NCBI GenBank assembly: GCA_947369165.1
Contig: CANBKJ010000014.1
Coordinates: 1-45,035 of the forward strand
DNA length: 45,035 nt
Direction of reading: 5' to 3'
Source of the DNA: an uncultured Lachnoclostridium sp.
Lineage (GTDB): Bacteria > Bacillota > Clostridia > Lachnospirales > Lachnospiraceae
This document shows, one piece after another, positions 1 to 45,035 of the stretch. Position 1 is the stretch's first letter; every line of letters begins with the position of its first letter. Below the pieces are notes generated by a model. That model was not told where the DNA came from and searched no databases. It saw only the letters and a program-made list of their open reading frames with translations. Position numbers and translations under genes: made by a program.

Positions 1-117
1 TGTTTCGGCAATCGAAAAATAATAAGTAAGGCTTAATTTGAAAAAAGTAAAGATCCGGACGCTTTTTAAAGAGGGGAATAAGAAAATAAAGGCGTATTAT
101 AAATAAAATAAAAACAC

Positions 118-168
118 AAGAAAGTAACTGCTCTCAATCTTAAAAACGGAACAGTTACTTTCTTTTTC
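118..168. terminator. hairpin terminator
   Basis: Perfect 13-bp arms (118-130 and 152-164) followed by a T run on the plus strand. On the minus strand it lies just past the end of the YhfC-like gene, so it may act in both directions. Nothing else gene-like is visible in bases 1-117. Confidence 0.75.
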
Positions 169-191
169 ATTGAATTCTATTAAACTTCAAT

Positions 192-1052
192 TTAACCACA
201 CCTCCCGCTCTTATATTCCCGATACGCATAAGCCGCTGTCAGGAAAACCACCACCCCGGTAAGACACAGACTGAGAGCCATATTCCGGATCACTCCCACC
301 TGGGTTAAGTAGGTGGGCAGGTAGCCGATGATATGGAGAAGAATGGCAGCCGGAAGAAGAAATCGTTTCCTGATGTTTTGAATGGCGAGAAAGATCAGGA
401 TGGTCAGCGCGGTCTGAAAGATCAGCGCCAGCAGCCGCTCAGAGCCCGCCGCCACATTTTCTGCCGGCGGGACCGCAATCAGCTCACCGATGGCATTTCT
501 ATAATCAGTAAGGGCGTCTCCCTTCAGATCCAGCTTTGCCAGGTATTCTTCCATTCCCAGGGAGTTTACCATCAAGGCTAAGATAATATTTCCCATAAAA
601 AGGGAACTGCCGTATGCTATAGTCTCAAAACCACCGTGACCGATGCCGAACATCAGGGCATTTGCTTTACCGGGGCGGTCTTTCATAAAGTACCGGAGTC
701 CAAAATATTTTCCCATTTCCTCAAAAACACCAGCAGCGACAGCGCCGTAAAGTGCATACCATACAGGATGAGTGGAGCGGTTCAAAACGTCCTTAAGAGA
801 AAACAGGTTGAACAGGAGGGCATTTAGGATGCCCTCTGCCACAAAGGCAAAAAGGACATAAAAGCCCATGCCGATGAAAAATGAGGAAAGTCTGGCTCCG
901 GTCTTTGCACGAAAATAGCCCAAAAAAATAAAAGGGACTGCGGTGCAGAAAAGTGCCACAATGATCATGCTGCTGAGGGCAGCGCCAGAGAATTTATCTG
1001 CTGCGAGTAAAGCGTTCATAATGTTATCCTTTCTGATGTGTAATTCTGTCAT
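192..1052 (-). CDS. YhfC-family intramembrane glutamic protease-like protein
   Basis: A 286-residue polytopic membrane protein with hydrophobic segments near residues 27-47, 55-85, 97-110, 150-165 and several in the last 90 residues. It carries the two YhfC/CAAX-protease-like signatures: EEMGKY (Glu111-Glu112) and GHGGFE (His139, Glu143), the presumed catalytic or metal-contacting residues in this superfamily. The family is predicted to cleave peptides or pheromone-like substrates inside the membrane; the substrate here is unknown. ATG 1052 is preceded by GGAGAGG at 8 nt. An internal ATG 33 nt later has AAAGGA before it and is a possible alternative. The gene stands alone, divergent from the housekeeping operon. 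Family assignment is firm; activity is inferred. Confidence 0.85.
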   Translation of the reverse strand: MTELHIRKDNIMNALLAADKFSGAALSSMIIVALFCTAVPFIFLGYFRAKTGARLSSFFIGMGFYVLFAFVAEGILNALLFNLFSLKDVLNRSTHPVWYALYGAVAAGVFEEMGKYFGLRYFMKDRPGKANALMFGIGHGGFETIAYGSSLFMGNIILALMVNSLGMEEYLAKLDLKGDALTDYRNAIGELIAVPPAENVAAGSERLLALIFQTALTILIFLAIQNIRKRFLLPAAILLHIIGYLPTYLTQVGVIRNMALSLCLTGVVVFLTAAYAYREYKSGRCG

Positions 1053-1108
1053 ATATCATACCTCTCCTGCCGGAACTTGGCAAATGAATTTTCTGTAACA
1101 TTTTTCTT

Positions 1109-1137
1109 TTGCAAAATTCTCAGAAACTTAGTATACT
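1109..1137 (+). promoter_or_regulatory. sigma-A-like promoter of the yaa operon
   Basis: TTGCAA (1109-1114), a 17-bp spacer and TATACT (1132-1137). It points at the decarboxylase gene, with a leader of about 120 nt that contains the long hairpin at 1154-1219. Confidence 0.6.
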
Positions 1138-1153
1138 ATAACAATAGGATATT

Positions 1154-1219
1154 AGGGCGTGTCTGAAAACTCATTCTTACATCCTGCATGCCCCAATTTG
1201 TAGTTTTCAGACACACCCT
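1154..1219. repeat. 66-bp inverted repeat, MITE-like or leader hairpin
   Basis: Arms 1154-1171 and 1202-1219 match at 17 of 18 positions (AGGGYGTGTCTGAAAACT and its complement) around a 30-nt loop. No T run follows. It lies between the predicted promoter and the first gene of the operon, so it would be transcribed. It could be the remnant of a small transposon with terminal repeats or an mRNA structure. Only one copy was noticed in this window. Confidence 0.6.
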
Positions 1220-1264
1220 GGGAACAAAAAGGTTGCACAACAAGTTGTTGGGGGCAGCCGGAAA

Positions 1265-2722
1265 GTGAAATGCAGCGTACAGATGAAACAAGGACTTTAT
1301 GAAACCCTGAAAGAATACTGCCAGGCGGATATACTGCCCATGCATATGCCGGGGCACAAACGCAATCATAAATTTTGGATGGAAAGCCCCTACGAACTGG
1401 ATGTGACAGAGGTGCCGGGGCTGGATAATCTGCACCAGCCGGAGGGGGTGATCCGGAAGCTGATGGATCACATTTCGGAAGAATACCAGTCTGATGCCTC
1501 CTTTTTGCTGGTCAACGGCAGTACCTGCGGGATTCTGGCAGCCATCACTGCGTGCTGCCGGCGCGGAGACCGGATCCTGGTGGCGAGAAACTGTCACAAG
1601 GCGGTGTACAACGCCATTCGTCTTCTGGAGCTCCGGCCAGTGTATGTATACCCCTCGGCTGAGGGAGGAGAGATGGATACTCTGGGTATCGCCGGCATAA
1701 TCTCACCTGAGGATGTGGAGGGGGCGCTGGAGGGATATACAGATATTTCCTGTGCTGTGATCACTTCCCCTACTTATGAAGGAATTGTGTCACCGGTGGC
1801 GGCCATCGCGGATGTGGTACATAAGAAAAAGACTCCATTGATCGTGGATGAAGCCCATGGGGCTCATTTTCACTGGCATGAGACATTTCCTGACACAGCT
1901 CTGACAGAGGGAGCTGATATTGTGATAGAAAGCCTTCATAAGACGCTTCCAGCATTTACCCAGACCGGTGTGCTTCATGCCCGCTACGGACTGGTGAAGG
2001 AGGAACTTCTTGCCTGGAGCCTCCAGACGTATCAGTCCAGCAGCCCGTCGTATCTACTGATGGCAGGGGCGGAACAGTGTTTCTCCTATCTTCTTGGAGA
2101 GGGGAGGACAGAGATGCAGCGCTATGTGTCGGATCTGGAGTGGTTCCAGCAGGAAATGAAAGGACTAAAGGCGTTGAGATTATTTGGATCCTCATGGAAA
2201 GAGCCGTCTAAGGTGGTGATCGCCACCGACCGGGCGTCAGTTCAGGGGTGTGGGCTGGCGGACATATTAAGAGAAGTATATCGTATTGAAACAGAAATGA
2301 GCTGTGGTGATTATGTCATCGCCATGACAAGCGTGGCAGACGAGAGAAAAAGTTTTGAGAGGCTGGCGGTGGCACTGCGTGAGATCGACAGAGAGCTGGC
2401 AGGGAGACTTGACAGACAGGCATTTGGAAACGTGAGACCGACAGCTGGGAAAAAATCCTTTTGTTACGACTGGCACAGGCCGCAGCAGGGAATGTACAGT
2501 TTTGAGGCCGCTTATTATTCAAGGCGCCGGGTGCCGCTTCATGAGGCTGCCGGGGAGCTGGCGGCGGAACCGGTATATCCTTATCCGCCGGGGATACCGC
2601 TTTTGGTAGAGGGAGAGAGAATTTCCCAAGGGATGGTGGAGCTGCTGGAGCAGGCAGCCAGACAACAGATGCCAGTTCTAGGTGTGACAGATGGATTCAT
2701 AAATGTATTAGTGACAGAGTAA
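1265..2722 (+). CDS. Orn/Lys/Arg decarboxylase-family PLP enzyme (YaaO-like)
   Basis: A 485-residue fold-type-I PLP enzyme of the Orn/Lys/Arg decarboxylase family. Visible signatures are the N-terminal MPGHKRN (residues 28-34), the PLP-pocket DEAHG (195-199) and the Schiff-base lysine in SLHKTL (Lys226). B. subtilis YaaO and the arginine decarboxylase SpeA belong to this group, so a basic amino acid is the likely substrate; the exact one cannot be read from sequence. The start is GTG 1265; the next in-frame ATG (1283) lacks a ribosome site. It is the first gene of a run matching the B. subtilis yaaO-rsmI order, which supports orthology with yaaO rather than a stand-alone polyamine gene. Confidence 0.85.
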   Translation: MKCSVQMKQGLYETLKEYCQADILPMHMPGHKRNHKFWMESPYELDVTEVPGLDNLHQPEGVIRKLMDHISEEYQSDASFLLVNGSTCGILAAITACCRRGDRILVARNCHKAVYNAIRLLELRPVYVYPSAEGGEMDTLGIAGIISPEDVEGALEGYTDISCAVITSPTYEGIVSPVAAIADVVHKKKTPLIVDEAHGAHFHWHETFPDTALTEGADIVIESLHKTLPAFTQTGVLHARYGLVKEELLAWSLQTYQSSSPSYLLMAGAEQCFSYLLGEGRTEMQRYVSDLEWFQQEMKGLKALRLFGSSWKEPSKVVIATDRASVQGCGLADILREVYRIETEMSCGDYVIAMTSVADERKSFERLAVALREIDRELAGRLDRQAFGNVRPTAGKKSFCYDWHRPQQGMYSFEAAYYSRRRVPLHEAAGELAAEPVYPYPPGIPLLVEGERISQGMVELLEQAARQQMPVLGVTDGFINVLVTE

Positions 2723-2743
2723 TTATAAGAAAGAGAGAAGTAC

Positions 2744-3328
2744 ATGGGCAGGTTATATGTTATCATGGGAAAAAGCGCTGTGGGAAAGGATTCCTTATAC
2801 TGTAGTCTGATAAACAGAAATCCCATGCTGAAGACGGTGATACCTTACACAACAAGACCGATCCGGACTGGGGAAGTGGAGGGAAAAGAATATCATTTTG
2901 TGGCGGAGAGCGAGCTGGAGAGGATGCGGCAGCAGGGCAGGATTGTGGAGTGCCGGAGGTATTATACGGTACATGGTCCCTGGTATTATTTTACAGCGGA
3001 TGACGGACAACTGGATTTTTCGGGAGACGACCAATATGTCACAATTTCTACTCTGGAAGGCTTTGAAAAACTGTGTGCTTTTTATGGGAGAGAGCGTGTG
3101 GTGCCGGTGTACATCGAGGTGGAGGATTTTTTGCGGCTGGAGAGGGCACTGGAGCGGGAAAAGCAGCAGCCGGAACCCTGTGCGGCAGAGCTTTGCCGGC
3201 GGTTTGTGGCGGATGAGGAAGATTTTTCAGAAGAGCGTCTGCGCCTCGCCGGAGTGAAAGAACGGATACAGAACCACGATTTTGAAAAGGCACTGAAAAA
3301 AATAGAAGAGCTTATATGTAGAGGATAG
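2744..3328 (+). CDS. guanylate kinase-like P-loop protein
   Basis: A 194-residue protein with a P-loop at residues 9-17 (GKSAVGKDS) and the guanylate-kinase signature YTTRPIRTGEVEGKEYHFV spread over residues about 35-53. Guanylate kinases convert GMP and ATP to GDP and ADP. In the B. subtilis order this slot holds tmk (thymidylate kinase), so a nucleotide kinase of another family sits in the same place. The C-terminal half is diverged, and a dedicated gmk may exist elsewhere, so activity on GMP is not assured. It starts 22 nt after the decarboxylase, behind GAAAGAGAGAAG, and ends 59 nt before yaaR. Confidence 0.75.
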   Translation: MGRLYVIMGKSAVGKDSLYCSLINRNPMLKTVIPYTTRPIRTGEVEGKEYHFVAESELERMRQQGRIVECRRYYTVHGPWYYFTADDGQLDFSGDDQYVTISTLEGFEKLCAFYGRERVVPVYIEVEDFLRLERALEREKQQPEPCAAELCRRFVADEEDFSEERLRLAGVKERIQNHDFEKALKKIEELICRG

Positions 3329-3386
3329 GACTGGCAAAATAATTTAAAAAATGGTATAATGATGTTTAGAAAGGAGAGGATGAGCG

Positions 3387-3827
3387 GTGGATATAAAGAT
3401 AGATAACGTTCAGCAGACACAGGCGGCCACGACAGCAAGGCAGACACAGAGCGCCGGGGAAGATTTTAAATTCACCCTTATGAGCTCTCTGGAGGAAGAG
3501 GGGCTTCAGGCGAGGCTTACTCTGATGATGGAAGATATAACCATGCAGGGGAAGAAGCTTGGGAAGCATGTGGATGTAAGAGACATGAAGCGGTACCGCA
3601 AGCTGATCCAGGAATTTATGAATGAGATCGTGAACCGGTCCCACAAATTCAGCCGGGAGAATTTTCTGGACAGACGGGGCAGACACCGTGTATATGGAAT
3701 GATCAAGCGGGTAAATGCTGCGCTGGATGAGCTGGCGCAGGAGCTGATGAAGGATGAGAAGGATCATTTGGTGATCCTGGATAAGATTGATGAGATAAGG
3801 GGCCTGCTGTTGGATATACTGACTTAG
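3387..3827 (+). CDS. yaaR: YaaR family protein (DUF327)
   Basis: A 146-residue, mostly helical cytoplasmic protein that matches the YaaR/DUF327 family in length and in the central stretch containing GKKLGKHVDVRDMKRYRKLI and NEIVNRSHKF. Its function is not established. In B. subtilis the orthologue sits between yaaQ and holB; here yaaQ is absent and yaaR directly precedes holB, which supports the call. The start is GTG 3387, with AAGGAGAGG 7-8 nt upstream. An ATG at 3380 gives only an eight-codon frame and was not chosen. Confidence 0.85.
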   Translation: MDIKIDNVQQTQAATTARQTQSAGEDFKFTLMSSLEEEGLQARLTLMMEDITMQGKKLGKHVDVRDMKRYRKLIQEFMNEIVNRSHKFSRENFLDRRGRHRVYGMIKRVNAALDELAQELMKDEKDHLVILDKIDEIRGLLLDILT

Positions 3828-3907
3828 TTTAATGGGCAGACTTACACCATTGATAAGCGCGGCGGTGCCGGTTTGCAGCGTTGAGGTACAGGTAAGGGAA
3901 AGGGACG

Positions 3908-4906
3908 GTGGTTGATATGTTTTTATTTTCAGAGATCATGGGACATGAGGACATCAAAGAGCATCTTCAAATGGCGATCCGCGGGGACAAGCCATTTCAC
4001 GCCTATATTTTCCAGGGGGAAGTAGGCTGCGGTAAAGAGACCATGGCGCGTACCTTTGCGGCGGGGCTGCAGTGTATGTCAGAGGAGAGCGGCAGACCTT
4101 GTGGAAGCTGCGCTTCCTGCCGGCAGATCGACTCTGGCAACCAGCCGGATGTGATCTGGGTGAACAGGGAATTGTCCAGCATTGGCGTGGACGACGTCAG
4201 GGAAAAGATCAACAGCTCCATTGTGATCCGGCCATTTTCCAGTCCGTACAAGATCTATATTGTGCCGGAGGCAGACCGCATGACGGAGGCGGCACAGAAT
4301 GCTCTGTTAAAAACGATTGAGGAGCCGCCGGAATATGGTATCATTATATTGCTCACCAGCAATATCAATGCATTGCTTCCAACGATACAGTCCAGGTGTC
4401 TCAAGCTGGAGTTTCGACCGTTGTCAACGGCCACAGTGGAGAAGTATCTGATGGATAAATACAAGGTTGTGGATTACCGGGCGAGAACCAGTGCGATTTT
4501 TGCCCAGGGAAATCTCGGCAAGGCGATACGGTACATAGAATCCGAAGACTTTGAGGAGAAGAAGGACAAGGTTCTGCGGATTCTGAAAAACATTCAAAAT
4601 ATGGATGTCTCTGAGATGTTGGAAATTATCCGTGAGATTGGCGAGGACAAGGATCAGATTAAGGATTACATCGATCTTATGATCTTGTGGTATCGGGATG
4701 TGCTGGTGTTCAAAGCTACAAAAAACATGAACCAGCTCATATTCCAGAGTGAGTTCAGCGCGATCTCTTCGGAGGCAAATCAGAGAGATTATGAAAAAAT
4801 AGAAGAAATTCTTATGGCATTTGATAAGGCAAAGCTGCGTCTGAAGGCAAATGTGAATTTTGAGGTTGCCATGGAGCTCATGCTGCTGGCCCTCAAACAA
4901 TCGTAG
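3908..4906 (+). CDS. holB: DNA polymerase III delta' subunit
   Basis: A 332-residue clamp-loader subunit. It has a degenerate P-loop (GEVGCGKET), a four-cysteine zinc module (C..CGSCASC at about residues 56-72), EADRMTEAAQNALLKTIEEPP as the conserved Walker-B/SRC neighbourhood, and LLTSNINALLPTIQSRC. The delta' subunit helps open the sliding clamp for loading onto primed DNA. Start GTG 3908 follows AAGGGAAAGGG; ATG 3917 is a close alternative. Position between yaaR and ricT matches the Firmicutes gene order. Confidence 0.95.
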   Translation: MVDMFLFSEIMGHEDIKEHLQMAIRGDKPFHAYIFQGEVGCGKETMARTFAAGLQCMSEESGRPCGSCASCRQIDSGNQPDVIWVNRELSSIGVDDVREKINSSIVIRPFSSPYKIYIVPEADRMTEAAQNALLKTIEEPPEYGIIILLTSNINALLPTIQSRCLKLEFRPLSTATVEKYLMDKYKVVDYRARTSAIFAQGNLGKAIRYIESEDFEEKKDKVLRILKNIQNMDVSEMLEIIREIGEDKDQIKDYIDLMILWYRDVLVFKATKNMNQLIFQSEFSAISSEANQRDYEKIEEILMAFDKAKLRLKANVNFEVAMELMLLALKQS

Positions 4907-4964
4907 GCGGACTGATCTTAGAAGAGAATGCCCAATAAAAGACGGTGAAAGGCAGGATAATACA

Positions 4965-5873
4965 TTGAAAACGATAATAGGCGTCAGGTTTCGCCAGGCA
5001 GGAAAGATTTATTACTTTGATCCCGGCGAAAATGCAGATATAAAGCGGGATACCCACGTCATCGTGGAGACAGCAAAGGGAGTTGAGTATGGAACTGTAG
5101 TGCTGCCTCCCACGGAGATGCCAGAGGAAAAGATCGTGGCACCGCTAAAGGGCATCATCCGACTTGCAACAGAAGAAGATGATGAGAGCGAGAGAAAAAA
5201 CAGGCAGAAGGAAGAAGAAGCATTTGGGATCTGCCTCGAAAAGATTGCAAAGCATGGGCTGGAAATGAAGCTGATCGCGGCAGAGTACACCTTTGATAAA
5301 AACAAGCTGCTGTTTTATTTTACAGCGGACGGAAGAATTGACTTTAGAGAACTTGTGAAGGATCTCGCCTCTGTGTTCCGCACAAGGATTGAGCTGCGCC
5401 AGATCGGCGTGAGGGATGAGACAAAGCTGAGGGGCGGTATTGGCATCTGCGGCAGGGCATTGTGCTGTCACACGTATTTGTCTGAGTTTGCGCCAGTCTC
5501 CATCAAGATGGCGAAGGAGCAGAACCTGTCCCTGAATCCCACAAAGATTTCAGGCGTGTGTGGCAGGCTTATGTGCTGTCTGAAAAATGAAGAAGAGGCA
5601 TATGAGGAGCTGAACAGTCACCTGCCTAATGTGGGAAGCCATGTGAAGACGCCAGAAGGGCTTCCGGGAGAGGTTCAGAGTGTCAGTGTGCTCAAACAGA
5701 AAGTAAAAGTCATCGTTACCCTGGATAATGATGAAAAAGAGGTAAGGGAGTATCAGGTTTCCGATCTCAAGTTCAGGCGTGAGCGCAGGCGCGATAACCA
5801 CGGCGGTGAAAATGACCGGGAGCTGAAAGAACTGGAAGCGATGGAAAAAAAGGAAGGTAAGTCAAAAATCTGA
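4965..5873 (+). CDS. ricT: PSP1-domain protein RicT/YaaT
   Basis: A 302-residue PSP1-domain protein. It has the two paired-cysteine motifs CGRALCC and CGRLMCC that mark the RicT/YaaT group. In B. subtilis RicT acts with RicA and RicF as an Fe-S complex that promotes RNase Y-dependent mRNA processing and affects sporulation, competence and biofilm. I place the start at TTG 4965 because AAAGGCAGGA lies 8 nt before it and homology begins there (LKTIIGVRFR). The open frame extends upstream to 4860, but that stretch overlaps holB and is not protein-like. The stop overlaps the next start (TGATG), implying translational coupling. Confidence 0.92.
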   Translation: MKTIIGVRFRQAGKIYYFDPGENADIKRDTHVIVETAKGVEYGTVVLPPTEMPEEKIVAPLKGIIRLATEEDDESERKNRQKEEEAFGICLEKIAKHGLEMKLIAAEYTFDKNKLLFYFTADGRIDFRELVKDLASVFRTRIELRQIGVRDETKLRGGIGICGRALCCHTYLSEFAPVSIKMAKEQNLSLNPTKISGVCGRLMCCLKNEEEAYEELNSHLPNVGSHVKTPEGLPGEVQSVSVLKQKVKVIVTLDNDEKEVREYQVSDLKFRRERRRDNHGGENDRELKELEAMEKKEGKSKI

Positions 5874-6634
5874 TGATGCAAAATAAGGATATATCTTTCC
5901 GGCAGGAAGAAATCTTACGGGAGGGGGAGCGGCTGGACGATCTACAGCGGGACGGTTTGATGTTGATCCAGAACCCGGAATGGTTCTGTTTTGGCATGGA
6001 CGCCGTGCTTCTTACAGGGTTTGCCAGGATCGGAAAGGGATGTCGTACCATTGATCTGGGAAGCGGAAATGGAGTCATCCCTATCCTTCTCTCTGCGAAG
6101 ACGGAAGGAGCATATTTTGAAGGACTGGAGATACAGGCGGATATTGCAGACATGGCGAGACGCAGTATTCGTTTTAACGGTCTGGAAGACAGGGTGCATA
6201 TGACTACTGGTGATATCAGGGAGGCATCTTCGTATTACGAAGCGGCTTCCTTTGATGTTGTTACCACAAATCCACCTTATATGATTCATTCTCATGGATT
6301 GACCAATGAGGCATCCCACAAGGCAGTAGCCAGGCATGAATTGAAGTGTTCCCTGGAAGATGTGGTCAGAGAGAGTACCAGGCTGTTAAAACCAGGAGGG
6401 CATTTTTTTATGGTGCATCGTCCTTTTCGACTCAGTGAGATTATAACGGTGATGACAGCCCACAAATTGGAGCCCAAGAGGCTGCGGCTGGTCTATCCCT
6501 ATGTTGACAGGGAACCCAATATGCTGCTGATCGAGGGAGTCCGGGGCGGAAACTCTGGTATGGTGGTGGAAAAGCCCCTTATCGTTTATGAGAGTGTAAA
6601 TGTGTACACGGAGGAAGTGCGGGCACTGTATTGA
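5873..6634 (+). CDS. trmN6: tRNA1(Val) (adenine37-N6)-methyltransferase-like (YabB/TrmN6)
   Basis: A 253-residue SAM-dependent methyltransferase. Motif I is DLGSGNGVIPILL and the catalytic NPPY motif is in TTNPPYM, typical of N6-adenine methyltransferases. The TrmN6/YfiC family methylates A37 of tRNA1(Val). It overlaps the ricT stop by one base, and either ATG 5873 or ATG 5876 could be used. The B. subtilis orthologue yabB occupies the same place, although yabA, normally between yaaT and yabB, is missing here. Family is certain; the exact tRNA substrate is inferred. Confidence 0.88.
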   Translation: MMQNKDISFRQEEILREGERLDDLQRDGLMLIQNPEWFCFGMDAVLLTGFARIGKGCRTIDLGSGNGVIPILLSAKTEGAYFEGLEIQADIADMARRSIRFNGLEDRVHMTTGDIREASSYYEAASFDVVTTNPPYMIHSHGLTNEASHKAVARHELKCSLEDVVRESTRLLKPGGHFFMVHRPFRLSEIITVMTAHKLEPKRLRLVYPYVDREPNMLLIEGVRGGNSGMVVEKPLIVYESVNVYTEEVRALY

Positions 6635-6664
6635 CAGGGGAAAGACAGACGAGGAGAAAGAATT

Positions 6665-7504
6665 ATGGGAACGTTATATCTATGTGCCACCCCCATCGGT
6701 AATCTGGAAGACATTACCCTGCGGGTACTACGGATCTTGAAAGAGGTGGATCTGATCGCCGCAGAGGACACGAGACAGACGATGAAGCTGCTCAATCATT
6801 TTGAAATAAAGACACCCATCGTAAGCTATCACGAACACAATAAATATCAGAAGACGCCGGTGCTGGTGCGGGAACTTCTCGAGGGAAAAAATATTGCCCT
6901 GGTGACCGATGCGGGAACCCCGGCGATATCCGATCCAGGGGCAGAGCTTGCGCTGGCGGCATACGAAGCGGGAGCAGCAGTCACATCCCTGCCGGGAGCG
7001 TCGGCTGTTATCACGGCACTCACGCTGTCTGGGCTCAACACCCGAAGTTTTGCTTTTGAGGGCTTTCTGCCCCAGGAAAAAAAAGAGCGTGCCAGAGTGC
7101 TGGAACGGTTAAAGACCAGCACGTACACCACCGTGTTTTACGAAGCGCCCCATCGGCTTATAAAAACACTGGAGCTGGTGGCACAGGTAATTCCTCCGGA
7201 GAGGAAGATCGCGGTGTGCCGGGAACTTACTAAGCGCCACGAGACGGTGCAGCAGTGCAGTCTCGCCGAAGCGATACAGTATTTTCGGGAAAATGAACCG
7301 CGAGGAGAATTTGTATTTGTTCTGGAGGGAGAAGATGCGGCTGTGCTGGAACAGCAGGAACAGAAAAAATGGGAGGACATTCCTCTTGAAAAGCATATGG
7401 AACAATACTTATCTCAGGGAATGGACCGCAAAGAAGCTATGAAGGCGGTAGCAAAAGATCGGGGAATGACAAAAAACCAAGTATATAAGGGACTTTTAGG
7501 ATAG
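6665..7504 (+). CDS. rsmI: 16S rRNA (cytidine1402-2'-O)-methyltransferase
   Basis: A 279-residue tetrapyrrole-methylase-fold enzyme. The N-terminus LYLCATPIGNLEDITLR, AAEDTRQT and the GTPAISDPG loop are the RsmI hallmarks. RsmI 2'-O-methylates C1402 in the decoding centre of 16S rRNA. The length equals that of known RsmI proteins. GAGGAGAAAG precedes ATG 6665. It is the last gene of the run and is followed within 2 nt by a perfect palindrome. Confidence 0.96.
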   Translation: MGTLYLCATPIGNLEDITLRVLRILKEVDLIAAEDTRQTMKLLNHFEIKTPIVSYHEHNKYQKTPVLVRELLEGKNIALVTDAGTPAISDPGAELALAAYEAGAAVTSLPGASAVITALTLSGLNTRSFAFEGFLPQEKKERARVLERLKTSTYTTVFYEAPHRLIKTLELVAQVIPPERKIAVCRELTKRHETVQQCSLAEAIQYFRENEPRGEFVFVLEGEDAAVLEQQEQKKWEDIPLEKHMEQYLSQGMDRKEAMKAVAKDRGMTKNQVYKGLLG

Positions 7505-7505
7505 C

Positions 7506-7549
7506 CAGACGGCGCCAATTTGAAATAGAATTCAAATTGGCGCCGTCTG
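7506..7549. repeat. perfect palindrome, REP-like
   Basis: Arms of 19 bp (7506-7524 and 7531-7549) match perfectly around a 6-nt loop, right after the rsmI stop. No T run follows, so it is not a classical terminator. Part of the right arm (AGAATTCAAATTGGYGCC) recurs at about 31720, suggesting a dispersed repeat family. Confidence 0.75.
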
Positions 7550-7574
7550 ATTAATAAAATATAATTTTGGACAA

Positions 7575-7608
7575 AAGGAAAGGCAGGAGTCTAGGGGGGC
7601 TCCTGCCA
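7575..7608 (-). terminator. terminator of the AbrB-like gene
   Basis: Read on the minus strand, GGCAGGAG (7607-7600) pairs with CTCCTGCC (7589-7582), followed by TTTCCTTTT. It lies just past the AbrB-like stop. Confidence 0.7.
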
Positions 7609-7626
7609 CACTAAAGGGATATATGA

Positions 7627-7881
7627 TTAAATTAAACCAGCTAGCTTAGATAATTCTTTGATAGACTTTTTGGAAATAAGCTTTCCGTGATATTCTATCA
7701 AATCTTCTTCTGCGCCTGTAAAAATATCAGCAGGTGCATATTTTGCTAAAATAATCTTATTGTCTTCTGTATAAATCTCTAATGACTCCCTATCTCCGAT
7801 CCCGAGTGAACGCCTAAGTTCAATAGGAATCGTTATACGACCTAACTCATCTAATCGTCTTACAATTCCAGTGTTTTTCAT
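7627..7881 (-). CDS. AbrB/SpoVT-family transition-state regulator
   Basis: An 84-residue protein with the N-terminal swapped-hairpin DNA-binding domain of AbrB: GIVRRLDELGRITIPIELR, then LGIGDRESLEIYTED. AbrB-type proteins repress stationary-phase and sporulation genes in exponential growth. The start is the ATG at 7881 because TTTAAAGGAGAG precedes it and all homology starts there; the frame is open 25 codons further upstream. In B. subtilis abrB lies next to yabC (rsmI), convergent with it, as here. The C-terminal part is not specific enough to tell AbrB from Abh or SpoVT. Confidence 0.88.
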   Translation of the reverse strand: MKNTGIVRRLDELGRITIPIELRRSLGIGDRESLEIYTEDNKIILAKYAPADIFTGAEEDLIEYHGKLISKKSIKELSKLAGLI

Positions 7882-7946
7882 AATACGCTCTCCTTTAAAT
7901 ATGTATCTGGAAATTTTTATGTGCTGTGTTCTTTTGTTGTGCCTTA

Positions 7947-7975
7947 ATACTATCATTACTTCCGGCGATAGTCAA
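7947..7975 (-). promoter_or_regulatory. promoter of the AbrB-like gene
   Basis: On the minus strand, TTGACT (7975-7970), a 17-bp spacer and TAGTAT (7952-7947), about 65 nt before the start codon. Confidence 0.65.
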
Positions 7976-8073
7976 TAAAAAGAATGTAAAAAATTATAAA
8001 ATATGTATTAAAAAGTCTAAAATTGTTGGATATTGTTACTAAATAGTAAGAAATTCAATGTATTATTTGTGTA

Positions 8074-8568
8074 TCAGCTCATCACTCTCCGTATCACCTG
8101 GCCGGCGAGCCAGCCAATCAGGATCCCCGTGAACAGGCCGCTGAAATAAAGGATGGGAGCATACCAGAGGACGGACTGAAAACCTACAAAAAAGGAAGCA
8201 GATAATAGCTGTCCCAGATTGTGAAAGATCCCTCCCAGGGCACTGACGGACAGTATGGACAGACGTTTTTTGGTTAGACGCAGGGTAAGCGCCATGACAG
8301 ACAGGCTCAGGAGACTGCCAGCGGTGCTGTAAACCAGGCTGAACAGGCTGCCAAAAGTAAATGCATTCAGAAGGTTGCGGAGCATGGAAAGTCCCAGGGC
8401 ATAGCGGTAATTTTTATGATAGAGTACGATCAGAATAACCAGGTTTGCCAGGCCCAGTTTCATGCCTGGAAAAGGGAGGGGAAGCGGGATCAGGCTTTCC
8501 AGATAGCTGAAAATAAAAGCAAGCGATGTGTATATGGAAAATTCGCACAAAGATCGAATGCGGCTCAT
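8074..8568 (-). CDS. Gx transporter family membrane protein
   Basis: A 164-residue membrane protein with about five hydrophobic segments. It matches the family once named heptaprenyl diphosphate synthase component I: SLIPLPLPFPGMKLGLANLVILI, then the GGIFHNLGQLLSA motif. The family resembles the membrane (S) part of ECF-type transporters; the substrate is unknown. Its start overlaps the stop of the NusG-domain-II gene by 4 nt (ATGA), so the two are co-translated. This pairing is frequent in Clostridia and often lies near Rnf or FMN-binding genes, which are not visible here. Confidence 0.85.
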   Translation of the reverse strand: MSRIRSLCEFSIYTSLAFIFSYLESLIPLPLPFPGMKLGLANLVILIVLYHKNYRYALGLSMLRNLLNAFTFGSLFSLVYSTAGSLLSLSVMALTLRLTKKRLSILSVSALGGIFHNLGQLLSASFFVGFQSVLWYAPILYFSGLFTGILIGWLAGQVIRRVMS

Positions 8569-8951
8569 GGGGCACCTCCTGTAACAGCATCCAGCGAATT
8601 TCCTCCATTTCCGCTGTTTTTGATTTCTAATACAAGTTTATGGGGAAGACATACGATGGTCTCTCCGGAGCGGGAGATGCGCCTCATGCTGACACAGACC
8701 TTGTCCGGACAATCCGCAGCGGTCATGGACACGGCCCCATTCTGAATCATAATCGTATTTTCACCGGAGGCAGTGTGTACGGTTTCCCTGCGGTCAGCAG
8801 ATAGGGGATAGGCAGCAGTCTTTTCTCCATCTACCCGGATCTCCACATAGGTTCCTACAGAGGTACGGGGAAAATAGATGAACACTGCCAATAGGACACC
8901 GGCAGAGAGCAGTATGGATAGAAAAAAAATATCAGTTTTTTGAATATTCAT
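8565..8951 (-). CDS. NusG domain II-containing protein
   Basis: A 128-residue protein with one N-terminal membrane segment (residues about 8-27) and an extracytoplasmic NusG-domain-II beta barrel. The conserved CPDKVCV is followed by ISRSGETIVCLPHKLVLEI. The function is unproven; these proteins are repeatedly found with Gx transporters. ATG 8951 lies at the head of a two-gene operon. A TTTACA-N18-TATACT promoter lies upstream on the minus strand (9018-8989). Confidence 0.85.
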   Translation of the reverse strand: MNIQKTDIFFLSILLSAGVLLAVFIYFPRTSVGTYVEIRVDGEKTAAYPLSADRRETVHTASGENTIMIQNGAVSMTAADCPDKVCVSMRRISRSGETIVCLPHKLVLEIKNSGNGGNSLDAVTGGAP

Positions 8952-8988
8952 ATGCCCCCCTGTTTCTGGTGTTCATGAATTTTAGTTC

Positions 8989-9018
8989 AGTATATCATAT
9001 TTGCCATGAAGTTGTAAA
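8989..9018 (-). promoter_or_regulatory. promoter of the NusG-II/Gx operon
   Basis: On the minus strand, TTTACA (9018-9013), an 18-bp spacer and TATACT (8994-8989). Confidence 0.5.
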
Positions 9019-9086
9019 TTCTAAAAGTCATTAGAATCACTGTAAACTGTATTTCGTATCAAAATAAATACTGCAACTAGACACAT

Positions 9087-9123
9087 TATTATATTGCTTT
9101 TTATTATAAAAAGCAATATAATA
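9087..9123. promoter_or_regulatory. palindromic promoter of the first array gene
   Basis: A perfect inverted repeat with 16-bp arms (9087-9102 and 9108-9123) and a 5-nt loop. The left arm holds TTGCTT (9094-9099) and the right arm TATAAT (9117-9122), exactly 17 bp apart. The -35 and -10 boxes of a plus-strand promoter therefore sit in opposite arms. This suggests an operator or a structure-sensitive promoter; no regulator is identified. Confidence 0.5.
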
Positions 9124-9163
9124 ATTTTAACAACTATATAATGCTCAAAAGGAGGGTAAGAGG

Positions 9164-11917
9164 ATGAAAGTAAGAAAAACCATGGCGCTTGCACTGGCTG
9201 GTGCTCTTGTTTTAACCACCGCTGCAACGGGCACCACAAGCGAAGCCGCCAAGAAGACAAAGCTGAAGACAAAAAAAGTCTCTATTTTTGTCAAAGGGAA
9301 AAAGAAAATTTCCATCACGGGTAAGAAGGCGAAGCATAAATACACCTTTACATCCAAAAAGAAAAAGATTGCCAAAGTATCTAAGAAAGGTGTGATCACT
9401 GGGGTAAAAGCCGGAAAGACTACCATTACGGTAAAGGACACCTGGAAACAGAAAGGCAAGAAAAAGACTAAAAAACTTGGTACGATTAACGTAACTGTTA
9501 AGAAGAAAACGCCTGCAAAACCAAAGGTTACACCTAATGTACCTCAGGTTACACCTCAGCCGCCTGCACCACCGGCGACCCAGGCTCCAGATGGCGGTGG
9601 AACACCGACGGCGCCACCTGATAATCCGGGAACTGAGACGAGTCAGCCGACAGCAACTCCGCCAGCCACCGGAACACCGACGCCAACTCCGACAGGAGAT
9701 CCGACACCAACTCCGACAGGAGAACCGACGCCTCCGCCACCTGCACAGCAGACACCGACGGTATACAAACCAGTTAACCTGGCGGATGTAGAACAGGTAG
9801 AGGGTGTTACATACAATGAAGAGACCAAGAGTATCTCCGCAAAGAACGTGGAACAGTTTGCGATTCCTCTTGGATATAGTGTTCAGAAGGGTCATGCGAT
9901 CTGGGTGAAACTCAAAGGTAAACTGAATGGTGAGCAGGGCTTTAGAAGCTGGCTGGTTAATAGTGTAGACAATAAGGGGACAATGTCCAATCAGTGGATC
10001 GCCACATCAGAACCAGGATTCAAAGCACCAGGTGAATTCGAGTATACATTCCAGCTGGTTTCCGAGGCGGATGATGTATCTGCCCTGTTGATCAAAGGAG
10101 CAGCATATCAGGTCAACATCGATGATATCGAGCTGACGTCCATCGAGACATCTTATCCGATCAAAGATCCTACTCCGCCGGAACCAGACATCAAAGCTCC
10201 AACGGCGACTCTTTCCATTGATAAGCCAAATATCAGAGCGGAAGAAAAAGCCAGCGTGGCAGTGAAAGTCAGTGCTGGAGAGGTTTCAGATGTCACATGG
10301 TCTGTGGAAAAATCAGATGTTGCCTCCGTTGCAAAAGACAGTACAGATGCTAAAAAAGCAGTGATTACCGGTGTGGCAGAGGGCGAGACAAAAGTTACTG
10401 CAGAAGTAAAAGTAACAGTAGAGGGGAAAGACTTCACTGTGAAAGCAGAGGGAACGATCCACGTAGCTGCCAAAGATGCCCTGGTAGTAAATGCGTCCAT
10501 CGAATCTGCTCCAACGGAGATTCAGATCGCAGAGACTGCCGAGATGTCAGTAAAAATTGATGCAGGAGAAGATATTGTAACCATCGAAGATATTGTGTGG
10601 GCAGTGACAGAAGGGGAGGCGGCGACGATCGATACCGAGTCCCTGGAAAAAGGCAAAGTACGTGTGATAGGTCAGAAAGAAGGAGATGTCACGATCTCTG
10701 TTACCGTAACCGTTAAGAAAGGTGATAAGACAGCCACAGATACCAAAGAAGTTACCATCCATGTAACTCCGATCACGTATCAAATAGGCAAAACTCTTAC
10801 ATTTAATGGGGAGGCGGTTACTGGGGACAATGTTTGGGTAGCTCTTAAGCTTGACGAGCCGCTCAGAATCAAAAAGACAGACAAAGTCGAGGTAGTATTC
10901 TCTGCCAAAGCAGGAGACAGTGCAGATTCACCCAGTGACACAACCACTGTATTTAAGATGGCGATGGCACCAGGAATAGAAGAAGGCGTTATGACTGCCT
11001 ATAAACTGCAGGAGAAAGCTACGCTGAGAAACACAGCTACGAGAGCTGGCAGAACAGAGTTCACGATGGATAAGGGGAATTTTGCAAGTAATTACTCAGA
11101 AATTAACAGCATCGTCGGTTCGATTACTTCCACAAGTGCAGAATCGGTCGTAGTTACGATAGAGAAAGTTTTGATTACACCAACGGAAAAGATTGCTCTT
11201 TCCCTGCAGGCTCCCGGTACATTTGACAAAGGTGCAGAAACTGTAATTCAGGCAGAGGTAGACGAGAATGACTACACCGAAATTGAGTGGAAATCCAGCG
11301 ATGAGTCAATTGCAACGGTGACTGCGGATAATGACGACCCGAGAAAAGCAATTGTCAACGGTGTTGGCGAGGGTGAGGTTACGATCACAGTAACTGTGAA
11401 AAAAGGTGATCAGGTTTCCGAAGAGTCCGTTACAAGAAAAGTAGTAGATAATTATAAGAATAAGCCTCTGAAACTTGATTTGGCTGCTGTTAAGTCCAAT
11501 GCAAATCAATGTGTAGTTAATGCTGACGGAAGTATCACCATAAAGGGAGAGGCAGGCGGTGGCGCCGGAATTCCTCTTCCGCATGAGCTGTTTACTGGTG
11601 ATAAGATCAAGGTGACCGTTAAGGGCAAATTCCCTGAATCGGGCGGCACATTGCGTCTTTATCCGTCTGTTGATCTGGTGACAGGGTCAGCCACATATAC
11701 ATATGGTTGCCTGACAAATAACGGCTATCAAGCAAATTGGGATGTTCCTGCGGAGCAACAGCCAATTCAGGCAGCTCTCTCTACAGTGAACGCAGATAAA
11801 ACATTTGAAATCAAGGATCTGGAGTTCGAGGTAACCAAAGATAAGGTTGTCAATATGCTGTTCAGACAGCCATCTGACGGGCTTATCATTACAGAAGTGA
11901 CTGTTACGTATCTGTAA
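9164..11917 (+). CDS. secreted multi-domain Ig-like surface protein 1
   Basis: A 917-residue secreted protein, first of five tandem paralogues. Order: signal peptide (1-29, cut near TSEAA); Lys-rich bacterial-Ig-like (Big_2-type) module (30-116); Pro/Thr linker with PTPTG repeats (117-200); a beta-sandwich, possibly carbohydrate-binding, domain (201-337); two Ig-like domains (about 345-540); a second beta-sandwich (541-680); a third Ig-like domain (680-765); and a C-terminal beta-sandwich. No LPXTG, SLH or other known anchor is visible, so the basic N-module may hold it on the envelope. There is no catalytic domain. Start ATG 9164 follows AAGGAGGG. Its exact ligand is unknown. Confidence 0.88.
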   Translation: MKVRKTMALALAGALVLTTAATGTTSEAAKKTKLKTKKVSIFVKGKKKISITGKKAKHKYTFTSKKKKIAKVSKKGVITGVKAGKTTITVKDTWKQKGKKKTKKLGTINVTVKKKTPAKPKVTPNVPQVTPQPPAPPATQAPDGGGTPTAPPDNPGTETSQPTATPPATGTPTPTPTGDPTPTPTGEPTPPPPAQQTPTVYKPVNLADVEQVEGVTYNEETKSISAKNVEQFAIPLGYSVQKGHAIWVKLKGKLNGEQGFRSWLVNSVDNKGTMSNQWIATSEPGFKAPGEFEYTFQLVSEADDVSALLIKGAAYQVNIDDIELTSIETSYPIKDPTPPEPDIKAPTATLSIDKPNIRAEEKASVAVKVSAGEVSDVTWSVEKSDVASVAKDSTDAKKAVITGVAEGETKVTAEVKVTVEGKDFTVKAEGTIHVAAKDALVVNASIESAPTEIQIAETAEMSVKIDAGEDIVTIEDIVWAVTEGEAATIDTESLEKGKVRVIGQKEGDVTISVTVTVKKGDKTATDTKEVTIHVTPITYQIGKTLTFNGEAVTGDNVWVALKLDEPLRIKKTDKVEVVFSAKAGDSADSPSDTTTVFKMAMAPGIEEGVMTAYKLQEKATLRNTATRAGRTEFTMDKGNFASNYSEINSIVGSITSTSAESVVVTIEKVLITPTEKIALSLQAPGTFDKGAETVIQAEVDENDYTEIEWKSSDESIATVTADNDDPRKAIVNGVGEGEVTITVTVKKGDQVSEESVTRKVVDNYKNKPLKLDLAAVKSNANQCVVNADGSITIKGEAGGGAGIPLPHELFTGDKIKVTVKGKFPESGGTLRLYPSVDLVTGSATYTYGCLTNNGYQANWDVPAEQQPIQAALSTVNADKTFEIKDLEFEVTKDKVVNMLFRQPSDGLIITEVTVTYL

Positions 11918-11953
11918 TCCTGTGATAACTTTATAAATGACGAATTTAGAGGG

Positions 11954-11997
11954 GGTGTCCCCAAAGCCAGGAAATGGCTTTGGGGACACCTTCTTTA
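11954..11997 (+). terminator. terminator after surface protein 1
   Basis: Perfect 16-bp arms (11954-11969 and 11975-11990) with loop GGAAA, followed by TTCTTTACTTTTT. Confidence 0.9.
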
Positions 11998-12063
11998 CTT
12001 TTTACCCGGATTTTTTGTGTAATGTGCCAAATTGTGTAAGTATCAAAAATAGGTAATTTTTTA

Positions 12064-12105
12064 CGATACAAAATTTTTGACTTTTGGTGAAATTTCATTT
12101 ATAAT
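12064..12105 (+). promoter_or_regulatory. promoter and GATACAAA box of surface protein 2
   Basis: TTGACT (12077-12082), 17-bp spacer and TATAAT (12100-12105). Directly upstream is GATACAAAATTT, shared in form and position with the promoters of surface proteins 3, 4 and 5. Confidence 0.8.
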
Positions 12106-12152
12106 AATTATAATTCTTTAACAAACCAAACACATAAGGAGGATTCAGGCTA

Positions 12153-14438
12153 ATGAAAATAAGAAAGGCCATGGCATTCGCGCTGGCTGGTGCTCTTGTT
12201 TTAACTACCGTTGCAACAGGGACCACAAGTGAAGCTGCCAAGAAGACGAAGTTGAAGACGAAAAAAGTCTCTATCTACGTCAAAGGAAAAAAGAAAATTT
12301 CCATTACGGGTAAAAAGGCAAAACACAAATATACCTTTACATCCAAAAAGAAAAAAATTGCCAAAGTATCCAAGACAGGTGTGATCACCGGAGTAAAAGC
12401 CGGAAAGACGACCATCACGGTAAAGGATACCTGGAAACAGAAAGGCAAAAAGAAAACCAAGAAACTTGGTACGATCAATGTAACTGTTAAGAAGAAAACA
12501 ACTCCGAAGCCAAAGGTTACACCTAATGTACCTCAGGTTACACCACAGCCGCCTGCACCGCCTGCCACCCAGGATCCAAATGGCGGTGGATCACAGCCTC
12601 CTGTTATCACACCAGATAACAGTGGAGATCCGACACCAACACCTTCTGGAAAGCCGGACGATCCGACACCGACGCCTTCCGGAAAACCGGATGAACCGAC
12701 ACCAACGCCTTCCGGAAAGCCAGATGAACCGACATCTACACCGGAGATCGAAGAACCAACGGCTGAATTGAAGATTGCTGGATCCAATATTAGAGCAGAA
12801 GAGAGCACTACTGCTGAGGTAAAGGTTAGCGCTGGTACCGTTACAGATGTAACATGGACAGTGGGCAGCACCGCAGTTGCTACTGTTCAAAAGGACAGTG
12901 AGGATGCTAAAAAAGCAGTCATTACCGGTGTGACAGAAGGTGAGACAAAGGTCACCGCGGAAGTGAAAGTGAAGGTAGAGGACAAAGACTTTACCGTGAA
13001 AGCAGAAGGGACGATTCATGTTGCTGCGAAGGATGCCCTGGTGATCAATGCAACGATTGAATCTGCACCGACTGAGCTGGAGATTACAAGATCTGCTGAG
13101 ATGTCAGTGAAGGTTGATGTAGGAGAAGAAGAGGGCGTTGTCATTGAAAACATCCTGTGGGAGATAACCAAAGGGGATGCGGCGACGATCGATACCTCGT
13201 CAGTGGAAGCCGGCTCTGTTATTGTGAATGCTAATAAAGTAGGAGATGTAACGATTTCGGTTACTGTAACGGCGAAGAAGGGTGACAAAACAGCGACAGA
13301 TACGAAAGAAGTTACCATCCACGTAACCCCGATCACTTATAACATCGGCAAAGAGATTTCCTGTACCAAAAAGGACTGGGGTGCTGTTACACTTGACAAG
13401 GAGATTGTAATTAAGAAAACGGATCTTGTAGAAGTTTTATTCTCTGTAAAGTCAGGTAATGCTGATGATAAGGTAAGTATAAAGCTTTCCCCGAGAACGT
13501 TAGAAGAAAGTAATGGCGCATTTAATGTCCAGGAAGTTGGCGTACTTGAGATGAAGAGTGCGGGAGGTGCTGCTGCTGGTACGGCAGAAATGGTACGGAA
13601 TGCTACACATTTTACGAGTAATTATGCTACAGTCAAGGGTGTGGCAGCTGTTTTCACAGGCGGAGCCAATGATGATGACAGTGTAGTTGTTACCATTGAA
13701 AAGATTCTCGTTACACCGACGGATGAGGTAGCTCTCTCGATGCATGCACCTGGAGCAGTAGAAACAAACAAGACAGCGACAGTACAGGCTGAGATTGATG
13801 AAAATGATTTTACTTCTATCGAATGGGTGACCAGCGATGAAACGAAAGCGACTGTAGAAGCTGATCCTGAAGATCAGAGAAATGGTATTGTTACAGGAAT
13901 CGCTGCTGGCGAAGTTGAGATTACTGCAAAGATCAAAAAGGGTGATAACGTAATCATAGAAGAAACTGTCAAGATGGAAGTAAGATTAAATTATAAAGGT
14001 ACACCGATCGATATTGACCTGTCAAAAGGTGAGGCAGTTGACGGAGGCTCAGTAACGAAAAATCCAGATGGCAGTGTCCTGATTATGAATGAACCTGGTG
14101 CTGTAGTCTGTGCTCTTCCATATCCTTTGAAAAAGGGTGAAAAAATAAAAGTTATTATGGAAGGCCACTTCGGGGAAAATACAGGAGGTTTCCGTATGTG
14201 GACGGCTCCAGACCCAGAAACTGTCGGTGGAAATAAAGTTCAGGCAGGAAGCACTGTGAATTATGAGCTCAATAGTGGCAAACCAGACTTTAACCCAGGA
14301 AATGATTTTTCAGTTACTGCAGAACTGGAAGCTTCTGTGGAGTGTATTAATATAGTAATCAGAATGCCTGGCTGGAGTGGACCTGTTACCCAGGTGACAG
14401 ATCTTACCTTCACAAAATTTGCAGTTGAGTATATCTAA
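12153..14438 (+). CDS. secreted multi-domain Ig-like surface protein 2
   Basis: A 761-residue paralogue of protein 1. It has a signal peptide (1-29), the Lys-rich module (30-116, 33 lysines in 87 residues from KKTKLKTKK to VTVKKKT), a linker with near-identical PTPTPSGKPD(D/E) repeats (about 155-195), two Ig-like domains (203-397), a beta-sandwich (398-525), a third Ig-like domain (530-620) and a C-terminal beta-sandwich. It lacks the first beta-sandwich of protein 1, so the difference is loss or gain of a whole module. ATG 12153 follows AAGGAGGATTCAGGCTA. It has its own promoter and terminator, so it is not in an operon with its neighbours. Confidence 0.88.
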   Translation: MKIRKAMAFALAGALVLTTVATGTTSEAAKKTKLKTKKVSIYVKGKKKISITGKKAKHKYTFTSKKKKIAKVSKTGVITGVKAGKTTITVKDTWKQKGKKKTKKLGTINVTVKKKTTPKPKVTPNVPQVTPQPPAPPATQDPNGGGSQPPVITPDNSGDPTPTPSGKPDDPTPTPSGKPDEPTPTPSGKPDEPTSTPEIEEPTAELKIAGSNIRAEESTTAEVKVSAGTVTDVTWTVGSTAVATVQKDSEDAKKAVITGVTEGETKVTAEVKVKVEDKDFTVKAEGTIHVAAKDALVINATIESAPTELEITRSAEMSVKVDVGEEEGVVIENILWEITKGDAATIDTSSVEAGSVIVNANKVGDVTISVTVTAKKGDKTATDTKEVTIHVTPITYNIGKEISCTKKDWGAVTLDKEIVIKKTDLVEVLFSVKSGNADDKVSIKLSPRTLEESNGAFNVQEVGVLEMKSAGGAAAGTAEMVRNATHFTSNYATVKGVAAVFTGGANDDDSVVVTIEKILVTPTDEVALSMHAPGAVETNKTATVQAEIDENDFTSIEWVTSDETKATVEADPEDQRNGIVTGIAAGEVEITAKIKKGDNVIIEETVKMEVRLNYKGTPIDIDLSKGEAVDGGSVTKNPDGSVLIMNEPGAVVCALPYPLKKGEKIKVIMEGHFGENTGGFRMWTAPDPETVGGNKVQAGSTVNYELNSGKPDFNPGNDFSVTAELEASVECINIVIRMPGWSGPVTQVTDLTFTKFAVEYI

Positions 14439-14498
14439 GTATAACAGTATAAACATATTTAGAGAACTTATATACAAATTTAAAATCAATAAGTAGAG

Positions 14499-14552
14499 AA
14501 GGGGCTGTTGCAAAAGTAGATTAAAATCTACTGGAGCAACGGCTCCTTTTAT
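14499..14552 (+). terminator. terminator-like hairpin after surface protein 2
   Basis: AAGGGGCTGTTGC (14499-14511) pairs imperfectly with GCAACGGCTCCTT (14536-14548), with an inner AGTAGA/TCTACT helix, followed by TTATT. Confidence 0.65.
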
Positions 14553-14614
14553 TATGGAATTGAGCCCTTGTTATGGAGATGTATTTTCCTTGTTTTGTAA
14601 ATGTTGGATTCCAA

Positions 14615-14659
14615 ATGATACAAAAATTTATTGACTTTTGTTGAAGATTGGTTCATAAT
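14615..14659 (+). promoter_or_regulatory. promoter and GATACAAA box of surface protein 3
   Basis: TTGACT (14631-14636), 17-bp spacer and CATAAT (14654-14659), preceded by AAATGATACAAAAATTTA. The surrounding 60 nt are close to those before proteins 4 and 5. Confidence 0.8.
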
Positions 14660-14701
14660 AATTATATTCCTAAAACAATACATAAAGGAGGGATTAGGCT
14701 A

Positions 14702-16756
14702 ATGAAATTAAGAAAGGCCATGGCGGTTGCGCTGGCTGGTGCCCTTGTTTTAACGACATTTGCTACAGGTACTACGAGTGAAGCTGCCAAAAAGACGAAG
14801 CTGAAGACGAAAAAAGTCTCTATCTACGTCAAAGGAAAGAAGAAAATTTCCATTACGGGTAAAAAGGCAAAGCACAAATACACCTTTACATCCAAAAAGA
14901 AAAAAATTGCCAAAGTATCCAAGAAAGGTGTGATCACCGGAGTAAAAGCCGGAAAGACGACCATCACGGTAAAAGACACCTGGAAACAGAAAGGCAAGAA
15001 GAAAACCAAGAAACTTGGTACGATCAATGTAACTGTTAAGAAGAAAACAACTCCAAAGCCAAAGGTTACAGCGCAGGTAACCCAGGCACCGGCACCGCAG
15101 CCACCTGCACCACAGGTATCTCAGGATCCAAATGGCGGTGGATCACCGACGACGCCACCAGATGCTACCCAGACACCAACAGCACCTCCGGCGAAAACAT
15201 CCAAACCGCCGAAAACTCAGCCACCTACACCTGTACCTACACCGACTCCTCCAAGCCGGGAAGAGCAGCAGCCAACGGAATATTTCCCAGCAAATATGGC
15301 AGAAGTAGAACAGGTGGATGGCGTAACATATGATCCTGAGACAGGTTATATCACCGTAAAGGATGTAGAGCAGTTCTGCATTCCTCTGGGATATACAGTT
15401 AAGAATGGTCATGCCATCTGGGTAAAGATCAAAGGAAGAATGAATGGTGAGCAGGGATTCAGAAGCTGGATGGTCAATGATATGGCTAATAAGACCACCC
15501 TTTCTGATCAGTGGGAAGCTAAGAATGAAGAAGGTTTCCAGGCTCCAGGTGAGTTTGATTACACATTCCAGCTGTTATCCGAGTCAGATGATGTAACTTG
15601 TCTGCTGATCAAGGGACCAGTTTATGGAACAAATATTGATGATCTTCTTATCACCTCTATCGAGATTTCCTATCCGCTGGGTGAAGGCGGTTCAACGAAG
15701 CCGGATCCAGATGAGCCGACGGTTAATATGGACCTTGAAAAGCATACGATCACAGCAGGCAGCAAGACAACTGCAGAAGTTTCTGCAAGTGCAGGTCAGA
15801 TCAAAGAGGTAACCTGGTCTGTAGAAGATGAGACTATTGCTACTGTAGAGAAAGATGCTCAGGATGCTAAGAAAGCAACGATCACGGGCGTGAAGGCAGG
15901 CGAGACGAAAGTCACTGCTGAGGTAAAAGTGACTGTAGAAGGAAAAGACTTTACTGTTACAACAGAAAAAGATCTTAAGGTTGCAGAAGAGGGAGCCCTG
16001 GTTGTAAATGCTTCCATCGAGAGCGCTCCAACCGAGGTGATCGTTGGAGAAACTGCTGAATTGAAAGTGACTGTAGATACTGGCACAATCGAGAGTGTCG
16101 TATGGAAGGTTGAAGGCGATGCAGCAACCATTGAGACGGATTCTGTAGAAGCTGTAAAGGCTGTACTTAAGACTGTCAAAGTTGGTGAAGTAACTGTCTC
16201 TGCTACTGTAACAGTTAAGAAAGATGGCAAGACAGCGACAGATACAGCGAAGGTGACGATTAACGTTATTAAAGATCCGACGGATATCATTGAGATTGAT
16301 ATTACTAAGAATATTTCTATAGCCGGATGGGGAAATAAGGCAACCTATGAAGTACAGTCTGATGGGTCTGTTAAAATTACCTGGCCTGAAGGCAGCGATA
16401 ACTACACATTTTGCAAGTTTAGCTTTAACCCCATGATTCTGACAGGATACTATTGTGTTATTGACGCAGAAGGGCACTATACCAACGTAGATATTCAAGA
16501 TGCTGAGAAAAAAGAGCCTGACTGGGGAAATCCACTCTCTGTTACTAAGCCAGCATATGGGGTAACTTTCCCATATACGGTAAAGCTGGATGATGAAGTG
16601 TTGAATACGGATATTACTGCCACAGATGGAACCAAGGCTGATTACACGAATGTTGGTGGAGTGAATATCTACAAAGGAACTGAGACAGAAGAATTCTCTC
16701 TTACTATAAAATCAATCAAGTTCTATAAGTATGAGGAAGACATTCCAAAAGCATGA
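14702..16756 (+). CDS. secreted multi-domain Ig-like surface protein 3
   Basis: A 684-residue paralogue. It has a signal peptide and Lys-rich module almost identical to protein 2, a Pro-rich linker (about 117-185), a beta-sandwich homologous to the first one of protein 1 (same run VEQVxGVTY and GYxVxxGHAIWVK), two Ig-like domains (335-525) and a C-terminal beta-sandwich (530-684) that is shared with protein 4 and not with 1, 2 or 5. The frame is open upstream to 14648, but ATG 14702 has AAAGGAGGGATTAGGCTA before it and starts the signal peptide. The C-terminal domain keeps many aromatic residues and ends KSIKFYKYEEDIPKA, suggesting a ligand-binding sandwich; the ligand is unknown. Confidence 0.88.
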   Translation: MKLRKAMAVALAGALVLTTFATGTTSEAAKKTKLKTKKVSIYVKGKKKISITGKKAKHKYTFTSKKKKIAKVSKKGVITGVKAGKTTITVKDTWKQKGKKKTKKLGTINVTVKKKTTPKPKVTAQVTQAPAPQPPAPQVSQDPNGGGSPTTPPDATQTPTAPPAKTSKPPKTQPPTPVPTPTPPSREEQQPTEYFPANMAEVEQVDGVTYDPETGYITVKDVEQFCIPLGYTVKNGHAIWVKIKGRMNGEQGFRSWMVNDMANKTTLSDQWEAKNEEGFQAPGEFDYTFQLLSESDDVTCLLIKGPVYGTNIDDLLITSIEISYPLGEGGSTKPDPDEPTVNMDLEKHTITAGSKTTAEVSASAGQIKEVTWSVEDETIATVEKDAQDAKKATITGVKAGETKVTAEVKVTVEGKDFTVTTEKDLKVAEEGALVVNASIESAPTEVIVGETAELKVTVDTGTIESVVWKVEGDAATIETDSVEAVKAVLKTVKVGEVTVSATVTVKKDGKTATDTAKVTINVIKDPTDIIEIDITKNISIAGWGNKATYEVQSDGSVKITWPEGSDNYTFCKFSFNPMILTGYYCVIDAEGHYTNVDIQDAEKKEPDWGNPLSVTKPAYGVTFPYTVKLDDEVLNTDITATDGTKADYTNVGGVNIYKGTETEEFSLTIKSIKFYKYEEDIPKA

Positions 16757-16787
16757 TGATCACTTTTTATAAGTGTTATGAAAAACT

Positions 16788-16816
16788 AGGCGCAGCAGTT
16801 GCTGCGCCTGTTTTTT
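16788..16816 (+). terminator. terminator after surface protein 3
   Basis: AGGCGCAGCA (16788-16797) pairs perfectly with TGCTGCGCCT (16800-16809), followed by GTTTTTT. Confidence 0.92.
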
Positions 16817-16956
16817 ATTGGATAGAAAAGATTTCATTTTGTGGTGCAAAGAATCATTGAAGCTCATTTTTCAGAGGGGCGCGGTTCTCAGTCACCCCCT
16901 CTCTAAATGTTCTGCATCTGGTGTAAATTACCTGCTTTGTAAATGTTGGATTTTAA

Positions 16957-17001
16957 ATGATACAAAAAAATATTGACTTTTGAGGAAGATTAGTCCATAA
17001 T
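16957..17001 (+). promoter_or_regulatory. promoter and GATACAAA box of surface protein 4
   Basis: TTGACT (16973-16978), 17-bp spacer and CATAAT (16996-17001), preceded by AAATGATACAAAAAAATA. The other 290 nt between genes hold the terminator above and a weak GC hairpin near 16874-16903. Confidence 0.8.
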
Positions 17002-17045
17002 GGGGTGTGTTCCTAAAACAATATTTATAAGGAGGGTTCAGGCGA

Positions 17046-18632
17046 ATGAGGATAAGAAAAGCCATGGCGGTAGCACTGGCTGGTGCTCTTGTTTTGACAA
17101 CAATGGCAACAGGAACTACCAGTGAAGCTGCCAAAAAGACGAAACTTAAGACGAAAAAAGTTTCCATCTTCGTCAAGGGGAAAAAGAAGATTTCCATAAC
17201 GGGTAAAAAGGCAAAACATAAATACACCTTTACATCCAAGAAGAAAAAGATTGCCAAAGTATCCAAGACTGGTGTGATCACTGGAGTAAAAGCTGGAAAA
17301 ACTACGATCACGGTGAAGGATACCTGGAAACAGAAGGGCAAGAAGAAAACGAAGAAGCTGGGAACGATCAAGGTAACTGTTAAGAAAAAAGCAACTGTAG
17401 CACCAAAGGTTACACCAAATGTAACACAGGCACCGCCGGTTCAGACACCAATTGTAACGCAGGCACCGCCGGTTCAGACACCAGACGGTGGATCATCTAC
17501 ACCGACGCCGACGAATAAGCCGACCAACAAGCCGACGAATAAGCCAACCAACAAGCCGACATCAGCGCCGACAGAGAAACCAATCCCGACACCGACAGTT
17601 GAGATGAGTCTTGAGAAGAATCAGATCAAGCCGGGAGACACAACTACAGCTATGGTAGCTGTAAGTGCCGGTGAAGTGAAAGAGGTTACCTGGTCTGTGG
17701 AAAAAGCAGATGTTGCGGCTGCAGAGAAGGATGCCAAAGATGCTAAAAAAGCTGTGATCACGGCGAAAGCTTCAGGAGAGACAAAGATCACTGCTGAGGT
17801 GAAAGTGACAGTAGAGGGAAAAGAGTTTACTGTAAAAGCAGAGAGCAGTATTAAAGTTGCCGCAGTGGTTGTAAATCCATCCATTGAGACAGATTCTATA
17901 GAGGTAAATATAGGTGAGACCGTAGATCTGGCAGTAAATGTAGATGTAGAGACCAGCATGATCGAAAGTGTTGTGTGGACGGTGGAAGGTGATATTGCCA
18001 CTGTTGAGACGGATCCTGTAGATATCACGAAAGCTACTCTTACAGGTGCTGTGAGAGGTAAGGCAGTTGTTACGGTTACTGTTACAGTAAAGCAGGGTGA
18101 TGAGACTGCCACCAATACCGCAACAGTGAATCTCGAAGTCATTCAGCCAATCATTGAGATTGATCTCTCTACAGGTATTACGACACCTTCCTGGTTCTCA
18201 GGAGTGTCAGGTGAAGTACAGGAAGATGGTTCTTATAAGATTACCTGGGCAGAGGATTCAAGTGACTGGGCATCTGCAAAGTTTAACTTTGACGGTATGG
18301 ATCTGACAGGATACTGGTGCGTGGTTGATGCTGAGGGATGCATCGCTACGATGGAGATTCATGACAAAGAAAAGAAAGAGACAGAATACAGCAATCCATA
18401 TTCTGTTACGCAGATCAAGTATGGCCAGACATTCCCTTGGGCACTTCAGCTTTCACCGGAGAATTTGAATACTGCTGAAGTTCAGGGTGGCGGTGTAGCA
18501 GATTACACCAATGTTGGAGGAGTACAGTTTGCCAAAGGAGATCAGAAAGAAGAATTAGTTCTTACTGTGAAATCTATCAAATTCTATAAATATGAGAAAG
18601 ATATTCCTGCTGGTTTTCTTCCAGAGGCATAA
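17046..18632 (+). CDS. secreted multi-domain Ig-like surface protein 4
   Basis: A 528-residue paralogue. After the signal peptide and Lys-rich module comes a linker with four TNKP repeats (about 150-170), two Ig-like domains (185-365) and a C-terminal beta-sandwich (366-528) clearly homologous to that of protein 3 (shared LTGYxCVxDAEG, DYTNVGGV and KSIKFYKYE). It lacks the first beta-sandwich of proteins 1 and 3. ATG 17046 follows AAGGAGGGTTCAGGCGA. The TNKP repeat is a simple repeat that could change copy number by slippage. Confidence 0.88.
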   Translation: MRIRKAMAVALAGALVLTTMATGTTSEAAKKTKLKTKKVSIFVKGKKKISITGKKAKHKYTFTSKKKKIAKVSKTGVITGVKAGKTTITVKDTWKQKGKKKTKKLGTIKVTVKKKATVAPKVTPNVTQAPPVQTPIVTQAPPVQTPDGGSSTPTPTNKPTNKPTNKPTNKPTSAPTEKPIPTPTVEMSLEKNQIKPGDTTTAMVAVSAGEVKEVTWSVEKADVAAAEKDAKDAKKAVITAKASGETKITAEVKVTVEGKEFTVKAESSIKVAAVVVNPSIETDSIEVNIGETVDLAVNVDVETSMIESVVWTVEGDIATVETDPVDITKATLTGAVRGKAVVTVTVTVKQGDETATNTATVNLEVIQPIIEIDLSTGITTPSWFSGVSGEVQEDGSYKITWAEDSSDWASAKFNFDGMDLTGYWCVVDAEGCIATMEIHDKEKKETEYSNPYSVTQIKYGQTFPWALQLSPENLNTAEVQGGGVADYTNVGGVQFAKGDQKEELVLTVKSIKFYKYEKDIPAGFLPEA

Positions 18633-18659
18633 GCACTATGTGTAAGTGATCATATGTAA

Positions 18660-18691
18660 GTGGGCGCAGTTATTGCTGCGCTCACTTTTTA
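18660..18691 (+). terminator. terminator after surface protein 4
   Basis: GTGGGCGCAG (18660-18669) pairs with CTGCGCTCAC (18676-18685), one G-U-type mismatch, followed by TTTTT. Confidence 0.88.
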
Positions 18692-18776
18692 ATAGGATAA
18701 AAAAGATATCTGTTGCCGAGCGAAGAATACTCTAAATATGGTACAAATTTACTGCTTTGTATAAGAAGGACTTTAA

Positions 18777-18821
18777 ATGATACAAATAAATATTGACAAT
18801 TAGAAGAAATTGGTACATAAT
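18777..18821 (+). promoter_or_regulatory. promoter and GATACAAA box of surface protein 5
   Basis: TTGACA (18793-18798), 17-bp spacer and CATAAT (18816-18821), preceded by AAATGATACAAATAAATA. Confidence 0.82.
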
Positions 18822-18866
18822 GGAGTATATTCTTAAAACAATATTTATTAAGGAGGGTTCAGGCTA

Positions 18867-20417
18867 ATGAGGATAAGAAAAGCCGTGGCGGCAGTGCTGG
18901 CCGGTGCACTTGTTTTGACAACATTTGCAACAGGGACGACAAGTGAAGCTGCCAAAAAGACGAAACTTAAAACGAAAAAAGTTTCCATTTTCGTCAAAGG
19001 GAAAAAGAAGATTTCCATAACGGGTAAAAAGGCAAAACATAAATACACCTTTACATCCAAGAAGAAAAAGATTGCTAAAGTATCCAAGAAGGGTGTGATC
19101 ACCGGAGTAAAAGCCGGAAGCACTACCATCACGGTAAAAGACACCTGGAAACAGAAGGGCAAGAAGAAGACGAAGAAACTCGGTACAGTTAAAGTAACTG
19201 TTAAGAAAAAGACGACACCAGTTAAGACTCCGGTGGCAACACCACCAGCAGCAGTACCTGGACCAAGTCAGGCACCGGCAGCAACACCACCGGCCGGTGG
19301 CGGAAATCAGCCAGGTGTTTCAGCACCGCCTGAAAATTCGGCGACACCTGTTCCAACGGCGACGCCATCGTCTACGCCAAAAGTGACAAAAAAGCCAACA
19401 GCGACACCAACAGCTACACCGGCGGTGACACCAAAAGCTCCAAAGGCAGAGCTTACACTTGTGAAAAATAATATTAATGCAGGAAAAACAACGACTGCAG
19501 AGGTGTCAGTAAACAAAGGTACAGTGACAGATGTGTCCTGGAGTACTGCGGACGAGACGATTGCTACAGTTGAGAAGGACGCTGCTGATGCTAAAAAAGC
19601 AGTGATCACCGGAGTGGCAGCAGGTGAGACCAAGGTGATTGCAGAAGTAAAAGTGAAAGTAGAAAACACAGACTTTACTTTGAAAGTAGAAAGCGAATCC
19701 ATTAAGGTGGCGGCCAGCGATGCTCTGGTTGTAAATGCCTATGTTGAGAGCGCACCGACAGAGATGACAGTTGGTGATGAGTTTGTGCTGAAAGTAAAGG
19801 TAGATACCGGTACAATTGAAAGCATTGACTGGGCGGTGGATGGCGATGCAATAGTTGTGGCTGAGAACGAGTCGGGTGATGTGCTCAAAGCTGTAAAGGC
19901 TGGAGAGGTGACTGTTACAGGGACAGTAACCGTTAAACAGGGTGATAAAACAGCGACAGATACGGTACAGTTCACGGTCTATGTAATGGAAAAATACAAT
20001 ATACAGGATTCTGCGAATTTCTGGTGTCAGAATGCGGATATAAAGTACAATGACGATGGCACGCTGACATATACCAAACAACAGGGAGAACAGGATTGGC
20101 AGGCAGGTGAATTTGGTTTTGTCGTTCCGAGAGAAATGGTTGGTAAGTTTACAAAAGTGATCATAAAGTATAAAGATGCAACTTTGAATCCGCCAGAAAG
20201 CGAAAAAGGCTGTGGTTACGTGTTCCATTATGACGATGAGACACAGGTATCCTGGATAGAAGGCGAAGATCATTGGGATGATGCACTTAGGATTTATGGA
20301 GATGGTGAGATTGTGCTGGAGAATAAGGATCCAGACAGAGCCCTTTCTACGGTACGAATTTATGATGGTGTTTTGAACGGTCAAGTGACGATCGTGTCAG
20401 TAACATACCAGATGTAA
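18867..20417 (+). CDS. secreted multi-domain Ig-like surface protein 5
   Basis: A 516-residue paralogue that closes the array. It has a signal peptide, Lys-rich module, Pro/Thr/Ala linker (117-185), two Ig-like domains (190-372) and a C-terminal domain (373-516) unlike that of the other four (begins KYNIQDSANFWCQNADIKY, rich in Trp and Tyr), likely another beta-sandwich. The N-terminal DNA is nearly identical to that of its neighbours while the 3' end differs completely, which fits recombination between copies. ATG 18867 follows AAGGAGGGTTCAGGCTA. The function is probably adhesion or glycan binding; this is inference from domain type. Confidence 0.86.
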   Translation: MRIRKAVAAVLAGALVLTTFATGTTSEAAKKTKLKTKKVSIFVKGKKKISITGKKAKHKYTFTSKKKKIAKVSKKGVITGVKAGSTTITVKDTWKQKGKKKTKKLGTVKVTVKKKTTPVKTPVATPPAAVPGPSQAPAATPPAGGGNQPGVSAPPENSATPVPTATPSSTPKVTKKPTATPTATPAVTPKAPKAELTLVKNNINAGKTTTAEVSVNKGTVTDVSWSTADETIATVEKDAADAKKAVITGVAAGETKVIAEVKVKVENTDFTLKVESESIKVAASDALVVNAYVESAPTEMTVGDEFVLKVKVDTGTIESIDWAVDGDAIVVAENESGDVLKAVKAGEVTVTGTVTVKQGDKTATDTVQFTVYVMEKYNIQDSANFWCQNADIKYNDDGTLTYTKQQGEQDWQAGEFGFVVPREMVGKFTKVIIKYKDATLNPPESEKGCGYVFHYDDETQVSWIEGEDHWDDALRIYGDGEIVLENKDPDRALSTVRIYDGVLNGQVTIVSVTYQM

Positions 20418-20434
20418 TAAACGTCCTCTTAGTG

Positions 20435-20471
20435 AAGGCAGTGGTTTTAGTGGACCACTGCCTTTCTTTTG
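20435..20471 (+). terminator. terminator after surface protein 5
   Basis: AAGGCAGTGGT (20435-20445) pairs perfectly with ACCACTGCCTT (20454-20464), followed by TCTTTT. Confidence 0.9.
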
Positions 20472-20508
20472 ATTAGAGAGCATTGTGCCATCCCACGTAA
20501 AATAATTC

Positions 20509-20560
20509 TTGACACAGAAGAATCCATAGTATATGATATATGTAGTTTTAAAAACTACAT
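20509..20560 (+). promoter_or_regulatory. promoter and operator-like palindrome of the acyl-CoA synthetase gene
   Basis: TTGACA (20509-20514), 17-bp spacer and TATGAT (20532-20537). Immediately downstream, at the expected transcription start, is ATGTAGTTTT-A-AAAACTACAT (20540-20560), a perfect palindrome with 10-bp arms. Its position fits a repressor site; the regulator is unknown. Confidence 0.7.
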
Positions 20561-20597
20561 GAAGTAAATGTGATTACAAGGAAAGGAAGTAAATATT

Positions 20598-22352
20598 ATG
20601 GCATGTAAAGAAGGTAAAAAGTTTGGGCTGGTGGGTATCGCAGATCGGTATATTCAGACCACACTGGATGATGATGGGATTTTGTGTTCAATCTCCTATA
20701 TGAATGATGAAAATTTTAACTTTGCCTATGATGTAGTGGATGTCATGGCGAAAAAATGTCCCGATAAACTTGCAATGCTTCATGTATCCAGAGAAGGGCG
20801 CGAACGTCATTTTACCTTCCGCGATATGGCGAAGTATTCTAATAAGGCGGCGAATTATTTCAGCTATCTGGGGATTAAGAAAGGCGATAAGGTAATGCTT
20901 GTGCTCAAACGCCACTTTCAGTTCTGGTTTTCTTTGCTTGCCCTGCACAAGATCGGGGCAGTGGCGATTCCTGCCACCAATCTTCTCACTAAAAAAGATT
21001 TTGAATATCGCTTTAAGGTAGGGGAAGTGGACGCTGTGATCTGTACCGCAGATGGAGATGTTTCCCGGGAAGTAGATAAGGCAGCCTGGGGAAATTCCCG
21101 ATTGAAGACGAAAATTATGGTGGGTGGGGCCAGAGAATCCTGGCATTGTTTTAATAAAGATATTCGCTACTTTTCTGCGAATTTTACAAGACCAGAAGAG
21201 GCGCCTGGCGGTGAGGATACGATGCTGATGTTCTTTACCTCTGGTACGACTTCCTATCCAAAGATAACATCTCACAATTATAAATACCCTCTGGGACACT
21301 ACATCACAGCGAAGTACTGGCATCAGGTGGATCCTGACGGCATTCATTTTGCCATATCGGATACTGGCTGGGGAAAGGCACTCTGGGGAAAGATTTATGG
21401 ACAATGGATTTGTGAGGCACCTGTTTTTACCTATGATTTTGATGATTTTGATGCCAAAGAGATTTTGCAGATGATTGGCAAATACAGAATTACTACCTTT
21501 TGTGCACCGCCCACGGTTTACCGGGTGATGGTGCATCTGAAGCTGGAGAATTATGATCTTTCCTCGCTGCAGAACGTAACTACAGCGGGAGAGGCTCTGA
21601 ATCCTAAAATATTTGAAAAGTTTAAAGAAAAAACTGGTTTTGACATTATGGAAGGTTTTGGACAGACGGAGACGACGATGCTGATCGGCAATATCCATGG
21701 GATGACACCGAGACCGGGTTCCATGGGAAAACCTAGTCCCCTTTATGACATCTCAGTCATGAGGCCTGATGGGACCATAGCGGATTCTGGCGAAGAGGGA
21801 GAGATCGTGGTGAAGACCTCTGAGAACATTCCTAATGGACTGTTTAAGGGCTATTATGGAGATGAGGAAAAGACGGAATCGGTATGGTATGATGGTTATT
21901 ATCACACAGGGGATACCGCCTATATGGACGAAGATGGATATCTCTGGTATGTGGGGCGGGTGGATGATGTAATCAAGTCTGCTGGTTACCGCATTGGGCC
22001 ATTTGAGATCGAAAATGAGATTATGAAACTTCCCTATGTGCTGGAGTGTGCTGTGACCTCTGTGCCGGACCGGCTGCGGGGACAGGCGATCAAAGCTACC
22101 ATCGTGCTCGCCGACGGCAGTGACGGGGACGAACATATGAAAAACGATATCGTTAAGTATCTAAAGAACAATATAGCTTCTTACAAATGGCCGAAGATCG
22201 TGGACTTTGCCAAAGAGCTTCCTAAGACCATCAGTGGTAAGGTACGGAGGGCAGAGATCAAGAAAAGTGACTGGTCCGAAGACAGTGCAGCGGAGAGCGC
22301 CGGCACCAGAGAGGATGTAGAAGAAGCAGCAAAGGAAGAAAATGTAGAGTAA
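20598..22352 (+). CDS. AMP-forming acyl-CoA synthetase
   Basis: A 584-residue member of the AMP-binding (ANL) superfamily, nearest in look to medium-chain or acetyl-type acyl-CoA synthetases. Signatures: phosphate loop FFTSGTTSYPK, GEALNP, EGFGQTETT, YHTGDTAYMDEDG, and the C-terminal catalytic Lys in KTISGKVRR. It joins a carboxylic acid to CoA via an acyl-adenylate in the cytosol. Chain length cannot be told from sequence. Residues 1-40 form an unusual N-terminal extension. The last 25 residues are acidic and non-conserved. ATG follows AAGGAAGTAAATATT. It is a single gene with a palindromic operator and lies upstream of a BlaI/M56 pair. Confidence 0.9.
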   Translation: MACKEGKKFGLVGIADRYIQTTLDDDGILCSISYMNDENFNFAYDVVDVMAKKCPDKLAMLHVSREGRERHFTFRDMAKYSNKAANYFSYLGIKKGDKVMLVLKRHFQFWFSLLALHKIGAVAIPATNLLTKKDFEYRFKVGEVDAVICTADGDVSREVDKAAWGNSRLKTKIMVGGARESWHCFNKDIRYFSANFTRPEEAPGGEDTMLMFFTSGTTSYPKITSHNYKYPLGHYITAKYWHQVDPDGIHFAISDTGWGKALWGKIYGQWICEAPVFTYDFDDFDAKEILQMIGKYRITTFCAPPTVYRVMVHLKLENYDLSSLQNVTTAGEALNPKIFEKFKEKTGFDIMEGFGQTETTMLIGNIHGMTPRPGSMGKPSPLYDISVMRPDGTIADSGEEGEIVVKTSENIPNGLFKGYYGDEEKTESVWYDGYYHTGDTAYMDEDGYLWYVGRVDDVIKSAGYRIGPFEIENEIMKLPYVLECAVTSVPDRLRGQAIKATIVLADGSDGDEHMKNDIVKYLKNNIASYKWPKIVDFAKELPKTISGKVRRAEIKKSDWSEDSAAESAGTREDVEEAAKEENVE

Positions 22353-22364
22353 ACGGAATATATC

Positions 22365-22417
22365 TTGACGAAACAGGACTATTATGATAGCATTTAATAA
22401 ACTATTATGATAGTCCT
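22365..22417 (+). promoter_or_regulatory. promoter and double operator of the BlaI-M56 operon
   Basis: TTGACG (22365-22370) is followed after 17 bp by TAGCAT. The 12-mer CTATTATGATAG, itself an imperfect palindrome, occurs twice (22379-22390 and 22402-22413), and the whole block is bordered by AGGACT and AGTCCT (22375-22417). The -10 box lies between and partly within the two copies, as expected for BlaI-type autorepression. Confidence 0.75.
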
Positions 22418-22450
22418 TTTATTTAAAGGATTCAACAGGAGGGAGTTAAT

Positions 22451-22819
22451 ATGTCAGATTCAAATTATAAACTGTTTGATTCAGAGAAAAAAGTGATGGA
22501 GGTTCTCTGGGAACATGGGACGATGACCGCAGGTGATATTGTGAAGATTTTGAAGGACAGCACTGGATGGAACCGCAATACCACTTATACGGTGATCAAG
22601 AAATGCATTGCGAAGGGAGCGATCGAGAGGACAGAACCTCATTTCGCCTGTACTCCTTTGATCACCAGAGAGCAGGTTCAGGATTATGAGACCAATGAAC
22701 TGGTGGACAAGATGTTTGATGGCTCCAGGGAAAAATTCTTCGCAGCTTTTCTTAATGGAAGCAAGCTGTCTGCGGAAGAGGTAAAGAGCTTGAAGGATAT
22801 GGTGGACAAGTTGAAATAG
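22451..22819 (+). CDS. BlaI/MecI-family transcriptional repressor
   Basis: A 122-residue winged-helix repressor: EKKVMEVLWEHGTMTAGDIVKIL, then TGWNRNTTYTVIKKCIAKGAIER, the BlaI/CopY recognition region. C-terminal helices (about 80-122) dimerise. BlaI repressors are inactivated by proteolysis triggered by an M56 membrane sensor such as BlaR1, and just such a gene follows 48 nt later. ATG 22451 follows CAGGAGGGAG. The double dyad upstream is the probable autoregulatory site. Target genes besides its own operon are unknown; no beta-lactamase is visible here. Confidence 0.93.
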   Translation: MSDSNYKLFDSEKKVMEVLWEHGTMTAGDIVKILKDSTGWNRNTTYTVIKKCIAKGAIERTEPHFACTPLITREQVQDYETNELVDKMFDGSREKFFAAFLNGSKLSAEEVKSLKDMVDKLK

Positions 22820-22866
22820 ATACGTAAGACCGGAAGAAACGTTTCTGGTAAGTCAGGTGGGGCAGT

Positions 22867-24594
22867 ATGAAAATTATTTTAGAAGACAATCTATTTTATA
22901 TCAGCATGATTTCGACAGTTCTTATTTCTCTTCTGGTGGCGGCAAGATTCCTGCTGGGACGCAGAATTCACCGGGTATTTTTTTCCCTGGCGTGGATGAT
23001 TGTGCTAGTCAGGCTGCTTCTGCCACTGTGCGTCTCAGTGTCGGTGGGGTGTCCCGAGATCCTGGATCAAATAACCGGATGGATCCGCAGCGTCCCGACG
23101 GGACAATATTTTCTGATCTGGGCGGCGGGAGCAGCGGTGTCAGTCACTTTTTTTGTGGTGCGGTATGTGATGTGGGGAAGAATTCTCAGAGAGGCGCTGC
23201 CGATTCAGAAGGTGCCGGATATCGATGAAGAGATGTTTACTTTTATGGGCATCCGGGTTTACGTTTCTGACCGGATCGCTTCCCCGGTAACCTATGGGAT
23301 CTTTCAGCAGAAGGTTCTTCTGCCTAAATACTATATGGAACTGACGAGAGAACAGCTCAAATTTATCCTGATTCATGAGAAGGTACATATCGATGGACAT
23401 GACAATCTGAATAAATGTCTTGTTATACTGGCAGTGTGCATTCACTGGTTTAATCCTTTTGCCTGGCTGATGTATGTGTGTTATAACCGGGACCTGGAAC
23501 TGGCATGTGATGAAAAGGTGATTCGCCAGGTGGGAGAGGACAGCCGGAAAGATTATGCGGGTGTTCTCATCAGCCTGGCACAGGGTGGTCCTGCTGCGAA
23601 GCCGATCTATAGTGGATTTGCCCAGAATGCGGTGAAAGAACGTATCGTTATGATCATGGGCTACCGCAGGGCAAGGGTGTGGAATTATATTTTATGTGGA
23701 GTGCTGGCGCTTTTTTCTTTGGTGGTATTTGCCGTTCCGGTGAAGACGGAGGAAAAAGTGGAGCTCACTAAGCATAGCAAACCGCCCATATCTGTTCCAG
23801 AAAAGGTGGAAGAGGAGACTTTAGATGCAGTGGATGTGACCAAAGTCATAGAAGAAGATTCCATCGGCACGAAGGCGGAGGTCGTGGTGAAGACCAAAGA
23901 AGATGTATCCCTTCGCCTCAAGATACACTTTCGCAAGGAACTTGCCGTGACAAATGGAAGTTTTATATCTTTTCAGATAAAAGGTAAAGAGTGGGAGGCT
24001 GGGATTGATGATGAATACGATGGGACGGTGACGATTCCCGAGGCAGTCCGTTATAAAGGGAAAGTCTATCCTGTGAAGGGAATTGGGAACTACACGTTTT
24101 ATCAGTGCAGGAAACTTCGAAAAGTGGTGATTCCCAACACTGTTGAGGAAATTAAGGAAAAGGCATTTGAGTCCTGTGAGTCTCTGAAAACATTGCGAAT
24201 GCCGGAAAATCTCGAATTGGTTGAGGCAAATCCTTTTGTGGGATGCTGTTCTTTAAAGTGTTTTCAAGCGCCTGAGAGCACCGAAATGAAGGGACAGTAC
24301 CAGGTGAAAAAAGGTGTGCTCTATACCGATTATGGAAGATTTTTAAAGGTCTTTCCCCAGGGGAAAAAGATGAAAAAATTTGTCCTGGAAGAAGGTGTGA
24401 GCCAGATTGCTGTCTGTGGATTTTACGGGACACAGGTGGAGGAAGTTCACCTGCCGGAGTCATTGCTGAGGGTGAAGAGCTGCGCATTTCAAAATTGTCG
24501 GAACTTAAAAGTGGTACGTGCCCACCGTAATACCGTTTTTTCCGGGGATTCCCTGGCGGGGGCGTGGAGGGCACGGATTCTGCGGTATGATTAG
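22867..24594 (+). CDS. M56 (BlaR1-like) metallopeptidase with leucine-rich sensor tail
   Basis: A 575-residue membrane protein. The N-terminal half has hydrophobic segments near 10-30, 37-60, 80-102 and 185-205, and zinc motif HEKVH (His170-His174) with the downstream DLELACDE (209-216) of M56 peptidases. A further transmembrane segment at about 274-292 leads to an extracellular part (about 330-575). That part ends in BspA-type leucine-rich repeats (GNYTFYQCRKLRKVVIPN, KAFESCESLKTLRMPEN and similar). BlaR1 would have a penicillin-binding sensor there; this protein has none. It therefore probably senses another surface ligand and signals through the adjacent BlaI. The domain layout is seen; the signal is unknown. 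Confidence 0.85.
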   Translation: MKIILEDNLFYISMISTVLISLLVAARFLLGRRIHRVFFSLAWMIVLVRLLLPLCVSVSVGCPEILDQITGWIRSVPTGQYFLIWAAGAAVSVTFFVVRYVMWGRILREALPIQKVPDIDEEMFTFMGIRVYVSDRIASPVTYGIFQQKVLLPKYYMELTREQLKFILIHEKVHIDGHDNLNKCLVILAVCIHWFNPFAWLMYVCYNRDLELACDEKVIRQVGEDSRKDYAGVLISLAQGGPAAKPIYSGFAQNAVKERIVMIMGYRRARVWNYILCGVLALFSLVVFAVPVKTEEKVELTKHSKPPISVPEKVEEETLDAVDVTKVIEEDSIGTKAEVVVKTKEDVSLRLKIHFRKELAVTNGSFISFQIKGKEWEAGIDDEYDGTVTIPEAVRYKGKVYPVKGIGNYTFYQCRKLRKVVIPNTVEEIKEKAFESCESLKTLRMPENLELVEANPFVGCCSLKCFQAPESTEMKGQYQVKKGVLYTDYGRFLKVFPQGKKMKKFVLEEGVSQIAVCGFYGTQVEEVHLPESLLRVKSCAFQNCRNLKVVRAHRNTVFSGDSLAGAWRARILRYD

Positions 24595-24595
24595 T

Positions 24596-24652
24596 CAGGT
24601 GGTACGAACTGGTGCTATTGGATTGACCACGCGGTGTCAATACCTGGCTTAC
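24596..24652. repeat. imperfect inverted repeat
   Basis: Contains nested imperfect dyads (outer TTAGTCAGGT / ACCTGGCTTA, inner ATTGACCAC / GTGTCAAT). The start TCAGGTGGTACGAA resembles CCAGGTGGCGCGAA at about 31704, so it may be a decayed member of the dispersed palindrome family. It could also serve as the end signal of the preceding gene. Confidence 0.35.
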
Positions 24653-24663
24653 TGAGATAACCC

Positions 24664-24692
24664 TTGACAGTTGGAAAACAGGAGAGTAAACT
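24664..24692 (+). promoter_or_regulatory. promoter of ilvE
   Basis: TTGACA (24664-24669), 17-bp spacer, TAAACT (24687-24692). It lies about 60 nt before the chosen ilvE start. Confidence 0.6.
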
Positions 24693-24750
24693 TAAATCAG
24701 AGATGATTTGGGCGCGGCTCAAAAATAAATGGCAAAGGAAGTACGATACA

Positions 24751-25776
24751 ATGGAAAAGAAAAATATTGATTGGGCAAATCTAGGGTTCTCTTATCAGCA
24801 GACAGACAAGAGATATGTGGCGAATTATAAGGATGGTGCGTGGGATGAGGGCGGCTTGATCGAAGATCCCATGATTACAATGAGCGAGTGCGCATGTGTG
24901 CTTCAGTATGCCCAGACCTGTTTCGAGGGATTGAAGGCCTATACAGCTAAGGACGGACATATCGTATGCTTCCGCCCGGATCTGAATGCAGAACGAATGG
25001 CAAATACGGCGAAGCGTCTTGAGATGCCCGTATTTCCGGAGGATAGATTTGTAGATGCCGTTGTCGAGACCGTTCGGGCAAACGAGGGCTATGTGCCACC
25101 CTATGGTTCTGGGGCCACATTATACATCCGCCCCTATATGTTCGGCATCGGACCAGTGATCGGTGTGGCGCCGGCGACAGAATATCAGTTTCGTGTGTTC
25201 TGTACACCGGTAGGCCCATATTTTAAGGGAGGTGCGAAACCCATTACGATCCGTGTCAGTGATTTTGACCGGGCGGCACCAAATGGTACAGGACATATCA
25301 AGGCAGGGCTTAACTATGCCATGAGTCTTCATGCCATCGTGGATGCCCATGAGAAGGGGTATTCGGAAAACTTGTATCTCGATCCCAGGACGCGGACCAA
25401 GGTAGAGGAGACAGGAGGAGCGAACTTTATCTTTGTGACGAAGGATAGAAAGGTTGTTACCCCAAAATCAAACAGCATTCTTCCTTCCATCACGAGACGT
25501 TCTCTTGTATCCATCGCCAGAGACCATCTGGGAATGGAAGTGGAGGAAAGAGAAGTATATCTGGATGAATTGAAGGATTTTGCCGAGTGCGGGCTGTGTG
25601 GAACAGCGGCGGTTATTTCTCCAGTAGGAAAAATCGTGGATCATGGCAAAGAGATCTGCTTCCCAAGTGGCATGGAGCAGATGGGTGAAGTTACCAAAAA
25701 GCTCTATGATACATTGACTGGTATGCAGATGGGAAGCATCGAAGCGCCGGAGGGATGGATCAAAGTAATCCAGTGA
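24751..25776 (+). CDS. ilvE: branched-chain amino acid aminotransferase
   Basis: A 341-residue fold-type-IV PLP aminotransferase of the larger (about 340-residue) BCAT type. The PLP lysine is in GHIKAGLNYA (Lys184), followed by ENLYLDPRTRTKVEETGGANFIFV and NSILPSITRRS. It interconverts leucine, isoleucine and valine with their 2-oxo acids, using glutamate/2-oxoglutarate. The frame is open back to 24664, but AAAGGAAG lies 8 nt before ATG 24751 and the protein length then equals the family's. A promoter lies in the excluded part. The gene stands alone. Confidence 0.94.
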   Translation: MEKKNIDWANLGFSYQQTDKRYVANYKDGAWDEGGLIEDPMITMSECACVLQYAQTCFEGLKAYTAKDGHIVCFRPDLNAERMANTAKRLEMPVFPEDRFVDAVVETVRANEGYVPPYGSGATLYIRPYMFGIGPVIGVAPATEYQFRVFCTPVGPYFKGGAKPITIRVSDFDRAAPNGTGHIKAGLNYAMSLHAIVDAHEKGYSENLYLDPRTRTKVEETGGANFIFVTKDRKVVTPKSNSILPSITRRSLVSIARDHLGMEVEEREVYLDELKDFAECGLCGTAAVISPVGKIVDHGKEICFPSGMEQMGEVTKKLYDTLTGMQMGSIEAPEGWIKVIQ

Positions 25777-25803
25777 GTGCTTATACGTTCATAAAAATTT
25801 AAG

Positions 25804-25851
25804 GAAAGTATATGTTTTGGAAAAGCCTGACATATACTTTCTTTTTCTTTT
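25804..25851 (+). terminator. ilvE terminator
   Basis: GAAAGTATATGT (25804-25815) pairs perfectly with ACATATACTTTC (25830-25841), followed by TTTTTCTTTT. Confidence 0.9.
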
Positions 25852-25883
25852 ATGTTATACTATCTTAAAAAGGAGACATTATT

Positions 25884-26357
25884 ATGAAAACCATTACTAG
25901 TTTTACTGTAGATCATCTAAAACTGCTTCCTGGTGTATATGTATCCAGAAAGGATTGTACCGGGACGGATATCGTGACTACCTTTGACATTCGTATGACC
26001 AGACCGAATTTTGAACCAGTCATGAATACGGCAGAGATACATGCCATCGAACATCTGGGTGCTACATTTCTACGGAATCATCCCCAGATGGGGGAAAAAG
26101 TCGTGTATTTTGGACCGATGGGTTGCCGCACCGGCTTTTATCTGATTCTGGCGGGGGATTATGAATCTTTGGATATCCTGCCGCTGTTGAAGGAAATGTT
26201 TGCCTATATCCGGGATTTTGAAGGAAAGATACCGGGAGCTTCCCCGGAGGAATGTGGCAATTATCTGGATCTGAATCTGCCGATGGCTAAGTATGTGGCA
26301 GAGCACTATTTATCCGGTGTATTAGAAGGCATCACGAAGGAATGTCTTGTTTATTAG
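25884..26357 (+). CDS. luxS: S-ribosylhomocysteine lyase
   Basis: A 157-residue LuxS with all key residues: metal ligands His53 and His57 in the motif HAIEHLGAT, Cys124 in PEECGNY, catalytic Glu56 and Cys81 (MGCRTGFYL). It cleaves S-ribosylhomocysteine to homocysteine and DPD, the AI-2 precursor, completing the activated methyl cycle. ATG follows AAAAAGGAG. It is single, without pfs or metK beside it. The sequence is a normal full-length family member. Confidence 0.97.
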   Translation: MKTITSFTVDHLKLLPGVYVSRKDCTGTDIVTTFDIRMTRPNFEPVMNTAEIHAIEHLGATFLRNHPQMGEKVVYFGPMGCRTGFYLILAGDYESLDILPLLKEMFAYIRDFEGKIPGASPEECGNYLDLNLPMAKYVAEHYLSGVLEGITKECLVY

Positions 26358-26482
26358 TCAAAGAAAACCAATGAGATAGGACACTGGTGCCCTTTGGCAT
26401 GTCGAGTTGTCAATTATTTTATATTCGTTGTACCAGTCATTATTCAGGATCCTTTGCATATTTATAATAAAAAGGATGCAAT

Positions 26483-27301
26483 GTGGGGGCCGGGGGAAGG
26501 ATGTTCAACTGGGAAGGGCGGATTTTGGACAACAAGAGCATAATGGCAGTAAAAGCAGCACTTCCTTTTCTGGATATCCCCGTGGGAGAGGTTATTGATC
26601 TGGAAGGGCTGCTTCGAGCGGTCCGCGGTTTCTGCAGACAGCAGGAGCAGCGGATGATTGATATGCTGCTGCAGTTTTTTATGATGAAACGTATGATGTC
26701 GATGATGAAGATGTTTCAGGAAGCGCAGAATTCGGACCGGGGCATGGAGGGAATCATAGATCTGTTGAAAAGCCAGGTTCCGAAGGAGCAGCAGGATATG
26801 TTTGATATGATGTCCATGATGATGTCCATGCAGGATCTGGGAGCTGGTATGACGGGAGAGTCCGGCATGACAGAAGAGTTTGGCGGGCAGCCGGAAGCAG
26901 CCGGTGACAGCGAGATGGGCAGCATGTTCTCAGATCAAGTTCCAGAATCCCAGCCGGATGTGCGGAGTGCCGATATCAATGCGGCAGAGGAAGAACCCCT
27001 TCCTGAGATCTGGCAGCGCATTGCAGAAAATATCGACAAGGGGACAGAATATGACAGATCAGAAGGATATATTCAAGAACATGCACCCGGTAAAGGCTCA
27101 GATTATCCGGGAACTGGAGCAGAAAGCGAAAGGGAAGGAAATGAAGAATTCCGCACCGCTTATCATGGAGGCGATGCAGAAGCTCAAAGCCCACAATCTT
27201 TCTTTTTCCCAGGAGGAGGTAACGGTGCTCCTTGGGATTCTTACAAAGGATATGAGCGAAGAAGAGAAGCAGAAGGTGGAAATGATGAAACAGGTCATTA
27301 A
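26483..27301 (+). CDS. unrecognised Met-rich cytoplasmic protein
   Basis: Not recognised. Open frame of 272 residues from GTG 26483 (AAAAAGGA 7 nt before); ATG 26501 is the alternative and begins MFNWEGRILD. Residues about 7-60 look like a folded helical domain (DIPVGEVIDLEGLLRAVRGFC). Residues 55-125 are strikingly Met-rich (MMKRMMSMMKM, MFDMMSMMMSM), suggesting an amphipathic or membrane-associated helix. Residues 125-180 are acidic. After about residue 190 the frame runs 251 nt through the next gene and its translation looks artificial (Gly/Glu/Arg-rich), so the true C-terminus may be earlier and a frameshift may have removed its stop. The N-terminal domain is the reliable part. Confidence 0.55.
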   Translation: MGAGGRMFNWEGRILDNKSIMAVKAALPFLDIPVGEVIDLEGLLRAVRGFCRQQEQRMIDMLLQFFMMKRMMSMMKMFQEAQNSDRGMEGIIDLLKSQVPKEQQDMFDMMSMMMSMQDLGAGMTGESGMTEEFGGQPEAAGDSEMGSMFSDQVPESQPDVRSADINAAEEEPLPEIWQRIAENIDKGTEYDRSEGYIQEHAPGKGSDYPGTGAESEREGNEEFRTAYHGGDAEAQSPQSFFFPGGGNGAPWDSYKGYERRREAEGGNDETGH

Positions 27302-27320
27302 AAATAAGAGTATGCGATAA
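27051..27320 (+). CDS. unrecognised small helical protein
   Basis: Not recognised. An 89-residue basic, helical protein (starts MTDQKDIFKNMHPVKAQII). The start ATG 27051 has AAGGGG 7 nt upstream. It shares the last part of the previous frame in another reading frame (overlap 251 nt), but its own composition is far more protein-like there: Leu/Glu/Lys helices such as SFSQEEVTVLLGILTKDMSEEEKQKVEMM. It probably works with the gene before it, as the two are interlocked. No motif gives a function. Confidence 0.7.
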   Translation: MTDQKDIFKNMHPVKAQIIRELEQKAKGKEMKNSAPLIMEAMQKLKAHNLSFSQEEVTVLLGILTKDMSEEEKQKVEMMKQVIKNKSMR

Positions 27321-27333
27321 GAATGAGAAAGAC

Positions 27334-27362
27334 GATGGGGGCAAAAATTTATTGTCCCCCAT
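27334..27362 (+). terminator. hairpin after the overlapping gene pair
   Basis: GATGGGGG and CCCCCATC flank a 14-nt loop. No T run follows, so termination strength is doubtful. It may instead lie in the xylanase leader. Confidence 0.45.
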
Positions 27363-27398
27363 CTGCTATTGAGACTATATGAGGAGGTATGACGGGAA

Positions 27399-30239
27399 AT
27401 GCACAAGAGAAGAGGAATTGCACTTGCAATGTTAGGAGTGATGTTGACCGTATCGGTGTTGCCGGCGGATGTGGATCTGGCGGCGGCAGCTACGCCGAAG
27501 CTGAGCAAGAAGAGCATTACGGTCAAAAAGGGTAAATCCGTCACTGTCTCGTTAAAGAAGAGTACAGCGGCGAAAAAGATCAAATGGAAGATCGCCAATA
27601 AAAAGGTGGCAACGATAAAGGCAAAGAAGAAGGGGAAGATCACTGTCCGTGGAAAGAAGGTGGGCAGGACCAGGCTGAACTGTCAGTTTGTATTTCGGGG
27701 AAAGAAAAAGAAGCTTTCCTGTAAGGTTATTGTTAAGTCCGTCAAGGATTCAAAAGATCCTGTAACGAACGTAGACAAGGCGCCACAAGTCACGGTACCT
27801 TCTATGGAACCAGGGACGTCGGATCACCCGAAACAGACGGAAACTCCGATGACAGCTAATCCGCCGGTGACGAATCCTCCAGAGGCGTCAAGTCCGGCAG
27901 AGACAACCAAACCGACTGTCCCACCGGCAAGTGCAAGTCCCCTGGTGACGATTTTACCGTCGGATTCTCCGGCGACGCCCAGCCCCACGGCAGTTTTGAC
28001 GCCGACAGCCAATCCAATGGAGACACCGTCCAATCCCAGTCCTACGGCAACAGTAACGCCCACGCTTCAGCCGACAGTAACGCCGGCGAATCCCAGCCCC
28101 ACGCCGGAGGTAACACCGACACCGGACCCAATGGTCACACCAATACCTGCGGAGCAGGGTGTGATCCTGGATAATGATTATTCGGATGGCTCTACTGGAG
28201 GCTTTTCTGGCAGAGGGGACGCTAAGGTACAGTCTTTGATGGATCCATCGATCGCTTCCATACCAGTACTTGCTGTGACGGGGAGGACGGCTAACTGGCA
28301 TGGCACCCAGACCGATGCAGCCGGAACGCTGCTGGCTGGTAAAAGTTATACTGTCAGTACTGCGGTGTATCAGAAGGCAGTGGACAACACCCAGTTGAAG
28401 CTCACTCTTTCTTATAAGGATGGTACAGGAAAGGTAAATTATCAGCAGATTAGTGCTGCCACAGTATCCAGGGGAGAATGGGCAGCATTACAGGGAGATA
28501 TCGTGATCCCGGAAGATGCAACGGAGATCCTGCTTTATTTTGAAGAGGTTGATGGTACCCATGACTTCTATGTGGCGCCAGTGCAGATGTATGACAAAGA
28601 TCGGTATGACGATACGGCGATCGATCAATTTGAGAGTGCTAGCCTGTCTGATTTCCAGGGACGGGGGAGTGCACAGCTTGCCGTGGTTCCGGGCGGAGTG
28701 ACAGGAAACTGCATGAGCGTTACCGGCCGCACCGCTTCATGGAATGGAGTGGCTTCCACAGTGCAGCTAAATCAGGGGGCATCGGTATATATATCCGGTT
28801 ATGTGAAGACCGATGCAGAAAATTATTCCTTTAAGACCAGTGCGGAAGCGACGGATAGTTCGACGGGAACGACTACTTATCCAGGACTTCTCCAGATGGA
28901 TCTGAAAAAGGGGGAGTGGACAAAGTTTAGCTGCTCCTTCGCTTTTGATCAGAATACATACAGCAGTATCCATTCTGTATATTTTGAACTGACAGGAGCC
29001 AATGATACGGTATTTCCAGACTTTTATCTCGACAATGTGACCGTCTGTGTGGTGGATGGAGTAATGGATCTGTCCAATATCATAGCAAATGGTACATATG
29101 CGATCACGGGAAGTCTGAAAGAGGCATATACCCGACATTTTACAAATGTAGGAACCTGTATGAATTATGGACAGCTTACCGGCGCTGATACGATGGAGTT
29201 TGCAGCGGGACAGTATAACAGCATTTCAGCGGAAAATGAAATGAAACCGGACTATCTTCTGAATAAGGGAACGATGAGCACCGCAGAGGCCAAGGGGAAC
29301 AAGTATTATTTTGTACCGCAAGGTTATGGGGAGACTACTTGTCCGAAAATCAATTATGATGCGGTGGACAAATATCTTCAGACGGCGGCAGCCAATAAGA
29401 TGCGAATTCGTTTCCATGTGTTTGTATGGCATCAGCAGACACCGAAGTGGTTCTTTAAGGAGAACTATAATGAAAATGGCAAATGGGTGACGCCGGAGGT
29501 GATGAATGCCAGACTGGAGTTTTTCATCAAGTCTGTGATCCGCTATATTTCTCTGAAAGAAGAGGAACTAGGCATCGGAGACGTGGTGTACTGCTATGAC
29601 GTGGTGAATGAATATTTTCATAATAACAATAATCCTGACAAGGCGTACTGGGATGAGGTGTATTACCCGGAAAAAGTTTTTGATCCGGAAAATCCAGGTA
29701 AGTACGAACAGACCACAGAGCCGGTTTATGTGAAAAATGCCTTTGCTTATGCCAGAGATATTCTGGACAGTTATGGCAAGCAGCACATCACCTTGTTCTA
29801 TAATGACTTTAATACCTATCTGGAAGCAGATAAGATCATAAAGATGATGGAATACATCAATGCGGAAAAGATTCTCTGTACTGGGGTAGGTATGCAGAGC
29901 CATCTGGATGTGGGATTTCCGTCGGTAGAATTTTATACCTCTGCCATGGAAAAATTCCTAAAGAGTGATTATATCAAAGAAGTGCAGATCACTGAGCTGG
30001 ATGTGACAGCATATCCGAAAAATGAGAGCACTCTGGAGGACCAGATGACATATTACTCGGATTTGATGAAGGCAGTTCTTGCCCTGAAAAAGACTTATTC
30101 AGACAAGATGACAGGACTAACTTTCTGGGGGCTGTATGACAGCGTCTCTTGGCGAGCCGAAGGTCTGCCCCTGCTTTTTGCCAGCACGACGAAGGCAAAG
30201 GGAGTTTATTACAAAGTATTGGAGGCGGCAGCAGAATGA
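27399..30239 (+). CDS. secreted GH10 endo-beta-1,4-xylanase with Lys-rich module and two CBM22-like domains
   Basis: A 946-residue secreted enzyme. Order: signal peptide (1-31), Lys-rich bacterial-Ig-like module (32-115), Pro/Thr/Ser linker (116-250), two CBM22-like domains (about 256-400 and 407-551, both with the xylan-binding CBM22 run TGRTAxWxG), and a GH10 barrel (about 565-946). The GH10 acid/base is Glu738 in DVVNE and the nucleophile Glu866 in [17 protein letters not shown] and the final [11 protein letters not shown] are also typical. It should cut the xylan backbone outside the cell. The N-module is like that of the surface-protein array, suggesting shared envelope retention. ATG follows GAGGAGG. 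The stop overlaps the chemoreceptor start (ATGA). Confidence 0.95.
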
Positions 30240-31684
30240 GAAAAATAAATGAGATACAGGCGATTCAAAAATATATCGATACACGGATGAAGGGGAAGGA
30301 GATGCAGAGACCGGTTGTGAAGACCAGGGAAGCTCTGTTGCTTCTGGAAAAGATAGACCATGCACTGGAGTTTCAGAAAATATCTGTTGGAGAGGCGAAG
30401 CAGGTTATGCACATATCCAGTCAGGTTTCCAGTTTTGACGTGGAGATGTCCCATATGTCAGAATATCTTGCTGACTTTGCATCCAAACTGTCAGATCTTT
30501 CCCAATCTAATCTGGCGATCGTGGAAGAGACCACGGCTACCATGGGACAAGTCCGTGACAATGTAGGATTTACCTCCGAGCGTTTAAACCAGCTGTCGGA
30601 GGAGAGCAGGGAACTCACCCAAAAAAATAGTGAGGGAAGAAAACTTCTGGAAGAGGTGGAATCGCTGAAAGCAGATGTCGTAGAGGACACCAGGCAGATG
30701 GATGATCAGATCATGAAGCTGGTCGGTCTGGTTCAGGAGATCGAGGGTATTGTCGACAGTGTGCAGGGAATTGCAGCCCAGACAAATCTGCTGGCGTTGA
30801 ATGCATCTATTGAGGCTGCCAGAGCTGGAGAACAGGGAAGAGGGTTTGCTGTAGTAGCGGGAGAGGTAGGAAAACTCGCCGAAAATACCCAGAAAGAATT
30901 GGATGCTATGAAACGGTTTGTACAGAAGATTTATGAGGCATCCAAGGCTGGGCAGGCAAGTACCGCGCAGGCTTCCAGCTCCACCCAGGAGATGAGCGGA
31001 AAGCTGGATATTGTGTTCAAGACAGTGGGAGATAATATCAATATGCTGGAGCAGGTGGCGAGCGATGTGGCAGCCATCAATGATTACATGAATATGGTGG
31101 AGCAGGCGTCTGGAGATGTGAATGCTGCGATGGAACAGTGCAGCCAGGATGCGGAGCAGATCACAAATCTCACGATGACAGTCAGTGAGCTGGCAGATGA
31201 GACCAGAGAGGCAGCAGAGCAGATCAGCAGCATTGAGAATAAGATAACGGAGAGTACCAGGCTACTTTACAAGGGACTGAATACAGGAATCACCATGCTT
31301 ACGAATCAGGAGTTGATCCAAATTCTTGAATCTGCCAAACAGGCACATATAGACTGGGCAGGGAAAGTTTCCAGTATGGCAGATCAGATGAAGATACTTC
31401 CTCTGCAGCTGGATCCCAGTAAATGTGCCTTTGGACATTTTTATAATGCCATCACGATACAACATCCGCAGCTGGTGGAGGACTGGGGCAGTCTGAGTGA
31501 GGTACATAAAAGATTTCATACCCTGGGAAGGCATGTTATCGATGCCATCGGCAGCGGTGATACAGAGAAGGCAGAGAAAGAGAGCAGAGAGGCGGAGAGT
31601 CTTTCCAAAGAGATCGTCAAAGCGCTGGATGCGATGTGTCAGAAGATCGAGGCCATGAGCGAACAGGGACAGGATGTATTCTGA
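30236..31684 (+). CDS. soluble chemoreceptor with C-terminal zinc-binding (CZB) domain
   Basis: A 482-residue cytoplasmic methyl-accepting protein without membrane segments. A coiled-coil signalling domain contains the conserved hairpin tip ([33 protein letters not shown], about residues 180-212). It ends in a CZB domain with the zinc ligands in [16 protein letters not shown] and HKRFH (about 385-460). CZB receptors respond to zinc or to oxidants such as HOCl in other bacteria. Here ATG 30236 overlaps the xylanase stop by 4 nt, with GGAGG upstream, so the two are translationally coupled: an unusual link between xylan breakdown and taxis. An upstream extension of the frame to 30149 lies inside the xylanase and was rejected. 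Confidence 0.92.
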
Positions 31685-31694
31685 TAGCGGATAA

Positions 31695-31747
31695 ATTAGC
31701 TGGCCAGGTGGCGCGAAACAGAATTCAAATTGGTGCCATCGAGCTAA
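31695..31747. repeat. imperfect palindrome, REP-like
   Basis: TTAGCT ... AGCTAA flank a partly paired centre that contains AGAATTCAAATTGGTGCC, nearly identical to the right arm of the palindrome at 7506-7549. It lies between convergent genes. Confidence 0.5.
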
Positions 31748-31748
31748 G

Positions 31749-31782
31749 AAAAGGGAGCCTAAGCAGAGCTCCCTTTTCGTTT
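31749..31782. terminator. bidirectional terminator
   Basis: AAAAGGGAGC (31749-31758) pairs perfectly with GCTCCCTTTT (31768-31777). T runs on both strands serve the convergent chemoreceptor and GH59 genes. Confidence 0.88.
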
Positions 31783-31789
31783 TAACAGA

Positions 31790-34700
31790 TTATTTTGCTT
31801 TTAGTTTCATGGTTTGTTTTATCCCGGTCTTTTTCTTGCATAACTTTTTATATGCAGACAGCTTCTTTTTGCTGCAGGTGATGACTGCTTTCTGGTGAAT
31901 GCCTTTGAATGCGTTTTTGCCAATGCTGCGGATATTTTTGCCAATGTAAATAGATTTTAATCTTTTGCATTTGGCAAAGGCATTGTTGCAAATAGCGGTT
32001 ACGCGAAAGGCAGTTCTTTTTCCGTTTATCGTGAAAAACACTTTGTCGGGTACAGAGGTCTTTTTTATAGTTTTTTTGACTGGCCGTTTATAGGATACTT
32101 CTTTTTTGCTTATATTTGTGATCTGATATTTCGCCTGTCCGATCGTCACAACAGACCCTTTTTTTAGAGAGGAACCGGATCGCTTTGGTGCAGGCGGTAT
32201 GGACGGAGAAGCAGCCGGAGCTGTTTGACTATGGTCAGATGCCGGCGAAGAAGGCACTGGTGTGGAGGGGGGTGAAGGCGGGGTAGTGGAAGCTGGCGGT
32301 TTCTCATAGGCCCGTCCCAGGATCCCTACCAGATCTACAGAGAGAACACCATCTATTACTTCAAGAGTTACGGAATGTGTTCCGTAGTCAAGTCCGCTCA
32401 GGGAATAGATCATATTCATATCATCCGCTGTCTGGGTCACAGCATCTTCGGATATAACAGCACCGTCCACGGTAACAAGAAGAGTGGCGCTTTTTTTTGT
32501 TCCGGAAAGTATTTCCAGGCCGGTGCCTGAAAAGGTATAGGACAGTGTTGCCCCCGGTCCTGTACTGGTGGAGATGCTTCGCTGATATACGTACATTCCC
32601 TGTCCATTCTGGTGGGACCATTGATCGTTGTATACGAGCTTGTCGTTCCGCTCCGGCGTCAGGTCATAGGTTTCCATATTGTCAAGCAGCTCAGAGTAAT
32701 AAGGGGTTTTCCCTTCAATCTTGGTGATGGTAAGGTTATCAAACTGTGTGAAGGTATAGGCGCTTCCCAGTGCGATACGTCCGGCAGTGATTGGGTTTTC
32801 ATCCTCGTAGGCTGCGACCATGGTGTCATTGATGTAAGCACGGATGATATGTTCATCTCCTTCAAGAGCGAGTCGGTTCCATACATCTGCCCCGGTCTGG
32901 AAATGATCCTCTTCTGCCACTGAGCCGGAGAGGACGACCTTGCTTTTGCGGTACAAGTTCCACTCACCTGACGCAGATACCTTAAATGTATAGCCGGAAC
33001 TTTCTTCGATCTTATGGGAAGCTCCAGTCTGTCGGATAGAAACTGCCCCATAAGGAGAGTTTGTCTCTCCTTCAAAACATACATCGACAGCGGCAGTGTA
33101 ATTCAGCCAGCGGAAATCCCCGATGGCAACCACCGGGTCACCGGCATTCCATGCACCTCCCACGCCATATTCATCTTTATCCAGCTGCTGACGCAGTACA
33201 TAGTTCCCTGATTCCGTCTTATAAGCTTCAAAGGCGCCGTTAATCGTGTGTGTATAGCGCGCCATGGCACCTGTGTCTCCGCCCCGGGAAGTAATATAGT
33301 CTTCGGTCTCACCGGTAAAACCTCCCTTACCATCCAGAACCGGAACGGTCTTGCCGGTGTAACTAAAATCGTCTGCATACAGGAAAGGGTCTGATACATC
33401 AGAAACACTTCCCGTACAGTCCGTATCCAGCACAGAGCGCTCCCCCTCTACCGGTAATGGTGTGGTATGCTCTTCACTTTCGGATACATCCAGCGTCGTC
33501 ACGGTAACGATAGAATATGGTTTAACCGATACCCGGTAGGTTCCATCCTCATCTGCCGGAACCGGACCGGCGTATTTCATATAATTTTCATTGAACGCAC
33601 TAGTCTCATCGGCGGCGCTTGTTTCCCAGACAAACAGATTGTTTTTTTCTCCCCAATTCATATTTTTTATATGTATGTCATACTGCATTTCGTATTCGCT
33701 GTCATTTACAATGACGGTGGAAAAGTGATCCTTTGCCGGGGAGGCCAGGGTCATATAATTTTCACCGCCGTTCCGTCCGTCTACGGGATTGGTTCCCGCC
33801 GCGGTGGATTTGCTTGCCTCCGGAATGGCACGCCAGATACCGGCGGTGTTTTGTTCATTTTCCCAGCCGGTTTTTGCAAATTTGCTCAGATGAGCCAGTA
33901 CGAGAAGGCCTGCATCGTAGTGCATCCAGCCGGACCAGGGATCTCTTGCGCTCACCAGCTCTTTGAAGGAATACTGACCGCCCTCGTAAAAGGAGCCGAT
34001 GGCGGGCTGGTAGATGACATGGGAACGCCGGGATTTTACAAAACCTTTAATGAAAGTATTTCCCATTTCAAGGCAGCTCCCGGCTCCACCGATACCGGTT
34101 CCGGAAACGGATGGGCTCTTTATATTGTTTGAAGGCCGGAATGCAGAATTTGAAAAGGTGGCCTGTGCCTCACTGTTCCAGACTTCCTTATCCATCTGCT
34201 CAGCCAGCCAGATCATTCCTCCGTTGGCGTCGTCATAGGGGCTGTAGTGGTATCCCACCACAGACACGGCATTGAAAAAATCTTTGTCGGCCTTTAATTG
34301 TTCCGCCACGGTAGAAGATACCGTGCCCGCCTCGTCGGAGACGATGAGTTTGATCTTCTGGAATAAACTGCGGGCGGTATCGTCTGGTATCGTCTGTTTT
34401 GTTTCAGAAGCGATCCAGTCCGCAAACTTTTTCGTAAAAGTGACATCGGTCTTATTGCGCCATCTTTCGTTTATGTTTGGATTGATGTAATCGACCATAA
34501 ACCCATATTTTTCATAGGCCTGTAAAATGGTTTCTTTATACCATGTATAGATATCTTCATCTGTTTTTACCCAGGCGGGCTGATTCCAGCGAAGTATACT
34601 CACTTTTACACTGGGATTGATCTTTTTGGCATCCGCCGCCAGCTGCCAGCCCGGGTTGCGGCTTACATTTGCCATTTCTTCGCGGCTGCGTTTGGTGGCA

Positions 34701-35086
34701 GATTCAGGACCAGTGGAATTGTTGCAGTCATTTCCCATCTCCAGCTTCACATGATTCATGATCGGATATTCTCCGCCAAATAAATACTGCAGGAGTCTGG
34801 CATAGGCTTCTGGATTCTCCGCTTTATAATCCATCAGGAGATCACTTGTGGAATTACCGCTCAGTAGTCCAAAGCCTTTAAAAGTCAGTCCGTTGACATT
34901 TTCGGTTTGGATCTGATCTCCGTCCACGGTGACGCTTCCTTTCCGTATACTCGCTGTCTTTGTTACAGCGCTTTTTTGTGAAGTTTCTGCGGCACTGCCT
35001 CCTGTCGGTTGAACCAGAAATCCATATCCCATCATAAGTGAGAACAGGAGTATTATGGTGCAGAATCGTTTTATACTTGTTTTCAT
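31790..35086 (-). CDS. secreted GH59 galactocerebrosidase-like glycosidase
   Basis: A 1098-residue secreted enzyme. A signal peptide (1-33) leads into a GH59-type barrel strongly reminiscent of animal galactocerebrosidase (GFGLLSGNSTSDLLMDY, HVKLEMGNDCNNSTG, GWQLAADAKKINP, RDPWSGWMHYDAG). The acid/base is Glu207 (NINERW) and the nucleophile Glu306 (VWNSEAQ), lined up by eye with the two catalytic glutamates of the human enzyme. Then come a beta/lectin-like domain (about 560-850), a further beta domain, a Pro/Ser/Thr linker (about 940-985), and a Lys-rich C-terminus with a BspA-like leucine-rich repeat (FAKCKRLKSIYIGKNIRSIGKNAF). It likely releases beta-galactose; the true substrate (galactolipid, galactan or mucin) is unknown. 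ATG follows GAAGGAGG. An AraC regulator lies upstream. Confidence 0.88.
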   Translation of the reverse strand: MKTSIKRFCTIILLFSLMMGYGFLVQPTGGSAAETSQKSAVTKTASIRKGSVTVDGDQIQTENVNGLTFKGFGLLSGNSTSDLLMDYKAENPEAYARLLQYLFGGEYPIMNHVKLEMGNDCNNSTGPESATKRSREEMANVSRNPGWQLAADAKKINPSVKVSILRWNQPAWVKTDEDIYTWYKETILQAYEKYGFMVDYINPNINERWRNKTDVTFTKKFADWIASETKQTIPDDTARSLFQKIKLIVSDEAGTVSSTVAEQLKADKDFFNAVSVVGYHYSPYDDANGGMIWLAEQMDKEVWNSEAQATFSNSAFRPSNNIKSPSVSGTGIGGAGSCLEMGNTFIKGFVKSRRSHVIYQPAIGSFYEGGQYSFKELVSARDPWSGWMHYDAGLLVLAHLSKFAKTGWENEQNTAGIWRAIPEASKSTAAGTNPVDGRNGGENYMTLASPAKDHFSTVIVNDSEYEMQYDIHIKNMNWGEKNNLFVWETSAADETSAFNENYMKYAGPVPADEDGTYRVSVKPYSIVTVTTLDVSESEEHTTPLPVEGERSVLDTDCTGSVSDVSDPFLYADDFSYTGKTVPVLDGKGGFTGETEDYITSRGGDTGAMARYTHTINGAFEAYKTESGNYVLRQQLDKDEYGVGGAWNAGDPVVAIGDFRWLNYTAAVDVCFEGETNSPYGAVSIRQTGASHKIEESSGYTFKVSASGEWNLYRKSKVVLSGSVAEEDHFQTGADVWNRLALEGDEHIIRAYINDTMVAAYEDENPITAGRIALGSAYTFTQFDNLTITKIEGKTPYYSELLDNMETYDLTPERNDKLVYNDQWSHQNGQGMYVYQRSISTSTGPGATLSYTFSGTGLEILSGTKKSATLLVTVDGAVISEDAVTQTADDMNMIYSLSGLDYGTHSVTLEVIDGVLSVDLVGILGRAYEKPPASTTPPSPPSTPVPSSPASDHSQTAPAASPSIPPAPKRSGSSLKKGSVVTIGQAKYQITNISKKEVSYKRPVKKTIKKTSVPDKVFFTINGKRTAFRVTAICNNAFAKCKRLKSIYIGKNIRSIGKNAFKGIHQKAVITCSKKKLSAYKKLCKKKTGIKQTMKLKAK

Positions 35087-35120
35087 TCAAATGCCTCCTT
35101 CTTTTGATCTTTGTATCCTA

Positions 35121-35149
35121 ATCATATTAAGAAAAGAGAAGGAAAACAA
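35121..35149 (-). promoter_or_regulatory. probable promoter of the GH59 gene
   Basis: On the minus strand, TTGTTT (35149-35144), 17-bp spacer and TATGAT (35126-35121). The weak -35 fits activation by the AraC protein encoded just upstream. Confidence 0.5.
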
Positions 35150-35184
35150 TCTGAAATTATTCACAAAACCCTAAAATATGAACA

Positions 35185-36006
35185 TCAGAGAATTATGGGA
35201 GTCTTTGATTTACGGTACTGGCTTGGGGAAATTCCCTCGTGTTTTTTGAAAACCATTCCAAAGTACGCAGGGTCTTCGTATCCCGTCTGTCTGCCGATCT
35301 CCGCGATGCTTTGGTTCGTATTGCAAAGCAGTACTTTTGCCTCTAACATCCGTTTCTGTGTCAGATATTCCATTGGCCGCATGCCGGTCTCTAAGCGGAA
35401 CACACGGCAAAAATGCTGTGGGGATATGTGGCACAGGCTGGCAAGTTCCCCCAGGCTGATATCCCTGTCATAATGTTCATTCATAAAAATAAGCCCGGCA
35501 TCAATTACACTGTTTGGACAGGTATTGTCCGTATCGAACAACAATGCCCGCCGGACAGCCATAATATATTCATAAATGAGCAGGGAGCATTTTTCATTTC
35601 CGCGGATAGGGTTTCCGGCAGAAGCATAAATATTTTCAAATACTCTTTTGATTGGCTGAATATCTGCAGCTTTCCTGCAAATAAAGGAGGGAAACTCCAA
35701 ATCCTGCATCAGATGCCGCAGGTTGTTTCCCTGGAAGACAACCCAGCAGGTTGTCCAATTGCCATCCACCGGGTAATATTCGTGAGGAATACCGGGCATG
35801 ATATAAAATACACATCCCTCTTTAAGTCGCAGGGACTGGTTATCGACATATAACTGCCCTTCTCCCTCCCGGGTAAATAAAATCTGATGCGAGTACAGAC
35901 CGTGGCTGCGAATAATATGATTTTCAGGAGAAGATATGCCAACACCTGTCAGGTAAAAAGGAAAACAGCGTTGATTTCCGATCACTGGGTAAATTGCATC
36001 CTGCAT
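35185..36006 (-). CDS. AraC-family transcriptional regulator
   Basis: A 273-residue regulator with an N-terminal cupin-like sensing domain (about 15-140, HEYYPVDGNWTTCWVVF) and a C-terminal double helix-turn-helix (about 175-270): DISLGELASLCHISPQHFCRVFRLETG, then IAEIGRQTGYEDPAYFGMVFKKHEGISPSQYR. AraC proteins of this build usually activate sugar-use genes in response to a sugar. It lies 98 nt upstream of the GH59 gene on the same strand, so that gene is the likeliest target. It is divergent from clpB. Confidence 0.93.
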   Translation of the reverse strand: MQDAIYPVIGNQRCFPFYLTGVGISSPENHIIRSHGLYSHQILFTREGEGQLYVDNQSLRLKEGCVFYIMPGIPHEYYPVDGNWTTCWVVFQGNNLRHLMQDLEFPSFICRKAADIQPIKRVFENIYASAGNPIRGNEKCSLLIYEYIMAVRRALLFDTDNTCPNSVIDAGLIFMNEHYDRDISLGELASLCHISPQHFCRVFRLETGMRPMEYLTQKRMLEAKVLLCNTNQSIAEIGRQTGYEDPAYFGMVFKKHEGISPSQYRKSKTPIIL

Positions 36007-36118
36007 AAAAGCCTCATTTCTGTGTATAAGCTGTTAGAAGATGTTCAATTGCTTTACACGTTTGTCTCTTACAATATTATAAATGATTACCTTGCAAAAA
36101 AGCAAATTTTAAATATTA

Positions 36119-36145
36119 TTAGCACTCAACCTTGACGAGTGCTAA
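36119..36145. promoter_or_regulatory. CIRCE element (HrcA operator)
   Basis: Perfect TTAGCACTC-N9-GAGTGCTAA, the HrcA repressor site. It overlaps the -35 box of the clpB promoter. Confidence 0.97.
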
Positions 36146-36160
36146 TAATTGTGATATAAC
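36132..36160 (+). promoter_or_regulatory. clpB promoter
   Basis: TTGACG (36132-36137), 17-bp spacer, TATAAC (36155-36160). The -35 box lies within CIRCE. Confidence 0.85.
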
Positions 36161-36201
36161 AAAGGTAACAGGTTAAATCTTTTGGAAAAAGAGAGGGTGA
36201 T

Positions 36202-38766
36202 ATGATGAACATTACGAAATTTACACAAAAATCGGTGGAGATCCTGAACAGCCTGGAAAAGATCGCTTATGATTTTGGCGCCCAGGAGATCGTTCAGGAA
36301 CATCTGCTCTATGGTATGCTGACGGTGGAAGACAGTCTGCTGAAAAAACTGATCGAGAAAATGGAGATTGACAGTGATGTCTTTCTGGCCCAGGTGGAGG
36401 GACTGGTCAGAAAAAGGCCGCAGGTGAGCGGTGGGCAGGTTTATATCGGTGATGAATTGAATAAGGTTCTGGTATACGCAGAAAATGAGGCGAAGGCGCT
36501 GGGAGATGAGTATGTTTCCGTGGAGCATTTATTTCTTAGCCTGCTGCGAAAGCCCTCCCGCCCAATCAAACAGCTTCTCGGTGATTTTCGGATTGACAGG
36601 GAGAGGTTTCTTCAGGCGCTGTCGAAGGTCCGGGGAAACCAGAAGGTCACTACAGACAATCCGGAGGCAGTATATGACAGCCTGAACAAATACGGCTATG
36701 ATTTGGTGGAGCGGGCAAGAGAGCAGAAACTGGATCCTGTGATCGGCAGGGATTCGGAGATCCGGAATATGATCCGCATTCTTTCTAGAAAGTCGAAGAA
36801 TAATCCTGTGTTGATCGGCGAGCCTGGTGTCGGCAAAACGGCAGCAGTGGAAGGACTGGCACAGCGAATTGTCCGGGGAGACGTGCCGGATGCACTGCGG
36901 GATAAGCAGATTTTTGCGCTGGATATGGGTTCTCTGGTGGCGGGAGCGAAATACAGGGGAGAATTTGAAGAGAGACTGAAAGCGGTTCTGGAAGAGGTCA
37001 AAGAGAGTGACGGTAGGATTATCCTATTTGTAGACGAACTCCATACCATTGTGGGCGCTGGAAAGACGGAAGGGTCTATGGATGCCGGCAATATGCTCAA
37101 GCCAATGCTGGCAAGAGGAGAGCTTCACTGTATCGGGGCCACCACGCTGGATGAGTATCGGATGTATATTGAAAAAGATGCGGCACTGGAGCGGAGGTTT
37201 CAGCCGGTACTGGTGGATGAGCCGACGGTGGAGGATACCATATCTATTCTGCGTGGTCTGAAAGACCGGTATGAAATTTTCCATGGAGTGAAGATTATGG
37301 ATGCAGCGCTGGTGAGTGCGGCGGTGCTTTCGGACCGCTACATCTCCGACCGTTTTCTGCCGGATAAGGCCATTGATCTCGTGGATGAGGCATGTGCCCT
37401 GATTAAGACGGAGCTGGATTCCCTGCCTACGGAACTGGATGACGTGAAGCGGCATATCATGCAGCTGGAGATCGAAGAAGCAGCACTGAAAAAGGAGACC
37501 GATAATCTCAGCCGGGAGCGGCTTGCAGTTCTCCAGAAGGAATTGGCAGAGCTGAGGGAGGAATTTGCCGGGGCGAAGGCGAAATGGGATAATGAGAAGA
37601 ATGTGGTGGAGCGGATCCACACGCTGAAAGCGGAGCTGGAGGAGGTCAACAACCAGATCGAGGTGGCTAAAAATAACTACAATCTGGAAAAGGCAGCAGA
37701 ACTTCAGTACGGGGATGTACCCCGTATCATGCGGCAGCTCAGTGAGGCGGAGGAGCGGGCCAAGGCAAGCGACCAGTCCATGGTGCACGAGCGGGTGACC
37801 GAGGAAGAGATCGCTAAGATCGTGTCCCGCTGGACCGGAATCCCGGTGGTCAGGCTGACGGAGTCTGAGAGGAATAAGACCCTGCATCTGGCGGATGCCT
37901 TACATGAAAGGGTGGTGGGCCAGGAAGAGGGAGTCACGAAGGTGACGGAGGCGATCCTGCGCTCCAAGGCAGGCATCAAGGATCCGGGTAAACCGATTGG
38001 TTCCTTTCTGTTTTTAGGTCCTACCGGCGTGGGAAAGACAGAACTTGCCAAAAGCCTGGCACAGAATCTTTTTGACAATGAGCAGAGTATTGTCCGCATA
38101 GACATGAGTGAATATATGGAAAAGCACTCGGTATCCCGTCTGATCGGAGCCCCTCCAGGATATGTAGGTTACGAAGAGGGAGGCCAGCTGACGGAAGCAG
38201 TCAGAAGAAAACCCTATTCGGTAGTCCTTTTTGATGAGATCGAAAAAGCACATCCCGATGTGTTTAATGTATTTCTTCAGATTCTGGATGACGGGCGGGT
38301 GACGGATTCCAAAGGAAGAACGGTGGACTTTAAGAATACGATCCTGATCATGACTTCAAACCTGGGTGCCGAATATCTTTTAGAGGGGATTGACGAAGAG
38401 GGAAACATCCAGCCGGAGGCGGAACAGATGGTGATGGAACGCCTGAGGGCCAGTTTCAAGCCGGAGTTTTTGAACCGCCTGGATGAGGTCATCATGTTTA
38501 AGCCGCTGACCCGCGAGAATATCCGTGGTATCATTGACCTTCTGGTGGCAGAGCTGAACCGCCGACTTGCCGACCGGGAACTCTCGGTGGAGCTGACGGA
38601 GGGAGCTAAACAGAAGGTTGTGGAAAATGCCTATGAACCCGCATATGGCGCCAGACCACTGCGGCGATACATTCAAAAAAATGTAGAAACTCTTCTGGCG
38701 AAAAAGATCCTGGCTGATGAGATACATGCAGGGGAAACTTTTGTGATTGACGAAAGAATGCTGTAA
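36202..38766 (+). CDS. clpB: ATP-dependent disaggregase ClpB
   Basis: An 854-residue Hsp100 protein. Order: N-domain (1-145), AAA1 with Walker A GEPGVGKT (206-213), a long coiled-coil middle domain (about 400-525) that separates ClpB from ClpC/ClpA, then AAA2 with GPTGVGKTE (about residue 610) and the C-terminal [16 protein letters not shown]. No ClpP-binding loop of the IGF type was noticed. It works with DnaK to rescue aggregated proteins. The upstream CIRCE shows heat-shock control by HrcA. Start ATGATG at 36202/36205 follows AGAGAGGGTGAT. Confidence 0.95.
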
Positions 38767-38780
38767 GGAATCACAAAAAA

Positions 38781-38828
38781 CACAGAGAATCAGGGGTTAG
38801 ACCACTACCCCTGATTCTTTGTGCTTTT
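38781..38828. terminator. clpB terminator
   Basis: Arms 38781-38797 and 38807-38823 pair over 17 bp with one mismatch, followed by CTTTT. It may also end transcription from the cotJC side. Confidence 0.88.
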
Positions 38829-38848
38829 CAAGGTATGCCTTGAATCAG

Positions 38849-39058
38849 TTATTTGCAGAATTGTTTATCAAAATCCGGGTTAAATGCGTAGAAGTTTTTG
38901 CTGTTCAGACTATCCTGGATCAGACGCAGGCTCTCACCGAAACGCTGATAGTGCACAACTTCACGCTCTCTTAAGTATTTGATGGGATCACAGACTTCTG
39001 GATCTTTTACAAGACGGAGAATATTGTCGTAGGTCAAACGCGCTTTTTGCTCTGCTGC
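38849..39058 (-). pseudogene. cotJC: cotJC C-terminal part (spore coat, Mn-catalase-like), interrupted
   Basis: Minus-strand reading gives AAEQKARLTYDNILRLVKD, then DPIKYLREREVVHYQRFGES and a 24-residue tail: the C-terminal third of the spore-coat protein CotJC. Homology starts exactly at the AA encoded in GCAGCAGAG (39058-39050). The six residues before that do not fit the family, and the frame closes upstream at a TGA (39094-39092). The middle part of the gene is at 44123-44355. Joining the two at the shared 8-bp core gives EDMAAEQKAR, the expected family sequence. The gene looks split by an inserted element, not randomly decayed. Confidence 0.85.
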
Positions 39059-39098
39059 TACCTGGTAAGGATAACGCGCGGGAATTTGACATCAAAGA

Positions 39099-39158
39099 TT
39101 GACAATGCTATTTCATTAAGGTACACTTAAATTGATATCTTAAACTTACGTGTACCTT
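39099..39158 (+). promoter_or_regulatory. promoter with overlapping inverted repeat
   Basis: TTGACA (39099-39104), 17-bp spacer, TACACT (39122-39127). AAGGTACAC (39118-39126), which covers most of the -10 box, is repeated inverted as GTGTACCTT (39150-39158) just before the ribosome site. This looks like an operator or leader hairpin for the Ig-like cargo gene. Confidence 0.6.
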
Positions 39159-39174
39159 AAAAGGAGGCTGAAGG

Positions 39175-40563
39175 ATGAAAAAAAGCATTATGAGAAAAGC
39201 TGCATGGGCGATGGCAGGCGCACTGATGTTTACAAGTGTGTTGGGAAGCAGTATTGTGTCACAGGCAGCACCAAAGACGAAAAAAATCGTCATGAACAAA
39301 AAGAAGGTCACATTAAAAGTTGGAAAAACCTTTAAATTAAAAGTAAAAAAGGTTAATCCTGCAAAATCAAGCAAAGCGGTAACTTATAAATCAAACAAAA
39401 CAAAAATAGCAACTGTGTCAAAAAAGGGTGTGATCAAGGCAAAGAAAGTTGGAAAAGCAAAGATCACAGTGGTTTCAAAGAAAAACAAGAAAGCAAAAGC
39501 AACGGTAAGCGTAGTAGTCAAGAAGGCTGATGCTAAGCCTAAAGTACCTGCTGTGACAGCCGTGCCGGCGGTAAGTGCGACACCAGGGGTAAGCGCAGCA
39601 CCAGGGACAACGCCATCTGTAACCCAGGCGCCGGGGACCAGTGCAACACCAGAGTCCAGTTCAAAGCCGGGAGCGAGTGCGACACCACCGAGAACGCAGA
39701 CTCCAAAACCACCAAAGACAGCTACACCGTCGCCGACACCAAAATATGAAGAACCTGAAGAGACGGCGCCGCCAACTAACTTTGTTGATCTGACATCCGA
39801 TGATTCATATCATAATGAATCTCCAGAGGGCGCAACTGTTGTAAAAAATGAGGATGGTTCCCTTACTGTAACATTTACACAGCAGTGGGCTGCACTTAAT
39901 TTCTACCTGCCGGATAACGCTCAGATTTATTACAGTGCTTACAAGTCTGTTGCTCTTACGTACACAAGCAGAGGTGGAAATCTCGGTCATGCGCTGTATG
40001 ATGTGGATACGATAGTGGGAGGTTCCCAGGCAGGAGATGGTGAAGTAGGGAAACATCCGGACTGGGGTCAGAAAGTGGTGGAGACTGCGGAAGAGAGTAC
40101 ACTGATCTTCCCTGTGACATCAGAGTGTGCAGGGGGATGTATCCGTGGATTGCAAATATTTAATCCTAATGCAACTACAGCAGATAATCCTATCGAGATC
40201 ACGATTAAAGCAATTGTATTCAGTGTCAAAGAAAATCCGAGTCTGGACGACCTGAAACCGCCTGTCAAACCGGAACCGAATGATAATGTTACGATCGAAT
40301 CTGCCCCGACTGAGATGGCGGTATCTGAAACCTCTGATATAACCGTAGCAGTAAAAGAAGGCACCATTGAGAGTGTTAAATGGGAGGTAGAGGGCGATGC
40401 AGTAACGATCGCAAAAGATGATGAGATTAAAACAGTTCTCACTGCTGCGAAGGCTGGGGAAGCGAAAGTATCGGTGACTGTAACAGTGAAGATTGGAGAT
40501 AAAACAGAAACGAGTACAAAAACCGTAACGATTCAAGTAAATAATCCTGCCAAAAAAGAATAA
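39175..40563 (+). CDS. secreted Ig-like surface protein 6 (element cargo)
   Basis: A 462-residue secreted protein. Signal peptide (1-31, SQAA), Lys-rich bacterial-Ig-like module (32-118) more diverged than in the array, Pro/Thr/Ala linker (119-200), a beta-sandwich domain (about 203-350, starts VDLTSDDSYHNES), and one Ig-like domain (365-460). That last domain closely resembles those of the array (IESAPTEMAVSE, GTIESVKWEVEGDAVTI, TVTVKIGDKTETST against IESAPTEVIVGE, GTIESVVWKVEGDAATI, TVTVKKDGKTATDT of protein 3). It is carried inside the cotJC element with its own promoter and terminator. ATG follows AAAAGGAGG. Confidence 0.88.
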   Translation: MKKSIMRKAAWAMAGALMFTSVLGSSIVSQAAPKTKKIVMNKKKVTLKVGKTFKLKVKKVNPAKSSKAVTYKSNKTKIATVSKKGVIKAKKVGKAKITVVSKKNKKAKATVSVVVKKADAKPKVPAVTAVPAVSATPGVSAAPGTTPSVTQAPGTSATPESSSKPGASATPPRTQTPKPPKTATPSPTPKYEEPEETAPPTNFVDLTSDDSYHNESPEGATVVKNEDGSLTVTFTQQWAALNFYLPDNAQIYYSAYKSVALTYTSRGGNLGHALYDVDTIVGGSQAGDGEVGKHPDWGQKVVETAEESTLIFPVTSECAGGCIRGLQIFNPNATTADNPIEITIKAIVFSVKENPSLDDLKPPVKPEPNDNVTIESAPTEMAVSETSDITVAVKEGTIESVKWEVEGDAVTIAKDDEIKTVLTAAKAGEAKVSVTVTVKIGDKTETSTKTVTIQVNNPAKKE

Positions 40564-40590
40564 CAGAATTTAATTTATTTTGAAATGGAA

Positions 40591-40620
40591 TGTCGGGGTG
40601 CATAGTGCCCCGGCATTTTT
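40591..40620 (+). terminator. terminator after surface protein 6
   Basis: TGTCGGGG (40591-40598) pairs with CCCCGGCA (40608-40615), one G-U pair, followed by TTTTT. Confidence 0.85.
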
Positions 40621-40684
40621 GCGTACTATGGGAACCCCTTTTTTCATACTATGTATAAAGAAATACAGATGCAGGAGGCCAGAG

Positions 40685-40816
40685 ATGCGCAGCAAAAACC
40701 AGGATTGTATGTGTGAATCTGTTTTTAAAGGTGCAGTAGACGAGGAGATCAGATCCAGGTATATACAGGTCTTAGTAAAATATATCATGCAGCAGGAAGA
40801 GAGTAAGAGGATGTGA
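40685..40816 (+). CDS. small protein coupled to the serine recombinase
   Basis: Not recognised. 43 residues (MRSKNQDCMCESVFKGAVDE at the N-terminus, then a basic helix to EESKRM). The start ATG 40685 has AGGAGG about 6 nt upstream. The frame is open further back, but without a ribosome site. Its stop overlaps the first possible recombinase start (ATGTGA), so it is translated with the recombinase. It could be a directionality factor or accessory protein; nothing in the sequence proves this. Confidence 0.6.
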   Translation: MRSKNQDCMCESVFKGAVDEEIRSRYIQVLVKYIMQQEESKRM

Positions 40817-42402
40817 GGGAGAGGAAGTTAAATACGATGGCAGAGCGACCAATGGCAGCAATATATGCGAGATTATCCGAAGAGGACAGAGTAAAGAATA
40901 ATTGGCAGAATAATAGTTCGAGTATCATAAATCAGGTTATGTTATTGAGACAGTATGCGGAGCAGATGGGCTGGGATGTGTATGAATGCTATACGGATGA
41001 TGACTGGGCGGGGGCAGACAGAAGCCGCCCTGCATTTAACCGATTGCTAAGAGATGCTGAGCAGGGCAGGTTTAACATTGTCTTATGTAAAACCCAGAGT
41101 CGTTTTACTCGAGAACTGGAGATGGTTGAGAAATATATCCATGGGCTGTTTCCCCTCTGGGGCATCCGTTTTGTGGGAGTTGTGGATAATGCAGATACCA
41201 GCGTAAAAGGGAACAAAAAATCCCGTCAGATCAATGGCCTGGTAAATGAGTGGTATCTGGAAGATATGTCAGAAAATATTAGGGCAGTTCTCACTACAAG
41301 GCGACAGGAAGGTTATTATATTGGTTCTACACCCTTGTATGGATATCGCAAGGATCCAGAGAGAAAGGGGCATCTGATCGTGGATCCGGAAGCTGCCGAA
41401 GTTGTGAAACTGATTTTCCATTCATTTGCCAATGGAATGGGAAAGACAGCCATCGCCAGAATGCTTAATGAGAAGGGGATTCCGAATCCTACAGAGTATA
41501 AAAGGCGAAAAGGAATGATAAAGAAAGCGCCGCGGCATAAAGCAGGAACCCTCTGGAAATATTTTTCCATTGCCGATATTCTGGGCAATGAAATGTATAT
41601 CGGCAATCTTATACAGGGGAAATACGGAAGTGTCTCTTATAAGTCGAAGAAAAATAAACCAACACCGAAAGAGCGGTGGATCCGCGTAGAGCACACACAT
41701 GCCCCCATCATTGATAAAAATCTTTGGGATACGGTTCAGAAGATGATTCAGGAGAGGGCAAAGCCTTTTTCGACAGGTGAGATTGGATTGTTTGCCAAAA
41801 AGGTGAGGTGTAAGCACTGTGGGTATATCATGCGTTCCGGGAAAGGGCGCGGTAGACACTATCTGAAGTGTAGCAGCAGGCACGTGGCCAAAGATAGCTG
41901 TATAGGCTCATTTATTTATGTGGATAAATTAGAAGAGATTGTCCTTGAGGAAATGCGGAGAATCAATAAGAAATTTTTGGATGAAAAATGTCTGGAGGAT
42001 GAAATTATCATCCAGGAGACTCCGCTTGAGAATATAGAGAAATGGAAACAACAATGCAGTTATGAGAGACATAGAATGGATCAGTTGAACACCGCAATAA
42101 AAAATCTGTATCTGGATAAAGTAAAGGGTAATATCGATGCAGAACAATTTCAGGTGTTATACTATGAACTGGATTCGGATAAAGAAAATGCGAAAGGGAA
42201 GATAAAGCAACTGGAGCAGAAGATCGAACAGGTTCAGCTTAGGAGTAGCGGTCAAAGGAAAAAAAGAGAGATTGTCCAGGAGTATGTAAATCCCTTTAAA
42301 CTCAACCGCTCAATGGTGGAGCTGCTCATTGATCACATCGAGGTTTCCAGGCGTGATCTGGAGACTAAAATGATAAATATAGAGATCCACTGGAACTTTT
42401 AA
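40813..42402 (+). CDS. large serine recombinase
   Basis: A 529-residue recombinase (521 if ATG 40837 is used; that ATG follows GAGAGGAAG). Order: resolvase domain with the catalytic Ser in YARLSEEDR and the conserved SRFTRE; recombinase domain with ILGNEMYIGNLIQGK; a zinc ribbon (CKHCGYIM ... CSSRHVAKDSC); and a C-terminal coiled coil (about 400-480). Enzymes of this class join attP and attB at a short core in one direction and need an accessory factor to reverse. It is the only integrase in the 5.07-kb element and faces no other mobile genes. All catalytic parts look intact, so it is probably active. Confidence 0.95.
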   Translation: MRERKLNTMAERPMAAIYARLSEEDRVKNNWQNNSSSIINQVMLLRQYAEQMGWDVYECYTDDDWAGADRSRPAFNRLLRDAEQGRFNIVLCKTQSRFTRELEMVEKYIHGLFPLWGIRFVGVVDNADTSVKGNKKSRQINGLVNEWYLEDMSENIRAVLTTRRQEGYYIGSTPLYGYRKDPERKGHLIVDPEAAEVVKLIFHSFANGMGKTAIARMLNEKGIPNPTEYKRRKGMIKKAPRHKAGTLWKYFSIADILGNEMYIGNLIQGKYGSVSYKSKKNKPTPKERWIRVEHTHAPIIDKNLWDTVQKMIQERAKPFSTGEIGLFAKKVRCKHCGYIMRSGKGRGRHYLKCSSRHVAKDSCIGSFIYVDKLEEIVLEEMRRINKKFLDEKCLEDEIIIQETPLENIEKWKQQCSYERHRMDQLNTAIKNLYLDKVKGNIDAEQFQVLYYELDSDKENAKGKIKQLEQKIEQVQLRSSGQRKKREIVQEYVNPFKLNRSMVELLIDHIEVSRRDLETKMINIEIHWNF

Positions 42403-42419
42403 AGAATCCGGTGGATCTC
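42382..42419 (+). terminator. hairpin overlapping the recombinase stop
   Basis: GAGATCCACTGGA and TCCGGTGGATCTC flank the stop codon (12 of 13 pairs). There is no T run, so it may be an mRNA 3' structure instead of a strong terminator. Confidence 0.5.
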
Positions 42420-42425
42420 TTGATC

Positions 42426-42463
42426 TTAGCTTGACGGCCCCGATTTGAACCCGTCGAGCTAAA
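42426..42463. repeat. imperfect palindrome, REP-like
   Basis: CTTAGCTTGACGG and CCGTCGAGCTAAA form arms around CCCCGATTTGAAC. It resembles the palindrome at 31695-31747 (TTAGCT/AGCTAA ends, TTTGAA core) and lies between convergent genes. Confidence 0.45.
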
Positions 42464-42517
42464 TACCCGAAGGTACTATTGTGTTAAATAATGTGGAGAT
42501 ATCATAAAATAATCGTA

Positions 42518-43879
42518 CTAGTTTCGCGCCGCATGCAGAATCTGTTCCAGATCGGCAATCAGTCCCTTGGAGAATTCCTCTGCTTCTCTGTATATCTGAC
42601 CAGCCTCCGTATAAGAACCGCTGTTTAATGCCTCGATGATGGTGGCTCCATACTGGTGGAATTTTCTATGCTTCATCTCCAGTGCTTCCCATACTGGCAT
42701 AATAACTGGAATCCGTGGTTTTACAGCATAGTAAAAATGCCCAAATCCGCATTTTGTGGAATCCAGCTGCAGCGGTGTCACATTATGAGTCTCAACCATA
42801 TTTCTCAGATTATTGAGCCATGTTCGGTGGGCAGTAATAGCATCCCTGACATATTTGGCAAATTCCGAATTTTCTAAATGATAGAAAGCGTCCTGTGACA
42901 TGAGTCCCATCTGCTTTGCGGTGGCGTCCAGAGTCTTCTCAATGCCAACGACAGGTTCAACCGCTTTTTTCAGATCTTCACTGACTTGATTCATAAAGCT
43001 GGTGCTGTTTCTAAGCTGATTTTCCATTTCATTCATAGAACTGCTGATATACTCGCTTACCTCAGCGATCGAGCGAATGGAATCATTGACTCTGGAAACA
43101 CTCTGCTGGCTCTCCCTGTTCAAATCCCATACATAGTTAATCTTCTTGGACATATCTTCCAGCGATTCAACGGTATTTGAGGCGCTTTGTACACTTTTTT
43201 CAGAAGCCTCTTTGATGGTCTCCACAAACTGCTCCATATCACTGGTCAGTTTCTGTGTCTCTCCGGCTAATGTACCGATTTCTTCCGCCACAACAGCGAA
43301 GCCTTTTCCTGCTTCCCCGGCTCTTGCCGCTTCAATGGAGGCATTTAATGACAACAGGTTTGTCTGCAGAGAGATGGCATTGATTCCGGCAATAACATCA
43401 CTTATGTACTCCAGTACCTGCAGTAATTTATCCATATCTTTTTGTAATTCCAAAGAGATATCGATGGTCTGCCCGGAGAGATCCCGAATGGTTGTCAACT
43501 CGTTTTGTCCCTCCTGAATTTTTTCAAAGACATCATTGGTATCAGAAGATACCTTAACGATCGTATTTGTCAGCTGTTCATGCTGATTATTATTTCTTCC
43601 ACTGGCAGGATCTGCAGAAGAGCCGAAAATGGTCTCTGTAGCGTTCGCTACGTTGCGGGAGATATCAACTATTTTTTCTGTCTGATACTGCATGGTCAGG
43701 TCAAGAGAACTAATCTGCATAACGGCTTTAATATTTTTCTCAAAAATTTCTCCAAATTGTCTTCTACCGCTTTGTAATCGCTCATAAATATTCTGCAGAT
43801 CCGCATCTTTTGTATAATCTGCTTCTTTCATTTCGGAAACTGCTTTTACAAGCGCAGCTTTACTCGTTTTAAGTGCCAT
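42518..43879 (-). CDS. soluble chemoreceptor with CZB domain (element cargo)
   Basis: A 453-residue cytoplasmic methyl-accepting protein without membrane segments. The signalling hairpin contains [40 protein letters not shown] (about residues 160-200). A C-terminal zinc-binding CZB domain has the ligands in [17 protein letters not shown] and KHRKFH (about 345-430). It is of the same kind as the receptor at 30236 but clearly diverged. It lies inside the cotJC element, opposite the recombinase, and has a sigma-28-like promoter upstream, so it should be made with the flagellar regulon. ATG follows AAAAAGGAG on the minus strand. Confidence 0.92.
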
Positions 43880-43948
43880 TGGTCATCTCCTTTTTACAAT
43901 TTTTTCCCGCCAGCATATTTTGGACGCAAGTGTCTGTATTTTCGTTGC

Positions 43949-43975
43949 TTATCTGCTGCGGTTTTTTTTCCTTGA
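43949..43975 (-). promoter_or_regulatory. sigma-28 (flagellar) type promoter of the chemoreceptor
   Basis: On the minus strand, TCAA (43975-43972), 15-bp spacer, GCAGATAA (43956-43949), against consensus TAAA-N15-GCCGATAA. It lies 70 nt before the start codon. The other about 150 nt up to the cotJC fragment hold no gene. Confidence 0.6.
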
Positions 43976-44106
43976 GACAGTCCGGTATATATATCTGCAT
44001 AACGGAACTAAGTATATACTTTCATAATAAGGGATTCTGAATATTTTGCAAGCTTTTTTTTCATTTTTTTAATGGTATTTTTGTGAAATTTAATCTCAGG
44101 TTGTTC

Positions 44107-44355
44107 TTATAAAGAAGCAGCGTCTGCTGCCATATCTTCGTGCAGGTCTGCCAGGGGATCTCCTGTGGACTGGATCATGGATGCGCTCCATGGTTCACCT
44201 GAAGCTGCCTGAGGCCACAAACCAATGGTGTGATCGATATAATAGGGGGCAAAACCTTGTTCCTGAAGCTCTTCAGCAGTAAGATTTTTCGTGAGCTGAT
44301 GGACGATGGCGCATACGATCTCCATGTGAGCCAGCTCTTCTGTACCTATATCCGT
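44107..44355 (-). pseudogene. cotJC: cotJC middle part, interrupted at both ends
   Basis: Minus-strand reading from TDIGTEELAHMEIVCAIVHQ (with GTEELAHME holding manganese-ligand positions) to GDPLADLHEDMAA is the middle of CotJC, about 78 residues. After the core GCAGCAGA (44130-44123) it ends in DAASL and a stop, which are element-derived. On the other side, homology breaks between 44355 and 44356; the codons beyond (PWGNTD) do not fit the family, and the N-terminal about 60 residues are absent from the window. Confidence 0.85.
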
Positions 44356-44450
44356 GTCGGTATTGCCCCACGGCGAAATGACCGAAAATACGGGGGATGT
44401 GGCGTTGTGGGAAATGGGATGAGGAGCAAGAAGGAAAAAAACCAGTAAAT

Positions 44451-44579
44451 ATGAAATTATCTTATATCCAACGTGGCTTAGGAAAGTTAGATAATGATAG
44501 ATTACAGAAGGCGGAAACGGTCTTAAAAGCTGTATTTGAGGATATTTTTGATGAAGAGGAGGACCACGGTGACTTATAA
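44451..44579 (+). CDS. short protein resembling the tail of an XRE regulator
   Basis: 42 residues, starting MKLSYIQRGLGKLDNDRLQK and ending in the acidic FEDIFDEEEDHGDL. This resembles the C-terminal tail of XRE-type regulators that commonly precede ImmA. No helix-turn-helix is present, so it may be a remnant or a free-standing small protein. A weak ribosome site (GAAGGAAAAAA) lies upstream. It overlaps the ImmA start by 11 nt. Confidence 0.45.
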   Translation: MKLSYIQRGLGKLDNDRLQKAETVLKAVFEDIFDEEEDHGDL

Positions 44580-45033
44580 ACCAAATTTTAAGAAAGCATA
44601 TATTTTAGCAAATGAAATACTACTGAAATCTCGAATAATAAATGCTTTTCCGTTTTCGGTTACCAAATTAATCAAAGAGATATCAGATATACAATGTTGC
44701 AGTTTTAAAAGAGCACAAAAATATAATGTTGATATTGAAGCATTTGGAAGTGATTCAGCAATTTTGACAGAATTTCATGGAAGACAAATTATTTTTTATA
44801 ATCAGTTCGATATTGATGAAAGAGTTCGATTCTCAATGCTCCATGAAATTGGTCATTGTCTTTTGGATCATAATATGGATACATGTAATAAAGAACTATA
44901 TAAAAAGCAAGAGATTGAAACAAACTTTTTTGCAGCGCAGCTTCTTATGCCTGAACAAACCCTGTTAGAATTACAGAGTCGAGGTAAAAACATTGATTAT
45001 TTTAAAGTCTTTATTTCAGATGAGATACAATAA
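44569..45033 (+). CDS. ImmA/IrrE-family metallopeptidase
   Basis: 154 residues. The zinc motif HEIGH in MLHEIGHCLLDH is followed by ETNFFAAQLLMPE with the third ligand Glu. ImmA cleaves phage or ICE repressors (ImmR/XRE) to induce the element. GTG 44569 has GAGGAGG 7-8 nt before it; a TTG at 44536 gives a longer frame with no ribosome site. The end (SRGKNIDYFKVFISDEIQ) is shorter than most relatives, which continue with a helical wing, so a frameshift near 45000 or a natural short form is possible. It ends two bases before the window edge. Confidence 0.85.
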   Translation: MTYKPNFKKAYILANEILLKSRIINAFPFSVTKLIKEISDIQCCSFKRAQKYNVDIEAFGSDSAILTEFHGRQIIFYNQFDIDERVRFSMLHEIGHCLLDHNMDTCNKELYKKQEIETNFFAAQLLMPEQTLLELQSRGKNIDYFKVFISDEIQ

Positions 45034-45035
45034 CG

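Follow-up and report, generated by a model that had tools for sequence, protein, structure and literature searches.

The window, as we call the whole stretch of 45,035 nucleotides analysed here, carries the spore-coat gene cotJC in separated pieces on its minus strand. The CotJC profile (PF05067) matched solely at 44116–44355 and 38906–39064, in both cases above the Pfam cut-off. Using tblastn and Pfam, codons 62–136 (GTEELAHMEI...EDMAA) were assigned to a middle piece at 44123–44346, and codon 136 to the stop (EQKAR...FCK) to a 3' piece at 38849–39052. The gene is split at the Glu136 codon. The original prediction, that CotJC homology is broken at 39058 and resumes at 44123–44130 on the same strand, was borne out by these matches, and the crossover was refined to the GA dinucleotide of codon 136 (39052–39051 and 44124–44123) through attL, attR and attP symmetry. 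The upstream piece had been taken for the N-terminal part of the gene, which proved incorrect: it is a middle piece, and homology stops again at the GG of codon 62 (Gly62, 44346–44345), a second break that the prediction missed. The Mn_catalase profile PF05067 also matched 6j42 and 1jku, and CotJC carries the five metal ligands of manganese catalase, with ligand numbers mapped by offset.

Elements at codons 136 and 62

Codon 136 (site 3) is interrupted by a 5.07-kb element (39052–44124), lying within the coding sequence of a gene whose role in sporulation is known from the literature. The same short sequence had been noted at both junctions, and TCTGCTGC is indeed found at 39051–39058 and 44123–44130. 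With five further copies elsewhere in the window, this 8-mer is weak evidence on its own. Joining the flanks across the element gave ...GDPLADLHEDMAAEQKARLTYDN... in a single frame, restoring the anticipated family sequence EDMAAEQKAR, which corresponds to EDLAAEQKAR in an intact cotJC paralogue on contig C52 of the window genome. The attR (39051–39075, minus strand), placed by attR arms and attP symmetry, comprises an element arm (gttatccttaccaggta), GCAGCA and the crossover GA. The attL (44100–44130, minus strand) reads GCAGCA-GA, followed by an element arm ending in ataagaacaac, the inverted repeat of the attR arm. The attL and attR were identical at both GA bases in all 18 split loci (14 distinct genomes), and the site-3 attP symmetry was 0.61 at the GA centre versus 0.15–0.35 at 12 other offsets. 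A palindromic GC centre as the cause of two recombinase orientations was dropped, since symmetry placed the centre at GA.

The cargo agrees with the chemoreceptor and surface protein first proposed. It consists of an Ig-like Big_2 protein of 462 aa (39175–40563, plus strand; PF02368) and a methyl-accepting chemotaxis protein of 453 aa with a CZB domain (42518–43879, minus strand; PF00015, PF13682). The single intact serine recombinase, likewise foreseen, spans 40813–42402 on the plus strand (529 aa, site-3 group), with the domain order Resolvase, Recombinase, Zn-ribbon (PF00239, PF07508, PF13408) of large serine recombinases. Six other recombinases were scanned for domains, and one (L113) gave no Zn-ribbon match. 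For the site-3 enzyme, the ATG at 40838 is possibly a likelier start. A cotJC piece lay in the fetched flank of 75 of 80 genome relatives.

Directly upstream of the recombinase is a 43-codon ORF (40685–40816, plus strand). The HMM of this family of ~45-codon ORFs matched in 83 of 85 site-3 loci versus 0 of 85 control windows, and we regard the ORF as a candidate recombination directionality factor (RDF). It is preceded by a promoter-like pair, GTACTAT-15-CATACTATG, whose -10 is of mother-cell type (40623–40653, plus strand). The pattern, derived from the same lineage, matched once in the window and never in 100 shuffles; the pair was exact in six of the seven window-lineage loci examined (including L002–L005 and L007) and had two mismatches in L006. 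In the window, AC and CATA stand 18 bases apart, a longer spacing than is usual for sigma-K promoters. A -10-like box was found upstream of a minority of the site-3 recombinases (22/85 versus 8–10 expected). In a sigK mutant of C. difficile, the operons that contain homologues of cotJC (cotCB, cotD) are down (PMC3789822).

The second break belongs to an element at site 2a. Its end part (44347–45035) runs off the window and was recognized from siblings with three cotJC pieces. The putative attR (44345–44369, minus strand), with an element arm and then the crossover GG of codon 62, was placed by sibling comparison and sibling attP symmetry, the window's own attL2 being missing. The window lacks codons 1–61, and a search of its assembly (G000) did not find them either. 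Contig C71 of the window genome carries a site-2 type recombinase, 91% identical to that of sibling L089, and the 5' piece of cotJC was not found adjoining it there. Five sibling genomes contain three pieces and two elements, and three of these genomes have them on single contigs; in G002, G003, G004 and G011 the three pieces stand in order on one strand of one contig. Predicted joins were in frame at both breaks, codons 62 and 136. In siblings L089, L091, L092 and L093, cotJB lies upstream of cotJC; the window lacks the 5' end of its own gene.

Insertion sites, recombinase groups and free forms

Many gut Clostridia have cotJC divided into two to four pieces, with gaps formed by elements that usually carry their own recombinase. 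Among the 62 sampled Lachnospiraceae genomes with cotJC, 22 had a split copy and 18 of these had no intact copy; complementary pieces on one contig were found in just 8 of the 22. At least five sites are used; each coincides with a di-manganese-ligand codon or lies no more than six codons from one, and related genomes differ in the sites occupied. In G342 (one contig) and in G075, the pieces are on opposite strands and would stay unjoined after simple excision. Contig ends appeared to cluster at att sites in a few loci, which may be a sign of mixed populations.

In a tree of 45 recombinases, with support values from the tree itself, the enzymes of each site formed one group. This grouping is partly built in for site 3, because its rows were collected by similarity to the window recombinase; the rows of other sites were mostly loci fetched by junction. 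Where a locus had several recombinases, the tree member was picked by junction and score. The recombinases of G247 near site 1, of G341 and of newer loci were left out, as were fragments in L099 and L150. The G247 enzyme near site 1 argues against one group per site: it did not match the site-1 queries, and its best score, 101 bits, was with the site-2a query. The predicted attP sites have inverted-repeat arms around a GG or GA centre in codon phase 0, with GA at site 3 and either dinucleotide at sites 1, 2a and 2b. Codon 175 was the best attP centre in just three of five pairs at site 4. No clean centre was obtained for G341 (odd break near codons 55–59) or site 2 of G247, and G200 gave a tie.

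No excised junction or circle was found; the genome collections comprise one genome per species. An attP scan of the viral_contigs set for free circles, with a strict pattern built from few examples, returned 0 matches. Phage records were queried with recombinases of three sites (site 3, and one each from sites 1 and 4), and all matches were below 60% identity; CotJC matches there were mostly unannotated faecal fragments. Nine viral contigs carried a site-3 type recombinase; six had a cotJC piece and two ended at or inside the recombinase. Viral contig L128 (recombinase 44% identity) showed no cotJC adjoining the enzyme. There was no terminal repeat at the ends of two site-3-type viral contigs, and no attP arms at the joined ends of G180.

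Selection on the pieces and proposed rejoining of the gene

The pN/pS values of the three cotJC pieces were 0.013, 0.018 (middle piece; window and five relatives) and 0.024 (3' piece; window and four relatives), at a synonymous divergence of 0.22–0.38. The values were 0.021 for clpC, 0.046 for the intact paralogue, 0.19 for the recombinase, 0.20 for the Big_2 protein and 0.32 for the chemotaxis protein. Purifying selection on the pieces is as strong as on the neighbouring clpC. Adding the intact gene of L139 brought the middle piece to 0.041 and the 3' piece to 0.076, about the level of the intact paralogue or somewhat above. L139, of the same genus, has both sites empty and reads LTDIGTEEL and EDMAAEQKAR. 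Its protein equals the predicted join, and its DNA departs from the predicted 20-base scar by one synonymous base. From the strong conservation of the pieces in the window lineage, we infer that the cell almost certainly rejoins them, probably during spore formation.

We consider it highly probable that both elements are removed from cotJC in sporulation by their own recombinases, with the frame restored. The gene, encoding a manganese-catalase-like spore-coat protein and interrupted at codons 62 and 136, would have received each element through the element's own large serine recombinase, at a 2-bp crossover (GG or GA) in codons at or near metal-binding motifs. In sporulating cells, and probably in the terminal mother cell, attL would be recombined with attR by the recombinase acting with a small element-encoded directionality protein (at site 3, the candidate ORF of ~45 codons); the element would leave as a circle and the cotJC reading frame would be restored. 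The germ line (forespore and vegetative cells) would retain the element. The proposal that cotJC contains a new element excised during development fits best, with excision in sporulating cells as its predicted step, but it was incomplete: two elements are present in the gene, and the one described is a member of a site-specific family, of which at least five split cotJC in a large part of Clostridia. We lean, with somewhat less assurance, toward a broader reading. In it, cotJC may be a DNA-spliced gene of up to four pieces (one ~90 bp). Two or three unrelated serine recombinases, all of them needed, would join these pieces in the terminal mother cell and so form a DNA-level AND gate. Five ancient groups would have specialised independently on different metal-ligand motifs, and some chromosomes would need inversion of hundreds of kilobases instead of excision.

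Parasitic elements might instead use cotJC as a mere conserved attachment site, the gene being dead meanwhile and the elements leaving just on moving. Many distantly related large serine recombinases can share one target gene (PMC10083194), and here five distant groups have converged on cotJC, with occupancy that differs between related genomes and with an intact second copy kept in some. In the window genome, loss of the split gene might be tolerated because of the intact C52 paralogue. A dead gene should drift, however, whereas the pieces show clpC-like constraint at the divergence given above, and 18 of the 22 split genomes in the Lachnospiraceae sample lack an intact copy. We consider this explanation unlikely. 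There is a minor but appreciable chance that excision takes place but is untied to sporulation, either as a constitutive event or through phase variation in a fraction of the cells. A clear mother-cell-type -10 is present at a minority of recombinases, and the two proteins may be co-expressed, given that the small ORF adjoins the recombinase. As precedent, the yin element in yabG was excised at all time points (PMC10747680). Against this stands the mother-cell-type promoter that the window lineage retains before the cassette.

Production of the pieces as separate polypeptides assembled in trans would be compatible with the conservation of every piece, but we judge it very improbable. An in-frame start with an SD-like site in the 120 bases upstream was found for 0 of 72 site-3 3' pieces (39 loci left out by name: intact genes, other sites, mostly repeat fetches), and separate translation of 3' pieces was rejected on this count. 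In addition, the crossovers lie at or near metal-ligand codons, the attL tails add element-coded residues, and the breaks fall at five or more different places. An assembly or binning artefact is scarcely credible. In its favour, MAGs account for many carriers, the window lacks its 5' piece, and in the family sample the pieces of most split genomes are spread over different contigs. Nevertheless, identical junctions recurred in unrelated assemblies, including records titled as strains (L052, L060, L061), and split cotJC was present in single-contig genomes (G116, G247, G256). Among the cultured commensal carriers are Parablautia intestinalis D8-82 (locus L052, with a 7.2-kb element) and Diplocloster modestus ASD4241 (locus L061). 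As a control in the same 100 genomes, spoIIR showed no separated pieces among the 51 with a match. The single-contig genomes and this control led us to reject an artefact.

Significance and comparison with known systems

Programmed gene rejoining in sporulation had been known from a few cases, each described with a single element in the gene. In the present sample, about one-third of the cotJC-bearing Lachnospiraceae genomes have this one coat gene split, at five sites or more, and every recombinase group is tied to a single site. This makes it possible to test why mobile elements insert in late mother-cell genes, where excision harms no descendant. The loci also provide dozens of natural recombinase–site pairs with short predicted att sites, and they carry a warning that gut-genome annotation may report a functional coat gene as several fragments.

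In C. difficile, phi027 adjoins the CotJC homologue CDR20291_1465; PMC11222575 places the cotJC-like gene downstream of attR, whereas cotJC is split here. The elements yin in yabG, SPbeta in spsM and vfbin in spoVFB resemble those of cotJC as intervening elements in sporulation genes, but they are described as prophage-like, with one element per gene (PMC10747680). Like the cotJC element, gin in gerE of B. cereus ATCC10987 is an intervening element of non-phage type; GirC and GirX together excise it during sporulation (PMC5595907). It is 28.6 kb long, with three recombinases at one site, whereas each cotJC site has its own recombinase group. The skin element in sigK of B. subtilis and C. difficile is likewise a serine recombinase element in a sporulation gene that is rejoined in frame; its excision in C. 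difficile is driven by the small RDF CD1234, of 72 aa (PMC5025042). Unlike skin, which targets a sigma factor, the cotJC elements target a coat enzyme, at several sites and with several elements in one gene. The 5-kb cotJC element also differs in having no phage gene among its three large ORFs, and its candidate RDF lies directly upstream of the recombinase. Cyanobacterial heterocyst genes with interruption elements are rejoined in a terminal cell type by recombinases that the elements encode, and some of these genes contain more than one element. They resemble cotJC in the terminal-cell rejoining proposed for it and differ in pathway and hosts.

The interruption of cotJC and a second break

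Inspection of the window bore out the original observation of an interrupted cotJC gene. CotJC matched at 44116–44355 and 38906–39064, both on the minus strand, with a gap between the matches. The noted repeat, TCTGCTGC, is present at either end of this gap, and the flanks joined across it read EDMAAEQKAR, keeping the frame. As had been claimed, the gap encodes a 529-aa large serine recombinase (PF00239, PF07508, PF13408), a CZB-domain chemoreceptor, and a Big_2 protein. The predicted scar also agreed at the protein level with an intact relative, L139 (G198, same genus), whose cotJC has LTDIGTEELA at one site and EDMAAEQKARL at the other. Its protein is the most similar to that of the window among the loci fetched (by protein sequence rather than a tree); at the DNA level, it is 79% identical to the middle piece and 78% to the 3′ piece.

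A second end of the CotJC homology was found upstream of GTEELAHMEI (44346). In the related locus L007, the homology continues past this motif to a complete N terminus, preceded by cotJB. We searched the CotJC profile over the 40 genomes of L002–L041. Three pieces (codons 1–62, 62–136, and 136–end) lie in order on one strand of a single contig in G002:C3, G003:C90, and G004:C9, and the same pieces are spread over several contigs in G001 and G005. The G002 element at this second break (site 2) encodes its own distinct 540-aa recombinase. The 5′ piece was searched for in the window's own assembly (G000) and was not found. Contig C71 of this assembly carries a site-2 type recombinase (91% identity), which the 5′ piece does not adjoin. 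At C71 11349–13950 (L172), other sequence occupies the stretch between the recombinase and the end of the contig, where the 5′ piece was expected; we regard this locus as a rearranged or larger element. The second element of the window also contains an ORF (44536–45033) that is open-ended and has an IrrE N-terminal-like domain (Peptidase_M78). G000 also carries a cotJC paralogue from another lineage (C52 7647–8249), which is intact there and in G001–G005.

Split cotJC across the Clostridia and its recombinases

A split cotJC is widespread and comes with dedicated recombinases. Among 100 evenly drawn Lachnospiraceae genomes (≥90% complete; match threshold 1e-10), 62 had a CotJC match and 22 of these a split gene, 20 with complementary pieces and two one-sided (G118, G126); 18 of the 22 had no intact copy. 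G158 (ambiguous, contig start), G108 (frameshift), and G102 and G177 (near full length) were left out of this count. The complementary pieces share a contig in eight genomes (G000, G082, G091, G101, G105, G116, G117, G161); the remaining split genomes rest on the end positions of the pieces, because these lie on different contigs. The spoIIR control matched in 51 of the same 100 genomes, none with separated pieces; G160 showed a 17-residue match only, and G174 and G177 two stretches within one ORF. In the class sample, 81 of 118 genomes matched CotJC (G303 and G336 by a remote paralogue only). Complementary pieces were present in 20, and seven more were one-sided (G239, G253, G262, G269, G270, G278, G317), with G242, G282, G283, G290, and G319 set aside as unclear. 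The genus sample gave a match in 25 of 39 genomes and a split copy in 15, one of them one-sided (G208).

The arrangements vary. Four pieces over several contigs occur in G069 and G075. On single-contig chromosomes, G247 has pieces 1–33, 30–58, and 61–198 in order, and two pieces lie 157 kb apart in G256 and 87 kb apart in G116. The G247 middle piece (L155 3802–3888; ~90 bp, codon 31 to about codon 60) is flanked by two elements. G129:C68 carries the codon 53–202 part twice, 3 kb apart (14651–15103 and 18191–18643), and its one 5′ piece is on another contig. On the single-contig chromosome G342:C1 (listed contamination 11%), pieces at 225389–225487 (−) and 452986–453492 (+) lie 227 kb apart (L158, L159) with a site-1 att pair symmetric at 13/18 positions; recombination there would invert the 227 kb and rejoin cotJC. 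A similar opposite-strand pair was seen on G075:C23. The IMG/VR contigs L124, L125, and L127 extend over a piece of host cotJC (roughly codons 63–136), and their predicted virus boundaries thus take in the host coat gene.

Of the 80 loci found with the window recombinase, 75 had a cotJC piece within the flanking sequence retrieved; the genomes of the other five (L036, L041, L055, L068, L074) do have pieces ending at these sites. We built a tree of 45 recombinases adjoining cotJC junctions at five insertion sites (site 1, 5; 2a, 13; 2b, 4; 3, 16; 4, 7). A single branch, supported at 100/99 or 100/100, set each site group apart from the others, and the five site labels required four changes, the minimum, in a tree with long branches between the groups and site-3 rows gathered by similarity. 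The G247 recombinase near site 1 had no match to the site-1 queries and is absent from the tree.

Crossover positions and metal ligands

The att analysis of site 3 (codon 136) covered 23 loci with both flanks: 18 split (14 distinct genomes, four fetched twice) and five uninterrupted (L082 and L087, which are one gene, L101, L111, and L113). With GA of codon 136 as the centre, the arm symmetry of the predicted attP was 0.61, as compared with 0.15–0.35 at 12 other offsets, and attL equalled attR at GA in all 18 split loci. By a similar method, the centres were GG of codon 31 for site 1 (9/9 pairs), GG of codon 62 for site 2a (12/13, G200 being tied with codon 64), GA of codon 65 for site 2b (4/4), and GA of codon 175 for site 4 (best centre in 3/5). 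The G254 pair was symmetric at 18/18 positions. The symmetry analysis yielded no clean centre for G247 site 2 and G341, and no result for L093/L094, G201 site 2, and G209. Every assigned centre falls in codon phase 0.

We take the di-manganese ligands of manganese catalase to be Glu35, Glu66, His69, Glu148, and His181. CotJC showed similarity to two manganese catalases, 6j42 and 1jku, and offset mapping places the corresponding CotJC residues at 35, 65, 68, 136, and 169. With this numbering, sites 2b and 3 fall on ligand codons, and the remaining sites are at most six codons from one.

Selection and probable excision

Selection on the cotJC pieces is strong in the window's lineage. The pN/pS was 0.013 for the 5′ piece, calculated from five relatives only; with the window included, it was 0.018 for the middle piece (plus five relatives) and 0.024 for the 3′ piece (plus four). 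The corresponding pS was 0.22–0.38. In the same lineage, we obtained 0.021 for clpC (window and four), 0.187 for the recombinase (n = 6), 0.201 for Big_2 (n = 4), 0.324 for the chemoreceptor (MCP; n = 6), and 0.390 for a small ORF upstream of the recombinase (n = 6). The intact paralogue gave 0.046 in five genomes of the genus and 0.054 between the window genome and G002. Adding the more distant intact L139 gave 0.041 for the middle and 0.076 for the 3′ piece. Since the pieces are under such constraint, split cotJC should make protein. An in-frame start with a Shine–Dalgarno-like site, scanned with a short list of patterns in the 120 bases upstream, was found for 0/72 site-3 3′ pieces; 39 loci were left out by name (intact genes, other sites, repeat fetches), including L161, a distinct site-3 piece. 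Therefore, the gene seems unable to make protein as it stands. We infer that the cotJC element is excised during sporulation.

The small ORF lies immediately upstream of the site-3 recombinase (consensus C.SVFK.G...FT.KWIELIN.LEK.K). Its HMM, built on eight seeds that are themselves among the 85 site-3 loci, matched 83 of them (missing L128 and L129) and 0/85 control windows. In position and size it resembles the C. difficile directionality factor CD1234, as described in PMC5025042, which makes it a candidate for this role. Small ORFs immediately upstream of other-site recombinases (L089 around 15380–15610 and relatives; L114, L115, L118) may be further candidates, by eye unlike the site-3 ORF; one example is the MKKETFDQ... 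ORF that siblings of the window have at site 2a.

In the window, a promoter-like pair, GTACTAT-15-CATACTATG, at 40623–40653 ends 31 bases before the small ORF; it is exact in L002–L005 and L007 and has two mismatches in L006. According to PMC3789822, a CATA-type −10 is common to the sigma-E and sigma-K promoters of C. difficile, the −35 (ATA or AC) being what distinguishes them, and two operons of this species with cotJC homologues require sigK. A CATAnnAT box was present upstream of 22/85 recombinases, against ~8–10 expected and a maximum of 19 in 200 randomisations; this enrichment is suggestive only.

Among the matches listed in the open PMC full-text literature (subscription papers and preprints being outside it), no title or abstract start described an element inside cotJC. 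There, cotJC, serine recombinase, and excision co-occurred only in the paper on C. difficile phi027, which adjoins a cotJC-like gene (PMC11222575). Known intervening elements are described in sigK, spsM, spoVFB, gerE, and yabG (PMC5595907, PMC10747680). Structurally, the cotJC element qualifies as a skin-type element, and it would work in the same manner, with a predicted excision during development.
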